A DNA stretch of 50,603 nucleotides, from assembly GCA_902825965.1 (NCBI GenBank), contig CADEDA010000022.1, forward strand, positions 1-50,603, given 5' to 3'. Below the pieces are notes generated by a model, which saw only the letters and a program-made list of their open reading frames with translations, did not search any database and had not been told where the DNA came from. Position 1 is the first letter of the stretch, and the number at the start of each line of letters is the position of its first letter. The translations under genes and the position numbers were made by a program. Positions 1 through 50,603 of the stretch are shown one piece after another. Source of the stretch: an uncultured Gemmatimonadota bacterium. Its GTDB lineage: Bacteria; Gemmatimonadota; Gemmatimonadetes; Gemmatimonadales; Gemmatimonadaceae.

Positions 1-38
1 TAACCCGCGCCTCACGCGCCCTGCGCGGCAGCGCCACC

Positions 39-1439
39 ATGGCTAAGCTGCGCGGCATCGCCGAGGTCGCCAGCGGGCTCGAGCGCCTCTCGCGCCAGGT
101 CCGCGACGGACGCCTCCCGTGGGACGCCGCGACCCGTGGTGCCGCCATCGCCGCCATCGACGACCTCAAGATCCTCATCCGCGGCGCCCGCAGCTGGGGC
201 GAGGCCGAGGACCGCCGCTCGGCCCTCCGCACGGCTGAGTTGAACCGCCTGGCGCCGCGTGAGGCCCAGACGCTCACGCGCGGTGGTGGTGCGGCGTTCC
301 TCGCCACCGCCGCTGCCGATGCCGCGGCCGGGCTGCTCGCCTACGCCGAGCAGCCCACCTCGGTGGAAGTCTTCACGGCCACCATGCAGCGGGTCCGCGC
401 CCTGCGCGGCGTCGCGGCGCTCAAGGACCTTCCCCCGCTGTCCGAGGTGGTGGACACGCTCGACATCGCCGCCAAGCCGATCGAACTGCGCCAGGAACCG
501 CCCACGGCCGAGCGCCGTCGGCTGTTCCGCGCCGCCGCGCGTGTCCTCATTGAAGGTGGCGAGGCGGTCCGGACCGGCGGCATCCCGCCCACGGACACCA
601 TCGCGGTCCGCGAGTTCGCCCATGCCGCGGAATCGGTGCGCACCGGCGAGAAGGAGACGGACGATGTCGTCCCCATCGCCAACCTGCTCCCCGACGGACC
701 ACAGAGCGCCTTCGTGCAACCGGCGCCGAACCCGCCCACCTCGGCCCAGCAGCGCTTCCGGCTGGAGGTCGTCTCGCAGGCCGAACACCTGCGCCGCCTG
801 GTGTTCGACGGCCGCGCCGCCGTGGACGCCGCCACGCGCGACCGCGTGGGACGCGAACTCCGCGCCGCGGTCCGGGCCCTCGCCAAGGCCGCCCAGAGTT
901 TCGCCGCCCACGATATCGCCAACCTGTTCCTGGCGGCCGAACGCGGTGCGGCCGTCCTCGACAAGAAGGCGCTCTGGGTGCTCGACGAAGCGGGCACCGA
1001 CCTGAGCCGGCCCGACAACGGCCTCACCGACGTGGCCCCGCGCTTCCGCGCGCTGTGGCAGCGGCTCAACGGCACCCCGCCGGCCCCGCTCACGGCGACC
1101 ATCGCCCGCGTGCGCAAGCTCAGCGGCACGCCGGCGTCCAGTTCGATCGTGATGGGGACTGTGGGCAGCAGCACCGCCGGCGTCTCCGGCGCGGAGCTCC
1201 AGTCACTGCTCGCCTCCGGCCTCGCGAGCTTCGGCGCCCTCGAGGACACGCACCTCAGCGAGCCCGTGGCGACCGAGGATGACGACGTGGTCCCCATCGA
1301 GGACCTGCTCTACCGCGGCAAGGACGCCCTCCGCGCCGCCTCCGACCTCGGCGCGAAGCTCCGGCAGAACAGCGAGCCGCCCGATCCGGAGACGCTGTAC
1401 GAGCTGTACGACCTGTTGCAGCTCGCCGCCGCAGACTGA
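39..1439 (+). CDS. Hypothetical protein with internally duplicated helical module
   Basis: I do not recognise a named family. The 466-residue product is Ala/Arg-rich and mostly helical, without signal peptide or membrane segment, so probably cytoplasmic. It is internally repetitive: a segment near residues 13-60 (RLSRQVRDGR...WDAATR) resembles one near 247-300 (HLRRLVFDGR...VDAATR), and a short acidic-hydrophobic motif occurs twice (DDVVPIANLL near 209, DDVVPIEDLL near 418). The helical duplication is reminiscent of Hpt-type phosphotransfer or scaffold proteins, but no catalytic His motif is evident. The frame stays open to the left edge of the window and there is no clear ribosome binding site before this ATG, so the true start may lie upstream. 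Two bases separate it from the next gene, suggesting an operon. Confidence 0.7.
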   Translation: MAKLRGIAEVASGLERLSRQVRDGRLPWDAATRGAAIAAIDDLKILIRGARSWGEAEDRRSALRTAELNRLAPREAQTLTRGGGAAFLATAAADAAAGLLAYAEQPTSVEVFTATMQRVRALRGVAALKDLPPLSEVVDTLDIAAKPIELRQEPPTAERRRLFRAAARVLIEGGEAVRTGGIPPTDTIAVREFAHAAESVRTGEKETDDVVPIANLLPDGPQSAFVQPAPNPPTSAQQRFRLEVVSQAEHLRRLVFDGRAAVDAATRDRVGRELRAAVRALAKAAQSFAAHDIANLFLAAERGAAVLDKKALWVLDEAGTDLSRPDNGLTDVAPRFRALWQRLNGTPPAPLTATIARVRKLSGTPASSSIVMGTVGSSTAGVSGAELQSLLASGLASFGALEDTHLSEPVATEDDDVVPIEDLLYRGKDALRAASDLGAKLRQNSEPPDPETLYELYDLLQLAAAD

Positions 1440-1441
1440 CG

Positions 1442-2470
1442 ATGCGACTCGACTGGCGTGGCGCGCTCGGCATCGCCCTGAGCGCGTTTCTGCTTTGGTA
1501 CATCCTGCACGGCCACGTTGGTGAGGTCTGGGCGGTGCTGTCCGGCTCCAACCCGCTGCTCTGGGTGCTGAGCGCCGCCACCGCGACGATGATCTTCCCG
1601 CTGCGCGCCCGGCGCTGGCAGGCGATCCTCGCGCCGTTGGCCGGTCGCATCCCCGTGGGCCCGCTCTGGCGCGCGACGGCCATCGGGATGATGGTCAACA
1701 ACGTCTTGCCGCTCCGCCCGGGCGAGTTCGCCCGGGCGTTCGTGATCTCACGCGAGCGCCCCGAGGTCAAGTTCAGCGCGGCCTTCGCGTCACTGGCCGT
1801 GGACCGCCTGTTCGACGGCGTCGTCGTGCTGCTGCTCATGGTCGGCGCGACCCTCGACCCGCGCTTCCCCGCCGACGCCCAGATCTCGGGCGTCAGCGCC
1901 GACCGCATCGCCATCTCCGCCGGGCTGTTCCTCGGTGCGGTGGCAGTGGGGCTGTACGCTCTGGTGTTCTTCCCCGAGTTCGTGTTCCGCCTCGCCGAGC
2001 GCAGCGTCGGGCTGCTCTCGCCGCGGTTCGGCGGCAAGGTGCGCGCGTTCCTCGAGTCGTTCACCGGCGGCCTGGGCGTGCTCCGTTCGCCGAGGCTCGC
2101 CGCCGAGGTGTTCGTGTGGGCCCTGCTGCACTGGCTCGTGAATGCGCTGGCGTTCTACGTCGGCTTCCTCGCGCTGGACATCGACGCGCCGTTCACGTCC
2201 ACGCTCTTCATCCAGGGACTCATCGTGGTCGGAGTGGCGCTGCCGTCGGCGCCCGGCTTCTTCGGCGTGTTCGAGGCCGCGGCCAAGCTCGGGTTGGTGC
2301 TCTACGGGGCCTCCGATGCGTTGGCCCTGAGCTGGGGCATCGGCTTCCACATCGTCTCGTTCGTGCCCATCACGGTGATCGGCGCCTGGTACTTCTCGCG
2401 GCTGCACCTGCACGTGAGTGACATCGCCGGGGGTGCCAAGGCGCATCCCGACGCCGCGGGGCCGGGATGA
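1442..2470 (+). CDS. Lysylphosphatidylglycerol synthase TM-domain / UPF0104 family membrane protein
   Basis: A 342-residue polytopic inner-membrane protein of the LPG_synthase_TM (COG0392, flippase-like) family. Features seen: an N-terminal hydrophobic segment, the conserved stretch LRARRWQAIL followed by MMVNNVLPLRPGEFARA, which is the family hallmark (N-x-x-LP-x-RxGE), and further hydrophobic helices to about residue 330. The soluble aminoacyl-transferase domain of MprF is absent, so it is the stand-alone membrane module; such proteins are thought to move lipids, but the substrate here is unknown. Its stop overlaps the ispE start by 4 bp (ATGA), indicating translational coupling. Confidence 0.85.
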   Translation: MRLDWRGALGIALSAFLLWYILHGHVGEVWAVLSGSNPLLWVLSAATATMIFPLRARRWQAILAPLAGRIPVGPLWRATAIGMMVNNVLPLRPGEFARAFVISRERPEVKFSAAFASLAVDRLFDGVVVLLLMVGATLDPRFPADAQISGVSADRIAISAGLFLGAVAVGLYALVFFPEFVFRLAERSVGLLSPRFGGKVRAFLESFTGGLGVLRSPRLAAEVFVWALLHWLVNALAFYVGFLALDIDAPFTSTLFIQGLIVVGVALPSAPGFFGVFEAAAKLGLVLYGASDALALSWGIGFHIVSFVPITVIGAWYFSRLHLHVSDIAGGAKAHPDAAGPG

Positions 2471-3348
2471 CGGCCACCGCCGCCTCGGTGGAGGCACAAG
2501 CCAAGCTCAACCTCCTGCTGCGGATCCTTGCGCGCGAGGAGAGCGGCTACCACCAGCTCGAGACCCTCTTCGCGCGCGTCGAACTCGCGGACTCGGTGCG
2601 CTGCTTCACCGCGACCACGGCCCGCGAAGTCCAGGTGACCGGAGCCGACGTCGGCCCCATGGAGCAGAACATCGCCTACCGCGCGGCCGAGGCCTTCAAG
2701 CGCGCGACCGGCTGGCCCAACGGCTTCCGGATCGAGATCGAGAAGCGGATCCCGATGGGCGGCGGACTCGGGGGCGGCAGCGCCGACGCCGGCGCGGTGC
2801 TGCGCATCCTCAATCGCCTCTCGCCGTCACCGCTCGCGGCCGCCCAGCTCGCGACCCTGGCGCTCCAGCTCGGCGCCGACGTGCCTTTCCTCACCAGCGA
2901 GGCCAGCTGGGCCTTGGCCTGGGGCCGCGGCGAGCGGATGCTGGCCCTGCCGCCGATGCCCGCCCGCGAGATCGTGCTGCTGATCCCGCCGTTCGGCGTG
3001 GAGACCAAGGCAGCGTTCGGCTGGATCGCCGAGTCGCGGCGCGGCTCGCCGCTCAGCGCTCCCGCGCCGATGCAGCTCCACGACCTGGACCGCTGGGAAG
3101 GTCTGGCCCGCATCGCCGAGAACGATTTCGAGACGCCGGTGCTGCACCGGCACCCGGAGCTGGCCGCGGGGCTCGAGGCGCTGACGGCGGCCGGCGCGCG
3201 GATCGCGCGGATGAGTGGGTCGGGGAGCACGCTGTACGGGGTCTTCGAGCGACGGCCCCATCTCGACGCCCTCCGCCTCCCGGAAGGCATGCGGCTGCTC
3301 GGCAGCCGGACCGCGACGGCGGTCTCGGCGGTGCGGCTCCTCGACTGA
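2467..3348 (+). CDS. ispE: 4-diphosphocytidyl-2-C-methyl-D-erythritol kinase
   Basis: ATP-dependent kinase of the MEP isoprenoid pathway, phosphorylating the 2-hydroxyl of CDP-ME. The 293-residue length is typical. Seen: N-terminal AKLNLLL with the substrate-binding Lys13, the GHMP-kinase glycine loop PMGGGLGGGSADAG near residues 96-109, the catalytic Asp138 in LGADVPF, and the C-terminal GHMP motif ARMSGSGSTLYG. The ATG overlaps the stop of the preceding gene. A tRNA-Gln and prs follow, the same order as in many proteobacteria, which supports the call. Confidence 0.96.
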   Translation: MTATAASVEAQAKLNLLLRILAREESGYHQLETLFARVELADSVRCFTATTAREVQVTGADVGPMEQNIAYRAAEAFKRATGWPNGFRIEIEKRIPMGGGLGGGSADAGAVLRILNRLSPSPLAAAQLATLALQLGADVPFLTSEASWALAWGRGERMLALPPMPAREIVLLIPPFGVETKAAFGWIAESRRGSPLSAPAPMQLHDLDRWEGLARIAENDFETPVLHRHPELAAGLEALTAAGARIARMSGSGSTLYGVFERRPHLDALRLPEGMRLLGSRTATAVSAVRLLD

Positions 3349-3369
3349 GGTCACTCCCCCGTTTAGCTT
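3341..3369 (+). promoter_or_regulatory. Probable promoter of tRNA-Gln
   Basis: TCGACT at 3341-3346, a 17-bp spacer, then TAGCTT at 3364-3369, 16 bp before the tRNA. The -35 lies over the ispE stop codon. The -10 resembles the TAxxTT hexamers seen before prs, rpsF and the Crp-like gene in this window. Confidence 0.5.
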
Positions 3370-3384
3370 CGGGGGGTCTGCCAC

Positions 3385-3455
3385 TGCCCCTTCGTCCAAT
3401 GGCAGGACATCGCACTTTGGATGCGAGAATGGTGGTTCGAATCCACCAGGGGCAA
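3385..3455 (+). tRNA. tRNA-Gln (anticodon TTG)
   Basis: A complete cloverleaf: acceptor TGCCCCT (3385-3391) pairs with AGGGGCA (3448-3454), discriminator A3455; D stem GTCC/GGAC; anticodon stem TCGCA/TGCGA with loop CTTTGGA giving anticodon TTG at 3417-3419; T arm GGTGG-TTCGAAT-CCACC. CCA is not encoded. It sits between ispE and prs, as in Pseudomonas and enterics. Confidence 0.97.
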
Positions 3456-3521
3456 TGCAAGAGGGTGTGTCTGGGGTGCAGTGAGTGCCCAATCCCCCCT
3501 GCCGCAGCGGGTCCTCCGCCG

Positions 3522-3540
3522 CTAGGTTTCGAGGCTGTCC
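3522..3540 (+). promoter_or_regulatory. Putative prs promoter element (shared with rpsF)
   Basis: CTAGGTTTCGAGGCTGTCC. The hexamer TAGGTT at 3523-3528 is a -10 candidate. The 18 bases from TAGGTT onward match those upstream of rpsF at 16 positions. The -35 is weak here, and the ATG of prs is about 95 bp downstream. Confidence 0.4.
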
Positions 3541-3622
3541 CGCCCTCGCCGGCGGACCGCGTCCCCGCCTGCCTTCGTGTGGGCTATCTCGTTCCCCGCC
3601 CGACCCTTAGGCCCGCCGCACA

Positions 3623-4576
3623 ATGGACGGACTCGCCGTACCCATCCACGGTTTCCGCGTGCTCACCGGCACGGCCAATCGGCCGCTCGCCGAGGAGATC
3701 GCGAAGTCGCTCGGCGCGGAGATCACCAAGGCCACGGTCTCGCGGTTCGCCGACGGCGAAGTCTTCATCCGGCTCGACGAGAATGTGCGCGGTGCGGACG
3801 TCTTCATCGTCCAGCCGACGAACCCGCCGGCTGAGAATCTGCTCGAACTGCTCCTGCTCATCGACGCGGCGCGCCGGGCCTCGGCCGCGCGCGTGACCTG
3901 CGTGATGCCCTACTACGGCTACGCGCGCCAGGACCGCAAGGACCAGCCACGCGTGGCGATCGGCGCCAAGCTCGTCGCCAACATGATCATGCGGGCCGGC
4001 GCGGACCGCGTGCTCGGCCTCGATTTCCACGCCCACCAGCTGCAGGGCTTCTTCGACATCCCGGTGGACCACCTGTACGCGGCACCGGTGTTCACCGCGC
4101 ACTACCGCAAGAAGAAGCTGCAGGATCTCGTGGTGGTCGCGCCGGATGTGGGTTCGGCCAAGATGGCCCGCGGCTTCGCGAAGCGGCTCAACGCGTCGCT
4201 CGCCATCATCGACAAGCGGCGCCCCACGGCCAACGTGGCCGAGGTGGTGAACGTGGTCGGTGAGGTCGAGGGCAAGGACTGCCTCCTGGCCGACGACATG
4301 ATCGACACGGCGGGCACGGTCGCGGAAGCGGCGCGCGCGCTCAAGAACCTTGGCGCCAACGACATCTACGTCTGCGCGACGCACGCCCTGCTCAGCGGCC
4401 CGGCCGTGGAGCGGTTGAGCAACGCGCCGATCAAGGAAGTCGCCGTGACCGATACCATCGCCCTGCCGGAGAGCCGCAAGTTCCCGACGCTCACGGTGCT
4501 GAGCGTGGGCGAGCTCCTGGCGAAGGCGATCCGGTTCACGCATTCGGATCAGAGTGTGAGTTCGCTGTTTGAGTGA
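3623..4576 (+). CDS. prs: Ribose-phosphate pyrophosphokinase (PRPP synthetase)
   Basis: Makes PRPP from ribose-5-phosphate and ATP for purine, pyrimidine, His, Trp and NAD synthesis. The 317-residue length is standard. Seen: FADGEVFIRLDENVRGADVFIVQ, the flexible-loop region MPYYGYARQDRKD, the Mg/ATP-binding histidine region GLDFHAHQLQGFF, and the PRPP loop LLADDMIDTAGTV. The C-terminal FTHSDQSVSSLF is typical. It is preceded by tRNA-Gln and followed by rplY, a conserved order. The first residues before VLTGTANRPLAEEI may be a little variable, but the ATG lies in a normal position. Confidence 0.97.
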   Translation: MDGLAVPIHGFRVLTGTANRPLAEEIAKSLGAEITKATVSRFADGEVFIRLDENVRGADVFIVQPTNPPAENLLELLLLIDAARRASAARVTCVMPYYGYARQDRKDQPRVAIGAKLVANMIMRAGADRVLGLDFHAHQLQGFFDIPVDHLYAAPVFTAHYRKKKLQDLVVVAPDVGSAKMARGFAKRLNASLAIIDKRRPTANVAEVVNVVGEVEGKDCLLADDMIDTAGTVAEAARALKNLGANDIYVCATHALLSGPAVERLSNAPIKEVAVTDTIALPESRKFPTLTVLSVGELLAKAIRFTHSDQSVSSLFE

Positions 4577-4577
4577 G

Positions 4578-4712
4578 GGATGTTGGATGTTGGATGATGG
4601 ATGTTGGATGATGGATTGGAGATTCGAGGTGTAGGTGCTGTACCCTGCATGGTGAGCGCGGTAGGGCGTGGACGGTGCGTTTCTCACACCACCCACCTCC
4701 CACCTCCCACCT
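4578..4712 (+). repeat. Short tandem repeats between prs and rplY
   Basis: Positions 4578-4616 hold imperfect tandem copies of GATGTTGGAT / GATGATGGAT. Positions 4684-4712 hold CACC-based repeats containing three copies of CCCACCT and ending CCACCTG. The second block resembles, in the same orientation, the pyrimidine-rich block just before ychF. No ORF with recognisable similarity lies here. The region is probably untranslated spacer or a degenerate repeat element. Confidence 0.6.
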
Positions 4713-4791
4713 GCAGTTCGTCGGCGCTCCGCCGGGCCGGATCTACCGGGAACCCACGTTGTGCGCCTGTCCTGTTTCAGAGGTTCGTTCC

Positions 4792-5439
4792 ATGGCTTCC
4801 GTTCCGTTCACCGCCACCACCCGCGACGCCACCGGCAAGGGCGTCGCCCGCAAGCTCCGCGCGGCCGGCCAGGTCCCGGCGATCATCTACGGCCACAACC
4901 GTGAGCCGCAGACGCTGGCCCTCGAGGCGCACCCGCTGCAACTGCTGCTCGAGAAGCACCCGTACCAGAGCACCGTCATCGCGCTGTCGGTGGGCGGGAA
5001 GTCGGTCAACACGCTCATCCGCGAGATCCAGCGCCACCCGTACAAGAAGCAGATCCTGCACGTCGACTTCCAGGAACTCGTCGCCGGTGAGAAGGTGACG
5101 GTGCCGGTGCCGCTGCAGTTCGTCGGCACGCCGGAAGGGGTGCGCCATGGCGGCGGCATCCTCGACCAGGTGCTGCACGAGCTCGAGGTCTCCTGCGATC
5201 CGGCCAACATCCCGCACCACCTCGTCGTGGACGTCACCGCGCTCACGATCGGCCACTCGATCCACGCGGGCGAGATCCCGATGCCGGCCGGCGTGACGCT
5301 CGAGTCCGACGCCGACGCGACGGTCTGCGTGTGCGCGGCGCCGAAGGTCGAGGTCGAGGCAGCGCCGGCGGCGGAGGCTGCCCCGGCGGAGCCGGAGCTC
5401 ATCCGCAAGGCGAAGGCCGACGAAGCCGCCGAGAAGTAA
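4792..5439 (+). CDS. rplY: 50S ribosomal protein L25 (Ctc/TL5 type)
   Basis: A 215-residue long-form bL25 that binds 5S rRNA in the large subunit. The N-terminal domain carries TRDATGKGVARKLRAAGQVPAIIYG, typical of L25; the C-terminal TL5 domain (about residues 95-180) is followed by an Ala/Glu-rich tail. The ATG at 4792 (MASVPFTATTRD) was chosen over an in-frame upstream ATG at 4675 because family members start here and an AGAGG ribosome binding site precedes it. It lies between prs and pth, the usual neighbourhood. Confidence 0.95.
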   Translation: MASVPFTATTRDATGKGVARKLRAAGQVPAIIYGHNREPQTLALEAHPLQLLLEKHPYQSTVIALSVGGKSVNTLIREIQRHPYKKQILHVDFQELVAGEKVTVPVPLQFVGTPEGVRHGGGILDQVLHELEVSCDPANIPHHLVVDVTALTIGHSIHAGEIPMPAGVTLESDADATVCVCAAPKVEVEAAPAAEAAPAEPELIRKAKADEAAEK

Positions 5440-5481
5440 GGTCCGGCTTCCCTCGGGTTACGGCCGGGTCCCGGGAGTGTT

Positions 5482-6070
5482 ATGAAGGTCATCCTCGGAC
5501 TCGGCAACCCGGGCAAGGACTACGCGAACACGCGCCACAACGTCGGCTGGTGGGTCCTCGACCACCTGGCCGACGCCTGGCGGCTCGACGGCTGGCGGAA
5601 GGACGGGGAGGCGCTCACCAGTTCGGGAGCGCTGGGCCCGGTGAAGCTGCGGCTGGTGAAACCACAGACGTACATGAACCTCTCGGGGGCGGTGCTCAAG
5701 CCCTGGCTGCGGCGGCCGTTCTGGGCCGCGGCAACGGACTTGCTGATCATCTCCGACGAGGTGCAGTTGCCCGTGGGAACGTTCCGGTTCCGCGCACGCG
5801 GGTCGGCGGGCGGGCACAACGGCCTCAAGAGCATCGAGCAGGCGCTCGGGAGCCAGGAGTATGCGCGGCTGCGGATCGGCGTGGGTCCGAGCGATCCGCA
5901 GCGGCGCGTGGGAGACCTCGCCGATTACGTGCTCGGCGAGTTCGGGAAGCAGGAGGCCGCCGACACGCGGGCCCTGCTTCCGACGTTCGAACAGGCGGTG
6001 CGGCAGTGGGCCACGGATGGGATCGGCCCTGTGATGAATGCGTTCAACTCCACCAATCACCCCCCTTCTA

Positions 6071-6078
<8 letters not shown>
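5482..6078 (+). CDS. pth: Peptidyl-tRNA hydrolase
   Basis: Releases tRNA from peptidyl-tRNAs that drop off ribosomes. The 198-residue length is normal. Seen: [20 protein letters not shown] with the catalytic His, [10 protein letters not shown], the Asp-containing [31 protein letters not shown], and YARLRIGVG. Its last 8 bases overlap the start of hppA (ATGCTTGA), suggesting coupled translation. Confidence 0.96.
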
Positions 6079-8128
<2,050 letters not shown>

Positions 8129-8131
8129 GGG

Positions 8132-8160
8132 CAGGTGGAAGGAGTGAGGGGTGAGGGGGG
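8132..8160 (+). repeat. Left inverted repeat flanking four-helix-bundle gene
   Basis: CAGGTGGAAGGAGTGAGG then a G-run. Its first 18 bases match the reverse complement of 8761-8778 at all but one position. Purine-rich, and possibly G-quadruplex-prone. Confidence 0.55.
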
Positions 8161-8190
8161 AGGCCGTTCGGCCTCCCCTCTTCCTTTTTC
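8157..8190 (+). terminator. Rho-independent terminator of hppA
   Basis: Nine-bp stem GGGGAGGCC / GGCCTCCCC (8157-8165 and 8170-8178) with loop GTTC, followed by the T-rich TCTTCCTTTTT. It lies 28 bp after the hppA stop and also just beyond the 3' end of the convergent four-helix-bundle gene. Confidence 0.85.
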
Positions 8191-8193
8191 CCG

Positions 8194-8688
8194 TCAGCGA
8201 TCCAATGCGTCCTCGGAACCTCTGAGCGACGGGGAGGCGATACGTGGTTGCCGCGGCATCGTCGTCTTCGGCGCTGCCGCAACGGACGGCGCTGGGTGCA
8301 CGCGCGCGTTCGGGGGGCGGCGTCTCTCGCGGATGCGTTCGAGAACGCGCTTCCGTAGGCCCATCAGCATGCCTTGGACTTCCGACAGGCGTGCTTCGAG
8401 GATGGCGTAGTCTTTCGCGGCGATCGCGCTCAGGTCCTTTGCAAGCAGCAGGTGATAGTCGGCCTCGCGCGCCGAGGCCAGAGCGATCTCGAGGAAGCGG
8501 TTGAACTGGGGATCGGTCGAGTGTCCGGCACCCTCCGCGATGTTCGCAGGGATCGAGGCGATGGCCCGTCGAAGCTGCGAGCACAGCACCGGATACCTCC
8601 GCGCGACGACGCCGTCCGTGACTGCATAGGCACGAAGCGTGAGCGCGTGCGCTTTCTCCCACACGGAGAGCTTCCGAAAAGGGTACAT
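8194..8688 (-). CDS. Four-helix-bundle protein (23S rRNA intervening-sequence / S23 family)
   Basis: A 164-residue protein of the S23/IVP family (TIGR02436-like). Seen: the N-terminal FRKLSVWEKAHALTLRAY, then QLRRAIASIPANIAEGAGHSTDPQFNRFLEIALASAREADYHL, which is the family core. The C-terminal ~45 residues are Pro/Arg-rich and probably disordered. Start MYPFRKLSVW was chosen because family members begin here; an upstream in-frame ATG would add 17 non-family residues. Relatives form oligomeric four-helix bundles and include the Avd accessory protein of diversity-generating retroelements, but no reverse transcriptase is nearby. The molecular role is unknown. The gene is oriented against its neighbours and bracketed by inverted repeats, which suggests it arrived as a unit. 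Confidence 0.88.
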   Translation of the reverse strand: MYPFRKLSVWEKAHALTLRAYAVTDGVVARRYPVLCSQLRRAIASIPANIAEGAGHSTDPQFNRFLEIALASAREADYHLLLAKDLSAIAAKDYAILEARLSEVQGMLMGLRKRVLERIRERRRPPNARVHPAPSVAAAPKTTMPRQPRIASPSLRGSEDALDR

Positions 8689-8746
8689 GTCGCGAAGGTG
8701 CGCGGGGGGAAGCAGACAGCCCGCATCGGAAGCCCGCAAGCCGTTA

Positions 8747-8778
8747 CCTTACACCTCCCACCTCACACCTTCCACCTG
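8747..8778 (+). repeat. Right inverted repeat flanking four-helix-bundle gene
   Basis: CCTTACACCTCCCACCT continuing CACACCTTCCACCTG. Its reverse complement starts CAGGTGGAAGG and mirrors the repeat at 8132. It also forms the 5' leader of ychF, directly before its start region. Confidence 0.55.
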
Positions 8779-8787
8779 TTCCTGCGC

Positions 8788-9888
8788 ATGCTCAGCTTAG
8801 GCATCGTCGGCCTCCCCAACGTCGGCAAGAGCTCCCTGTTCAACGCCCTCACCGCCGCCAAGGCCGAGGCCGCCAACTACCCGTTCTGCACCATCGATCC
8901 CAACGTCGGGGTGGTCACGGTGCCGGACAAGCGGCTGGATGCGCTCGCGGAGATCGTGAAGCCGGAGCGCACGGTGCCTGCGGCCGTGCAGTTCGTCGAC
9001 ATCGCCGGCCTCGTGAAGGGGGCGTCCAAGGGAGAGGGCCGCGGCAACGCCTTCCTGAGCAACATCCGCGAGACCGACGCGATCGTCCACGTCGTGCGCT
9101 GCTTCGACGACCCCGACGTGATCCACGTCGATGGTTCGGTGAACCCGGCGCGCGATCGCGAGACGATCGAGTTCGAGCTCGCCCTGGCCGACCTCGGCGT
9201 GGTGGAGAAGCGGCTCGACAAGGCCAAGCGTGCCGCCAAGACGGGCGACAAGGCGGCGGCGACCGAGGCCGCAGCCCTGGAGAAGGCGCACGCGCCGCTC
9301 AGCGAAGGGCGCGCACTCTGGCACGTGACGCTCAGCACCGAGGAGCGCACGCTGCTGCAGCCCCTGCAGCTGCTCACGCTCAAGCCCATCCTCTACGCCG
9401 CCAACGTCACGGACGCCGAGCTCACCGGCGCGGAGGGGCCGCACGTCACGGCGCTGCGCGCCGCGATCGCTGCCGACCATGAACCCGCGGAGGTCGTCAC
9501 CTTCTCGGCGAAGATCGAGTCCGAACTCGCCGAGTTGCCGGCTGAGGACCGCGCGGAGTTCCTCGCCTCGCTCGGGCTGGAGTCCGCCGGGCTCGACCGC
9601 CTCATCCGCGCGGGCTTCCACCTGCTCGGCCTGCACACCTACTTCACGGCCGGCGAGAAGGAGGTGCGCGCCTGGACGCTGCATCAGGGGGACACTGCGC
9701 CCAAGGCCGCCGGCGTCATCCACTCCGACTTCGAGCGCGGCTTCATCCGCGCCGAGACCGTGGGCTACGACGACTTCATCGCGCTGGGCGGCTGGAAGGG
9801 CGCCAAGGAGAAGGGCGCGGTCCGCGCGGAAGGCAAGGAGTACGTCGTGAAGGACGGCGACGTGCTCTTGTTCCGCTTCAACGTCTGA
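8788..9888 (+). CDS. ychF: Redox-/ribosome-associated ATPase YchF (OLA1 family)
   Basis: A 366-residue Obg-related P-loop ATPase that associates with ribosomes and the proteasome or stress pathways in characterised species. Seen: Walker [10 protein letters not shown] at residues 6-14, switch region [35 protein letters not shown] (G3 region), a helical coiled-coil insert, and a C-terminal TGS domain with [12 protein letters not shown]...[15 protein letters not shown]. Start [11 protein letters not shown] chosen because the family begins here; upstream in-frame Met codons lie within the repeat and the opposite-strand gene. No good Shine-Dalgarno precedes the ATG. The 3' end overlaps the convergent nucleotidyltransferase gene by 11 bp. 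Confidence 0.96.
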
Positions 9889-11008
9889 GCGCCGACCACA
9901 GGCGCCGGAACGGCCGCAGGACGGGATAGAGCGGGAGCAACGCGTCCGGCAGCGGCAGCGCCGTCCACTCCTGCAGCGTGGGATCGAACGTCGCACGGGC
10001 CAGCAACCGCGCGCGGTCGAGTGGCCGCTCCGTCCAGGCCAGGTCCCAGGACAGTGGCGGTCGCCACGCGGTCTCGCCGCGTACCCACAGCGCCTCCACG
10101 GTCTCCACCAGTCGCGGCAGCGTCGCGTCGCGTCCCACAGCCTCGGCCAGTTCGGCCGGCAGCGCGAGGTCGAGCGCGCGGGCCATCAACGCCGCCCCGA
10201 GCCGCAGCGCGCGGGCGCCGCCGACCGCGTGTGCACGCGCGTGCGCCGCGACGAGCGCGCGCGGCTCGCGCTGCGCCAGCGCGGCGAACACGGCAAGGTC
10301 CTCCAGTGCACTCCAGCCATGCTTGGACGCGTGCTGCGCGAGCAGTGCGAGCGTATCCGCCAGGCTGGGGACCGGCACCAGGCGTCCGCCGATCGCGACG
10401 TTGGTCGCGCGTGTGAGCACCCCGTCCACGTCGAGCCGCCCGGCATAGCGCCGCGCGCTGAACGCCCAATGCAACTCGAGCAGCGGTGGTTCGGCCTCAC
10501 CGACGAACTCCGACGCGCCGAGTCCGGCGAAGATCGCGCGCTCCTGGGCGGCAGTCATCGCGTGACGCGGCCGCCAGCCCAGCGCGAGCACCACGCGCCG
10601 CGCGGCCTCCACCTGCGACGGTGGCACCACGAGGTCGAGGTCGTGGAAGGTCCGCGCGGCCGGATCGCCCCAGGCCTGCACCGCGAGCGCCGGCCCCTTC
10701 CAGGCGAGCACCGGGATCGATGCCGCGTGCATCGCGTCGAGCAGGCGGTGCAGTGTCGCGACGGCCGCCAGACTGCGGATCGCGCGCGCGCGTGCCGGTG
10801 CGTCGGGCGGGAGGAGCGCCTGGAACAGGGGGGCGACCCGGTGCCGCTCCGCCAGGTCGAGGAACGCGGCGCGCTCCTCGGGAGCGATCGTCGCGGGGTC
10901 GAAGCCTCCGCCGGTGACGCGCGCGCGGACCGCAGCGCACAGCAGGTCGAGCGGACGCGACGCGGCCGCGCTCAGTCGTTCACCCGGTGCGACGCCACCA
11001 GAAGCCAC
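9878..11008 (-). CDS. Nucleotidyltransferase family protein of the RiPP locus
   Basis: A 376-residue protein of the NTP_transf_5 type (Uncharacterised nucleotidyltransferase, PF14907-like). Seen: VLAWKGPALAVQAWGDPAARTFHDLDLVV (residues about 98-127), whose KGP and DLD motifs are the family hallmark with two candidate metal-binding aspartates, then SLADTLALLAQHASKHGW. This family recurs in lasso-peptide clusters next to HPr-kinase-like kinases, where it is proposed to extend or nucleotidylate phosphorylated peptide. It is the last gene of the operon. The GTG start lies inside the end of precursor B (29-bp overlap in another frame). The actual reaction here is unknown. Confidence 0.85.
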   Translation of the reverse strand: MASGGVAPGERLSAAASRPLDLLCAAVRARVTGGGFDPATIAPEERAAFLDLAERHRVAPLFQALLPPDAPARARAIRSLAAVATLHRLLDAMHAASIPVLAWKGPALAVQAWGDPAARTFHDLDLVVPPSQVEAARRVVLALGWRPRHAMTAAQERAIFAGLGASEFVGEAEPPLLELHWAFSARRYAGRLDVDGVLTRATNVAIGGRLVPVPSLADTLALLAQHASKHGWSALEDLAVFAALAQREPRALVAAHARAHAVGGARALRLGAALMARALDLALPAELAEAVGRDATLPRLVETVEALWVRGETAWRPPLSWDLAWTERPLDRARLLARATFDPTLQEWTALPLPDALLPLYPVLRPFRRLWSALRR

Positions 11009-11210
11009 CGTCGACGCGCCCCGGCGCGAACAGATTGCGCTGCGTCAGCTCCGCGGCCGACCCATGCACGTGCAGCGCCGGCGCGCGGTACGGTCGGCGC
11101 GACACGGCACCCACGCCGCTCGCCACCGACCCGTCGCGCGCGGCGAGGTTCGGAGTCGGAACGGACGGATCGTGCTGCGCGTGCCGCACGGGCTCCAGAT
11201 GCTGCGCCAT
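10980..11210 (-). CDS. Putative lasso-type RiPP precursor peptide B
   Basis: A 76-residue peptide with leader and core character. The leader carries RRPYRAPALHVHGSAAELT, matching the lasso leader pattern YxxPxLxxxG...LT (YRAP, L, G, LT). The predicted core follows at N or L after LTQR: LFAPGRVDGGFWWRRTG. If the macrolactam begins at Asn the acceptor Asp is residue 9; if at Leu, residue 8; both are normal ring sizes. It aligns with precursor A across RRPYxxPxL, LTxxN, GR-hydrophobic-DG and an identical RRTG terminus. An ATG with GAGG about 10 bases upstream was chosen; the frame is open further upstream. It sits between the kinase and nucleotidyltransferase genes. Confidence 0.75.
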   Translation of the reverse strand: MAQHLEPVRHAQHDPSVPTPNLAARDGSVASGVGAVSRRPYRAPALHVHGSAAELTQRNLFAPGRVDGGFWWRRTG

Positions 11211-11293
11211 CGGGACGGACCTCGGACAGGTGGATCGAACGGCGGGCCTGCACCTTACAGACGCGCGCCGCCGGGAGAAGATAACGCCGCCAG

Positions 11294-12262
11294 TCAGCGC
11301 TGGTCGTCGCGTCGCGTCACGAAGTGCGAGACGACGTCCACCAGTGCCCCGAGGCGTGCGGGATCCTCGTGCGGCACCAGTCGCCACACCGGCACGGCTG
11401 CGGCGAGTCGGCCCACGGCGCGAAGCTCCTCCGCCCGTTCACGATCGTCGAGCAGGTAGTTCGCGTACGAGTTGCTGACCAGACCGAGCAGTGCCTCGCC
11501 GCCGGCGCAGCGCTCCACACGCGGCGCGTCGGCATCGGCGACCCGCGGCGCGAACAGCAGCAGCGCACCGAGCGGTACGGCGTCGCGGGCGAACGCGAAT
11601 CCCGCCTCGGCGAGCGAGAGTCCCCGCTTCTCGAATGTCGGCGTCAGTGGTGCCAATCTTGAGTCCGGGCCGAAGAGCAACCGCTCGCTGTCCTCCCAGA
11701 TCCGCAACTGGTCGAGGGCCGGCGTGCTGCACCAGCCGGACGCGGCGTCCTGCACGACGAGGATGTCGTCGGTGATCACGGGGTGGCCGCGTTGCGCGCA
11801 GGCAGTCACGAGCGTGGACTTCCCCGCACCGCCGGGCCCCACGAACGCCACCGCGCGCCCCCCGATGACGCAGGCACTCGCATGCAGCGCGAGCCGTCCC
11901 CGCCGTCGCAGCGCGTACCCGAGCACCGGTCCGACGAGGAAGGTCATGGCGTCGGCGAGGGTGAGCGGGGCGTCCCAATCCGCCCACACGGCGCGCCCGT
12001 CGGTACCGAGATGGAACCGGATCCCTTCGCTGTAGCGCAGCGCGATCGCCGCCACACTCGGCAGGGACCACACCTCGATCGTCGCCCGTCCGTCCGCGTC
12101 GGGCTCGGAACGATGGCGCAGCGTGCCCGCCACCTCGCCCCAGGGTGGCCGCGCGCCGAGCGCGATCGTCACGTCGGCCTCGCCCGTCGGCTCGACCGCC
12201 ATGAGCCCCGGCAGCGGCGATGCGCTGCGCAGCCGGAGTCCGAATGCGAGGTAGTCAGGCAC
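11294..12262 (-). CDS. HPr-kinase-like lasso peptide kinase
   Basis: A 322-residue HprK-like kinase. Seen: LALHASACVIGGRAVAFVG followed by Walker A GPGGAGKST at residues 142-150, and the ITDDILVV motif (Asp165/Asp166) used for metal and catalysis. These kinases in lasso-peptide clusters (ThcoK-type) phosphorylate the C-terminal residue of the precursor. Here the cores end in RRTG, so the accepting residue is uncertain; the Thr is a candidate. GTG start at 12262 overlaps the macrolactam synthetase stop by 8 bp; an upstream in-frame start would lie inside that gene. About 80 bp separate it from precursor B. Confidence 0.88.
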   Translation of the reverse strand: MPDYLAFGLRLRSASPLPGLMAVEPTGEADVTIALGARPPWGEVAGTLRHRSEPDADGRATIEVWSLPSVAAIALRYSEGIRFHLGTDGRAVWADWDAPLTLADAMTFLVGPVLGYALRRRGRLALHASACVIGGRAVAFVGPGGAGKSTLVTACAQRGHPVITDDILVVQDAASGWCSTPALDQLRIWEDSERLLFGPDSRLAPLTPTFEKRGLSLAEAGFAFARDAVPLGALLLFAPRVADADAPRVERCAGGEALLGLVSNSYANYLLDDRERAEELRAVGRLAAAVPVWRLVPHEDPARLGALVDVVSHFVTRRDDQR

Positions 12263-14078
12263 GCGCGGCCTCGGGCTGCGCGAGCCAGCGCGCCACCTCG
12301 AACACGCGCCATGCGGCGAGCATCTCGCTCGGGTCCTCCGTCTCCTCGAGGGCGCGGCGCCAGGCCGGCACGTCGACGAGGTGGTCCATGGGATGCGCGA
12401 GCGCGCGCGCCGGCCCGCCGCGCGCCCGCCAGGCCGACATGCCCGCTTCGAGCGCACCGGTGACCGGCGTCTTGGGACGCGAGAGCACGGCCGGGGGCAG
12501 CGCACCCTCCATCACGCGACGGAGCAGGTGCTTCTCCTGGCACCAGGGGATGGGCGGCAGCGCGAACACGAACGCGAAGAGCCGTGCATCGAGCAGCGGT
12601 AGCACCACGGTGAGCGGGGCGCCGGTGACGCTCGGGTCGTCGATCGCGAAGAGCGTCTCCCACACGGGCTGCTGGTGTGCACGCGCCGCGAGCGGCCGCA
12701 GGCGGTGCCGGGCGGGCTCGCTCGGCATGCCCTCGCCGTAGCGCGCGCGGAGCTCGGGGAGCATCCAGCGCGGGGCGGCCCAGTCGCCCCGCCGCGACGC
12801 GACACCGCGGCCGGTGAACTCGCGCACGCCGATCCAGGGCCGTCGGCCGGTGCGCGCGCGATACGCGCGCCAGGCATGCAACGTCTCGCCGATCGGGCGC
12901 GAGCGCACGAGCGTGAGCAGGTCCGGCGGCGCGAGCAGTGCGTCGCCGTCCTCCCCGTCGATCGTCACCGGAGCCTCGGCGGCCAGTTCGCGCGCGCGCT
13001 GCCGCCACTGCGCCAGCTCGGGGTCGGCGACGGGTTCGGGGGTGCGCAGCGAGGCATCGTCACAGTGGGCCAGCAGGCCGTCGGCCTCCAAGAACGCGAC
13101 ACGCTGCGGGATCGCGAGGTGTCGCGCGACTTGCTCCGCCCACTTCCGCTCGTCGTCGGCCACGAGGCGTTCATGCGACACCGTGAGTGCACTGAGCGCG
13201 ACGTGTGCACAGTGCCGTCGCGCCGTCGCCGCGATGGTCGGCGAGTCGATGCCGCCGCTGAGTTGGATGGTCGCGCGCGGCGCGCGCAGGCGATCGACGA
13301 CCGCCGAGGCCAGCAGGGCGCGGAACTCCTCGAGCACCTCCGCGTCGCTGCCACCCAGTCGCGGCGCCGGGTCCGGGAACTCCCAGTGCCGCGATTCCGC
13401 CCGCGGTGCGTCGCCGCGCCACACCCACTGGTGGGACGGCGGCACACGGCGCACCCCGCGCCGCGCCGTGCGCCACGGGTCGAGGATCGATCCCGTGCGC
13501 AGGAACTCCGCCAACGCCTGTTCATCGGGCTGGTCGTCCACGCCCGGCAGCGCGAGCAGGGCGTCGAGGTCGTTCGACACCGCAACGAAGCTGGTGGTCT
13601 CGGCCACGAAGAGCGGCTTCACGCCGAAGGTACCGCGCGCCGCGACCAGGCTGCGGGTGCGCCGATCCAGTGCCGCGAATGCGAAGTCCCCGATCAGGCG
13701 CTGCGCGGCGGCCGTTCCCCAGAGCCGGAGCGCCGCATGACAGAGCGCCGCATCGGTCGCCTCCGTCGGCAACACTCGACCCGCGGCACGCAGGTGCGCA
13801 CGGAGTTGGGCGCGGTCATCGAGCCGCAGGTCGGCCGCGAGCAGGAGATCGTCCCGCTCGAGCGGCAGGTCATCCTCCGCGCCGACCGCATCGGTGAACG
13901 CCGTGTGGATGGCAAGTGCGTCCGCCGTCCGGACCACACGCTGGCCCTCCGGCCCCCGGGGCGTGAGGCGCGCCACCGCGGCGCGCACCACGCCGGGCGC
14001 GAAGCGCCCGTCGGGCGCACCAGCCGTCGGCTCGGCCGCCGACGCGTCGCGCCACCACCAGAGGAGGAATCCGCTCAT
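12255..14078 (-). CDS. Asparagine-synthetase-like lasso macrolactam synthetase (C protein)
   Basis: A 607-residue AsnB homologue, the usual lasso cyclase that adenylates an Asp/Glu side chain and forms the ring with the core N-terminus. Seen: an N-terminal glutaminase-like fold without the catalytic Cys2 (starts MSGFLLWWW), IGDFAFAALDRRTRSLVAARGTFGVKPLF near 129-157, the PP-loop SGGIDS at 274-279, and a divergent GEDGDALL motif near 365 where true asparagine synthetases have GEGADELF. The lost glutaminase Cys is expected for a lasso cyclase. ATGA overlap with the methyltransferase gene upstream. Confidence 0.9.
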   Translation of the reverse strand: MSGFLLWWWRDASAAEPTAGAPDGRFAPGVVRAAVARLTPRGPEGQRVVRTADALAIHTAFTDAVGAEDDLPLERDDLLLAADLRLDDRAQLRAHLRAAGRVLPTEATDAALCHAALRLWGTAAAQRLIGDFAFAALDRRTRSLVAARGTFGVKPLFVAETTSFVAVSNDLDALLALPGVDDQPDEQALAEFLRTGSILDPWRTARRGVRRVPPSHQWVWRGDAPRAESRHWEFPDPAPRLGGSDAEVLEEFRALLASAVVDRLRAPRATIQLSGGIDSPTIAATARRHCAHVALSALTVSHERLVADDERKWAEQVARHLAIPQRVAFLEADGLLAHCDDASLRTPEPVADPELAQWRQRARELAAEAPVTIDGEDGDALLAPPDLLTLVRSRPIGETLHAWRAYRARTGRRPWIGVREFTGRGVASRRGDWAAPRWMLPELRARYGEGMPSEPARHRLRPLAARAHQQPVWETLFAIDDPSVTGAPLTVVLPLLDARLFAFVFALPPIPWCQEKHLLRRVMEGALPPAVLSRPKTPVTGALEAGMSAWRARGGPARALAHPMDHLVDVPAWRRALEETEDPSEMLAAWRVFEVARWLAQPEAARA

Positions 14079-15244
14079 CCCTCCGCCCCTTCAGCGATCC
14101 GGGCGATCTCGCGCGAGACGAAGGCGAGCGCGTCGCGCTCCTCGGCGAAACGCGTGGGCGCGTCGCGTCGGAGTGCGGCGGCGATCTCCGCGAGCGAGCG
14201 CCGTCCGTCGACGCGGGCGAGCATCGCCGCGTGCAGGTCCACCGCGGTGTCGCGCGCCGGGACCGCGGTCGCGGCACGGCGCGCGCGCCGCTCCGGCGAC
14301 AGCAGCCGTGTGCCGAGGTCGGTCCCGCGTTGCACCGCGGATGCCGCGCCGGACTGCGGGCGGCACTCCACCTCCCAGCTCCACACGTACTCGCCGCCGT
14401 CGTGCGTCGCGCGCATGCGGATGGTGACGCGATCCCCCGGCTGCACGGCGACGGGCTGGGCCAACGGGAACCATGCGGCGTCGTAGACGGTCGCCGGACT
14501 GGTGGGCCCGCTCGAGATCCGCGCGCCCCCGGCGAGGTCCGCGTCGAACCACGCGCCGATGCCTGCCATCTCCCCGGCGTTCCGCACGACGCACTCCGTG
14601 CTGCCGCGGAGATCCGTCGGCAGTGCCTGACGCAGCTCCCAGGTCGCCCAGCACCCGGCGTCCGCGAGCGGATGCAGCGCCGAGGCGCGCACTCGCCGCC
14701 AAGCCGCCGTGGCTCTTGCGCGCACGGCACTCAGGTCGAGCTCGCTCGGCGGCGCGGCGAGCATGTCAGCGGGGGTGTCGATGGGCCGCTCGCGCGCACC
14801 CTCGGGTGCCATGCAGGGCGCCACCATGAGGTGGTCGCGCAAGGCGATGACTCGCGCGTCGGGAGCGAGCAGCCGCGCGTGTGCATCCGCGAGTGCGGCC
14901 GCGCGCCGCCCCATGAGCGGCGAGACACCGCGCAGGTCCTCGAGCAGCACGTCGGCACGTCGCGGCAGCTCGACCTGGTCGCCGCGGCGCTGGAGGAAGG
15001 TGATGCGGTCCGCCACACCATGCCGCGCGGCGAGCGCCGGCCCCAAGGCGATGGCGTCGTTGGGCTCCACGGCCCAGACGTGTGCCGCGCCCGCGAGCGC
15101 CGCGTGCACGGCGAAGTAGCCGAACCCCGTGCCGAGTTCGAGGACATGATCACCGGGGCGCAGCGTCGCGCGGATCGCGGCAAGGTAGGCGGACGTGCGC
15201 TGTCGGTCCTCCACCATCGCCAGATAATCCGGCAGGTCGTACAC
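14075..15244 (-). CDS. PRMT-like SAM methyltransferase with C-terminal PqqD/RRE-like domain
   Basis: A 389-residue class I methyltransferase resembling protein arginine methyltransferases. Seen: an N-terminal DYLAMVEDRQRTSAYLAAI like the PRMT entry helix, motif I VLELGTGFGYFAVHAALAG with post-I VWAVEP, an acidic motif LLEDLRG in the double-E loop region, and a C-terminal beta-barrel with GAWFDADL, then ISSGPTSPATVYDAAWFPLAQPV and PGDRVTIRM, following the PRMT barrel layout. Residues about 325-389 (VDLHAAMLARVDGRRSLAEI) look like a PqqD-type or winged-helix domain. It could methylate Arg in the precursor cores, both of which contain GR and RR; that is inference. GTG start immediately follows the precursor A stop. 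Confidence 0.75.
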   Translation of the reverse strand: MYDLPDYLAMVEDRQRTSAYLAAIRATLRPGDHVLELGTGFGYFAVHAALAGAAHVWAVEPNDAIALGPALAARHGVADRITFLQRRGDQVELPRRADVLLEDLRGVSPLMGRRAAALADAHARLLAPDARVIALRDHLMVAPCMAPEGARERPIDTPADMLAAPPSELDLSAVRARATAAWRRVRASALHPLADAGCWATWELRQALPTDLRGSTECVVRNAGEMAGIGAWFDADLAGGARISSGPTSPATVYDAAWFPLAQPVAVQPGDRVTIRMRATHDGGEYVWSWEVECRPQSGAASAVQRGTDLGTRLLSPERRARRAATAVPARDTAVDLHAAMLARVDGRRSLAEIAAALRRDAPTRFAEERDALAFVSREIARIAEGAEG

Positions 15245-15463
15245 TCAGCCGGTCCGGCGACCCATCCAGCCGTCCATTCGCCCGGTCATGCTGTTGACCT
15301 CCGTCAGCGCCGCCGCCGCACCGAAGCGTGCCAGCGTCGGCGGGTGGTACGGTCGTCGCGGGGTCGCCCGCGGCGCGGCGGCCGGGGGCAGGCTCGACGA
15401 CGACGGGTCGGCGGTCGGTTCAGGGCGAAGAGGGCGCTCCATGGGAAGCAATGTGCGACCCAC
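15245..15463 (-). CDS. Putative lasso-type RiPP precursor peptide A
   Basis: A 72-residue peptide (65 if the ATG at 15442 is used). The leader ends RRPYHPPTLARFGAAAALT, fitting YxxPxLxxxG...LT. The core region LTEVN-SMTGRMDGWMGRRTG has Asp at position 8 counted from Asn or 7 from Ser, and ends in the same RRTG as precursor B. Only 12 bases separate it from the PqqD gene, with no clear ribosome binding site, suggesting re-initiation after the upstream gene. Its stop TGA abuts the methyltransferase GTG. The flanking biosynthetic genes and the shared pattern with precursor B support it as a real coding region. Confidence 0.75.
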   Translation of the reverse strand: MGRTLLPMERPLRPEPTADPSSSSLPPAAAPRATPRRPYHPPTLARFGAAAALTEVNSMTGRMDGWMGRRTG

Positions 15464-15475
15464 GGCGCGGCAGCG

Positions 15476-15790
15476 TCAACCGCGTGGCGGCGTTGTGACG
15501 CGTGAGACCAGCGCGCGCCCCTCGAGCTCGGTGACCAGCGTCACCAAGTCGGCGAAGGCCCGCGCGTCATCGACCTCGTACTCCTCGACGATGGTCGCGG
15601 TCAGCTGCGCGAGCGAGACCGGCGCACGCAACAGCTCCCAGACCCGCGCGCCCACGCCATCGAGCCCGTAGTACATGCCATCGTGCATCGAGAGGATCAC
15701 GGCCTCGGCGTCGAGCGCTGCGGAGACCTGTGACTCCGACGCGACCACGACCGTGTCGCGGGAGAGCGGGAGCGGAGTGGCGTCGGGCAT
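15476..15790 (-). CDS. PqqD family lasso peptide biosynthesis protein (B1, RRE)
   Basis: A 104-residue PqqD-like RiPP recognition element. Seen: VILSMHDGMYYGLDGVGARVWELL followed by SLAQLTATIVEEYEVDDARAFADLVTLVTELEGRALV, the typical PqqD winged-helix pattern. In lasso systems the B1 protein binds the leader YxxPxLxxxG motif and delivers it to the B2 protease; no B2 gene is visible in this window. The ATG at 15790 was chosen over upstream in-frame codons that lie across the divergent gene. It is the first gene of the minus-strand RiPP operon; the divergent TPR gene starts about 50 bp away. Confidence 0.88.
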   Translation of the reverse strand: MPDATPLPLSRDTVVVASESQVSAALDAEAVILSMHDGMYYGLDGVGARVWELLRAPVSLAQLTATIVEEYEVDDARAFADLVTLVTELEGRALVSRVTTPPRG

Positions 15791-15842
15791 CCGCGGCACA
15801 ATACATTCGCCCCTGCCTCCCTCGCAAAGGTCTCCCGTGTCC

Positions 15843-16718
15843 ATGCACCTCCGGTCCGCGCGACGCGGTCTCGCCGTCGCCGCTGCCCTCCTCCTCTCCG
15901 TGGCGCCGCCCGCGTCCGCCCAGGGCTCGGCTGAGCCACCCGCGCTCGGCGCCGCGCGGGAGGCGTGGCGCCGGCATCCAACCGACCCCGACTCGATCAT
16001 CTGGTACGGCCGCCGCGTAGGCTACACGGGCGCATTCGCCGAGGCCGTCGCCATCTACACCGAGGGCCTGCGGCTGCATCCCGACGAGCCGCGATTGCTG
16101 CGGCATCGGGGGCATCGCTACATCTCGCTGCGCGACTTCCCCAAGGCGATCGCCGACCTCGAGCGGGCGCGCCGGCTCGTGGAGGGCCGTCCCGACCAGG
16201 TGGAGCCGGACGGACAGCCCAATGCCCGCGGGATCCCGACGAGTACGCTGCACTCCAACATCCGCTACCATCTCGCCTTGGCGTACTTCGTATCCGGCGA
16301 CTTCACCAAGGCGTTGCCGATCTGGGCCGAGGATGCCCGCGTCGCCAGCAACCTGGACCAACGCGTGGCGGCGACCTACTGGTGGGTGCTCACGTTGGCG
16401 CACCTGGGTCGTCACGACGAAGCCAAGCGGGTGCTGGAGCCCATCCGGGCCGACTGGGACATCATCGAGAACGGGAGCTACCATCGGCTGCTCCTGTGGA
16501 TGAAGGGCGGGCTGGCCGAGTCGGCGCTGCTCGGCGGGGACGCGGCGACGCTGGAGCGCCAGACCATCGGCAACGGGGTGGGTCAGTGGCACGCGGCCCA
16601 TGGACGGGTAGCCGAGGCGCGGCGGGCCTGGGAGGCGGTGCTGGCGACGGGCCCCTCGGCGGCGTTCGGCGTCATCGCGGCGGAGGAGGGGTTGAAGCGG
16701 TTGACCCCGCCCCGGTAG
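15843..16718 (+). CDS. Secreted tetratricopeptide-repeat protein
   Basis: A 291-residue protein with a signal peptide (MHLRSARRGLAVAAALLLSV, cut after PPASAQ) and at least four TPR-like helical repeats from about residue 45, for example AEAVAIYTEGLRLHPDEPRLLRHRGH and KAIADLERARRLV. It is probably periplasmic and acts as a protein-interaction scaffold; no catalytic motif is visible. The start follows the signal peptide and a short 5' region with a TACATT -10-like hexamer at 15802. It is divergent from the RiPP operon and has no evident link to it. Confidence 0.8.
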   Translation: MHLRSARRGLAVAAALLLSVAPPASAQGSAEPPALGAAREAWRRHPTDPDSIIWYGRRVGYTGAFAEAVAIYTEGLRLHPDEPRLLRHRGHRYISLRDFPKAIADLERARRLVEGRPDQVEPDGQPNARGIPTSTLHSNIRYHLALAYFVSGDFTKALPIWAEDARVASNLDQRVAATYWWVLTLAHLGRHDEAKRVLEPIRADWDIIENGSYHRLLLWMKGGLAESALLGGDAATLERQTIGNGVGQWHAAHGRVAEARRAWEAVLATGPSAAFGVIAAEEGLKRLTPPR

Positions 16719-16730
16719 CCCGGTTAGGTT
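16701..16730 (+). promoter_or_regulatory. Probable rpsF operon promoter
   Basis: TTGACC at 16701-16706, an 18-bp spacer, TAGGTT at 16725-16730. The following bases TGGGGGCTGTCC match the sequence after the prs -10 element. Confidence 0.55.
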
Positions 16731-16850
16731 TGGGGGCTGTCCATACGGCTTGCATTCAGTCCTTCCCACCGAGGGGTCGGACGGCAGCCGCTCTCCTCCG
16801 ACGTCGGCAACCCGTCGGGGGCGATCACGACCAAAGGGAGGATTGCCGCA

Positions 16851-17216
16851 TTGTCTCGTGAATACGAGGCGGTGTACATCTTCGACTCTGCGCTCGAAGA
16901 CGCCGCCATCGCTGAGAAGCTGGAGAAGCACCATGCCCTTCTCGGCACCAAGGAACCCATCACGCTCGACCACTGGGGTCGGCGCCAGCTCGCGTACAAG
17001 ATCGGCTCGAAGGAAGCCGGCTACTACGTCGTCGCGCGCTTCAAGGCCGAGGGCAAGGTGCTGCCCGAGTTCGAGCGTGCGCTCAAGCTCGACGACACCG
17101 TGATCCGCTACCTCATCTCGGTGCACGAGCACGAGCTCGGCGCGCCGCCGATGACCGAAGAACAGCTCGCCGCGCGCCGGGCGCGTGATGGCGACGACGA
17201 CGACGACGAGGAGTAG
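16851..17216 (+). CDS. rpsF: 30S ribosomal protein S6
   Basis: A 121-residue bS6 that binds 16S rRNA with S18 on the platform. Seen: EYEAVYIFDSALED, WGRRQLAYKI and GYYVVARFKAEGKVLPEFERALKLDDTVIRYLI, then an acidic DDDDDEE tail. It starts with TTG at 16851, supported by GGGAGG at 16836-16841 with about 9 bases spacing; no in-frame ATG is nearby. First gene of rpsF-rpsR-DUF2232-rplI. Confidence 0.96.
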   Translation: MSREYEAVYIFDSALEDAAIAEKLEKHHALLGTKEPITLDHWGRRQLAYKIGSKEAGYYVVARFKAEGKVLPEFERALKLDDTVIRYLISVHEHELGAPPMTEEQLAARRARDGDDDDDEE

Positions 17217-17219
17217 ACC

Positions 17220-17444
17220 ATGCGCCGCAACAAGAAGGTCTGTCCGGTCACCGAGGCCGGCATCCGCTTCATCGACTACAAGGACGAGCGCTTCCTGTCG
17301 CGCTTCGTGACGGACAACGGCAAGATCCTGCCGAGCCGTCTGTCGGGCGTCGATGCGCGTCACCAGCGTCAGCTGGCGAAGGCGATCAAGAAGGCGCGGT
17401 ATCTCGCGCTCCTGCCGTACACGCGCAGCCAGAACGCGCAGTAA
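17220..17444 (+). CDS. rpsR: 30S ribosomal protein S18
   Basis: A 74-residue bS18. Seen: [35 protein letters not shown] and the C-terminal [22 protein letters not shown]. It keeps only one Cys where zinc-binding S18 has a CxxC pair, so it is probably zinc-independent. Three bases after the rpsF stop. Confidence 0.96.
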
Positions 17445-17450
17445 GGCGGA

Positions 17451-18479
17451 GTGACCGAGGACGGGGCGGTTCCTCCGCGCGAGCGGGGGTGGTGGGGTCC
17501 GGTCCTCACGTTGGTGCTCCTGCTGTCGCTGGTCGAGGCAGCCACCTTCCGGCTGGTCACGCCCATCCACGACGCGCTGCTGCTGTTGGCGCCCGTGTGC
17601 GCGGTGCTGGCGATCCTCGGGTGGCGGTCCGGCGGACGGATGTCCTTGGCGGTGCTCTGGACGCTGTTCGCGGTGTGGATCGTGTCCCGGGGGGCCCGCG
17701 GCACCCCCACCTATGCGATGTTCGGGCTCGGGTGGTCGGTCCTGTTGTCCGTCGGGTTCGGCGTGGTGCTGACGATGACGCCGAACGCCGCGTTCCTCGG
17801 CCGAGCACTGCGCACGCTGGCATTGGTCGGCTCGGTGGGAGCGGTCGCGGTGGTGGTGTGGCGCGGTGGACCGGACGGAGTCGCCGCGATGCTCCAGGAG
17901 GAGTCGGCGGTGCGTTCGGCCGCCTCGCTCAAGGAGTGGCAGGACGTCATGGCGTCTCCGGTTTGGCAGGACCTGCTCGGCTCGGCAGGCACGCCGGGCT
18001 GGTACGTCGCGGCGGTGGAGGCGCAGTTGAAGACCTGGCCGGCGCAGGGAGTGCGGTTGTTCCCGGCCTTCCTCGCGCTGCAGTCCTTGTTGACGTTGGC
18101 GCTGGGCTGGGCGGTGTACCATCGCGTCGGACGGAGTCGGGTGGGGCCTCCCCTCTCGCCGCTCCGGGAGTTCCGGTTCGACGATGTGCTCGTGTGGGGC
18201 GTGGTCGTGGGACTGCTGGGTCTGGCGCTGCCGCTTGGCGCCGCCTGGCGATCGCTGGGCCTGAATCTCCTGGTGGTGTTCGGCGCGTTGTACGCGCTGC
18301 GCGGGCTGGGGGTGTTGCTCTGGTTTCTCAGGCCGGGTCGGTGGATGTCGGGCGCGTTCGTGCTGTTCAGCCTGCTCTTCTGGCCGGTCGTGTTGCTGTC
18401 AGCTGCCGGGTTGGGACTCGGCGATACCTGGTTCGATTGGCGCCGCGGTCCGCGGCAGCAATCCCAACGTTCGGAGTGA
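17451..18479 (+). CDS. DUF2232 (YybS-like) membrane protein
   Basis: A 342-residue multi-spanning membrane protein located between rpsR and rplI, the position of DUF2232/YybS proteins in several phyla. About eight hydrophobic segments are visible, starting at residues 16-38, plus a soluble loop around 135-175 (EESAVRSAASLKEWQDVMASPVW). The function is unknown; the family is predicted to be a transporter component (ECF-S-like fold). GTG start with AAGGCGGA directly before it. Confidence 0.8.
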   Translation: MTEDGAVPPRERGWWGPVLTLVLLLSLVEAATFRLVTPIHDALLLLAPVCAVLAILGWRSGGRMSLAVLWTLFAVWIVSRGARGTPTYAMFGLGWSVLLSVGFGVVLTMTPNAAFLGRALRTLALVGSVGAVAVVVWRGGPDGVAAMLQEESAVRSAASLKEWQDVMASPVWQDLLGSAGTPGWYVAAVEAQLKTWPAQGVRLFPAFLALQSLLTLALGWAVYHRVGRSRVGPPLSPLREFRFDDVLVWGVVVGLLGLALPLGAAWRSLGLNLLVVFGALYALRGLGVLLWFLRPGRWMSGAFVLFSLLFWPVVLLSAAGLGLGDTWFDWRRGPRQQSQRSE

Positions 18480-18482
18480 ACA

Positions 18483-18929
18483 ATGGAAGTCATTCTTCGG
18501 CAGGCGGTGGACAACCTTGGGCACCCGGGTGACATCGTCGATGTCTCCTCGGGCTACGCCCGCAACTTCCTGCTGCCGCGCGGCGTCGCCTACGAGGCGA
18601 CCCCGGGCAACAAGAAGCGCATCGCACAAGAGAAGGAGCGGCTCGAAGCCGCCGAGAACGCCCGGCGCGACGCCGCCGCGGCGATCGCCAAGAAGCTCGA
18701 GGAGGTCTCGCTGACCTTCTCCGCGAAGGTCGGCGAGGAGGGCAAGCTCTTCGGCTCCGTCACCGCCGGCGACATCGCGCACCAGCTCGAGGCGCAGGGC
18801 TTCACGCAGGTCGAGAAGCGCATGATCGACCTCCACGAGCCCATCAAGGCGCTCGGCGTCTACAAGGTCGCCATCCGCCTGCACGCCGACGTGAAGCCCG
18901 AGATCAAGGTCTGGGTCATCAAGGGCTGA
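18483..18929 (+). CDS. rplI: 50S ribosomal protein L9
   Basis: A 148-residue bL9. Seen: MEVILRQAVDNLGHPGDIVDV, SGYARNFLLPRGVAYEAT, the long connecting helix, and the C-terminal domain with LFGSVTAGDIAHQL and VYKVAIRLHADVKPEIKVWV. Ends the ribosomal operon; a strong hairpin follows. Confidence 0.97.
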   Translation: MEVILRQAVDNLGHPGDIVDVSSGYARNFLLPRGVAYEATPGNKKRIAQEKERLEAAENARRDAAAAIAKKLEEVSLTFSAKVGEEGKLFGSVTAGDIAHQLEAQGFTQVEKRMIDLHEPIKALGVYKVAIRLHADVKPEIKVWVIKG

Positions 18930-18951
18930 GTACGCGCGGCACGCAGGGCGA

Positions 18952-18985
18952 CGACGGGGTGGTCCGGGTCCGGACCACCCCGTCG
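18952..18985 (+). terminator. Terminator after rplI
   Basis: A perfect 15-bp GC-rich stem (18952-18966 with 18971-18985) around loop GGTC. The tail CTTGCTTCC is only weakly T-rich, so it may be a strong hairpin without a classical U-run. Confidence 0.75.
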
Positions 18986-19065
18986 CTTGCTTCCGCCCCT
19001 CGCACGGGGAACCTTTCGGGTGCATTCGGGTTCGCACTTTCAGTCGCCTCTCCCCCGCCCTGACG

Positions 19066-19425
19066 ATGGTCGCCTCCGCCTCCGACACCCTCCGCGCCGC
19101 GCGCCGCGCCGCTTCCGTCCTCGTCGACCGCAAGGCGAACGACGTGGTGCTGCTCGACCTGCGGCCGGTCACCGACATGGCGGACTATTTCATTGTCGCC
19201 AGCGGGACCTCCGACACGCATGTCCGGGCGACCGCCGGCCACGTGATCGAGGAACTGAAGCGGGACGGGTACCACGTGCAGTCCATCGAGGGGCTCGAGC
19301 AGGGCCGCTGGGTGCTGCTCGACTACGTCGACTTCGTGGTGCACGTCTTCCATCCGGCACTCCGTTCGTTCTACCAGCTCGAGCGGCTTTGGGGTGACGC
19401 CCCGGCCGTTCCCGTCTCCGCCTGA
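19066..19425 (+). CDS. rsfS: Ribosomal silencing factor RsfS
   Basis: A 119-residue RsfS/Iojap family protein that binds L14 and blocks subunit joining in starvation. Seen: NDVVLLDLRPVTDMADYFIVASGTSDTHVRATAGHVIEEL and WVLLDYVDFVVHVFHPALRSFYQLERLW, both hallmark stretches. It lies 137 bp after rplI and 12 bp before the next gene. Confidence 0.96.
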   Translation: MVASASDTLRAARRAASVLVDRKANDVVLLDLRPVTDMADYFIVASGTSDTHVRATAGHVIEELKRDGYHVQSIEGLEQGRWVLLDYVDFVVHVFHPALRSFYQLERLWGDAPAVPVSA

Positions 19426-19437
19426 GGAGCCCTCCGT

Positions 19438-22400
19438 ATGCGTCGCGTCGGCCTCGTGCTCGCCCTGCTCGCCCTCTCCGCACCGGCGGCCTCCGCCCAG
19501 GGCGGCTACTTCGGGCAGAACCACGTCCAGTTCCGGACGTTCAACTGGCAGGTGCTCAAGACCGAGCACTTCGACGTGCACTACTACCCGGAGCTCGAGC
19601 AGGCCGCCCGCTACACCGGCATGATGGCCGAGCGCAGCTACGCGCGGCTCAAGCAGGTGCTCGGCCATGAGTTCCGCGAGCGCAAGCCGATCCTCATCTA
19701 CGGCTCGCGGACGGAGTTCGCGCAGAACAACGTGACCGGCGACCTCGGCGAAGGGACGGGCGGCGTCACGGATGCGCTCCGGCAGCGCAACATGTTCTTC
19801 TTCGCCGGCGACCTCGGCGAGGCCGAGCACGTGCTCACGCACGAGATGGTGCACGTCTTCCAGTACGACATCTTCGCCCGCGGCCGCGCGGGCGCCGGCA
19901 TGCAGGCGCTGGCCGCGGTGAACCCGCCGCTCTGGTACGTCGAGGGCATGGCCGAGTACCTCTCGGTGGGGCCGAAGCACACGTACACCGACGCGGTGAT
20001 GCGCGACGCCGCGCTCAACGGCAACATCCCGTCGATCGAGCAGATGACGGACCGCCCCGACCTCTTCTTCCCGTACCGGTTCGGCGAGTCGGTGTGGGCC
20101 TACGTGGGCAAGCGCTGGGGCGACGAGGTGATCGGCGAGATCATGCAGGCCACGCCGAGCCTCGGCGTGGAGCGTGCGTTCCGCCGCTACACGGGCCTCG
20201 ACCTCGAGGACCTCAGCGACGAGTGGAAGGAGGACGTGCAGACGCGGTTCCTGCCGCAGGTCGCGGAGCTCGAGCGCCCGCGCAAGAACGCGTCGCCGAT
20301 GCTCAATCCGCGGCGCACCGGCGGCATCATCCCGCTCTATGTGGCGCCCTCGCTCTCCCCCGACGGCAAGCTCATCGCCTACATCTCGACGGGCAGCCTG
20401 CTGCGCGCCGAGGTCTTCCCCGACCTGTACCTCGCGGACGCCACCACCGGCAAGCGCCTCAAGCGCCTCACCCGCAGCACGGTCGACAGCGATTTCGAGG
20501 AGCTCCGCTTCCTGTACTCGCAGGGCAGCTTCTCGCCCGACGGACGCTACTTCGCGTTCACGGCGCAGCGCGGCGGCAAGGACGTCTTCTACATCTACGA
20601 CATCCGGCGCAAGAAGGTCGTGCGCCGCCTCGACACCAAGCTGCAGTCGATGATGGGGCCGTCGTGGTCGCCGGACGGACGCAAGATCGCGTTCAGCGGC
20701 AGTGAGGGTGGTCTCTCCGACCTGTACCTGATCGATGCCGACGGCCGCAACCTGCAGCGGCTCACCAACGACACGTACGGCGACCTGCAGCCACAGTGGT
20801 CGCCCGACGGCCGCTACATCGCCTTCGCCAGCGAGCGCGGGCCGCAGACCGACCTGAACACGCTCAAGCTCGGGCCGTGGCAGATCGCGCTCTACGACCT
20901 CGAGAAGGGCGAGACCACCGTGCTCCCGGGGCAGGACGGCAAGAACCTGAACCCCAACTGGGCGCCCGACGGACGCTCGTTGGCCTTCGTCTCGGACCGC
21001 ACGGGCATCGCGCAGATCTACCTCTACGACCTCAACGACCAGCAGCACTACCAGATCACCAAGCTCGTGGGTGGTGTGCTGTCGGTGACGGAGCACAGCC
21101 CGGTGATGACCTGGGCGCGTGAGGCGGACAAGCTGGCGTTCACCTACCTCGACAAGGGCGACTTCACCATCTGGAGCGTGGTCAACCCGCGCGGCCTCAA
21201 GAAGGACCCCTTCCGTCCGTCGCAGCCGACGCCGGTGGTCGCGACCGCGGCGGCCGCGGGCGACCTCGCGCGGGCAGCGGCGGCGGCCAACGTCGCGGCG
21301 CTCTCGCGCGCGCTGAACGACTCCATCGCCGCGGCGAAGGCCGCGGCGGAAGCCGCCCAGAACCCGCGCCGGCGCTCGGTCTACCGCGCCGAGTCGGGTC
21401 TGCGCAGCGCGGGCGTGGTCGGCGCGACGGAGCAATCGGGCATCTCGGTGGCCGCGCTGCTCGACAGCGCGACGATCGCCCTGCCCGACGCCGACACCTT
21501 CAAGCGGGAGCGCTATCGCGGCTCGCTGCGCCCCGAGTACATCGCACAGCCGCAGATCGGCTACGCGCAGGACAACTTCGGCCGCGGCGTCTACGGGGGC
21601 TCGGCCATCGTCCTCACCGACCTGCTCGGCAACAAACGGCTCACCCTCGCCGGCGGCCTGAACGGGCGCTTGGCGGAGGCACAGCTGTTCGCCGAGTACG
21701 CGAACATGTCCGGCCGGTACCAGTACCAGCTCGGCTTCCAGAACCAGCCGTTCTTCTTCCTCGCGAGTTCGTCGCAGACCGGCAGCGGCGGGCAGTTCCT
21801 GCAGACGCAGGCGATCGCACGCTACATCGTCCGCACGCCCTACGTGAGCGCGAGCTACCCGCTCAACCGCTTCGCGCGCTTCGAGTTCGGCGCGGGCTTC
21901 ACCAACATCGACCGCTCGTTGATGTACGTGAGCCAGGGCATCGACCTCAACCAGGGCTTCGCCACCGGGTTCTACCTCGACTCGACGGTGAACCTGAGCT
22001 CGCTGAACTACTTCGCACCGTCCGTCGCGTACGTGAAGGACAACGCGTTGTTCGGCGCCACCGGTGGCATCTACGGCCAGCGGTACCGCTTCTCCATCGA
22101 GCAGATCGCCGGCAACGTCTCGTGGACGACCTACGGCGTCGACTATCGCCGTTACGACGCGATCCTCTTCAACTTCCTCACGCTCGCGACGCGCGTGGCG
22201 GCGAACGTCTCGGTGGGGCCGGACGAGGAGCAGTTCCCGAAGTACATCGGGCGGCCGGACTTCGTGCGCGGCTACGACCGCGAGCTGTACGCCGGCGACT
22301 GCCAGACCTCGGCGGTGGACCCCAGCGCCTGCGGCGCGACCCAGCTGCTCGGCAGCCGCGTGGCCTACGCCAACGCCGAACTGCGCTTCCCGCTGCTGCG

Positions 22401-22677
22401 CCGCGTGGACCTCGGGGTGCTGCCGATCTCCCTGCCGCCGGTGGACGGCCTGGTCTTCTACGACTTCGGCATGGCCTGGTCGAAGGGCCAGAGCATCTCG
22501 CTCACGCGCCCGGACAACTACGACTTCGTGTCCGAGCGGTATCCGCTGCGCAGCTACGGCTTCGGCATCCGCCTCAACCTCTTCAACATCGCCCTCCTCC
22601 GCTGGGACTACTCGATCCCGCGCGACGGCAGCCTGAACCGCGGCTACTGGTTCTGGACGCTGGGGCAGTCGTTCTAG
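19438..22677 (+). CDS. Secreted MA-type metallopeptidase / TolB-like propeller / outer-membrane beta-barrel fusion
   Basis: A 1079-residue multi-domain envelope protein. A signal peptide (MRRVGLVLALLALSAPAASAQ) precedes a gluzincin-like peptidase with HEMVH at residues 135-139 and EGMAEYL near 169-175 supplying a third ligand. Residues about 300-590 hold TolB/PD40 propeller repeats (SLSPDGKLIAYIS, SWSPDGRKIAFSG, QWSPDGRYIAFAS, NWAPDGRSLAFVS). The C-terminal ~390 residues show alternating amphipathic strands and end YWFWTLGQSF, a typical outer-membrane beta-signal with terminal Phe. It is likely anchored in the outer membrane; the substrate and barrel role are unknown. Twelve bases after rsfS. 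Confidence 0.82.
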   Translation: MRRVGLVLALLALSAPAASAQGGYFGQNHVQFRTFNWQVLKTEHFDVHYYPELEQAARYTGMMAERSYARLKQVLGHEFRERKPILIYGSRTEFAQNNVTGDLGEGTGGVTDALRQRNMFFFAGDLGEAEHVLTHEMVHVFQYDIFARGRAGAGMQALAAVNPPLWYVEGMAEYLSVGPKHTYTDAVMRDAALNGNIPSIEQMTDRPDLFFPYRFGESVWAYVGKRWGDEVIGEIMQATPSLGVERAFRRYTGLDLEDLSDEWKEDVQTRFLPQVAELERPRKNASPMLNPRRTGGIIPLYVAPSLSPDGKLIAYISTGSLLRAEVFPDLYLADATTGKRLKRLTRSTVDSDFEELRFLYSQGSFSPDGRYFAFTAQRGGKDVFYIYDIRRKKVVRRLDTKLQSMMGPSWSPDGRKIAFSGSEGGLSDLYLIDADGRNLQRLTNDTYGDLQPQWSPDGRYIAFASERGPQTDLNTLKLGPWQIALYDLEKGETTVLPGQDGKNLNPNWAPDGRSLAFVSDRTGIAQIYLYDLNDQQHYQITKLVGGVLSVTEHSPVMTWAREADKLAFTYLDKGDFTIWSVVNPRGLKKDPFRPSQPTPVVATAAAAGDLARAAAAANVAALSRALNDSIAAAKAAAEAAQNPRRRSVYRAESGLRSAGVVGATEQSGISVAALLDSATIALPDADTFKRERYRGSLRPEYIAQPQIGYAQDNFGRGVYGGSAIVLTDLLGNKRLTLAGGLNGRLAEAQLFAEYANMSGRYQYQLGFQNQPFFFLASSSQTGSGGQFLQTQAIARYIVRTPYVSASYPLNRFARFEFGAGFTNIDRSLMYVSQGIDLNQGFATGFYLDSTVNLSSLNYFAPSVAYVKDNALFGATGGIYGQRYRFSIEQIAGNVSWTTYGVDYRRYDAILFNFLTLATRVAANVSVGPDEEQFPKYIGRPDFVRGYDRELYAGDCQTSAVDPSACGATQLLGSRVAYANAELRFPLLRRVDLGVLPISLPPVDGLVFYDFGMAWSKGQSISLTRPDNYDFVSERYPLRSYGFGIRLNLFNIALLRWDYSIPRDGSLNRGYWFWTLGQSF

Positions 22678-22703
22678 CGCCCGGGGGGCGCTAGTTTCCC
22701 GTC

Positions 22704-24206
22704 GTGCGCCTCTCCCTCGTCCTGCTGTTGGGTCTCGCCGTCGCCGCCTGCGGCGAGACCCGGCTCGTCGCCACCTCCGTTCCCTCCGGCGTCGGGCCGG
22801 ACGCGATCATCCTCCGCGTCCCGCGTGAGGGTGGCCTGGCCTACGCGTACCGCGCGGGCCGCGACTCGGTCCTCTTCGAGTCGCGCGACAAGGTGCCGGC
22901 CACCTCCGCGCTACTCGGCTTCGACGACTTCCTCGGCGTCGTGCTCGGACGCGATGCCGCCGGCCACGTCTTCAGCATCGACCTGCGCCTCGGCACGGTC
23001 GAGACCCTGGGATCGGCGGTGCTCGGCAGTGGCGCCCGGGCCGAAGGTGCGGCGGTGTTCGGGTTCGACGCCAACGGGCGCGTGCTGCGCGTCACGCCGG
23101 TGGCGACCTGGAGCTGGGAAGCCACCGGCGGCGCCGACATGCTCGTGCCCCAGCCCGACGGCGCCCTCATCACGGTGCGCAACGGCAATGACGGGGCGAC
23201 CGTGTCGCGCATCATCCCCCCCGAGACGCGACTCACCGACTCGACCACGCTCGATCGCGTGGAGCAGGTGCTGCGCACGCCCGCAGGCGACCGCACCTGG
23301 CTCGTCACGCACCAGACCATCACCGCGCTCCGCTCCCGCGACCTCACCACCGCGCTCACGGTGGACATGGGGCGTGCGGTCTCGGTGATCGAGACCACGC
23401 CGAGCGGCGACCGCCTGTTCGTCGGCACCTCCGAGGCCTCGCTGCGCGTGATCGACCGCTTCGCCGAACGTGAGACCGGGCGGATCGCGCTGCCGGGCGC
23501 ACCGATCGGGCTGCGGGTCGATCCGGACGGACGCTATCTGCTCGTGCGCACCGCCGCGAGCGACTCCATCCACGTGGTCTCGCTCGGCACCCTGCGCGTG
23601 ATCGCCGCGCTGGCGGGCGGCTGGCGCGAGGACCTCCCGCTCGTGACGCCCGACGGCCGCGTGCTGCTCGCCCGCGGGGCCGACGTGGTGCACGTCGATG
23701 CCGAGACCGGGCGCGAACGCCTGCGCTACCTGCGCGGGGCCGCCGACCTCTGGCTGCAGGCGCGGTGGAACGGGTTCCGGCCGCGCGCCGCCGGGCTCGA
23801 CAAGCCGGTGGAGTTCGAGGAATACGCTGCGGACTCGGCCGCCGCCGACAGTGCCCTCGCCGCGATGATGGCCGCCCGCTACGGCGATGCGTCGCAGCGG
23901 GTGATGCCGCCGCCGGCACCGGCCCCCGCCCCGGAGGACCGCGCCCCGACGCCCGCGCAGCCGGGCGAGCGTCCGGTCCGCGAGATCTGGACCGTCTCGT
24001 TCGCCACGCTGCTCGCCGAGGACCGCGCCAAGGAGATGGCGGAGCGGATCACGATCGACGGGCGCACGGCGCGGGTCATCGCGGGCAGCCGCGACGGGAT
24101 CGCGATCTGGCGCGTGGTGCTCGGCCCCTATGACACCCGCGACGCCGCCGAGCGCGCGGGCATGGCCTCGCGCCTGCCCTACTGGGTGTTCGAGGGCGCC
24201 CCGTGA
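22704..24206 (+). CDS. Beta-propeller lipoprotein with C-terminal SPOR domain
   Basis: A 500-residue lipoprotein: lipobox LAVAAC with Cys16 after a short signal peptide. Residues about 30-360 form a YVTN/WD-like propeller (repeated blades such as SVIETTPSGDRLFVGTSEASLRVID and GLRVDPDGRYLLVRT). After a Pro-rich linker (near 405-425), residues about 430-500 (WTVSFATLLAEDRAKEMAERI) are a SPOR-type peptidoglycan-binding domain. It is probably periplasmic and may act in cell-wall or division-site processes. GTG start; a -10-like TAGTTT at 22692 would place transcription start very near the GTG. Its stop overlaps the next GTG by 4 bp. Confidence 0.78.
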   Translation: MRLSLVLLLGLAVAACGETRLVATSVPSGVGPDAIILRVPREGGLAYAYRAGRDSVLFESRDKVPATSALLGFDDFLGVVLGRDAAGHVFSIDLRLGTVETLGSAVLGSGARAEGAAVFGFDANGRVLRVTPVATWSWEATGGADMLVPQPDGALITVRNGNDGATVSRIIPPETRLTDSTTLDRVEQVLRTPAGDRTWLVTHQTITALRSRDLTTALTVDMGRAVSVIETTPSGDRLFVGTSEASLRVIDRFAERETGRIALPGAPIGLRVDPDGRYLLVRTAASDSIHVVSLGTLRVIAALAGGWREDLPLVTPDGRVLLARGADVVHVDAETGRERLRYLRGAADLWLQARWNGFRPRAAGLDKPVEFEEYAADSAAADSALAAMMAARYGDASQRVMPPPAPAPAPEDRAPTPAQPGERPVREIWTVSFATLLAEDRAKEMAERITIDGRTARVIAGSRDGIAIWRVVLGPYDTRDAAERAGMASRLPYWVFEGAP

Positions 24207-25480
24207 CGCTGTCACCCGTGTCGCCCGAGGCCTGGGCGGCCGAGGGTGCGCGGGTCGCGGACGCGATGGAGGAGGTGGCCGCGGCGCTGGTGATCGGACG
24301 GGACGCGAGCGTGGCCGCGGACGTCGCGCTGGGGATGGCCCGCGCGCAGCGTGACGGCCGGCGCGTGGCGATCGGAGACGTCTCCGGCGGTGTGGAGACG
24401 CTGCGCGGCACACCCGGGGCTCCGGGGCTGCTGGAGAGCTTCCGCGACGGGCTCCCGATCTCGGCCATCGCCGTGCCGCACACCGACGACGCGCGGCTCT
24501 TCATCCTCCCGGCGGGTAACGGGCCCGTGGCGGAGCGCCTGCTGCTGGAAAGTGCACGCTGGGGGCGGCTCGTCGCCGGATTCCGCGAGGTGGATGCCCT
24601 GTTGCTCCTCGTTGTCCCGGCGGACGCGCCGGGGCTGGACCAGCTCATCGCGCAGGTGGACGGCGTGGTCGCCGTGGACATCCCGCCCACGGTGATGCGG
24701 AGCTGGCCGTTGCTGGCGACGGTGGACCGGCCGGAACCCGAGTTGCCGCCCCTCGCCCCCCTGCCGCCGCACCCGCGGGAGATCGCCCGTGCACGGCGCC
24801 TGCGTTGGCTGCTCCGGGAGGGCGTGGCCGCCATCCTGCTCGGGCTGGCCGGCGGCTTGGGATGGTGGTGGCAGCAGCGTCCGGCAGGCGCGTCGCCGCC
24901 CACGGCCGCGCCGCGCGACAGCACGGGCTCAGCGACAGGTGCTGCACTCGGCGCGGATACCATCACCCTCGGCGCCGTTGTCAACCCCGGCGACAGCGTG
25001 GCAGCCGCGACCTTCGCTCTGGAACTCGTAGCGGCGAACACCCTCGCGGGTGCAAATTCCCCACTCGCGATGCGCGGGGTGAACCTCCCCGCGCCGACCG
25101 TCTCCCCCGTCCAGCTAGGCGCGGACGGGCGGACATGGTACCGGGCCCTCACCGGAGCGTGGCACGACCGGGCGGAGGCCGAGGCCTTTCTCGCGTCGCT
25201 GCGCGACCGAGGACTCGTGCGACAGGATGTGGGACGGGTGCTGCGCGCGCCGTATGCGCTGCTGCTCGATGCGTCGATACCGACGGCTGCGGTGCCCGCT
25301 GCGCTCGCGCAGTGGGCGGCCCGAGGGATCAGCGCGTATGCGTTGGTGCAGGATGACGGGAACGCCCGCCTCTACGCGGGCGCCTTTGAGACCCCCGGCC
25401 AGGCGGTGCTCCTCGCGTTGTCGCTCCGCGACCTCGGTGAGGACCCCGTGGTGGCCGTTCGAACCGGGAGAACGTTCTAA
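24203..25480 (+). CDS. Pseudo-ATPase (CpsD/MinD-like) - TM - SPOR repeat protein
   Basis: A 425-residue protein. Residues 1-180 follow a BY-kinase/MinD-like order (VALGMARAQRDGRRVAIGDVSG, GLLESFRDGLPISAIA, LFILPAGNGPVAERLL, VDALLLLVVP) but lack the Walker A GKS/T: the corresponding stretch is VIGRDASVAADVA. A basic helix and a transmembrane segment lie near 190-226 (EGVAAILLGLAGGLGWWW). The C-terminal part has two SPOR-like repeats, about 318-350 and 378-425. It may be a non-catalytic cytoplasmic sensor tethered to a periplasmic peptidoglycan-binding domain; this is inference. It is coupled by overlap with the SPOR lipoprotein and followed directly by smc. Confidence 0.65.
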   Translation: MTLSPVSPEAWAAEGARVADAMEEVAAALVIGRDASVAADVALGMARAQRDGRRVAIGDVSGGVETLRGTPGAPGLLESFRDGLPISAIAVPHTDDARLFILPAGNGPVAERLLLESARWGRLVAGFREVDALLLLVVPADAPGLDQLIAQVDGVVAVDIPPTVMRSWPLLATVDRPEPELPPLAPLPPHPREIARARRLRWLLREGVAAILLGLAGGLGWWWQQRPAGASPPTAAPRDSTGSATGAALGADTITLGAVVNPGDSVAAATFALELVAANTLAGANSPLAMRGVNLPAPTVSPVQLGADGRTWYRALTGAWHDRAEAEAFLASLRDRGLVRQDVGRVLRAPYALLLDASIPTAAVPAALAQWAARGISAYALVQDDGNARLYAGAFETPGQAVLLALSLRDLGEDPVVAVRTGRTF

Positions 25481-28400
25481 GTGCGGTTGACCAAGCTCGA
25501 GTTGCACGGATTCAAGTCGTTCGCGGACCAGACCTACCTCACGTTCGAGCCGGGCGTGACGGCGATCGTGGGCCCGAACGGCTGCGGCAAGTCCAACGTG
25601 TCGGATGCCGTGCGCTGGGTGCTCGGTGAGCAGCGGGCCCGCCTGCTGCGCGGGGCCAAGATGGAGGAAGTGATCTTCCAGGGGTCCTCGGCGCGCCGCG
25701 CAGTGAACATCGCGGAAGTGTCGCTGCACTTCGAGAACGAGGACGGCTCGCTTCCGGTGCCGTTCAAGGAAGTCGTGATCACGCGGCGGCTCTCGCGCTC
25801 GGGGGAGAGCGACTACTTCCTCAACCGCGCACCCTGCCGGCTCCGCGACATCCACGACCTCGTGCGCGGCACCGGACTCGGCGCCGACTCGGGCGTGGTG
25901 ATCGAGAGCAAGATGATCGACGCACTCCTCTCCGACCGGCCGGACGACCGGCGCGAGCTCTTCGAGGAGGCGGCCGGCGTGGGACTCTACCGCGACCGCC
26001 GGCGCTCGACGGAGCGCCAGCTCGAGGCCACGAGCGCGGACCTGCTCCGCATCGACGACCTCACGGCCGAAGTGCAGACGCAGGTGCGCTCGCTGCTCCG
26101 CCAGCGCCGCCGCGCGGAGAAACACGCCGAGATCACCACGCGGCGCTTCGCCGTGGAGCTCACGCTCGCGTCCCGCGAGATGGCCGCCTGGCACACCGAA
26201 CTCGAAGGACTCGACACCCGGCTGGTCGAGCTGCGCGAGGGCGTGCCCGCGACGCAGCAGACGGTCCGGGATGCCGAGGCGGCGCGTGACGCGGCCCACG
26301 CCGCCCGCGCGGCGGCCGAGACCACGCGCCACGAGCGTGCACTGGTGGCCGCGACCGCGCGTCAGGCGGTGCTCGAGCTGCAGCAGCAACTCGCGGTGGC
26401 CGAGGAGCGGCATCGCAACGCGCTCTCGCGCCGCGAACGCGCCGCGCAGGAGCGGGCCGAGGGGGCCGCGTTCGGCGACCGCGTGCGGGGGGAGTTCGAG
26501 CAGGCCCAGCAGGATGAGCAGCAGTGCGTGCTCGCGCTCGAGACGGCGGCGCATGCCCTGCAGGAGAGGGTCGCCGCCGAGGACACGTCCCGCGGCGGCG
26601 TCGCGAACGCCCGCGCGTCGGCGGAACAGGCGGACCGGGCCGTGCGTGAGCTGCGCGACCGCGTCCGGCGGTTGGAGCTCGAGCGCGAGAACGCGGAGCG
26701 GGAACTCGCCGAGGTGGCTCAGCGGTCCGAGGCGCTGCTCGCCGAGCACGAGGCGCTGGCCTCGCGGCTGCAACTCGCGGAACGCGAGCTGAACAGCGCC
26801 GACGAGCAGTTGGCGATGGCCCGTGAGCAGGCGGCCGCCGCGGAGAACGCGCTCGATCAGGCACGCGCCGCGGCACGGACCGCGCGGGAGCGCGAGGCCG
26901 CCGCCCGCGCGGACGTGCGCCGGGTCGAGGAGGAGCATACCGCCCTGCAGGGCAAGCTCGCGGCACTCGAAGGCCTCGAGCGCGAGCGCGTGGGCCTCGC
27001 GCCCGCCGCCGCGCGCCTGCTGCGCGAGAAGGACCGCTTCGGCGGTGACGCGGTGCTCGGCCCACTCTCCGACTTCATCGGCGCGGATACCGCCGTCGCG
27101 GCGCAGGTGGAGCGGTTCCTCGGTCCCACCGTGCACGCGGTGGTCGTGCGCGACCGTGCGGCGGCCGACGCGGTGCGGGCCTGGCACGCGGACGCCAACC
27201 CGGGCGCGCTGCTCCTCCTGCCCCTCGACGCCATCAGCAACGGCGCGCTCTCCGGCGACGCCGACGAACTCGCCGCCCGGGTGCGCACCGAGGGTGCCGC
27301 CGGCGCCTGGGTGCGTGCGCTGCTCGGCAAGGTCCGCGCGACGAGCGACGGCAACGGGTTCGTCGACGCGCGCGGTGCCGTGTGGCTGCCCGCCAAGGAA
27401 GCGGGCGCCGGCCCGCTGCGGCGCCGTGCCGAACTCGAGGAACTCCGCAGCACGCTGAGCACCATCGAGATCCGCCGCGCGGCGGTGCAGGCCGCCGCGC
27501 AGCAGGTGCACGACGAGGTCGTGCGCGCCGAGTCCACCGCCGCGCAGGCGGCGGACGCGACGGCGAGTGCGCAGCAGGCGTCGGCGCAGGCCGCACAGGT
27601 GCGCAACGAGCGGGACCGCGTGCGCGAGCGCGCGGCGCGAGAGCTGGCCGACGCCGTGGCGCTGCGCGAGAAGCTGGCCGGTCGCCACAACGAGCTCGGC
27701 GAGCGCGTCACGGCAAGCATCGCCGCGCAGGAGGAGACGTCCCGCGAACTCGTGACCGCGGACGACGCCGCCAATGCCGCGCGTGCGCTGCTCGTCGCCG
27801 CCGAGCGCCTGCAGGACGAGGCGCGCGAGGCGCGCGCCGCCCACCAGGTGGCGCACGCGCAGGCCGAGGCCCGTCGGCAGGTCGCCAGCGAGCGCCGCGA
27901 ACGCCTCGACCGCGAGCGGGCTTCCGCGCTCACGCGCCTGGAGTCGCTCGAGCGCGAACTGGCGACCCTCGCGGAGGAGGACGGCCAGCTCGAGGAGCAG
28001 ATGGGTGTCTGGCAGCAGGAGATCGCCGCGCGGCGCAGTACGCAGGCCGAGGCCGACGCCGCGTTGGCGGCGGCCGAGGAGTCGGTGCGGGCCGCCGACG
28101 CCGCCTTGACCGCCGCAGAGCACGGCCTCGACGCCGCGCGTCGCGCGGCGGACGAGAGCGCACAGGGGCTGCACCTCGCGGAGCTGCGGTTCGCGGAGCT
28201 CTCGGGCAAGCGGGCGGCCATCAAGGAGCGCCTCGAAGCCGAATGGCGCCGTCCGCTCGACGAACTGCTCGCGGGGTACGAACCCGTCGAGGCCGAGGAG
28301 GACGCCCTGCGCGTCGAGGCCGAGGACCTGCGGAAGCAGATCGAGCAGCTGGGCCCGGTGAACCCGCTCGCGATCGAGGAGCACGAGGAGGAGACCAAGC

Positions 28401-29008
28401 GTCTCGAGTTCCTCACCACCCAGCGCGCCGACCTCTCGGAGGCGCAGGCGAAGCTGCAGACGGCCATCAAGGAGATCGATGTCACCGCCCGCGACCTCTT
28501 CCTCGCGACGTTCGCGCAGGTGCGCGCGCACTTCCGCGAGATCTTCATGACGCTGTTCGGCGGCGGCGAGTGCGACCTGCGGCTGGAGAACCCCGATGCG
28601 CCGCTGGATTGCGACATCGAGATCCACGCGAGCCCGCGCGGCAAGCGCACGCAGCGCATCCACTTGCTCTCGAGCGGCGAGCGCGCGCTGGTCGCGCTGT
28701 CGCTGCTCTTCGGCATCTTCCTCACCAAGCCCAGCCCGTTCTGCCTCCTGGACGAAGTCGACGCCCCACTCGACGACCAGAACATCGGACGCTTCGTGAA
28801 GATGCTGAACCAGTTCAAGCAGAACACCCAGTTCATCGTGATCACGCACAACCCGCGGACCACGACCGAGGCGGCCGATGCCGTCTACGGCGTGACCATG
28901 CAGGAGCCGGGCGTCTCGTCGCTCGTGAGCGTGCGCATGAACGGCCGCGCCGTGGACGACGAGGATGTCGCCGCGGCCGTCGGCGCCGAACCCGCCACCA
29001 CCGCCTGA
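25481..29008 (+). CDS. smc: Chromosome segregation protein SMC
   Basis: A 1175-residue SMC ATPase that compacts and segregates chromosomes with ScpA/ScpB (not in this window). Seen: N-terminal [19 protein letters not shown] and Walker [10 protein letters not shown] near residues 32-40, long coiled coils, a hinge near 520-640 ([22 protein letters not shown]), the signature [18 protein letters not shown] near 1063 and Walker [14 protein letters not shown] near 1087. GTG start abuts the stop of the preceding gene; the family start [16 protein letters not shown] supports it. Confidence 0.97.
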
Positions 29009-29018
29009 GGACCCGACG

Positions 29019-30047
29019 ATGCTGGTGGTGATGAAGGCCGATGCGACCGAGGCGGACGTCGCGCGCGTCTGCGACTGGATCCGCGAGAAGGGCTACACGC
29101 CGCAGCCGATGCCGGGCGCCCAGCGCACCGCCGTCGGCCTGGTGGGCAACGACGGGCGAGTCGATGGCTCGACGCTCGAGGACCTCCCCGGCGTCGCCGA
29201 GGTCATCCACGTCTCCAATCCGTACAAGCAGGTCTCGCGCGAGTGGCGGCCGGAGAACACGCTGGTCACCATCGCGCCCGGCGTGGTGTTCGGCGGCAAC
29301 GACGTGCCGATCATCGCCGGGCCCTGCTCCGTCGAGTCCGAAGCGCAGATCCTGGCCTCGGCGCGCGCGGTGAAGGCAGCGGGTGCCGTGGCGCTGCGCG
29401 GGGGCGCCTACAAGCCGCGCTCGTCGCCGTACTCGTTCCAGGGCCTCGGCAAGAAGGGGCTCGAACTCCTCGCACTCGCCAAGCGCGAGACCGGCCTCGC
29501 CATCGTCACCGAAGCGATGGACGACGAGGGCGCGCACCTGGTGGCCGAGTACGCCGACTGCCTGCAGATCGGCGCGCGGAACATGCAGAACTACTCGCTG
29601 CTCAAGACCGCCGGGAAGATCGGCAAGCCGGTGCTGCTCAAGCGCGGCATGGCGGCCACGATCCAGGACCTGCTGCTCTCGGCCGAATACCTGCTCGCCG
29701 AGGGCAACACGCAGGTGATCCTCTGCGAACGCGGCCTGCGCAGCTTCGACACCACGTCGCGCAACCTCTTCGACCTCACCGCGATCCCGGTGGTGCAATC
29801 GCTGTCGCACCTGCCGATCGTCGCGGACCCGAGCCATGGCACCGGCCGTCGCGACAAGGTGCTGCCGATGGCCCGCGCGGCCGTGGCGGCCGGCGCGGAC
29901 GGCATCCTCATCGAGGTGCATCCGCAGCCCGAGAAGGCGATGTCGGACGGTGCGCAGTCGCAGACGCCGGACCAGTTCACCGAGACGGTGCAGCAGCTCC
30001 GGCGCGTGGCGCAGGCCATCGGCCGCCGCATCACGGGACCGCTGTGA
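29019..30047 (+). CDS. aroF: 3-deoxy-7-phosphoheptulonate (DAHP) synthase, AroF type Ib
   Basis: First enzyme of the shikimate pathway. A 342-residue protein with a short N-terminal ferredoxin-like/ACT-like regulatory domain ([20 protein letters not shown]), then the TIM barrel. Seen: [74 protein letters not shown] and [14 protein letters not shown], the expected active-site set. Start at MLVVMKADA chosen because the family begins here. GTGA overlap with lolA. Confidence 0.95.
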
Positions 30048-30793
30048 ACCCTGCGCGGGCGTCGGCTCCGCGGGTTCGGCGGGCGCGCGTCGCCGGCATG
30101 TCGCTGCTCTGCACGACACTGCTCTGCGCCACGCTGCTCGCGAGCCCGTCGTCCGCGCAGTCGTCGTCGAAGCCGACCGCGCGGGATTCCGCGCGCGTCG
30201 CACTGCTCGAGCGCACGGCGGCCACCTACCGCGGCACGCGCTCGCTGCGCGCCACGTTCACCCAGGCCATCACCAGCGTGCGCGGGGGGCCGCCGATGCG
30301 CTCCGCCGGCGAGTTCTTCCAGCAGGGTAGCCAGCGCTTCGCCTTCCGCTTCACGGATCCGCCCGAGGACCGCATCGTCGCCGACGGCGAGGTACTCTGG
30401 CTGTACCTGCCCAGCACGTCCAAGGGGCAGGTACTCAAGGTCCCGCGGGCCGTGGGTGCCGGGCTCGACATCGCCGCCACGGTGCTGCGCGAGCCGGCGC
30501 GCCGGTTCACCATCTCCGGCCTGCCCGACACGACCATCGACCGCACGCCCGTGCAGGTGCTGCACTTGGTGCCCAAGGCCGGCGAGGCACCGTTCGCACG
30601 GACCACGCTGTGGATCGAGCCCCGGAGCGCCACCGTGCGCCGCGCGGTGATCGTCGAACTCAGCGGCCTTACGCGCACCCTCGCGTTCTCGCGCATCCGC
30701 ACCGGCACCACGCTGCCGGCCGGGGTCTTCACCTTCACGCCTCCGCCGGGCGTGCGGGTGATCGATCAGGCCGCGCTGCTCACTCCTCGCTGA
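30044..30793 (+). CDS. lolA: Outer-membrane lipoprotein carrier protein LolA-like
   Basis: A 249-residue periplasmic protein with a signal peptide (hydrophobic core [21 protein letters not shown]). Seen: [49 protein letters not shown] and [16 protein letters not shown], the LolA fold pattern, for shuttling lipoproteins between membranes. GTG at 30044 overlaps the aroF stop; an ATG at 30098 is an alternative start. The 3' end overlaps the convergent ctpA gene by 14 bp. Confidence 0.85.
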
Positions 30794-32330
30794 GCAGCGC
30801 GCGCGGCGTTGCCGCGCGCCGGAGCCGCGTCGCGGCCTCCTGCACCACCTTGTCCGACCGCACCAGTCGGCGCTGCGCGTACGGCACGCCGAACGCGATG
30901 CGCGCCACCTCGTTGCCCAGCAGGCGGTCGAGCATGTCCGCCGAGAGGTCGAAGGTCACCACGTCCACGTAGAGTTTCTGGCGCTCCATCTGCCGGCGCA
31001 GGCGGGCGCGCCATTCCGGTGCCGGTACGAACAGCGAATCGCGCACCGCGCCCTCACGCACCAGGCTCGACGCCAGGTCGCGCATCACCTGCCGGAACGC
31101 CGGGACCTCGCGACCGAGTTGCGCGTAGAACCGGCGCTCGGCCGGATCGACCGCACTGTCGCCCAGCGCCACGTCGGGCACGATCCCGCCACCGCCGTAC
31201 ACCTTGCGACCCGACGCCGTGCGGAAGACCGCCCGTTCCGCCGCGTCGATGAGCGGCTGCTCGTCCTCGGGTGGGTACTCGATCCCGCGGCCGAGCGGTG
31301 TGTACCAGCGCGCGTTCGTGAGCGAGAGCGCGGCCCCGTTCTCGAGGTTGTAGATGGCCTGTGCGCTGCCCTTCCCGTAGGTGCGGCGCCCCATCACCAG
31401 CGCGCGGTCGTGGTCCTGCAGCGCCCCGGCGACGATCTCCGCCGCGCTCGCCGTACCGTGGTTCACCAGCACGACCAGCGGCAGGCCGGACCAGCGCTCC
31501 GCCGTCGAATCCACGTAGCTGGTGTTCACGCTCTCCACGCGTCCCTTGGTGCTCACGATCAGCTTGCCGTCGGGCAGGAAGAGATCGGCCACACCGACAC
31601 CCTGGGCGAGCAAGCCACCGGGATTGCCCCGCAGGTCCAGCACGAGCGACCGCGCCCCGGCGTTGCGGAGCGAGTCCACCGTGTGGATGAGCTCGGCCTC
31701 GGTCGAGTCACTGAACGTGGTCACCGCCAGGTAACCGACGCCACCCTCGAGCACCGTGGCCCGCGTGACCGCACTCAGCAGGATCGCCGCACGCTCCAGC
31801 GTGACGTTGAGGCGCGTGGAGGCACCGCGCTCCACGCCGAGCGCCACACTGGTACCCGGCGGGCCACGGAACGCGATGCGCGCCTCCTCGACGGTCCAAC
31901 CGCGCATCGACTTGCCGTCAATCTCCACGAGGCGGTCACCGGTCTGCAGGCCGGCGCGTTCGGCGGGCGAGCCCGGACGCGGCTGCGAGACCGTCACCCA
32001 CCCGTCCCGCACGTCGACCTGCAGCCCGACCCCGAGATAGGAGTTGCTGGCCGTGCGCGTGAGGCGCTCGAGCCGGTCCGGGGTGAGGTAGGCGGTGTTC
32101 GGGTCGCCGAGCTCGGTGACCATGCCGTTCATCGCCAGCTCCCAGAGCCGCTCCTCGTCCACCGGTTCGACATAACTCTGGCGGACCCGGTGCATGACGG
32201 CCTGCAGCAGCAGCGCGCCGTCGCGCTCGGTCGCGTCGCGGCCGCGGACGAGGCGCTGCACCAGCCAGCCGCCCGCGTAGGCGGCCGCCAGGATCACGAC
32301 GGCGGACCCGATGATGCGGAGGCGGTTCAC
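30780..32330 (-). CDS. S41 family C-terminal processing peptidase
   Basis: A 516-residue CtpA/Prc-like serine protease. An N-terminal membrane anchor (residues about 5-25, IIGSAVVILAAAYAGG), a PDZ domain (ASNSYLGVGLQVDVRDGWVTVSQPRPGSPAERAGLQTGDRLVEIDGKS) and the S41 catalytic core. The catalytic Ser lies in GTASAAEIVAGAL and the Lys in RRTYGKGSAQ, as expected for a Ser-Lys dyad. Probable role: degrading or trimming periplasmic proteins. GTG start overlaps the tmk stop by 4 bp; longer in-frame starts would lie inside tmk. Last gene of the rpmE-prfA-prmC-ylbF-tmk-ctpA operon. Confidence 0.92.
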   Translation of the reverse strand: MNRLRIIGSAVVILAAAYAGGWLVQRLVRGRDATERDGALLLQAVMHRVRQSYVEPVDEERLWELAMNGMVTELGDPNTAYLTPDRLERLTRTASNSYLGVGLQVDVRDGWVTVSQPRPGSPAERAGLQTGDRLVEIDGKSMRGWTVEEARIAFRGPPGTSVALGVERGASTRLNVTLERAAILLSAVTRATVLEGGVGYLAVTTFSDSTEAELIHTVDSLRNAGARSLVLDLRGNPGGLLAQGVGVADLFLPDGKLIVSTKGRVESVNTSYVDSTAERWSGLPLVVLVNHGTASAAEIVAGALQDHDRALVMGRRTYGKGSAQAIYNLENGAALSLTNARWYTPLGRGIEYPPEDEQPLIDAAERAVFRTASGRKVYGGGGIVPDVALGDSAVDPAERRFYAQLGREVPAFRQVMRDLASSLVREGAVRDSLFVPAPEWRARLRRQMERQKLYVDVVTFDLSADMLDRLLGNEVARIAFGVPYAQRRLVRSDKVVQEAATRLRRAATPRALLSEE

Positions 32331-33007
32331 GAGGGTACTCCGGCGGCACCGGCGAGTTCGGGCAGCGCCGTGAGCACCGCGGCGCGTACGCGCTGGCCCA
32401 CCTCGTCCACGCTGCCGCGTGCGTCCACGGCGACGATCGGACCGCATTCCGGATGGGCCACCTGCCAGGCCGGCGTGGCGAACAACGCGAAGGCTTCGGC
32501 GACGCGCGCATGGAAGTCGACGTCGGCCCGTTCGATGCGATCGGCCGCCCCGCGTGCACCCGCACGCGCCAGCCCGACGTCGCTCGGCAACGTGAGCAGC
32601 ACCGTGAGATCGGGGACCAGGCCCGCCGTCGCCAGCCGGTTTGCGACACGGACGGCCTCCTCCGGCAGACCGCGCCCATGGATCTGGTAGGCGTAGGTCG
32701 AGAGCAGGAAGCGGTCGAGCAGGACGTGCTTGCCGCGTTCGAGGCCCGGGCGGAGCTCGGCACCCACGAGTTGCGCGCGCGAGGCGATGAAGAGCGCGGC
32801 CTCCGCTGCGGCCTCGACGTGCCCGTCGGTGTGCAGCAGCAAGTCGCGGATCGCGTCGCCGAGCGGGGTCCCGCCCGGCTCACGGAACACGTAGTGCGCG
32901 ATGCGGTCGTCGCTGAGCCGTGCGGCGAGGCGCCGGAGCTGGGTGGTCTTCCCCGCCCCTTCGCCGCCCTCGAACACGATGAGCCGCCCGCGCGTGACCA
33001 CGCTCAC
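32327..33007 (-). CDS. tmk: Thymidylate kinase
   Basis: A 226-residue dTMP kinase making dTDP. Seen: P-loop FEGGEGAGKTTQ at residues 12-23, FREPGGTPLGDAIRDLLL, the DRF motif in VLLDRFLLSTYAYQIHGRGL, and a Lys/Arg-containing lid (GARGAADRIERADVDFHARV). GTG at 33007 overlaps the ylbF stop (GTGA). An in-frame ATG farther upstream would lie in ylbF and is not conserved. Confidence 0.95.
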   Translation of the reverse strand: MSVVTRGRLIVFEGGEGAGKTTQLRRLAARLSDDRIAHYVFREPGGTPLGDAIRDLLLHTDGHVEAAAEAALFIASRAQLVGAELRPGLERGKHVLLDRFLLSTYAYQIHGRGLPEEAVRVANRLATAGLVPDLTVLLTLPSDVGLARAGARGAADRIERADVDFHARVAEAFALFATPAWQVAHPECGPIVAVDARGSVDEVGQRVRAAVLTALPELAGAAGVPS

Positions 33008-33360
33008 CCCAAGGTGATGATCGAGCTCGTGGCGCCCTTCTTGATGCCGTCGGCGATCCACTGGTTCACCTGCACCATCACCTTGTCGAAGTTCTCGTTG
33101 GCGGCGATGAACCGCTGGTAGATGGCGGACCCCTGGACCTTGCCGAGCAACTGGTCGAGTTCCTGCTCCATCGCGGCGGTGGGCTGCTCGCCGCGCTCGA
33201 TCATCTGCTGGGCCTCGTGGCGCAGCTGGTCCATGCGCTGCAACGCCGTGACCGCGTCGCGGTCGCCGTTGAGGGCCTCGTTGGCGCGCTTGAGGGCCTG
33301 GTACTCGTTGCTCTGGCCAATCAGCCGTCCCAGTTCCTGCGCCTTGTCGCTGAGCATCAC
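33004..33360 (-). CDS. YlbF/YmcA family protein
   Basis: A 118-residue helical protein of the DUF964 (YlbF/YmcA) family: ELGRLIGQSNEYQALKRANEALNGD, then the helical QQMIERGEQPTAAMEQELDQLL and VQGSAIYQRFIAANENFDKVMVQVNQWI. In Bacillus such proteins form a complex with RNase Y regulation roles; here the role is unknown. GTG start overlaps the prmC stop; an ATG lies one codon further in. Confidence 0.85.
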   Translation of the reverse strand: MMLSDKAQELGRLIGQSNEYQALKRANEALNGDRDAVTALQRMDQLRHEAQQMIERGEQPTAAMEQELDQLLGKVQGSAIYQRFIAANENFDKVMVQVNQWIADGIKKGATSSIITLG

Positions 33361-34261
33361 CGCTCCTGTCGTCTGGCCACCACGATGCGCGGGCGGCCGG
33401 TCAAGTCGAGTCGAGTCTCGATGTCCGTGAATCGGCCATCGGTCCGTACCGCGGCGGCCGCGAGGTCGGCGCGCTGCGAGTCCACCTCCAACGCCAGCAA
33501 TCCTCCCGGCACCAGCACGGCCGCCGCCTGGGGGACCAGCGCCCGGATCACCGCCATGCCATCGTCGTCCGCGAACAGGGCCAGGTGCGGCTCCCAGTCG
33601 CGGACGACGGCGGGCACCAGCGCCTGCTCCGCCCGCGAAATATACGGCGGGTTGGACACCACAGTGTCGAAGCGCAGTTGCCCCACCGGCTCCAGGAGCG
33701 ATCCCAGATGGAAGTGCAGCCGCGCGCGCTTCTCCGGCGGGAGGGCGGCGAGGTTCGCTTCGGCCACGGCGAGGGCGTCGGCCGAGATATCCACGGCGTG
33801 GACCTCCTCGAACCCTCCCTCGGACGCGAGCGCGAGGGCGATGGCGCCAGAGCCGGTACCCACGTCGACCACGCGGCCGCTGCCGCCACGCTGCGCGGCG
33901 AGGACGAGCTCCACGAGGACCTCGGTCTCCGGCCGCGGGATCAGGACCCGCTCGTCCACCGTGAGCGTGAGATGCCGGAAGGCGGCCCGCTGCACCGCGT
34001 ACTGCATGGGCATGCCGGCCGCGCGGCGTTCGGCCGCGGCACGCACCCGCTCCTGCATCTCAGGACCGAGCAGCTCGTCGCGGTGGGCGGACGGCCAGAA
34101 CTTGGGCCGATCGAGCAGCCAGGCGATGAGGTCGCGGGCCTCGGCACGCGCCGGCGGCACGTCCGGTCCGGCGAGCCGCACCGCCACGTCGTCGAGCAGC
34201 GCGCCGATGCTGATCGGCCCGTCGGGCGCATCGGGGATCTCCGTCGCGGCCCGCACGGTCC

Positions 34262-34265
<4 letters not shown>
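33357..34265 (-). CDS. prmC: Release factor glutamine methyltransferase PrmC
   Basis: A 302-residue enzyme that N5-methylates the Gln of the GGQ motif in release factors. Seen: [14 protein letters not shown], the N-terminal helical domain, the SAM-binding [22 protein letters not shown] and the NPPY motif in [12 protein letters not shown]. Directly downstream of prfA with a GTGA overlap, pairing substrate and modifying enzyme. Confidence 0.95.
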
Positions 34266-35334
<1,069 letters not shown>

Positions 35335-35338
<4 letters not shown>

Positions 35339-35541
35339 GCGGTGGCCTTGGAGTACTTCTGGCGGAAGCGCTCAACGCGTCCCGCGGTGTCGATGAGCTT
35401 CTGCTTGCCGGTGAAGAACGGGTGGCAGGCCGCGCAGATGTCGGTGTGGATCTCCGCGTGCGTGGAGCGCGTCTGGAACGTGTTGCCGCAGGCGCAGATC
35501 ACCGTCGCGGTCGCGTACGTGGGATGGATCTCGGGCTTCAT
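35335..35541 (-). CDS. rpmE: 50S ribosomal protein L31 (zinc-binding form)
   Basis: A 68-residue bL31: [61 protein letters not shown]. The Cys residues (C-x-C and C-x-x-C) mark the zinc-containing paralogue. First gene of the operon that continues into prfA, prmC, ylbF, tmk and ctpA. Confidence 0.96.
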
Positions 35542-35576
35542 GGGTGCCTCAGGTGCGTGGACTTGGAGAACCTCGA

Positions 35577-35605
35577 ATCCTAACCGCCCCGGCGGCCATT
35601 ATCAA
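35577..35605 (-). promoter_or_regulatory. Promoter of the rpmE-prfA operon
   Basis: On the minus strand: TTGATA (35605-35600), 17-bp spacer, TAGGAT (35582-35577), followed by TCGAGG, about 36 bp before the rpmE ATG. The spacing is canonical, and the sequence after the -10 resembles that at prs. Confidence 0.7.
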
Positions 35606-35637
35606 GAGGCGGGCGTCAGACTCCAGGCACGCGCAAG

Positions 35638-36447
35638 CTATTGCCGGATTTGCAGTTCCGTCGCCGTCGGCGCGGTCCGCAGCAGGTCGAACCGGGTGCG
35701 CAGCAGGTGGCGGCCCAGCGCGTCCCAGGCTCCCACCGTGACGTGGATCGCCGCGTCCTGTGCGCCCCCCACCGGCACGACGAACGCGACCGTGTGGTCC
35801 ACCAGCGGCTCCAGCCGCTCCGCGCGGATCGACTCCGCGGCGAACGCCCCCGAGAGGCGCACCGTGGAGGACATCAGTCGCGCCGCGGTGCTCGCGCGAT
35901 AGGTCACGTAGACCGTGTCGCCGGGCTCCAGCGGCGAGCGCGAGCCGCGAGTCTCGACGAACGTGATCGCCGGGAATCCCCCCGAGGGATCGGGCAGCAG
36001 GCCGCAGGTCACGGGGACCGCCTCACGGTGGCGGGCGGTGTCGCCATCGACGCGGTAGCGGAACAGCAGCGTGTTCCGGAAGGGTTGCGGCGCGAAGATC
36101 TCGATGTGCGCCGTGTCGCCCTCGCCTGCGGCGAGTTCGCGGCGTGCCCAGAACTCGCGGTCGGTCGCCGGAATCTCGATCGTGTCGGTCGCGAGCGTCG
36201 AGTCGAATGGGCTGTAGACCACAACGTCGAGGCCGTCCCAGCGTGCCACGCCCCTGCCCCGGGCCCGAGCCGTGAACTGGGCCGTGCAGGCCACGCGGTG
36301 CTGGCCGCCCTCGCGATGCACCGTGAACGCGGGCGCACCGTCGCCTCGCAGCTCGAGGGTGAAGCGCTCCGTGGGTGCCGCGGCGTCCTCGCAGGCCGTG
36401 AGGAGGACCGTCGCGCAGAACAGCCATCGATTCAATCGGTTCGACAT
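35638..36447 (-). CDS. Hypothetical lipoprotein
   Basis: A 269-residue protein beginning MSNRLNRWLFCATVLLTAC with a clear lipobox (LTAC), so lipidated and envelope-bound. The rest is rich in predicted beta strands (DTVYVTYRASTAARLMSSTVRLSG, HTVAFVVPVGGAQDAAIHVTV) with Ig-like character. No recognised family or catalytic motif. The start was set at the lipobox-bearing Met; an upstream in-frame ATG extends into the intergenic region and past the crp promoter. Confidence 0.7.
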   Translation of the reverse strand: MSNRLNRWLFCATVLLTACEDAAAPTERFTLELRGDGAPAFTVHREGGQHRVACTAQFTARARGRGVARWDGLDVVVYSPFDSTLATDTIEIPATDREFWARRELAAGEGDTAHIEIFAPQPFRNTLLFRYRVDGDTARHREAVPVTCGLLPDPSGGFPAITFVETRGSRSPLEPGDTVYVTYRASTAARLMSSTVRLSGAFAAESIRAERLEPLVDHTVAFVVPVGGAQDAAIHVTVGAWDALGRHLLRTRFDLLRTAPTATELQIRQ

Positions 36448-36490
36448 ACGCTCCCGCCAGGGTTCCGGACGGCGACCCACGCCGCGAGAT

Positions 36491-36513
36491 AACTCTGGTC
36501 CGGAACTAGAGTT
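36491..36513. promoter_or_regulatory. Dyad upstream of Crp-like gene promoter
   Basis: Arms AACTCT (36491-36496) and AGAGTT (36508-36513) are perfect inverted repeats around 11 bases (GGTCCGGAACT, itself near-palindromic). It ends 6 bp before the -35, in the divergent gap between the lipoprotein and the regulator. It is not a CRP-type site, so it may bind another regulator. Confidence 0.45.
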
Positions 36514-36519
36514 GCGGGT

Positions 36520-36548
36520 TTGACACTCGTGGTATGGGGTCCTAACTT
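36520..36548 (+). promoter_or_regulatory. Promoter of the Crp/Fnr family gene
   Basis: TTGACA (36520-36525), exactly 17 bp, TAACTT (36543-36548), with the ATG 42 bp downstream. It is the best sigma-70-type promoter seen in the window. Confidence 0.75.
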
Positions 36549-36589
36549 CGCCCGCTGGGTACACCCTCGCCGCTCCTCCGGTTCCCGCA

Positions 36590-37270
36590 ATGCCGCCCAC
36601 GACCGCCGATTTCCTCGCCACCGTCCCGCTGTTCCGTTCGCTGGCCCCCGCCGAGGTGGCGGCGTTCTCGCAGATGGCGCGCGAGAAGAGTTATCCCAAG
36701 GGGAGCGTGATCCTCTTCGAGGACGACCCGGGCGACTCGCTGTTCGTGGTGCGGCAGGGACGCGTGAAGGTCGTGCTCGTGGCCGAGGACGGCCGCGAGG
36801 TGATCCTCGGCATCCTGGGGGTGGGGGAGCACTTCGGCGAGCTCTCGCTCATCGACGACCAGCCGCGGTCCGCTCACGTGGTCGCCATGGAGGAGTCCAC
36901 GCTGCTGGTACTGCGGCGCGAGGACTTCCGTCGGCGCGTGGAGCAGAACCCGGCGGTGGCCTGGGCCCTCCTGCTGGAGCTCTCGCGCCGCCTGCGCCGC
37001 GCGGACGAGAAGATCGGCTCGCTGGTCCTCCTCGACGTACCCGGCCGCATCGCCCGCATGATCCTCGACGCCGCGACCGAAGGCGGCAGCGAACTCATCG
37101 AGAAGCCGCTCACGCACCAGACGATCGCGCACGTGATCGGCGCGAGCCGCGAGACCGTCTCGCGCGCGATGCGCGAGTTCGTCGACGCCGGCTGGATCTC
37201 CACCGAACGCCGTCGCATCCGCATCACCGACCGCAGCGCGCTCGAGAAGCGTTCGCAGCAGCGCCTCTGA
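36590..37270 (+). CDS. Crp/Fnr family transcriptional regulator
   Basis: A 226-residue regulator. The N-terminal cyclic-nucleotide-binding domain contains FGELSLIDDQPRSAHV with Glu84, Arg93 and Ser94 placed as in cAMP-binding CRP. A dimerisation helix follows (about 125-150), then a winged HTH (LTHQTIAHVIGASRETVSRAMREFVDAGWI). The recognition-helix residues Arg187, Glu188 and Arg192 match those that read GTGA in CRP. No Fnr Fe-S cysteines are present. It probably responds to a cyclic nucleotide; the identity (cAMP, cGMP or other) cannot be told. A matching TGTGA-N6-TCACG lies just downstream. Confidence 0.93.
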   Translation: MPPTTADFLATVPLFRSLAPAEVAAFSQMAREKSYPKGSVILFEDDPGDSLFVVRQGRVKVVLVAEDGREVILGILGVGEHFGELSLIDDQPRSAHVVAMEESTLLVLRREDFRRRVEQNPAVAWALLLELSRRLRRADEKIGSLVLLDVPGRIARMILDAATEGGSELIEKPLTHQTIAHVIGASRETVSRAMREFVDAGWISTERRRIRITDRSALEKRSQQRL

Positions 37271-37283
37271 GCGTCGTCCGCAC

Positions 37284-37299
37284 TGTGACCATCATCACG
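37284..37299. promoter_or_regulatory. CRP-like binding site (TGTGA-N6-TCACG)
   Basis: TGTGACCATCATCACG, with GTGA and TCAC arms in exact CRP spacing. It lies 14 bp after the regulator's stop and about 75 bp before the MBL-fold gene, where it could control that gene. Confidence 0.5.
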
Positions 37300-37372
37300 T
37301 CCACATCGTGACCCCTCTCGTTGGTGTTCCGATGCGCCCCCGGCGATCATTCATCGTGTACGGGGGGAGCGA

Positions 37373-38248
37373 ATGAGCTTGCGGGTCCGATTCTGGGGGA
37401 CGCGCGGCTCGATCCCGACCCCAGGCAGTCAGACGGTGCGGTACGGTGGGAACACGCCTTGCACGGAAGTCCGGACGGCGGACGGATGGTTGATCATCCT
37501 CGACGCCGGGACGGGCATCCGGGAGCTGGGACGGGATCTGCTCCAGCGGTCCAATGGCGCGCCGATCAAGGGAGACATCTTCCTGACGCACGCGCACTGG
37601 GACCACATCCAGGGGATCCCGTTCTTCGCACCGATCTTCGGGCGGGGGAACCACTTCCAGATCTGGGGTTCGCAGTCGTTGGAACGGAGCGTGGACAAGG
37701 TGGTCCGGGACCAGATGTCCCCGGTGGTGTTCCCCGTGACGTTCGAGGAGCTGGACGCGACGATCGATTTCCGGGACCTCGCGGAGGGCACGCGTTGCGA
37801 GGGGACGGGGTATGAAGTGACGGCGTTCGCGGTGCAGCACCCCGGTGGGGCATTGGGGTACCGGTTCACCGAACCGGGCGGTCGGGGTGGGGCGCTGGTG
37901 TACGTGTCGGACAACGAGCTGGCTTCGCACCCGCGGTATGGGTCGCCGCCGGACTGGCGGGAACGGATGGTGGCGTTCGTGCGTGGGGCGCAGGTGCTGA
38001 TCCACGACACGACGTACACCGAGGAGGAATACGACCACCATCGGGGGTGGGGGCACTCGACCTTCACCGATGCCGTGGAGCTGGCGCTGGAGGCGGAGGT
38101 CGGCACGTTGGTGTTGTTCCACCACGAGCCGCGCCGGACGGACGACCAGCTGGATGCCTGCCTGGCGGAGTGCCGGGCGATGGTGAAGGCCCGTGGCGGC
38201 GCACTCCAGGTCATCGCCGCGGCGGAAGGACTGACGCTGTCTCTTTAA
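37373..38248 (+). CDS. MBL-fold metallo-hydrolase
   Basis: A 291-residue metallo-beta-lactamase-fold hydrolase. Seen: N-terminal VRFWGTRGSIPTPG typical of this subfamily, the di-metal motif THAHWDH (His73, His75, Asp77, His78), further ligands AVQHPGGALGYRF and LVYVSDNE, and VLFHHEPRRTDDQLD. The subfamily is often annotated as phosphodiesterase-like or PhnP-like; the substrate is unknown. Its position after the Crp-like gene makes a nucleotide phosphodiesterase an attractive but unproven idea. Followed closely by the CsgG-like gene. Confidence 0.85.
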   Translation: MSLRVRFWGTRGSIPTPGSQTVRYGGNTPCTEVRTADGWLIILDAGTGIRELGRDLLQRSNGAPIKGDIFLTHAHWDHIQGIPFFAPIFGRGNHFQIWGSQSLERSVDKVVRDQMSPVVFPVTFEELDATIDFRDLAEGTRCEGTGYEVTAFAVQHPGGALGYRFTEPGGRGGALVYVSDNELASHPRYGSPPDWRERMVAFVRGAQVLIHDTTYTEEEYDHHRGWGHSTFTDAVELALEAEVGTLVLFHHEPRRTDDQLDACLAECRAMVKARGGALQVIAAAEGLTLSL

Positions 38249-38267
38249 CCCTCCGAAGGAGGAGTCG

Positions 38268-38978
38268 ATGTACAAGCAGATCGCCCGTGCCACCGCCGCG
38301 CTCGCCCTGGTCGCGGCCCCCGTGCTCGCGCAGGACGACATGCGGCCGACCGTGGCCGTGCTGCCGTTCGTGAACAGTGCCATCGGCGCGAGCAACGCCG
38401 AGTTGGCGCCGCTCTCGAAGGGCATCGCCGACCTGCTCATCACCGAGCTCGCCGCCAACACCGGCATCCGCGTGGTGGAGCGCGAGAACATCGAGAAGCT
38501 CCTCGCGGAGCAGAACCTCGCGCGCGACGGGCGCGTGGAGGAGGCCACCGCCGCGCGCATCGGCAAGCTGCTCGGCGCGAAGCACATGGTCACCGGCTCG
38601 TTCATCACGGACAAGTCGGGCAAGATGGTCGTGACGCTCAAGTCGATCGACTCGGAGACGGGCCGCATCGAGTGGACACACAGCCAGCCGGGCAAGACGG
38701 AGGAGTTCCTCGACATCGTCGCCAAGGCCGGTGCGGCCGCGAACGCCGGCCTCAAGCTGCCGGCGCTGACCCCGCAGGCGCGCCAGACGGGCGAAGCCAA
38801 GGCCGACCGCCAGAAGAAGGTGCCGTTCCAGGCGATCATGCTGTACTCGCGCGCGATCGAGGCGCAGGACGCCGGGAAGAAGACGGAGGCGATCGAGCTG
38901 TTCAACCAGACCATCGCGAAGTTCCCCGAGTTCGAGGACGCGAAGAAGGCCAAGGCCAAGCTGGAGGGCGGGAACTAA
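38268..38978 (+). CDS. CsgG/FlgO-like secreted protein with TPR-like tail
   Basis: A 236-residue protein with a signal peptide (MYKQIARATAALALVAAPVLAQ). Residues about 27-150 match CsgG/HfaB/FlgO-type proteins: VAVLPFVNS, ELAPLSKGIADLLITELAANTGIRVVERENIEKLLAEQNLA, IGKLLGAKHMVTGSFI. The tail (SRAIEAQDAGKKTEAIELFNQTIAKFPEFEDAKKA) is a single TPR. No lipobox Cys is present, unlike true CsgG pores. It may bind the cell envelope; the role is unclear. Preceded by a near-perfect AAGGAGGAG ribosome binding site at 38256-38264, suggesting high expression; a terminator follows. Confidence 0.8.
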   Translation: MYKQIARATAALALVAAPVLAQDDMRPTVAVLPFVNSAIGASNAELAPLSKGIADLLITELAANTGIRVVERENIEKLLAEQNLARDGRVEEATAARIGKLLGAKHMVTGSFITDKSGKMVVTLKSIDSETGRIEWTHSQPGKTEEFLDIVAKAGAAANAGLKLPALTPQARQTGEAKADRQKKVPFQAIMLYSRAIEAQDAGKKTEAIELFNQTIAKFPEFEDAKKAKAKLEGGN

Positions 38979-39020
38979 CCCCGTCTCACTGGCGGAGTCC
39001 GTTCCGCTGGCGATAACCTT

Positions 39021-39055
39021 CGAACCGTCGGGACCCCCGTGGTCCCGACGGTTCG
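39021..39055 (+). terminator. Terminator after CsgG-like gene
   Basis: A perfect 15-bp stem (39021-39035 with 39041-39055) and loop CCCGT, followed by TCGTTCTCC. It separates the CsgG-like gene from the HD-GYP gene. Confidence 0.8.
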
Positions 39056-39078
39056 TCGTTCTCCCCCGCACCTGAGTC

Positions 39079-41073
39079 GTGCAGCCGCTCATCATCGTCC
39101 CCGCAGGCCGCGTGATCGCCGGACTCCCGACACTCGGGGTCGGGGACGCGTTCGCCGTCCAGCGCGTCGAGCAGCTCCCGGCCATGGAGACGCTCGACCC
39201 CGAGCGGCCGACGGTGGTGCTCATCGACGTGGCGCTGGCGGAGCGCTCGGGCGGCGTGGCGGCGCTCGGTGCCCTCGCGCCGTTCGTCGCCTTCATCGGC
39301 TTGGGCGAGGCCGGCGAGCGCGACCCCTCGCCGGTGATGCAGTCGGTCGCGCTGACCAGCTGGCTGCCGGCCGATGCGACCCCTTCGCTGGGGCGGACGG
39401 CCCTGCAGGGGGCGCTGCGCCACGCCGGGGCGCTCATCGAGGCGTACCGGGCCGCGCAGCTCGAACAATCGAGTGCCTTCGACCTGCGCGAGCTCTCGCG
39501 CGTGGGCGCGGCGCTCTCGACCGAGCGCGACCTCATCACGCTGCTCGAGATGATCCTCTGGCAGGCGCTGCGCCTGTCCTCGTCGGACGCCGGGTCGTTG
39601 TACCTCACCGAGCGCGACGCGTCCGGCACCCCGGCCACCCTGCGGTTCAAGCTCTCGCAGAACATCACGCTGCCCGAGCTGCCGTTCACCGAGTTCACCA
39701 TCCCGATCGACCACGCGAGCCTCGCCGGCTACGTCGCGTCGACCGGCGACCCCCTCATGATCTCGGACGTGTACCTGCTGCCGGAGCACGTGCCGTACCG
39801 ACAGAACCGCTCGTTCGACGAGAAGTTCGGCTACCGCACGCGGTCCATGCTGGTGCTGCCGATGCGCACGCACAAGGACGAGACGATCGGCGTGTTGCAG
39901 CTGATCAACCGCAAGCGGGACCCGGAAGTGGCGCTCACCTCGCTGGAGGTCGTGGACCAGCAGGTGTTGCCGTTCGACCAGCGGTCGGCCGACCTCGTGG
40001 CGGCGCTGGCGGCGCAGGCGGCCGTGGCGATCGAGAACTCGCAGTTGTACGAGGACATCGAGCGGCTGTTCGAAGGCTTCGTGACCGCCGCCGTCACGGC
40101 GATCGAGGCGCGCGACCCGACGACCTCCGGTCACTCGGCGCGCGTGGCGACGCTGACGACGAACCTGGCCGAGGCGGTGGACCACGCCGGTGAGGGTCCG
40201 TACCGCGGTCTCACGTTCACCCGTGAGCAGATCCGGGAGATCCGCTACGCCGGGCTCCTGCACGACTTCGGCAAGGTGGGCGTGCGCGAACAGGTGCTCG
40301 TGAAGCAGAAGAAGCTATATCCCGGCGACCTCACGCTGCTCCGGCACCGCTTCCACGGGCTGCTGCAGCAGGCCGACCTCGAGTACGAGCGTGAGCGGGC
40401 CGAGCACCTGCTGGAGCACGGCGCGTCGGACTATGGCAGCTTCGCGGCGCGCCTCGACCAGGTGCGGCGCGCCCGGCGCGACCAGTTGAGCAAGTGGCTC
40501 GACGCGATCATCCGCGCGAACGAACCCACGATCCTGCCCGAGGGCAGCTTCGAGGAGCTGCAGGAGATCGGCCAGCAGACCTACATCGACTTCGACGGTG
40601 AGGTGCGGCCGCTGCTCACCGACGAGGAACTCAAGTTCCTCATGATCACGAAGGGCAACTTGGATCCCCGCGAACGGCGGGAGATCGAGTCGCACGTGAC
40701 GCACACGTACCGCTTCCTGGAGCAGATCCCCTGGACGCGCGAGCTGAAGGGCATCCCGCAGATCGCCTTCGGCCACCACGAGAAGCTCAACGGGACCGGG
40801 TACCCGCGCGGCGTGACGGAGCGGGAGATCCCCGTGCAGACGCGCATGATGACGATCGCCGACATCTACGACGCGCTGACGGCGACGGACCGCCCGTACA
40901 AGCGCGCGGTGCCGGCGGAACGTGCCCTCGACATCCTCACGGCGGAGTCGAAGCAGGGCCTGGTGGACGCACACCTGCTCACCACGTTCATCCAGGCCCA
41001 GGTGTTCACCAAGGTGCACCACGTCGAAGCCCCACGCCGCCGCAGCACGGGCTCCCGGCCGGCGATCCGGTAG
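39079..41073 (+). CDS. GAF domain HD-GYP phosphodiesterase with large insertion
   Basis: A 664-residue signalling protein. Residues 1-120 form a receiver-like or divergent sensory domain (VVLIDVALAERSG). A GAF domain spans about 145-325 (RTRSMLVLPMRTHKDETIGVLQLINRK). The C-terminal HD-GYP domain has HSARV, HDFGKVGV (His395) and HHEKLNGTGYPRG (from His566), with IADIYDALTATDRPYK following. The 171-residue gap between the HD and HHE motifs is far longer than the usual 60-65, because of a helical insertion of roughly 110 residues (about 425-530). Expected to hydrolyse cyclic-di-GMP if active. GTG start. Confidence 0.88.
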   Translation: MQPLIIVPAGRVIAGLPTLGVGDAFAVQRVEQLPAMETLDPERPTVVLIDVALAERSGGVAALGALAPFVAFIGLGEAGERDPSPVMQSVALTSWLPADATPSLGRTALQGALRHAGALIEAYRAAQLEQSSAFDLRELSRVGAALSTERDLITLLEMILWQALRLSSSDAGSLYLTERDASGTPATLRFKLSQNITLPELPFTEFTIPIDHASLAGYVASTGDPLMISDVYLLPEHVPYRQNRSFDEKFGYRTRSMLVLPMRTHKDETIGVLQLINRKRDPEVALTSLEVVDQQVLPFDQRSADLVAALAAQAAVAIENSQLYEDIERLFEGFVTAAVTAIEARDPTTSGHSARVATLTTNLAEAVDHAGEGPYRGLTFTREQIREIRYAGLLHDFGKVGVREQVLVKQKKLYPGDLTLLRHRFHGLLQQADLEYERERAEHLLEHGASDYGSFAARLDQVRRARRDQLSKWLDAIIRANEPTILPEGSFEELQEIGQQTYIDFDGEVRPLLTDEELKFLMITKGNLDPRERREIESHVTHTYRFLEQIPWTRELKGIPQIAFGHHEKLNGTGYPRGVTEREIPVQTRMMTIADIYDALTATDRPYKRAVPAERALDILTAESKQGLVDAHLLTTFIQAQVFTKVHHVEAPRRRSTGSRPAIR

Positions 41074-41076
41074 CCC

Positions 41077-44000
41077 TCAGGCCGGCGGGCCCCAGCCGCC
41101 GCCACCCGGCGTCCACAGCTCCAGCACGTCTCCCGGTGCGAGTTCGCGGCGGCACTTGGCCGGCAACAGCGCACCGTTCAGTCGATTCTCGCCCGGCAGC
41201 CCGTCCTCGCCGCCGTGGGCACCGCGTGGACCCCGGGCACGACGCTCGGTGAGCAGCGTGACGGTGCACGGCGCGAGCACGCGATACGCGCGGAGCACCC
41301 CGTCGCCGCCGCGATGCGTGCCGCGACCGCCGCTGCCGCGCCGGATGGCGTAGCGCACGATCTCGATGGGATACGCGCGCTCGAGTGACTCGATGGGCGT
41401 GTTGCGGGTGTTGCTCATGCCCACATGCACCGCGTCCGGGCCCGGGCCCTTGGCGCTGGCGCCCTGGCCACCGCCGAGCGTCTCGTAGAAGGTCCAACCC
41501 GCCCCGCCGAACGTCACGTTGTTCATCGTGCCCTGCCCCTGCGCCGGCACCGCCACACCGGCGGCATCCAGCGCGGCGAACAGCAGGTCGGTGATGCGCT
41601 GGCTCATCTCCACGTTGCCGGCCGCCACCGCAGCGGGGGCCCGCGCCGCCAGGCAGCAGTCGTCCGGCGTCACGATGCGGATGGGTCGCGCGATGCCCTC
41701 GGTGGTGGGCACGTCGTCGTCGAGCAGCGCGCGCAGCACGAAGAGCGCGGCGGCACGGGTGACCTGGATGGGACAGTTCACGTTTCCGGGGACCATCGGC
41801 GACGAGCCCGTGAAGTCGAGGTGCAGCACCCCGGAAGCGACGCGCAGCGCGAGTCGCAGCGGCACGGCCGCGTCCGAGCGCCCATCGCCCTCCAATGCGT
41901 CCTCGGCGCTGCCGGTCGCGCCGTCGATGGCCCGCAGGCGCGCGACGGCGCGACGCTCGGCGTAGTCGAGCAGCCCGGCCGAGACCGCGGTGAGCCGCTC
42001 GCGCCCGTGCCGCGTGAGCAAGGTGCGCCAGCCCGCCGCGCCGGCCGCACAGGCCGCGCGCTGCGCCGCGAGGTCGCCGCGCCGTTCCTCGGGCGTGCGC
42101 ACGTTCGCGAGCACCAGGTCGAGCAGTTCAGGGTCCGGCACACCGGCGCGTTCCAGGCGCACGGGAGGCAGCACGAGTCCTTCCTGCACGAGCTCGGTCG
42201 CACCCTGCGGCATGGAGCCGGGACTCATGCCGCCCACATCGGCGTGATGCGCGCGGACGACGGCGTAGCCGGCGATGCGGTCGCCGTCGGCGATCGCCTC
42301 CACCATCGTGAGGTCCGGCAGATGCGAGCCGCCGTGCCACGGGCTGTTGAGCAGGAAGACATCGCCCGGCTGCGGCGCGCGCGCACGCACCGCCCGCACG
42401 GATTCGGGCAGGGCGCCCAGATGCACGGGGATGTGGGCCGCCTGCGCAACCATGCGTCCCTCGGCATCGAAGAGCGCACACGACGCGTCGCGGCGCTCGC
42501 GGATGTTGGGCGAGAGTGCGCCGCGCGTGAGGACGGCGCCCATCTCCTCGGCGATCATCGATACGGTGGAGGCCCACACGGAGAGTTCGAGCGGGTCGAG
42601 CGTGGCCGGCGCCGCGGGCGCAGCGTGCGCCGACTCCCCGGCGGGCCGCGCGGCCGGGTCGTCGAGGCGGTCGAGGCGCCAGCCGCCGATCGCGAGCGGG
42701 GTCGCGCGCCAGCCGGCCGCGACGAACAGCGTTGCGTCGCGCAGCGCGCGTGTGGCCGGTCCGTCGAACGCGGCAGGCGCGGCGGACGGTGGCGCGGCAC
42801 CGTCCGCAGCGGACGCGGCGTGGAAGTCGACGTGCGCACCGGGATCGCTGGCCACATGACGCAGCGCCACGCACTCCACGGGCCGCGGCAGGACGAACCC
42901 ATAGCGCGCATGATGCGCCCGTGCGAATCGCTCGGCGATCGTCGGTCCATCCTCGCCCGGGGCGGTGCTCACCTCGACCTCGTGCCCCTGGCCCTGGTAG
43001 CGCGCGCGCACGATCCACCGCCGATCGCGCCCGGGCACTCGCTCCGCCAGTCGCTCGCAGGCGGCTCGGAGCGTCGCGGCATCGAGCGCATCGGTGGCCG
43101 TGAGCAGGCTGGTCGCCACCTCCCGGCGCTCCGGCGCGATGGCAAGACCGACTGCGCTCAGCACCCCCGCGTGGGGCGGCACGATGACGGTGCGCATGCC
43201 CAGTGCATCGGCGAGCGCACAGGCGTGGAGGGGACCACCGCCGCCGAACGCAAGCAGGGCGCAGCCGCGGGGATCGACGCCGCGGTCCACGCTCACCCGC
43301 CGCAGGGCTCGCGCCATCTCCGCGTCGGCGGCGCGGATGACCGCCTCCGCGGTGCGGTCGAGCGTGGCGCCGAGCCGCGTGGCGACGCGCTGCAGTGCGG
43401 CGCGTGCCGCCGCCGCATCGAGCGCCACACCGCCACTCATCGCCGCGGCATCGATGCGGCCGAGCGCGATCTGCGCGTCGGTGACCGTGGGCTCCGTGCC
43501 GCCACGACCGAACGCGGCCGGACCCGGGCGCGAGCCGGCGCTCCGTGGCCCCACGCGAAGCGCGCCGCCGTCGTCCACCCAGGCGATGCTGCCGCCGCCG
43601 GCCGACACCGTCTCGACCAGCACACGGGGCAACGAGATGGGGACCCCCGCCACCATGCCGCCGGGTTCGACCAGCGGCTCCCCGTCGAGAATCAGCCCGG
43701 CGTCCGCACTGGTACCGCCGATGTCGATGGTGAGCGCGTCGCGGAGCCCGAGCGCGCGCAGCACGGCGGCTGCACCCACCACACCGCCCGCCGGACCGGA
43801 GAGCGCAAGTGATGCGGCGTGCTGCGCGGCCTCCTCGGCCGACCGCATGCCACCGCCCGATGACATCACCGCGGTCGCGGGCAATCCACCGGCGGCGAGT
43901 CGCGCCCCCAGTCGCTCGAGGTAGCGTTGGACACCGGGCCGCGCGTAGCCCTCGGCCACCGCGGTGGTGCTGCGCTCGTACTCGCGGATCTCGGGCAGCA

Positions 44001-44577
44001 CGTCTGCGGCGCGCACGACCGGCAGCGCCGGACGCACGCGGTGGAAGGCCTCCGCGAGCCGGCGCTCGTGCGTGTCGTCGGCGTACGCGTGCAGCAACGC
44101 GATCACGACGACGTCCGGGCCGAGCGCGAGCGTGGCTTCCACCACGCGGGCGGTCTCGTCGTCGGTCAGCGGCAGGCTCGACCCGGGCGACGCCAGTCGC
44201 TCCTGCACCGGCACGACGTGGTCGGGCGCGACCAGTGGCGGCGGATGCTGCGCGGCGAGGTCGTAGAGCGAGGCGCGCTCCTGCCGCCGCAGCTCCAGCA
44301 GGTCGCTGGCGCCGGCGGTGGCGCAGAGCACCACCCGCGCGCCCGTGCGCTCCAGCAGGAGGTTGGTCACCACGGTCGTTCCGTGCACCAGGCGCGTCAC
44401 GGTGCCGTCGCCGGGCGCCAGCGCCTCGAGTGCCGCCACCACGCCGATGCCCTGGTCCTCCGGCGTGGAGAGCACCTTGCGCGTGAGGACGATGCCGTCC
44501 GGCGTGATCGCGGCGCAGTCCGTGAACGTGCCGCCGACGTCGACCCCGGCGGCGAGGGGACGTGCCGCTCGGGTCAT
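41077..44577 (-). CDS. Fused hydantoinase A / hydantoinase B (5-oxoprolinase-like) protein
   Basis: A 1166-residue fusion of two usually separate subunits. HyuA part (about 1-590): VDVGGTFTDCAAI at the ATP-binding N-terminus, HGTTVVTNLLLER, GGTSADAGLI, and FGGGGPLHACALADALGM. HyuB part (about 615-1166): PLELSVWASTVSMIAEEMGAVLTRGALSPNIRERRDASCALFD, HHADVGGMSPGSMP, and MNNVTFGGAGWTFYETLGGGQGAS. Such enzymes open hydantoin or 5-oxoproline rings using ATP. Start MTRAARPLAAGVDVGG chosen because the family begins there; the 4-bp overlap with the DUF4105 gene agrees. Ends 3 bp from the convergent HD-GYP gene. Confidence 0.92.
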   Translation of the reverse strand: MTRAARPLAAGVDVGGTFTDCAAITPDGIVLTRKVLSTPEDQGIGVVAALEALAPGDGTVTRLVHGTTVVTNLLLERTGARVVLCATAGASDLLELRRQERASLYDLAAQHPPPLVAPDHVVPVQERLASPGSSLPLTDDETARVVEATLALGPDVVVIALLHAYADDTHERRLAEAFHRVRPALPVVRAADVLPEIREYERSTTAVAEGYARPGVQRYLERLGARLAAGGLPATAVMSSGGGMRSAEEAAQHAASLALSGPAGGVVGAAAVLRALGLRDALTIDIGGTSADAGLILDGEPLVEPGGMVAGVPISLPRVLVETVSAGGGSIAWVDDGGALRVGPRSAGSRPGPAAFGRGGTEPTVTDAQIALGRIDAAAMSGGVALDAAAARAALQRVATRLGATLDRTAEAVIRAADAEMARALRRVSVDRGVDPRGCALLAFGGGGPLHACALADALGMRTVIVPPHAGVLSAVGLAIAPERREVATSLLTATDALDAATLRAACERLAERVPGRDRRWIVRARYQGQGHEVEVSTAPGEDGPTIAERFARAHHARYGFVLPRPVECVALRHVASDPGAHVDFHAASAADGAAPPSAAPAAFDGPATRALRDATLFVAAGWRATPLAIGGWRLDRLDDPAARPAGESAHAAPAAPATLDPLELSVWASTVSMIAEEMGAVLTRGALSPNIRERRDASCALFDAEGRMVAQAAHIPVHLGALPESVRAVRARAPQPGDVFLLNSPWHGGSHLPDLTMVEAIADGDRIAGYAVVRAHHADVGGMSPGSMPQGATELVQEGLVLPPVRLERAGVPDPELLDLVLANVRTPEERRGDLAAQRAACAAGAAGWRTLLTRHGRERLTAVSAGLLDYAERRAVARLRAIDGATGSAEDALEGDGRSDAAVPLRLALRVASGVLHLDFTGSSPMVPGNVNCPIQVTRAAALFVLRALLDDDVPTTEGIARPIRIVTPDDCCLAARAPAAVAAGNVEMSQRITDLLFAALDAAGVAVPAQGQGTMNNVTFGGAGWTFYETLGGGQGASAKGPGPDAVHVGMSNTRNTPIESLERAYPIEIVRYAIRRGSGGRGTHRGGDGVLRAYRVLAPCTVTLLTERRARGPRGAHGGEDGLPGENRLNGALLPAKCRRELAPGDVLELWTPGGGGWGPPA

Positions 44578-45800
44578 CGCGTGCGCCGCCAGTAGGCGAG
44601 CGCGAGTCCGAGATGCGCCGGCAGCAGGAGCAGCAGCGGCCCGCCCATCACCTGCACACCCAGCAGGCCGACGGCCAGCCCGAGCAGCGCCAGGGTGGCG
44701 ACCACGCCGACGAGCACGGTACTCAGGCGGTCGGCCCGGCCGCGCAGGATCGCGCGGGTCGCCGGCCAGGCCGCGACGAGGCCGAGCGGCGAGACCAGCA
44801 GGAGGTTGAGGTTGGCGTACCAGAACTCGTGTGCGGAGCCGAGCCACATGCCGAGCAGCACGAGGCCGATGAGGCCGGTGCCGCCGTACCAGAGCGCGGC
44901 CATCACCGCTGCCGGCACGCGCAACCGCGAACGGCTGGCCGCGCTGAGCGGGATGAGCAGCACCATCCACGCGCCGAGGATGGGGCCCCAGGCGCCGATG
45001 GAGAGTCCGCGCCGCTCGGCGAGCTCGGCGGGGCGCCGCGCGCGGTAGAGCACCGAATCGGAGACCACGAGCGGCGTGGTGCCGCCGGACGCGGACGGCA
45101 CGGTGACCTGCCGGAGGTAGTCGCGCAGACGCATGGGGATGAACATCGCATCCCAGGGTGTGAGCGCCTCGTCGGCGCGGGGTCCCAAGGCGAGGTCGAT
45201 GCCGGCCTGGGCGAGGCCATCGGCTGCGGTGAGCCGCACGGACTCCGAGCGATAGGTCCACGGCGTGCGTCCCACGCTGAACTGCGTGCGCAGCGCGCCC
45301 CCGAGCACCGTGTCGAGCGCGTCGCGCACGCGGGTGGAGCAGTTGTCGCGGAAGTACTCGTAGCGATAGTACTTGAACTCGTCGAGCGCGTTGCGCTCCA
45401 CGGCGCGGGCCAATGCCGCCGCCTGCTCCGGCGTGAGCGCGAGCACCTGCTCCACCGTCTCGCGATCCTCACCGGCGTAATGGTCGATGAGCCAGGGGGC
45501 CGGGAACGCCTGCACCCAGTATTGCGTGTCGCCGCTGAGGAATCGCCCCAGGAAGTTGGGTTGGGCGAAGTCGAACATGCCCCAGTTGTACGCGAGGTCG
45601 CTGCCGGTCAGGGCGTCGCGGATGCGCAGCGCGTTGTGCCCGAAGCGCTCGTAGACGACGTTGCCCTGGCCGAAGGTGAGGACCGAGACCGTGTACCGCG
45701 GGGGCGCCGCCGCGGCGGGCTGCGCGGACGCGGCCGTCGCGGACGCGGCAGTCGCGGACGCCGCCGCCCAGAGGCACGCCGCGGCGAGCGCGCGCCTCAC
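44574..45800 (-). CDS. DUF4105 (Lnb N-terminal periplasmic-like) membrane protein
   Basis: A 408-residue envelope protein. Signal peptide rich in AASATAAS repeats, then a DUF4105 domain: YTVSVLTFGQGNVVYERFGHNALRI, YNWGMFDFAQPNFLGRFLSGDTQYWVQAFP and DEFKYYRYEYFRDNCSTRVRDALD, with a conserved His and Cys. Four or five C-terminal transmembrane helices follow (about 270-400). The domain has NlpC/P60-like His-Cys arrangement but its activity is unproven. GTG start overlaps the stop of the upstream gene (GTGA). Confidence 0.82.
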   Translation of the reverse strand: MRRALAAACLWAAASATAASATAASAQPAAAAPPRYTVSVLTFGQGNVVYERFGHNALRIRDALTGSDLAYNWGMFDFAQPNFLGRFLSGDTQYWVQAFPAPWLIDHYAGEDRETVEQVLALTPEQAAALARAVERNALDEFKYYRYEYFRDNCSTRVRDALDTVLGGALRTQFSVGRTPWTYRSESVRLTAADGLAQAGIDLALGPRADEALTPWDAMFIPMRLRDYLRQVTVPSASGGTTPLVVSDSVLYRARRPAELAERRGLSIGAWGPILGAWMVLLIPLSAASRSRLRVPAAVMAALWYGGTGLIGLVLLGMWLGSAHEFWYANLNLLLVSPLGLVAAWPATRAILRGRADRLSTVLVGVVATLALLGLAVGLLGVQVMGGPLLLLLPAHLGLALAYWRRTR

Positions 45801-46828
45801 GTGCGGAGTTCTTTCCCCTCGTCCGCGGCCTTGTAGATCGCGTCGAGCAGCTTGTAGACCCGCACCTGGTCGCGCGGCGGTTCGTAGGGCGTCTCCTCGC
45901 GCACCACCGAGAGGAAGTGGGCGAGTTCGGACTTGTAGGACTGGATGAACGCGGTGTCCTTGGTCGCCGCCCCGGTGGGCGAGACGTCCTCGGGGGCACC
46001 GTGGATCTCCTTGATGAGCCGCAGCGGCGCGAGCCGCGCCGAGCCCTTGGTGCCGATGATCTCGAACCAGAGGCGCTCCCCTTCGCCGACGTAGTTCGCG
46101 TTCACGTCGATGGTCACGGTGAACCCGCCGTCGCACTCGATGAAGACGAGGGCGGCGTCCTCCACCGCGTTGGCCCCGCGCGGGCGCTCCAGCGCCGCGC
46201 TCACGCGCGACACCCGCGGGAAGTCCGTGAGCCACCCAGCGAGGTCGAGCAACGGGAGTCCGAGTTCGAGGAAGGCCCCGCCGCCCGCCTCGGCGCGGCG
46301 GCTGCGCCACGGCGCCTGGCGCGCGCGCGGCCGATACGCGCCGGCGCGCACCGCGCGCACCTTGCCGAGCTCGCCGGCGCGCATGAAGGCATCGAGCGCC
46401 TGGGCGTCGAGCCGGAAGCGGTGGTTGTTGGCGACCATCACGACCTTCTTGGCCTTGTCGGCGGCGGCGAGGATGCGTTCCACTGCCTTGGCGTTGAGCC
46501 CGAGCGGCCGCTCGCAGAGCACGTGCTTCCGCGCCTTGAGGGCCGAGAGCACGTGGATCTCGTGCAGGTGGTTCGGCGTCGCGACGATCACGGCGTCGAT
46601 GTCCGCGACCTCCAGCATCTCCTCGATGTCGGTGAACACGTCGCGCACGCCGAACCGCGACGCGAGCGATCGCGCCTTGGCCGCATCGTTGTCGCACAGC
46701 GCGATGACCTGCACACCGCGCATCCGCGCGAGCACCGGCAGGTGGGCCGTCTGGGCGATGGCGCCGAGTCCCAGGACGGCGACCCGGAGCGGGCTGCGAG
46801 GGATGCCGGATGGCGGGGTGGGAGGCAA
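45797..46828 (-). CDS. Gfo/Idh/MocA family protein with altered catalytic residues
   Basis: A 343-residue Rossmann-fold protein. Seen: AVLGLGAIAQTAHLPVLARM for NAD(P) binding, DIDAVIVATPNHLHEIHVLSAL, and a C-terminal GFO/IDH beta-sheet domain. The usual EKP motif is ERP (Arg107 in place of the catalytic Lys), and the usual GGG-x-x-x-D-x-G-x-H pattern is GGGAFLELGLP, with Glu188 for Asp and Pro192 for His. The cofactor site looks intact but the canonical dehydrogenase chemistry is doubtful. TTG start with GGAG about 9 bases upstream. Coupled to the DUF4105 gene downstream. Confidence 0.88.
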   Translation of the reverse strand: MPPTPPSGIPRSPLRVAVLGLGAIAQTAHLPVLARMRGVQVIALCDNDAAKARSLASRFGVRDVFTDIEEMLEVADIDAVIVATPNHLHEIHVLSALKARKHVLCERPLGLNAKAVERILAAADKAKKVVMVANNHRFRLDAQALDAFMRAGELGKVRAVRAGAYRPRARQAPWRSRRAEAGGGAFLELGLPLLDLAGWLTDFPRVSRVSAALERPRGANAVEDAALVFIECDGGFTVTIDVNANYVGEGERLWFEIIGTKGSARLAPLRLIKEIHGAPEDVSPTGAATKDTAFIQSYKSELAHFLSVVREETPYEPPRDQVRVYKLLDAIYKAADEGKELRT

Positions 46829-46837
46829 CGCGAGCTC

Positions 46838-48208
46838 CTACGGGGTGAGAAGGCCGGACGGGATCTGGCCCAAGGTGGTGCCGGGATAATACGTCCGCAG
46901 GATCGTGCGCAGGTCCTGCCCGGCGCGCGCGCGACCGATCGCACCCCACTGGCACATCCCCACGCCGTGTCCGTAGCCGTTCCCGCGGATCACGGCGCGC
47001 ACCAGTCGGTCGGCCGATCGCTCGACACTCACCGAAAAATAGGAGCTGTTCAACAGCTCGCCACCGCTCGAGCGCAGGACCGCGCGGGCGTCGTTGCCGC
47101 GCACGAGGTAGCTGCCCCGGTCCGTCCGGACGATGAGTTGCCCCACGCGCCCGCTGGGTGTGCGCCGCTCGACGTGCAGGTCCGTCACGTGTCCAGGTCC
47201 GCCGCGGCCGACCTCGACCACCGAGGCGAGGTAGCGACGGACCAGTGCGTCGAGCTCCGCCGACGTGAAGGTGCGGGTCCAGGCGAAGCGCGGTGCGATG
47301 TCGCAGTAGTGCCGGTCCGTGCCGGGGATGCGGTCGCTCACGCGTTTCAGGTGTGGCTCCCCGTCGCTGCGCCAGACCTCCTCGGCGGCGGCCGTCTCCC
47401 CGCCGCAGGCGGAGTAGAACGGCGCATTCACGACCCGTCCACCCGAGAGCAGCACCAGACCGGCGGTGCCGCGCACGGCCTGGTCGGTGAGCGGTCGTTC
47501 CGCCGATTGCCCGCCGTAGACCTGGTCGCTCACCGAGGAGACGAGGTCGAAGTCCGGGCTGCGCCCGGTGCCGGCGCGGCTGTTGAGCAGCCGGATCACC
47601 GTGTACGAGCGCGCGGCGACGGCCTGTGCCTCGACCGCGGCGCGTTCATCGGGCCCGCGTTCCCCGATCTCGAGCGGGACCACGCCGCGGAGGTAGTCCT
47701 CGAGCGGGAGGTGGTTCACCAGCAGGATGCCGGTGTCGGTGGGCACGAAGGCGAGTGCGCCGCGGTACGCCTTGCCGGCCGCCCGCACCGTCCCCGCGTC
47801 GTCGGGGAACTGCAGCAGGGCGCCGGTGGCCCACGGCGTCGCGACGCCATCGTCGCGCACGGCGCGGGTGCGGGCGGCGCGGCGCTCCAGATGCCAGCGC
47901 TCGTTCGCGCGCGAGCGCACGAGCACGCTGCCGCGGCCATCGAGCAGTCGCCACGGGCCGGTCGCCGTGAGCGACGCCGTGTCCCGCGCGACCCGCAGCG
48001 CGACCCGCACCGGCGGTCCGCTCCCGATGCTCGGACTCGGCGGGGCCTCGTCCGTGGGGATGGGCTCCACCGTATCGGCGGCGACCTCGGGAGCCGCAGG
48101 CACCGGCCGCGGCGGGATGGGATACGACTCGGTGGGCAGCGGTCGGGAGAAGCAGGCTGCGACCGTCACGAGCGCGAGGCCCTGTACCGCGCGCCGCCAG
48201 CGGGTCAC
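46838..48208 (-). CDS. SpoIID/LytB domain lipoprotein
   Basis: A 456-residue protein: lipobox VTVAAC after a short signal peptide (MTRWRRAVQGLALVTVAAC), Pro-rich linker, then a SpoIID domain: LPLEDYLRGVVPLEIGERGPDERAAVEAQAVAARSYTV, YSACGGETAAAEEVW, and RGNGYGHGVGMCQWGAIGRARAGQDLRTILRTYYPG. SpoIID is a lytic transglycosylase acting on denuded glycans in spore-formers; here, in a non-sporulating context, a general cell-wall role is likely. GTG start overlaps the rimO stop. Confidence 0.9.
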   Translation of the reverse strand: MTRWRRAVQGLALVTVAACFSRPLPTESYPIPPRPVPAAPEVAADTVEPIPTDEAPPSPSIGSGPPVRVALRVARDTASLTATGPWRLLDGRGSVLVRSRANERWHLERRAARTRAVRDDGVATPWATGALLQFPDDAGTVRAAGKAYRGALAFVPTDTGILLVNHLPLEDYLRGVVPLEIGERGPDERAAVEAQAVAARSYTVIRLLNSRAGTGRSPDFDLVSSVSDQVYGGQSAERPLTDQAVRGTAGLVLLSGGRVVNAPFYSACGGETAAAEEVWRSDGEPHLKRVSDRIPGTDRHYCDIAPRFAWTRTFTSAELDALVRRYLASVVEVGRGGPGHVTDLHVERRTPSGRVGQLIVRTDRGSYLVRGNDARAVLRSSGGELLNSSYFSVSVERSADRLVRAVIRGNGYGHGVGMCQWGAIGRARAGQDLRTILRTYYPGTTLGQIPSGLLTP

Positions 48209-49590
48209 CGCCCGAAGCTCCCGATGGTCGTCGTCACGGGGAGCTCGCGTCGGCGCGGGCTCGCGACCGGCGCTGCGACCGGCTCGAGCACGCGCCGCAC
48301 CGTCGCGCGGAAGTCGTAGTCGTCGATCACGTCGTCCACGGTCACCTCGACGAAGCTGCCCGGTGCGGCGTCGGTGGCCACCCACGTCACGCCGTCGATA
48401 TCGTCCGCCTGCCACGGCAACCGGGCGCGGGCCATGCCGTCCGCATCGGCAGCGGCCTCGATGAGCGCCGGCGCCACCGACCCGATCCGCGACTCGTAGC
48501 GCTCGGCCGTGATGTGGCGCTGGAGTTCCTGGACCGCTTCCAGGCGCTCGCGCTTGAGCGGCTCCGGCACATCGTCGGCCAGGGCAGCGCCGCGTGTGCC
48601 CTCCTGTGGCGAGTACGTGAACACCCCCACACGCTCGAACTCGATCTCCCGGAGGAAATCGAGCAACTGCGCGAAGTCCCCCTCCGTCTCGCCCGGGAAG
48701 CCGACGATGCAGGTGGTGCGGATGGCCACCCCCGGCACCGCGTCGCGGAAGCGCGCGACCTTCTCGCGGATGCTCCGCTGGCGCTCCGGCCGGCGCATGC
48801 GTTCGAGCACGGCGTCGCTCGCGTGCTGGATGGGCATGTCGAGGTAGCGGAGCACGCGGGGCGCGCCGGCGATCACCTCGAGCAGGCGCGGGGTGATCCC
48901 GGCGGAGTACAGGTACATGTTCCGGAACCAGGGGATCGACGTCTCCGCCAGCAGTGACTCCAACAGCTCCGGCAGCCGGATGCCGTCCCGGCGGTCGCGG
49001 CCGTAGTGTGCCAGGTCCTGTGCCACGAGGTTGACCTCGCGGGCCCCCTGAAGTTCCAGCAGCTGCGCCTCGCGGACGATCTCGTCGCGCGCGAACGAGC
49101 GGTGCTTGCCGCGCATCAGCGGGATCGCGCAGAACGCGCAGCCGTGGTCGCAGCCCTCGCTCACCTTGAGGTAGCGCACGAACGGCGTGTCACCGGCGTA
49201 GACCCGCACGCCGGGATGCTGCGTGACCGGGTCGCCGATGAGGCCGCGCGCGTGCAGCTCGGGGACCAGGCGCTCGGTCTCCGACGCGCCCAGGAAGAAG
49301 TCGACCTCCGGCAACGCCGCCTCGAGCTCGGCCTTGTGGCGCTCGACCATGCAGCCCACCGCCACCACGGCGGTGGCGCTGCCGTCGCTCTTCATCCGCC
49401 CTGCCGCGACGATGGCATCGATGGATTCCTGCTTCGCCGCATCGATGAACCCGCAGGTGTTGACGATGATCAGTTCGGCGTCCTCGGCGTCGTCCACCGA
49501 CACGGCCCCGTGGTCGCGCAGCTGTGCGAGGTACCGCTCACTGTCGACCGTGTTCTTGTCGCAGCCCAGCGTGATGAGGCGGACTTTCAC
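48205..49590 (-). CDS. rimO: Ribosomal protein S12 methylthiotransferase RimO
   Basis: A 461-residue radical SAM enzyme adding a methylthio group to an Asp of S12. Seen: UPF0004 domain cysteines Cys10, Cys46 and Cys80 (LITLGCDKNTVDSE, NTCGFID, VGCMVER), radical SAM motif GCDHGCAFC (Cys147, 151, 154), and a C-terminal TRAM domain. RimO rather than MiaB is suggested by LGCDKNTVDSE and the S12-type layout. Followed by the SpoIID gene with overlap. Confidence 0.93.
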   Translation of the reverse strand: MKVRLITLGCDKNTVDSERYLAQLRDHGAVSVDDAEDAELIIVNTCGFIDAAKQESIDAIVAAGRMKSDGSATAVVAVGCMVERHKAELEAALPEVDFFLGASETERLVPELHARGLIGDPVTQHPGVRVYAGDTPFVRYLKVSEGCDHGCAFCAIPLMRGKHRSFARDEIVREAQLLELQGAREVNLVAQDLAHYGRDRRDGIRLPELLESLLAETSIPWFRNMYLYSAGITPRLLEVIAGAPRVLRYLDMPIQHASDAVLERMRRPERQRSIREKVARFRDAVPGVAIRTTCIVGFPGETEGDFAQLLDFLREIEFERVGVFTYSPQEGTRGAALADDVPEPLKRERLEAVQELQRHITAERYESRIGSVAPALIEAAADADGMARARLPWQADDIDGVTWVATDAAPGSFVEVTVDDVIDDYDFRATVRRVLEPVAAPVASPRRRELPVTTTIGSFGR

Positions 49591-49594
49591 TCGG

Positions 49595-50098
49595 TCACCG
49601 GTAGTTGCCGAACGAGAGCTGCACGTTGAACTCCTCGCCCTTGAGGAAGGCCATCACGGCCTGGAGTTCGTCGCGGCTCGGCGAGACGACACGGACCGTA
49701 TCGCCCTGGATGGAGGCCTGGACCTTCTTGAACTTCTGCGCCTTGATGGCCGCGACGACCTTCTTGCAGGTCTCGCCGTCGAGGGACTGCTTGAGCTTGA
49801 CGTCCCGATGCCAGGTGTCGCCGCCGCCGGGTGTGGGTTCACCGGCGTCGAGGTTCTTCACGGGCACCCCGCGCTTGATGAGCTTGGACTGGAGGATGTC
49901 CCACATCGCGCGCAGCCGCATGTCGGTGTCGCTGGAGAGCTTGATCAGCCCCTCGACGCGCTTGAACTCGACGGTGGCGAGCTTGGCGTCCTTGAAATCG
50001 TAGCGCTGCGCGATCTCCTTGGACGCCTGGTTGACGGCGTTGTCGACCTCCTGCAGGTCGACGGCGGTGGTGATATCGAAGCTGGCGTCTTTGGACAT
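49595..50098 (-). CDS. YajQ family nucleotide-binding protein
   Basis: A 167-residue YajQ/DUF520 protein: SFDITTAVDLQEVDNAVNQASKEIAQRYDFKD, then VEGLIKLSSDTDMRLRAMWDILQSKLIKRGV, KKVVAAIKAQKFKKVQASIQGDTVRVVSPSRDELQAVM and LSFGNYR at the end. Some members bind cyclic-di-GMP. Start MSKDASFDI chosen; upstream in-frame residues are Pro/Arg low-complexity. Four bases separate its stop from the rimO start. Confidence 0.94.
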   Translation of the reverse strand: MSKDASFDITTAVDLQEVDNAVNQASKEIAQRYDFKDAKLATVEFKRVEGLIKLSSDTDMRLRAMWDILQSKLIKRGVPVKNLDAGEPTPGGGDTWHRDVKLKQSLDGETCKKVVAAIKAQKFKKVQASIQGDTVRVVSPSRDELQAVMAFLKGEEFNVQLSFGNYR

Positions 50099-50235
50099 GG
50101 ACGGCGGACGGCGGGGAGCGGGCGGCGGGAGCGGGGCGCAGCGCAATTTCGCGCGTTCGGGGGGCAGATGCTACGGCAGCGCACCCTCGGCCCCGGATCG
50201 CCGTCCGCGGTGCGGCATCGGCCATCCGCCCTTCC

Positions 50236-50603
50236 CTACCCCAGATAACTCTCCAACGCCCGCGCCCGGCTCACGTGCCGGAGCCGCGACAGCGCCTTCT
50301 CCTTGATCTGCCGCACGCGCTCGCGCGTGATGTTGAGCACCGCCCCGATCTGTTCGAGCGTCATCGGCTCGGAGCCGTCGAGCCCGAAGTAGAGGCGGAG
50401 GATCTTGGATTCGCGCTCCTTGAGGCCCGCGAGTGCCTCGTGCACCGACTCCACCAGCGCCTTCTCGATGGTCTCCTCGTCCGGCGTCGCGCTCTGCGTG
50501 TCCGGGAGGTAGTCGAGCAGGCGGTTGTCCTCCCCCGGCGTCATCGGGGCGTCGAGCGAGAGGTGGGTCTGCGAGATCGACATGGTCTTCGCGACCTCCT
50601 CCT
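50236..50603 (-). CDS. rpoD: RNA polymerase sigma factor, RpoD type (C-terminal part)
   Basis: Partial: the frame is open to the right window edge (EEVAKT before MSISQ). Visible parts are the end of region 3 (MSISQTHLSLDAPMTPGEDN), the linker, and complete region 4: ALAGLKERESKILRLYFGLDGSEPMTLEQIGAVLNITRERVRQIKEKALSRLRH, the -35-binding helix-turn-helix. The spacing and the RERVRQIKEKAL sequence indicate a primary, RpoD-like sigma factor. The 137-bp gap to yajQ shows no convincing terminator. Confidence 0.9.
   Translation of the reverse strand, partial: EEVAKTMSISQTHLSLDAPMTPGEDNRLLDYLPDTQSATPDEETIEKALVESVHEALAGLKERESKILRLYFGLDGSEPMTLEQIGAVLNITRERVRQIKEKALSRLRHVSRARALESYLG

Follow-up and report, generated by a model that had tools for sequence, protein, structure and literature searches.

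Known PRMT-type catalysis acts on protein arginine residues, and the 50,603 bp stretch of DNA from an uncultured Gemmatimonadota bacterium analyzed here (the window) raises the question of what an enzyme related to protein arginine methyltransferases (PRMTs) would methylate when its gene lies in a RiPP cluster of the lasso type. The initial annotation had described such an enzyme and proposed that it methylates arginine. The presence of a PRMT-like enzyme in a lasso-type cluster was strongly supported by the sequence profile, the predicted structure and the gene context. The cluster consists of the following features, all located on the minus strand:

9878–11008, NTP_transf_5 protein (Pfam PF14907, 4.1e-34), kept in the cassette of relatives
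10980–11387 (open frame; true start probably internal, near 11210), lasso precursor A2
11294–12505 (open frame; likely start near 12262), HprK-like peptide kinase (HprK-related kinase A, 3.8e-8)
12255–14078, Asn-synthetase-like lasso macrolactam cyclase, C protein (Asn_synthase, 5.9e-27)
14075–15244, PRMT-superfamily methyltransferase (MT) of 389 aa (profile, predicted structure, ORF call)
15245–15463, lasso precursor A1 (relatives share the leader motif and the tail; weak match to lasso_leader_L3)
15476–15790, PqqD/RRE (lasso B1) protein (Pfam PqqD, 4.7e-15)

Both hallmarks of lasso biosynthesis, the RRE (B1) and the Asn-synthetase-like cyclase (C), are present, and the NCBIfam lasso models are their best or near-best matches, although below the cutoffs: the window PqqD matches lasso_PqqD_Bac at 5.4e-17, under the cutoff of the model, and the best match of the cyclase is the lasso cyclase model with 166 bits, the cutoff being 525. 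The kinase contains the residues H...GKST...TDD, and the NTP_transf_5 protein belongs to the Pfam type found in kinase-type lasso clusters. The same set of precursor, PqqD, cyclase, HprK-like kinase and nucleotidyltransferase homolog, together with a C-terminal Ser/Thr, is known from the clusters of paeninodin (PadeK) and pseudomycoidin (PsmK/PsmN). Unlike them, the window cluster additionally contains a PRMT-fold MT and a basic residue before the Ser/Thr, and it has no B2. A phosphorylated lasso peptide is the probable product of this gene set.

Precursor A1 (leader ...YHPPTLARFGAAAALTE, predicted core VNSMTGRMDGWMGRRTG) fits the lasso pattern, with a YxxPxL...G...T leader, Thr at position -2 and a ring Asp at position 9 of the core, where Asp/Glu is expected at 7–9. 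The core of A2 (leader ...YRAPALHVHGSAAELTQ, predicted core RNLFAPGRVDGGFWWRRTG) has a near-identical counterpart in L034 and a similar one in L035. It should be mentioned that in A2 and in both cores of L040 the ring Asp is the tenth residue when counting starts just after Thr-x, one past the usual 7–9, unless the cores begin one residue further on; in A2 it would then be at position 9 and the core would begin at Asn, a first residue for which metanodin provides a precedent (PMC12670498). GR and RR dipeptides, pointed out in the initial annotation, were confirmed in both predicted cores.

The B2 leader peptidase is absent from the window cluster and from the clusters of its closest relatives, so that the mature product is not assured. 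More distant clusters with MT carry B2 (L039–L041, L085–L089 and others). A strong B2 match elsewhere in the genome was revealed in G016, G009, G005 and the window's own genome (G000); in the latter the only strong PF13471 match is on contig C2 and belongs to a second lasso cluster (L042). This second cluster comprises B2, PqqD, cyclase and kinase. The B2 matches of G014 (92% complete) and G006 (77%) are only weak and lie in long frames. We infer that for the window cluster B2 acts in trans or another peptidase serves, and the peptidase may be shared with the second lasso cluster.

The MT ORF is real: it is kept at 31–63% identity in eight relatives, whose contigs carry this cassette whole or as far as they reach. 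Searches with the single sequence gave only weak PRMT matches in Pfam and NCBIfam (PRMT5_C and PRMT_C, below cutoff), too little on their own to settle the family. A profile built from a 25-row alignment of homologs in related genomes matched PRMT6 with E=1e-55 over positions 3–275, spanning the SAM domain and the barrel, and PRMT6, PRMT2, PRMT8, PRMT1 and CARM1 were all matched at about 1e-45 to 1e-55 over the catalytic core. The AlphaFold model (mean pLDDT 90, pTM 0.85) was compared by Foldseek and VIA-align. The comparison could have pointed to another class of methyltransferase; only PRMTs were found among the 50 matches listed, with VIA-align Z of 31.9 to PRMT2 and 31.5 to yeast HMT1 (rmsd 2.4 over 300 residues). 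Taken together, the profile and the predicted structure settle the assignment of MT to the PRMT fold.

The domain organization comprises (i) a Rossmann SAM domain at about 1–145, (ii) a PRMT-type beta-barrel at about 183–314 and (iii) a PqqD-like helical C-terminal domain at about 326–386. The region 145–180, where a dimerisation arm would be expected, is modelled in part, with pLDDT below 50 at 152–162. The N-terminal helix, SAM motif and beta-barrel named in the initial annotation are thus present; in the alignment of relatives Y2, Y7, M10, D13 and R16 of the helix and G38xG40xG42 of the SAM motif are invariant, and residue 60 is always acidic (E60 in the window). These features and the catalytic fold are shared with the type I PRMTs (PRMT1, PRMT2, PRMT6, CARM1, HMT1), from which MT differs in having neither the double-E nor the THW loop and in possessing an Asp-x-Arg loop, the C-terminal domain and a location in a RiPP cluster. 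The C-terminal domain could be aligned to PqqD profiles over their helical portion (hhalign, one comparison: probability 60%, E=8.6e-5), while the kinase used as a control in the same comparison gave no match. It is fused in most members and absent from L040, L087, L094 and L095. One putative relative, L003 from Flavobacteriales, found in the homolog search of genome contigs, proved to be a chance match within an unrelated 857-aa frame and was discarded.

The double-E pair of PRMTs is described as strictly conserved and as positioning the guanidinium group (PMC8623767). The acidic loop named in the initial annotation was not confirmed as a double-E loop. HMMER pairs the PRMT6 loop SEWMGYGLLHESM with vedlrGvlPlfedrl, and the window loop reads E102-D103-L104-R105-G106 ... 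G112, so that the first Glu is replaced by Asp (D103) and the second by Gly (G112). The first position is Asp in all 31 lasso-associated homologs. At the second, Glu is kept in a single one of the 31; it is otherwise mostly G, A, S, H, Q, W, T, R or F, and D once. R105 is near-invariant in the same set, with His in L041. The THW motif has become TVY in the window, with Tyr or His at the Trp position in the lasso clade. An outgroup clade (L100, L101, L180, L181; L177–L179) retains both E..E and the Trp of the THW loop. As judged from these alignments, the lasso-associated MT clade has lost a defining PRMT feature, the double-E clamp, which lowers the claim of an arginine methyltransferase without abolishing it; and since D103 and R105 stand in place of the clamp, we are unwilling to favour arginine as the acceptor.

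To see what the precursors have in common, cores were gathered by the leader motif: 29 from 19 clusters with MT, 30 from clusters with the kinase and without MT, and eight from kinase-less clusters. The C-terminal tail [K/R][S/T]x0-3 was found in 28 of the 29 cores accompanied by MT, compared with 15 of the 30 with the kinase and no MT (Fisher p = 6e-5, taken without correction for shared ancestry). Thus, half of the latter cores (phylum survey, L105–L164) bear the tail, and none of the eight kinase-less cores does, which suggests that in the surveyed group a basic residue is often used beside the site of the HprK-like lasso kinase. In three related genomes, clusters that are sisters of those with MT and have no MT themselves keep the tail in six of six cores (KRRT, KRRT, TRRT, RKRT, NRTF, NRTF). 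Consequently, the idea that [K/R][S/T] is a methylation-site mark confined to MT clusters was rejected; the motif need not be the recognition site of MT, and the basic residue is linked, at a minimum, to clusters of the kinase type.

Arginine itself is not a constant feature of these peptides. It is absent from eight of the 29 MT-accompanied cores and, when any identified core is counted, from six of the 19 whole clusters; L168, L171 and L172, further clusters with MT, each yielded a single core and this has no Arg. Across the family Lys is about as frequent as Arg at the basic tail position. The ring GR varies even within the genus (GQ in A1 of L034, GN in L036), and, counted by eye, it occurs in 11 of 29 cores with MT versus four of six from MT-less sister clusters. 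For these reasons the RR/GR context, on which the initial annotation relied, is non-discriminating and provides no evidence for arginine methylation. Together with the clade-wide loss of the Glu pair, the Arg-less sibling cores and the retention of the basic residue where MT is lost speak against arginine methylation as it had been argued. It is possible in the window's clade, where the basic residue is Arg.

We propose, with moderate confidence, that MT, a SAM-dependent member of the PRMT superfamily whose active site has been remodelled, modifies the C-terminal tails of two lasso peptides of the kinase type. The kinase would phosphorylate the Thr of the tail (T16 in A1), and MT would act on this tail too, probably on the linear precursor, which would be brought to it by an RRE, either the PqqD protein or the PqqD-like C-terminal domain of MT itself. 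The PRMT fold, the intact SAM motif, the neighborhood kept in relatives, the grouping of clusters with MT in a single clade, the nearly invariant tail and the C-terminal domain all argue for this role, and precedents exist for lasso-tail kinases, for the nucleotidyltransferase homolog and for a C-terminal carboxyl methyltransferase (PMC9266682). Against it stand the persistence of the tail motif in MT-less sister clusters, the missing B2 and distant homologs that adjoin kinase and PqqD genes without a lasso cyclase and with a different peptide. The acceptor could be a basic side chain (that of Arg in the window cluster and of Lys in relatives) or the C-terminal carboxylate, each a tentative assignment, or, with less probability, a phosphate or sugar group; the rest of the probability lies elsewhere.

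The methyl group may go to the side chain of the basic residue that precedes the tail Thr/Ser (R15 in A1, with Lys as its counterpart in relatives) or to the arginine of the ring GR. This tentative reading, which is that of the initial annotation widened to Lys, is suggested by the PRMT ancestry of the enzyme and by the frequency of K/R before the tail S/T, higher in cores with MT than in those with the kinase and no MT. The window's clade, in which this residue is always Arg, has an extra loop acid, E102; we give this correlation little weight because it comes mostly from one clade. The reading has to contend with the lost double-E clamp, with the use of Lys besides Arg and the Arg-less clusters, and with a ring GR that is not conserved and a motif that is retained where MT has been lost.

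That MT forms a methyl ester at the C-terminal carboxylate, of either the precursor or the lasso peptide, is likewise a conjecture that we hold without much confidence. StspM and LasF, encoded by methyltransferase genes in lasso clusters, are carboxyl methyltransferases whose chemistry is possibly the same; the model of StspM, which provides the precedent in lasso pathways, was based on mitomycin 7-O-methyltransferase and has a His/Glu centre (PMC9266682). StspM is an enzyme type unrelated to the PRMT-fold MT of the window. Esterification accounts for the Arg-less cores and for the variety of terminal residues (G, T, S, A, R, F), and the near-invariant R105 and invariant Asp lie in the loop that bears the Glu clamp in PRMTs. 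The carboxylate is located zero to three residues from the conserved pair, however, so that the geometry would need to vary. We know of no carboxyl methyltransferase with a PRMT fold, which also counts against this reading.

It is rather improbable that the substrate of MT is a phosphate or sugar-phosphate which the kinase and the NTP_transf_5 protein would have attached to the tail Ser/Thr. MT does lie beside an HprK-like kinase wherever the contigs permit, also in distant cassettes without a cyclase, no MT was seen in the kinase-less lasso clusters of the survey, and R105 may bind phosphate; but clusters with the kinase and without MT are common, and to our knowledge no phosphate or sugar-phosphate methylation of a RiPP has been described. 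Finally, the lost double-E and THW loops and the PqqD-like domain fused in most members could point to a PRMT-like subunit that has no catalytic activity and acts as a scaffold or activator; this is very unlikely given the invariant G38, G40 and G42, the acidic residue 60 and the newly acquired invariant Asp and near-invariant Arg, which suggest an active site under selection.

The distribution of MT was followed in a wider survey, where MT of the lasso clade adjoins cyclase, kinase or PqqD genes. All clusters with MT fall into one clade of the cyclase and kinase tree. MT is missing at two places of this tree in genus g13, and no full-length homolog was found genome-wide in G196, G220 and G246 (completeness 94, 93 and 87%). 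Distant homologs (L098, L099, L102, L103, L174–L176, L182) are accompanied by PqqD and HprK-like genes in cassettes that lack a cyclase. Such neighbors resemble the HPr-rel-A system (HprK-related kinase A and a PqqD family chaperone), and the PqqD of L098 exceeds the cutoff of the HPr-rel-A model. These cassettes have neither cyclase nor B2 and contain a different short peptide. Peptides of the type RREFLLKLARGAxYxAPxVATFxVAPxLLAQ follow the distant MT homologs in these PqqD-MT-HprK cassettes:

L098, 8709–8951, plus strand
L099, 6614–6862, minus strand
L176, 8292–8528, plus strand
L174, 7575–7820, minus strand
L103, 9779–10312, plus strand

Cassettes and peptides may represent a separate RiPP-like system.

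Two further PRMT-like genes should be mentioned. A lasso-type cluster at L179 (G398:C8, about 7004–12319, minus strand) consists of cyclase, precursor, B2 and PqqD followed by a PRMT-like gene that retains the canonical double-E loop (SEIIGNEPLGE) and the Trp of the THW loop. Its core ends with SRGR; at L161, which showed no gene of this kind, a similar core ends with SQGI. This gene is a better candidate than the window MT for true arginine methylation. A search of plasmids for MT homologs retrieved only proteins from Tistrella; they belong to other PRMT-like types, in which a Glu is kept in the loop. At L183 (4001–10561), on plasmid pTM3 of Tistrella mobilis, a PRMT-like domain with the loop SEIIGPIGGCEGS is located within an NRPS-like frame.

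In the open-licence literature searched, no RiPP cluster with a PRMT-type enzyme was found, and MT is a real and apparently new enzyme, most likely a peptide-tailoring member of the PRMT superfamily in a kinase-type lasso cluster. We see an even chance that a PRMT-fold enzyme was recruited to a RiPP pathway and that the loss of the double-E pair and the gain of the Asp-x-Arg loop turned it to a non-arginine acceptor on the lasso tail (lysine, the C-terminal carboxylate or a phospho/sugar group). A clade in which the guanidinium clamp has been dismantled, beside an outgroup that retains it, offers a route to learn how an active site is repurposed. The proposed role of MT would add a methylated, probably phosphorylated type of lasso peptide; if arginine is methylated after all, the product would be a lasso peptide with a side-chain-methylated arginine, of which, in agreement with the initial annotation, no example was found in the open-licence literature searched.

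Follow-up and report, generated by a model that had tools for sequence, protein, structure and literature searches.

A predicted zinc metallopeptidase, a TolB-like propeller and an Omp85-type barrel form one polypeptide in Gemmatimonadota

One gene of an uncultured Gemmatimonadota bacterium seems to encode a protease, a propeller and a membrane barrel in a single chain, which raises the questions of whether the three are indeed parts of one protein, on which side of the outer membrane the enzyme would lie and what it would do there. The gene is found in a stretch of 50,603 nucleotides (contig CADEDA010000022.1), hereafter the window. A sequence-only reading had described a gluzincin-like HEMVH domain, a TolB-like propeller and a barrel with a C-terminal signal, and had proposed a self-anchored protease with its soluble domains either periplasmic or surface-exposed. 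The features of the locus are summarized in Table 1.

Table 1. Features of the fusion gene, its product and its conserved neighbours. Positions are those of the window; residues are those of the fusion protein.
Feature	Residues	Position	Strand	Basis or remark
Fusion gene	1-1079	19438..22677	+	ATG to stop, 1079 aa; signal, gluzincin, TolB-like propeller and Omp85-type barrel
Probable Sec-type signal peptide	1-20	19438..19497	+	Cleavage ~ASA|Q; by eye, low pLDDT
Gluzincin (zinc metallopeptidase) domain	24-285	19507..20292	+	Profile, Pfam and fold matches
HExxH zinc-binding/catalytic motif, HEMVH	135-139	19840..19854	+	In 82/82 distinct homologues covering the motif
WYVEGMAE	166-173	19933..19956	+	Aligns with W..EG.AE segment of M9 collagenases
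TolB-like β-propeller	286-587	20293..21198	+	Pfam, solved-structure and model matches
Ala-rich linker	588-688	21199..21501	+	Largely pLDDT <50
Omp85-type barrel	689-1079	21502..22674	+	Model, structure and profile matches
VRGY	943-946	22264..22275	+	R944 and G945 in 82/82 homologues with letters there
FYDFGMAW	1007-1014	22456..22479	+	Conserved in homologue alignment
Final strand, ending in an aromatic residue, YWFWTLGQSF		22645..22674	+	Sequence and model
rsfS, conserved upstream neighbour		19066..19425	+	Neighbourhood comparison
Probable lipoprotein, weak propeller similarity and SPOR domain		22704..24206	+	Lipobox by eye
Second SPOR-domain protein, within conserved gene order		24203..25480	+	Neighbourhood comparison

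The open frame around the gene spanned 1083 aa, of which the coding part occupied 1079 codons plus the stop, and a GGAG lay 8 bases upstream of the ATG. At E ≤ 1e-30, 295 of 298 sampled Gemmatimonadota genomes contained a match, and the frame is therefore not a chance one. Among the matches listed, most aligned over nearly the full length. The first 20 residues are presumably a Sec-type signal peptide, judging from their sequence pattern.

An AlphaFold2 model of the protein, computed with 28 sequences, had a mean pLDDT of 80.1 and a pTM of 0.75. It comprised a mixed domain carrying the HExxH helix, a propeller and a barrel, with the boundaries given in Table 1; the barrel, whose absence from a model the sequence-only reading had named as the contrary outcome, was thus present. 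In Foldseek searches with the full model, TolB ranked first and BamA 23rd (E 3.3e-9). A solved-structure search with the single sequence returned TolB and other propellers, and found neither the barrel nor the protease domain. Overall, it is nearly certain that a gluzincin, a TolB-like propeller and an Omp85-type barrel are united in one polypeptide. The proposed joining of three domains and their anchoring in the outer membrane are both supported. Sub-threshold Pfam matches to FtsJ, THOC3 and other methyltransferase or generic propeller families were dismissed as chance or repeat matches.

In its own genome, the fusion gene was the sole full-length match, accompanied by 20 others at E ≤ 1e-3. 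One of these aligned to the protease part and the remainder fell in the propeller range. The former (C3) is a distant paralogue (L074 2483-6499) with HELAH, VRGF and FADAGAAW segments, and it matched the protease and barrel profiles at 3.1e-14 and 1.8e-7, respectively.

Modelled alone, the protease domain reached a pLDDT of 82.7. The model of residues 24-290 aligned with the M9 peptidase domain of Grimontia collagenase with a Z-score of 17.7 (233 aligned residues, 3.5 Å), and M1 aminopeptidases trailed at Z ~14. The best Foldseek match for the domain was collagenase T (E 6.6e-5). A profile built from 28 protease-domain sequences matched M9 collagenases at 4.7e-6 to 0.0058, the alignments spanning both HExxH and W..EG.AE. 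According to Pfam at E 0.01, the 28 domains included matches to Peptidase_MA_2 (16), BSP (24) and M9 (21), and PF01435 (M48) was absent from the matches of the window protein at E ≤ 1. With the right fold, an HExxH motif and a downstream glutamate ligand, the domain is a gluzincin of clan MA, in agreement with the sequence-only reading; E169 probably provides the third zinc ligand. It shares its fold and its HExxH plus W..EG.AE site with the peptidase domain of M9 collagenases, but scored 17.1 bits against PF01752 (M9), under the cut-off of 26, and continues into a propeller and a barrel instead.

Conservation was assessed using 104 loci, which yielded 104 matched pieces, each 700 residues or longer, representing 83 distinct homologues. 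H135, E136 and H139 occurred in all 82 homologues covering them, and E169 in 83 of 83. The sole homologue without coverage of HEMVH is a truncated copy. When the set was thinned to 70% identity, all four zinc-site residues were present in 54 of 55 sequences, a single sequence accounting for the shortfall. The site was also intact in each of 17 frames tested from Rhodothermaceae-order loci. Finally, HExxH and W..EG were found in 29 of 29 further profile-matched pieces, a set partly selected by the protease profile; five of these pieces (L147-L151) may be other gluzincins. Relatives have thus kept the site, the loss of which the sequence-only reading had considered. By domain, conservation decreased from the zincin (0.57) to the propeller (0.52) and the barrel (0.43). 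From the wholly conserved zinc site, we infer that the N-terminal domain is very probably an active peptidase, and a self-anchored protease is a plausible description of the whole.

The assignment of the propeller as TolB-like held, with a Pfam PD40 match at E 1.4e-34 and a structural match to TolB itself (Z 27.0, 245 aligned residues, 2.3 Å). That the window protein is TolB was rejected, with a score for NCBIfam TIGR02800 of 148.2 bits versus a cut-off of 343.15. The linker between propeller and barrel is ~100 residues long in the window protein and 23 to 247 residues long across 55 homologues. No POTRA family was among the Pfam matches of 28 members at E 0.01, and the propeller sits where POTRA domains would be. 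The stretch preceding the barrel is merely 23-30 residues in some homologues and is of low confidence in the model of the window protein.

The barrel (residues 699-1079) was structurally similar to Deinococcus BamA (Z 23.9, 311 aligned residues, 4.2 Å) and to mitochondrial Sam50 (Z 23.4, 310 aligned residues, 3.7 Å). A profile of 28 barrels matched Fusobacterium BamA at 7.3e-12 and two more BamA sequences at 1.1e-6 and 2.5e-6; matches to TamA were weaker (0.018 and 0.053). Pfam Omp85 (PF01103) recognized 4 of the 28 member barrels (best 2.1e-15) and had no match in the window protein itself, for which the barrel type came from the profiles and the model. The BamA equivalog TIGR03303 was unlisted for the window protein at E ≤ 1. 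DSSP returned 19 strand segments from residue 689 onward, which we tentatively counted as 16 strands by merging segments 846-860 and 862-868 and omitting the first two short segments. BamA carries a VRG[FY] motif in loop 6. The VRGY of the window protein, which we take to be this (V/I)RG(F/Y) loop-6 motif of Omp85 proteins, falls in the longest inter-strand gap (47 residues), and FYDFGMAW is presumably an Omp85-like strand motif. A pattern search did not find the loop-6 VRG[FY] in several distant paralogues, such as L135, L136 and L140. The protein ends in ...WFWTLGQSF, consistent with the barrel and C-terminal signal of the sequence-only reading; the BamA piece of the same genome ends in ...FRLGQIF. 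An Omp85-type membrane barrel is the defining feature of the Omp85/TpsB superfamily in PMC4104836, cited here, like the other papers, from excerpts, and by its barrel type the fusion protein is a member.

Within Gemmatimonadota, the three genomes that did not match at 1e-30 (G053, G075 and G097) did match the protease profile, most strongly in frames 988-1291 aa long. The barrel profile matched 20 of the 29 further pieces described above; the other nine comprised a locus truncated at a contig end and eight pieces from these three genomes, none of the eight matching. All 40 genomes from the order to which the 'Rhodothermaceae' relative belongs, the centre genome included, matched the L034 protein at 1e-60: 37 closely, and three (G322, G333 and G342) distantly and over the protease and propeller only. 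In the phylum of the 'Elusimicrobia' relative, 22 of 60 genomes matched at 1e-60, mostly across protease and propeller, with the barrel matched in four (G306, G376, G393 and G405). Further relatives occurred in records titled Eisenbacteria, Calditrichia, KSB1, Acidobacteria and Bacteroidetes. The Omp85 identity of the barrel, this distribution and the BamB-like neighbour gene described below go beyond the sequence-only reading.

At least one copy of the fusion protein was present in 12 of 12 non-Gemmatimonadota genomes, which were picked because they matched. BamA was encoded separately in all 13 genomes tested, with 12 scoring above the curated cut-off. The exception is the window's own genome, where a few consecutive N interrupt the bamA gene. 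Since BamA is encoded separately, the fusion protein would supplement the BAM complex rather than replace BamA. The window's genome also contained six M48 matches, so a separate BepA-type protease may exist. BamB (TIGR03300) exceeded its cut-off in none of 61 Gemmatimonadota genomes versus 1 of 14 controls, and weaker matches (1e-5) occurred in 50 of the 61, the window's own genome not among them; these counts say little about the absence of BamB from Gemmatimonadota.

The gene order in the window is rpsF, rpsR (by eye), DUF2232, rplI, rsfS, the fusion gene, the propeller/SPOR lipoprotein, the second SPOR protein, smc and a DAHP synthase gene. Among 61 loci, some of which represent the same genome from two collections and some of which are cut by contig ends, rsfS was directly upstream in 46 and the propeller/SPOR gene downstream in 45. 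In 30 further Gemmatimonadota loci, rsfS was upstream in 10. The propeller/SPOR lipoprotein is a possible partner of the fusion protein; it gave weak propeller matches, and no relationship to BamB was seen.

In the Rhodothermaceae order, a relative of the BamB-like protein of L034 was encoded just downstream of the fusion gene, on the same strand, in 20 of 20 loci, these being the 20 best-scoring and including the query's own genome. In the other 19, this neighbour was 28-46% identical to that of L034; the upstream gene was recognized in 8 of the 20. The L034 protein, the sole neighbour of the 20 that was scanned against families, matched Pfam PQQ_2 (BamB) at 1.9e-61 and TIGR03300 with 176.5 bits, below the family cut-off, and the start of its gene shares a single base with the fusion-gene stop. 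No BamB-like neighbour was seen at the Calditrichia, KSB1 and Elusimicrobia loci examined. Three Elusimicrobia copies (L035-L037) have ftsA or ftsZ and rpsA (that of L037 by eye) in their vicinity, and the eight Elusimicrobia neighbours scanned (FtsA, two FtsZ, two S1, a TPR, two HEAT) indicated no mechanism. Such adjacency gives no more than a hint of interaction with the fusion protein.

With 16 strands and an outward-facing loop 6, an Omp85 barrel places its two termini in the periplasm. The POTRA domains of all characterized Omp85 proteins are described as periplasmic, and the enzyme domain of PlpD has been shown to be so as well (PMC11116518). Based on this topology and the PlpD precedent, we assigned the protease and propeller to the periplasmic side, where, by analogy, they probably reside. 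The periplasmic half of the earlier proposal was thus retained, and surface exposure is the less likely half. In the latter case, the barrel would export the propeller and protease as a self-secreted enzyme, a route formerly suggested for type Vd secretion; with PlpD as their analogy, Heinz & Lithgow raised translocation as an option for a fusion of an enzyme and Omp85 (PMC4104836). The length of the linker in the window protein and in those relatives with up to 247 residues would suit export, but the shortest linkers, the inward position of both termini and the retention of the PlpD enzyme inside the cell all argue against it, and we consider a surface protease improbable.

We favour, with a probability of roughly 0.5, the view that this member of the Omp85 superfamily is a zinc metallopeptidase, anchored in the outer membrane and facing the periplasm, and that it acts in the assembly or quality control of outer-membrane proteins. 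Judging from sequence and model, the protein would be exported by the Sec pathway and then inserted via its C-terminal signal. Its BamA/Sam50-type barrel, the fold of which comes from the model, would anchor it in the outer membrane and may present a lateral seam to client barrels. The propeller, replacing POTRA domains, would dock client or partner proteins, with the product of the adjacent propeller gene perhaps among them, and the gluzincin would cleave stalled or misfolded clients, much as BepA may on the BAM complex. In E. coli, BepA promotes the assembly of LptD or degrades it, probably on that complex (PMC8423444; PMC13067283). By analogy, and with about even odds, a BamA-type barrel, propeller, zinc protease and BamB-like neighbour most resemble the E. 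coli division of labour among BamA, BamB and BepA.

The same architecture could instead serve as a tether, the Omp85 scaffold having been reused to hold a periplasmic peptidase that trims lipoproteins, envelope peptides or division proteins and plays no part in barrel assembly. PlpD is an earlier example of an Omp85 barrel that carries a periplasmic enzyme (PMC11116518), and the SPOR-domain neighbour, the Elusimicrobia copies near division genes and a gluzincin that resembles collagenase and aminopeptidase folds, not M48, are all consistent with such a function. By contrast, the BamB-like gene beside all 20 fusion genes examined in the Rhodothermaceae order favours barrel assembly, and we regard a mere tether as rather unlikely. 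It is more improbable still that the protein is a BamA-type insertase variant whose zincin is structural or regulatory: catalysis is predicted, and BepA promotes LptD assembly besides degrading this protein (PMC8423444), yet HExxH and E169, including the presumed catalytic E136, are retained in every covering homologue. We would advance only tentatively the further idea of a second, self-contained assembly and surveillance machine operating alongside BAM across Gemmatimonadota, Rhodothermaceae relatives and related phyla, in which an insertase-type barrel, a docking propeller and a triage protease would work with a dedicated BamB-type partner.

Among known proteins, the WD40-Omp85 subfamily, named by Heinz & Lithgow in 2014 and compared by them with a BamA-BamB fusion (PMC4104836), has a TolB-like propeller in place of POTRA domains ahead of an Omp85 barrel, as does the window protein. 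In the latter, however, a gluzincin precedes the propeller, and no protease is named for the subfamily in the excerpts of PMC4104836. Those excerpts describe the smaller Omp85 subfamilies as conserved just at the genus level, whereas the fusion protein is near-universal in the sampled Gemmatimonadota; their 'metalloprotease' Omp85 subfamily rests on PF00149. The identity of the window protein with the WD40-Omp85 subfamily is likely. PF00149 itself we take to be the calcineurin-like metallophosphoesterase family. PlpD, a type Vd patatin-Omp85 protein, also has an N-terminal enzyme before its barrel, but this is a lipase followed by POTRA (PMC11116518), not a zinc protease followed by a propeller. 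BepA is a periplasmic zinc metallopeptidase tied to the BamA barrel, but it is a stand-alone M48 protein (PMC8423444, PMC13067283), whereas the gluzincin of the window protein is of a different family and forms one chain with a barrel of its own. BamA and Sam50 share the barrel fold, the loop-6 VRG[FY] and the C-terminal aromatic residue with the fusion protein, which differs in its lack of detected POTRA domains and in coexisting with a separate BamA; Omp85 proteins are described with one to seven POTRA domains (PMC13067283). In open-licence literature searched by title and start of abstract, a scope that leaves aside subscription papers, we found no description of a protease-propeller-Omp85 fusion, and the words 'propeller', 'peptidase' and 'BamB' do not occur in PMC12611786 on the Bacteroidota BAM.

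How BepA recognizes and cuts proteins stalled at a late stage is described as an open question (PMC13067283). With a protease, a docking propeller and a BamA-type barrel in one chain, the coupling behind the fold-or-destroy choice for stalled outer-membrane proteins would become directly testable. The WD40-Omp85 class of 2014 would gain a likely enzymatic function. Finally, the near-universal presence of the fusion protein in the Gemmatimonadota searched suggests that these bacteria have a built-in protease for building or policing their outer membrane.

The fusion gene is followed in the window by two genes for SPOR proteins, the second of which directly precedes smc. This order, from the probable lipoprotein through the second SPOR protein to smc, was kept in the window's family and in near relatives. 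In the Rhodothermaceae order, a relative of the BamB-like protein was encoded directly 3' of the fusion gene in all of the 20 best-scoring loci (L161-L180, one of them from the query's own genome), and a recognisable further protein came after it in 15 of these. The corresponding further protein of L034, the locus of a 'Rhodothermaceae' relative, comprises 263 aa and had no Pfam match at 0.01. In the Elusimicrobia loci L035, L036 and L037, the fusion copies lie close to ftsA or ftsZ and to rpsA. A TPR protein is encoded upstream of the copy in L036, and HEAT-repeat proteins are encoded downstream of those in L036 and L037.

Genes neighbouring the fusion gene
Feature	Location	Remark
Probable lipoprotein	window 22704-24206	weak propeller similarity; SPOR domain
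Second SPOR protein	window 24203-25480	
BamB-like protein	L034:9445-10617	relatives encoded at L161-L180

Five homologue loci (L124, L125, L126, L127 and L130) form a more divergent branch in which the zinc ligands are still present and the spacing between HExxH and W..EG is longer: the Trp lies 57 residues after the first His, versus 31 in the window protein.

On the minus strand of the fusion gene (window 19438-22677), one frame is free of stops over the full length of the gene, 1080 codons. This frame probably reflects GC-rich codon usage; no evidence supported reading it as a gene.

The BamA gene of the window's genome appears as two pieces separated by a short run of N (L081, G000:C14:5000-11000). 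At another locus of this genome (L080, G000:C2:86500-93000), a TamA-like Omp85 protein adjoins a large protein that is TamB/AsmA-like by reading of its ORF. This adjacency indicates that BAM, TAM and the fusion protein probably coexist in the window's genome.
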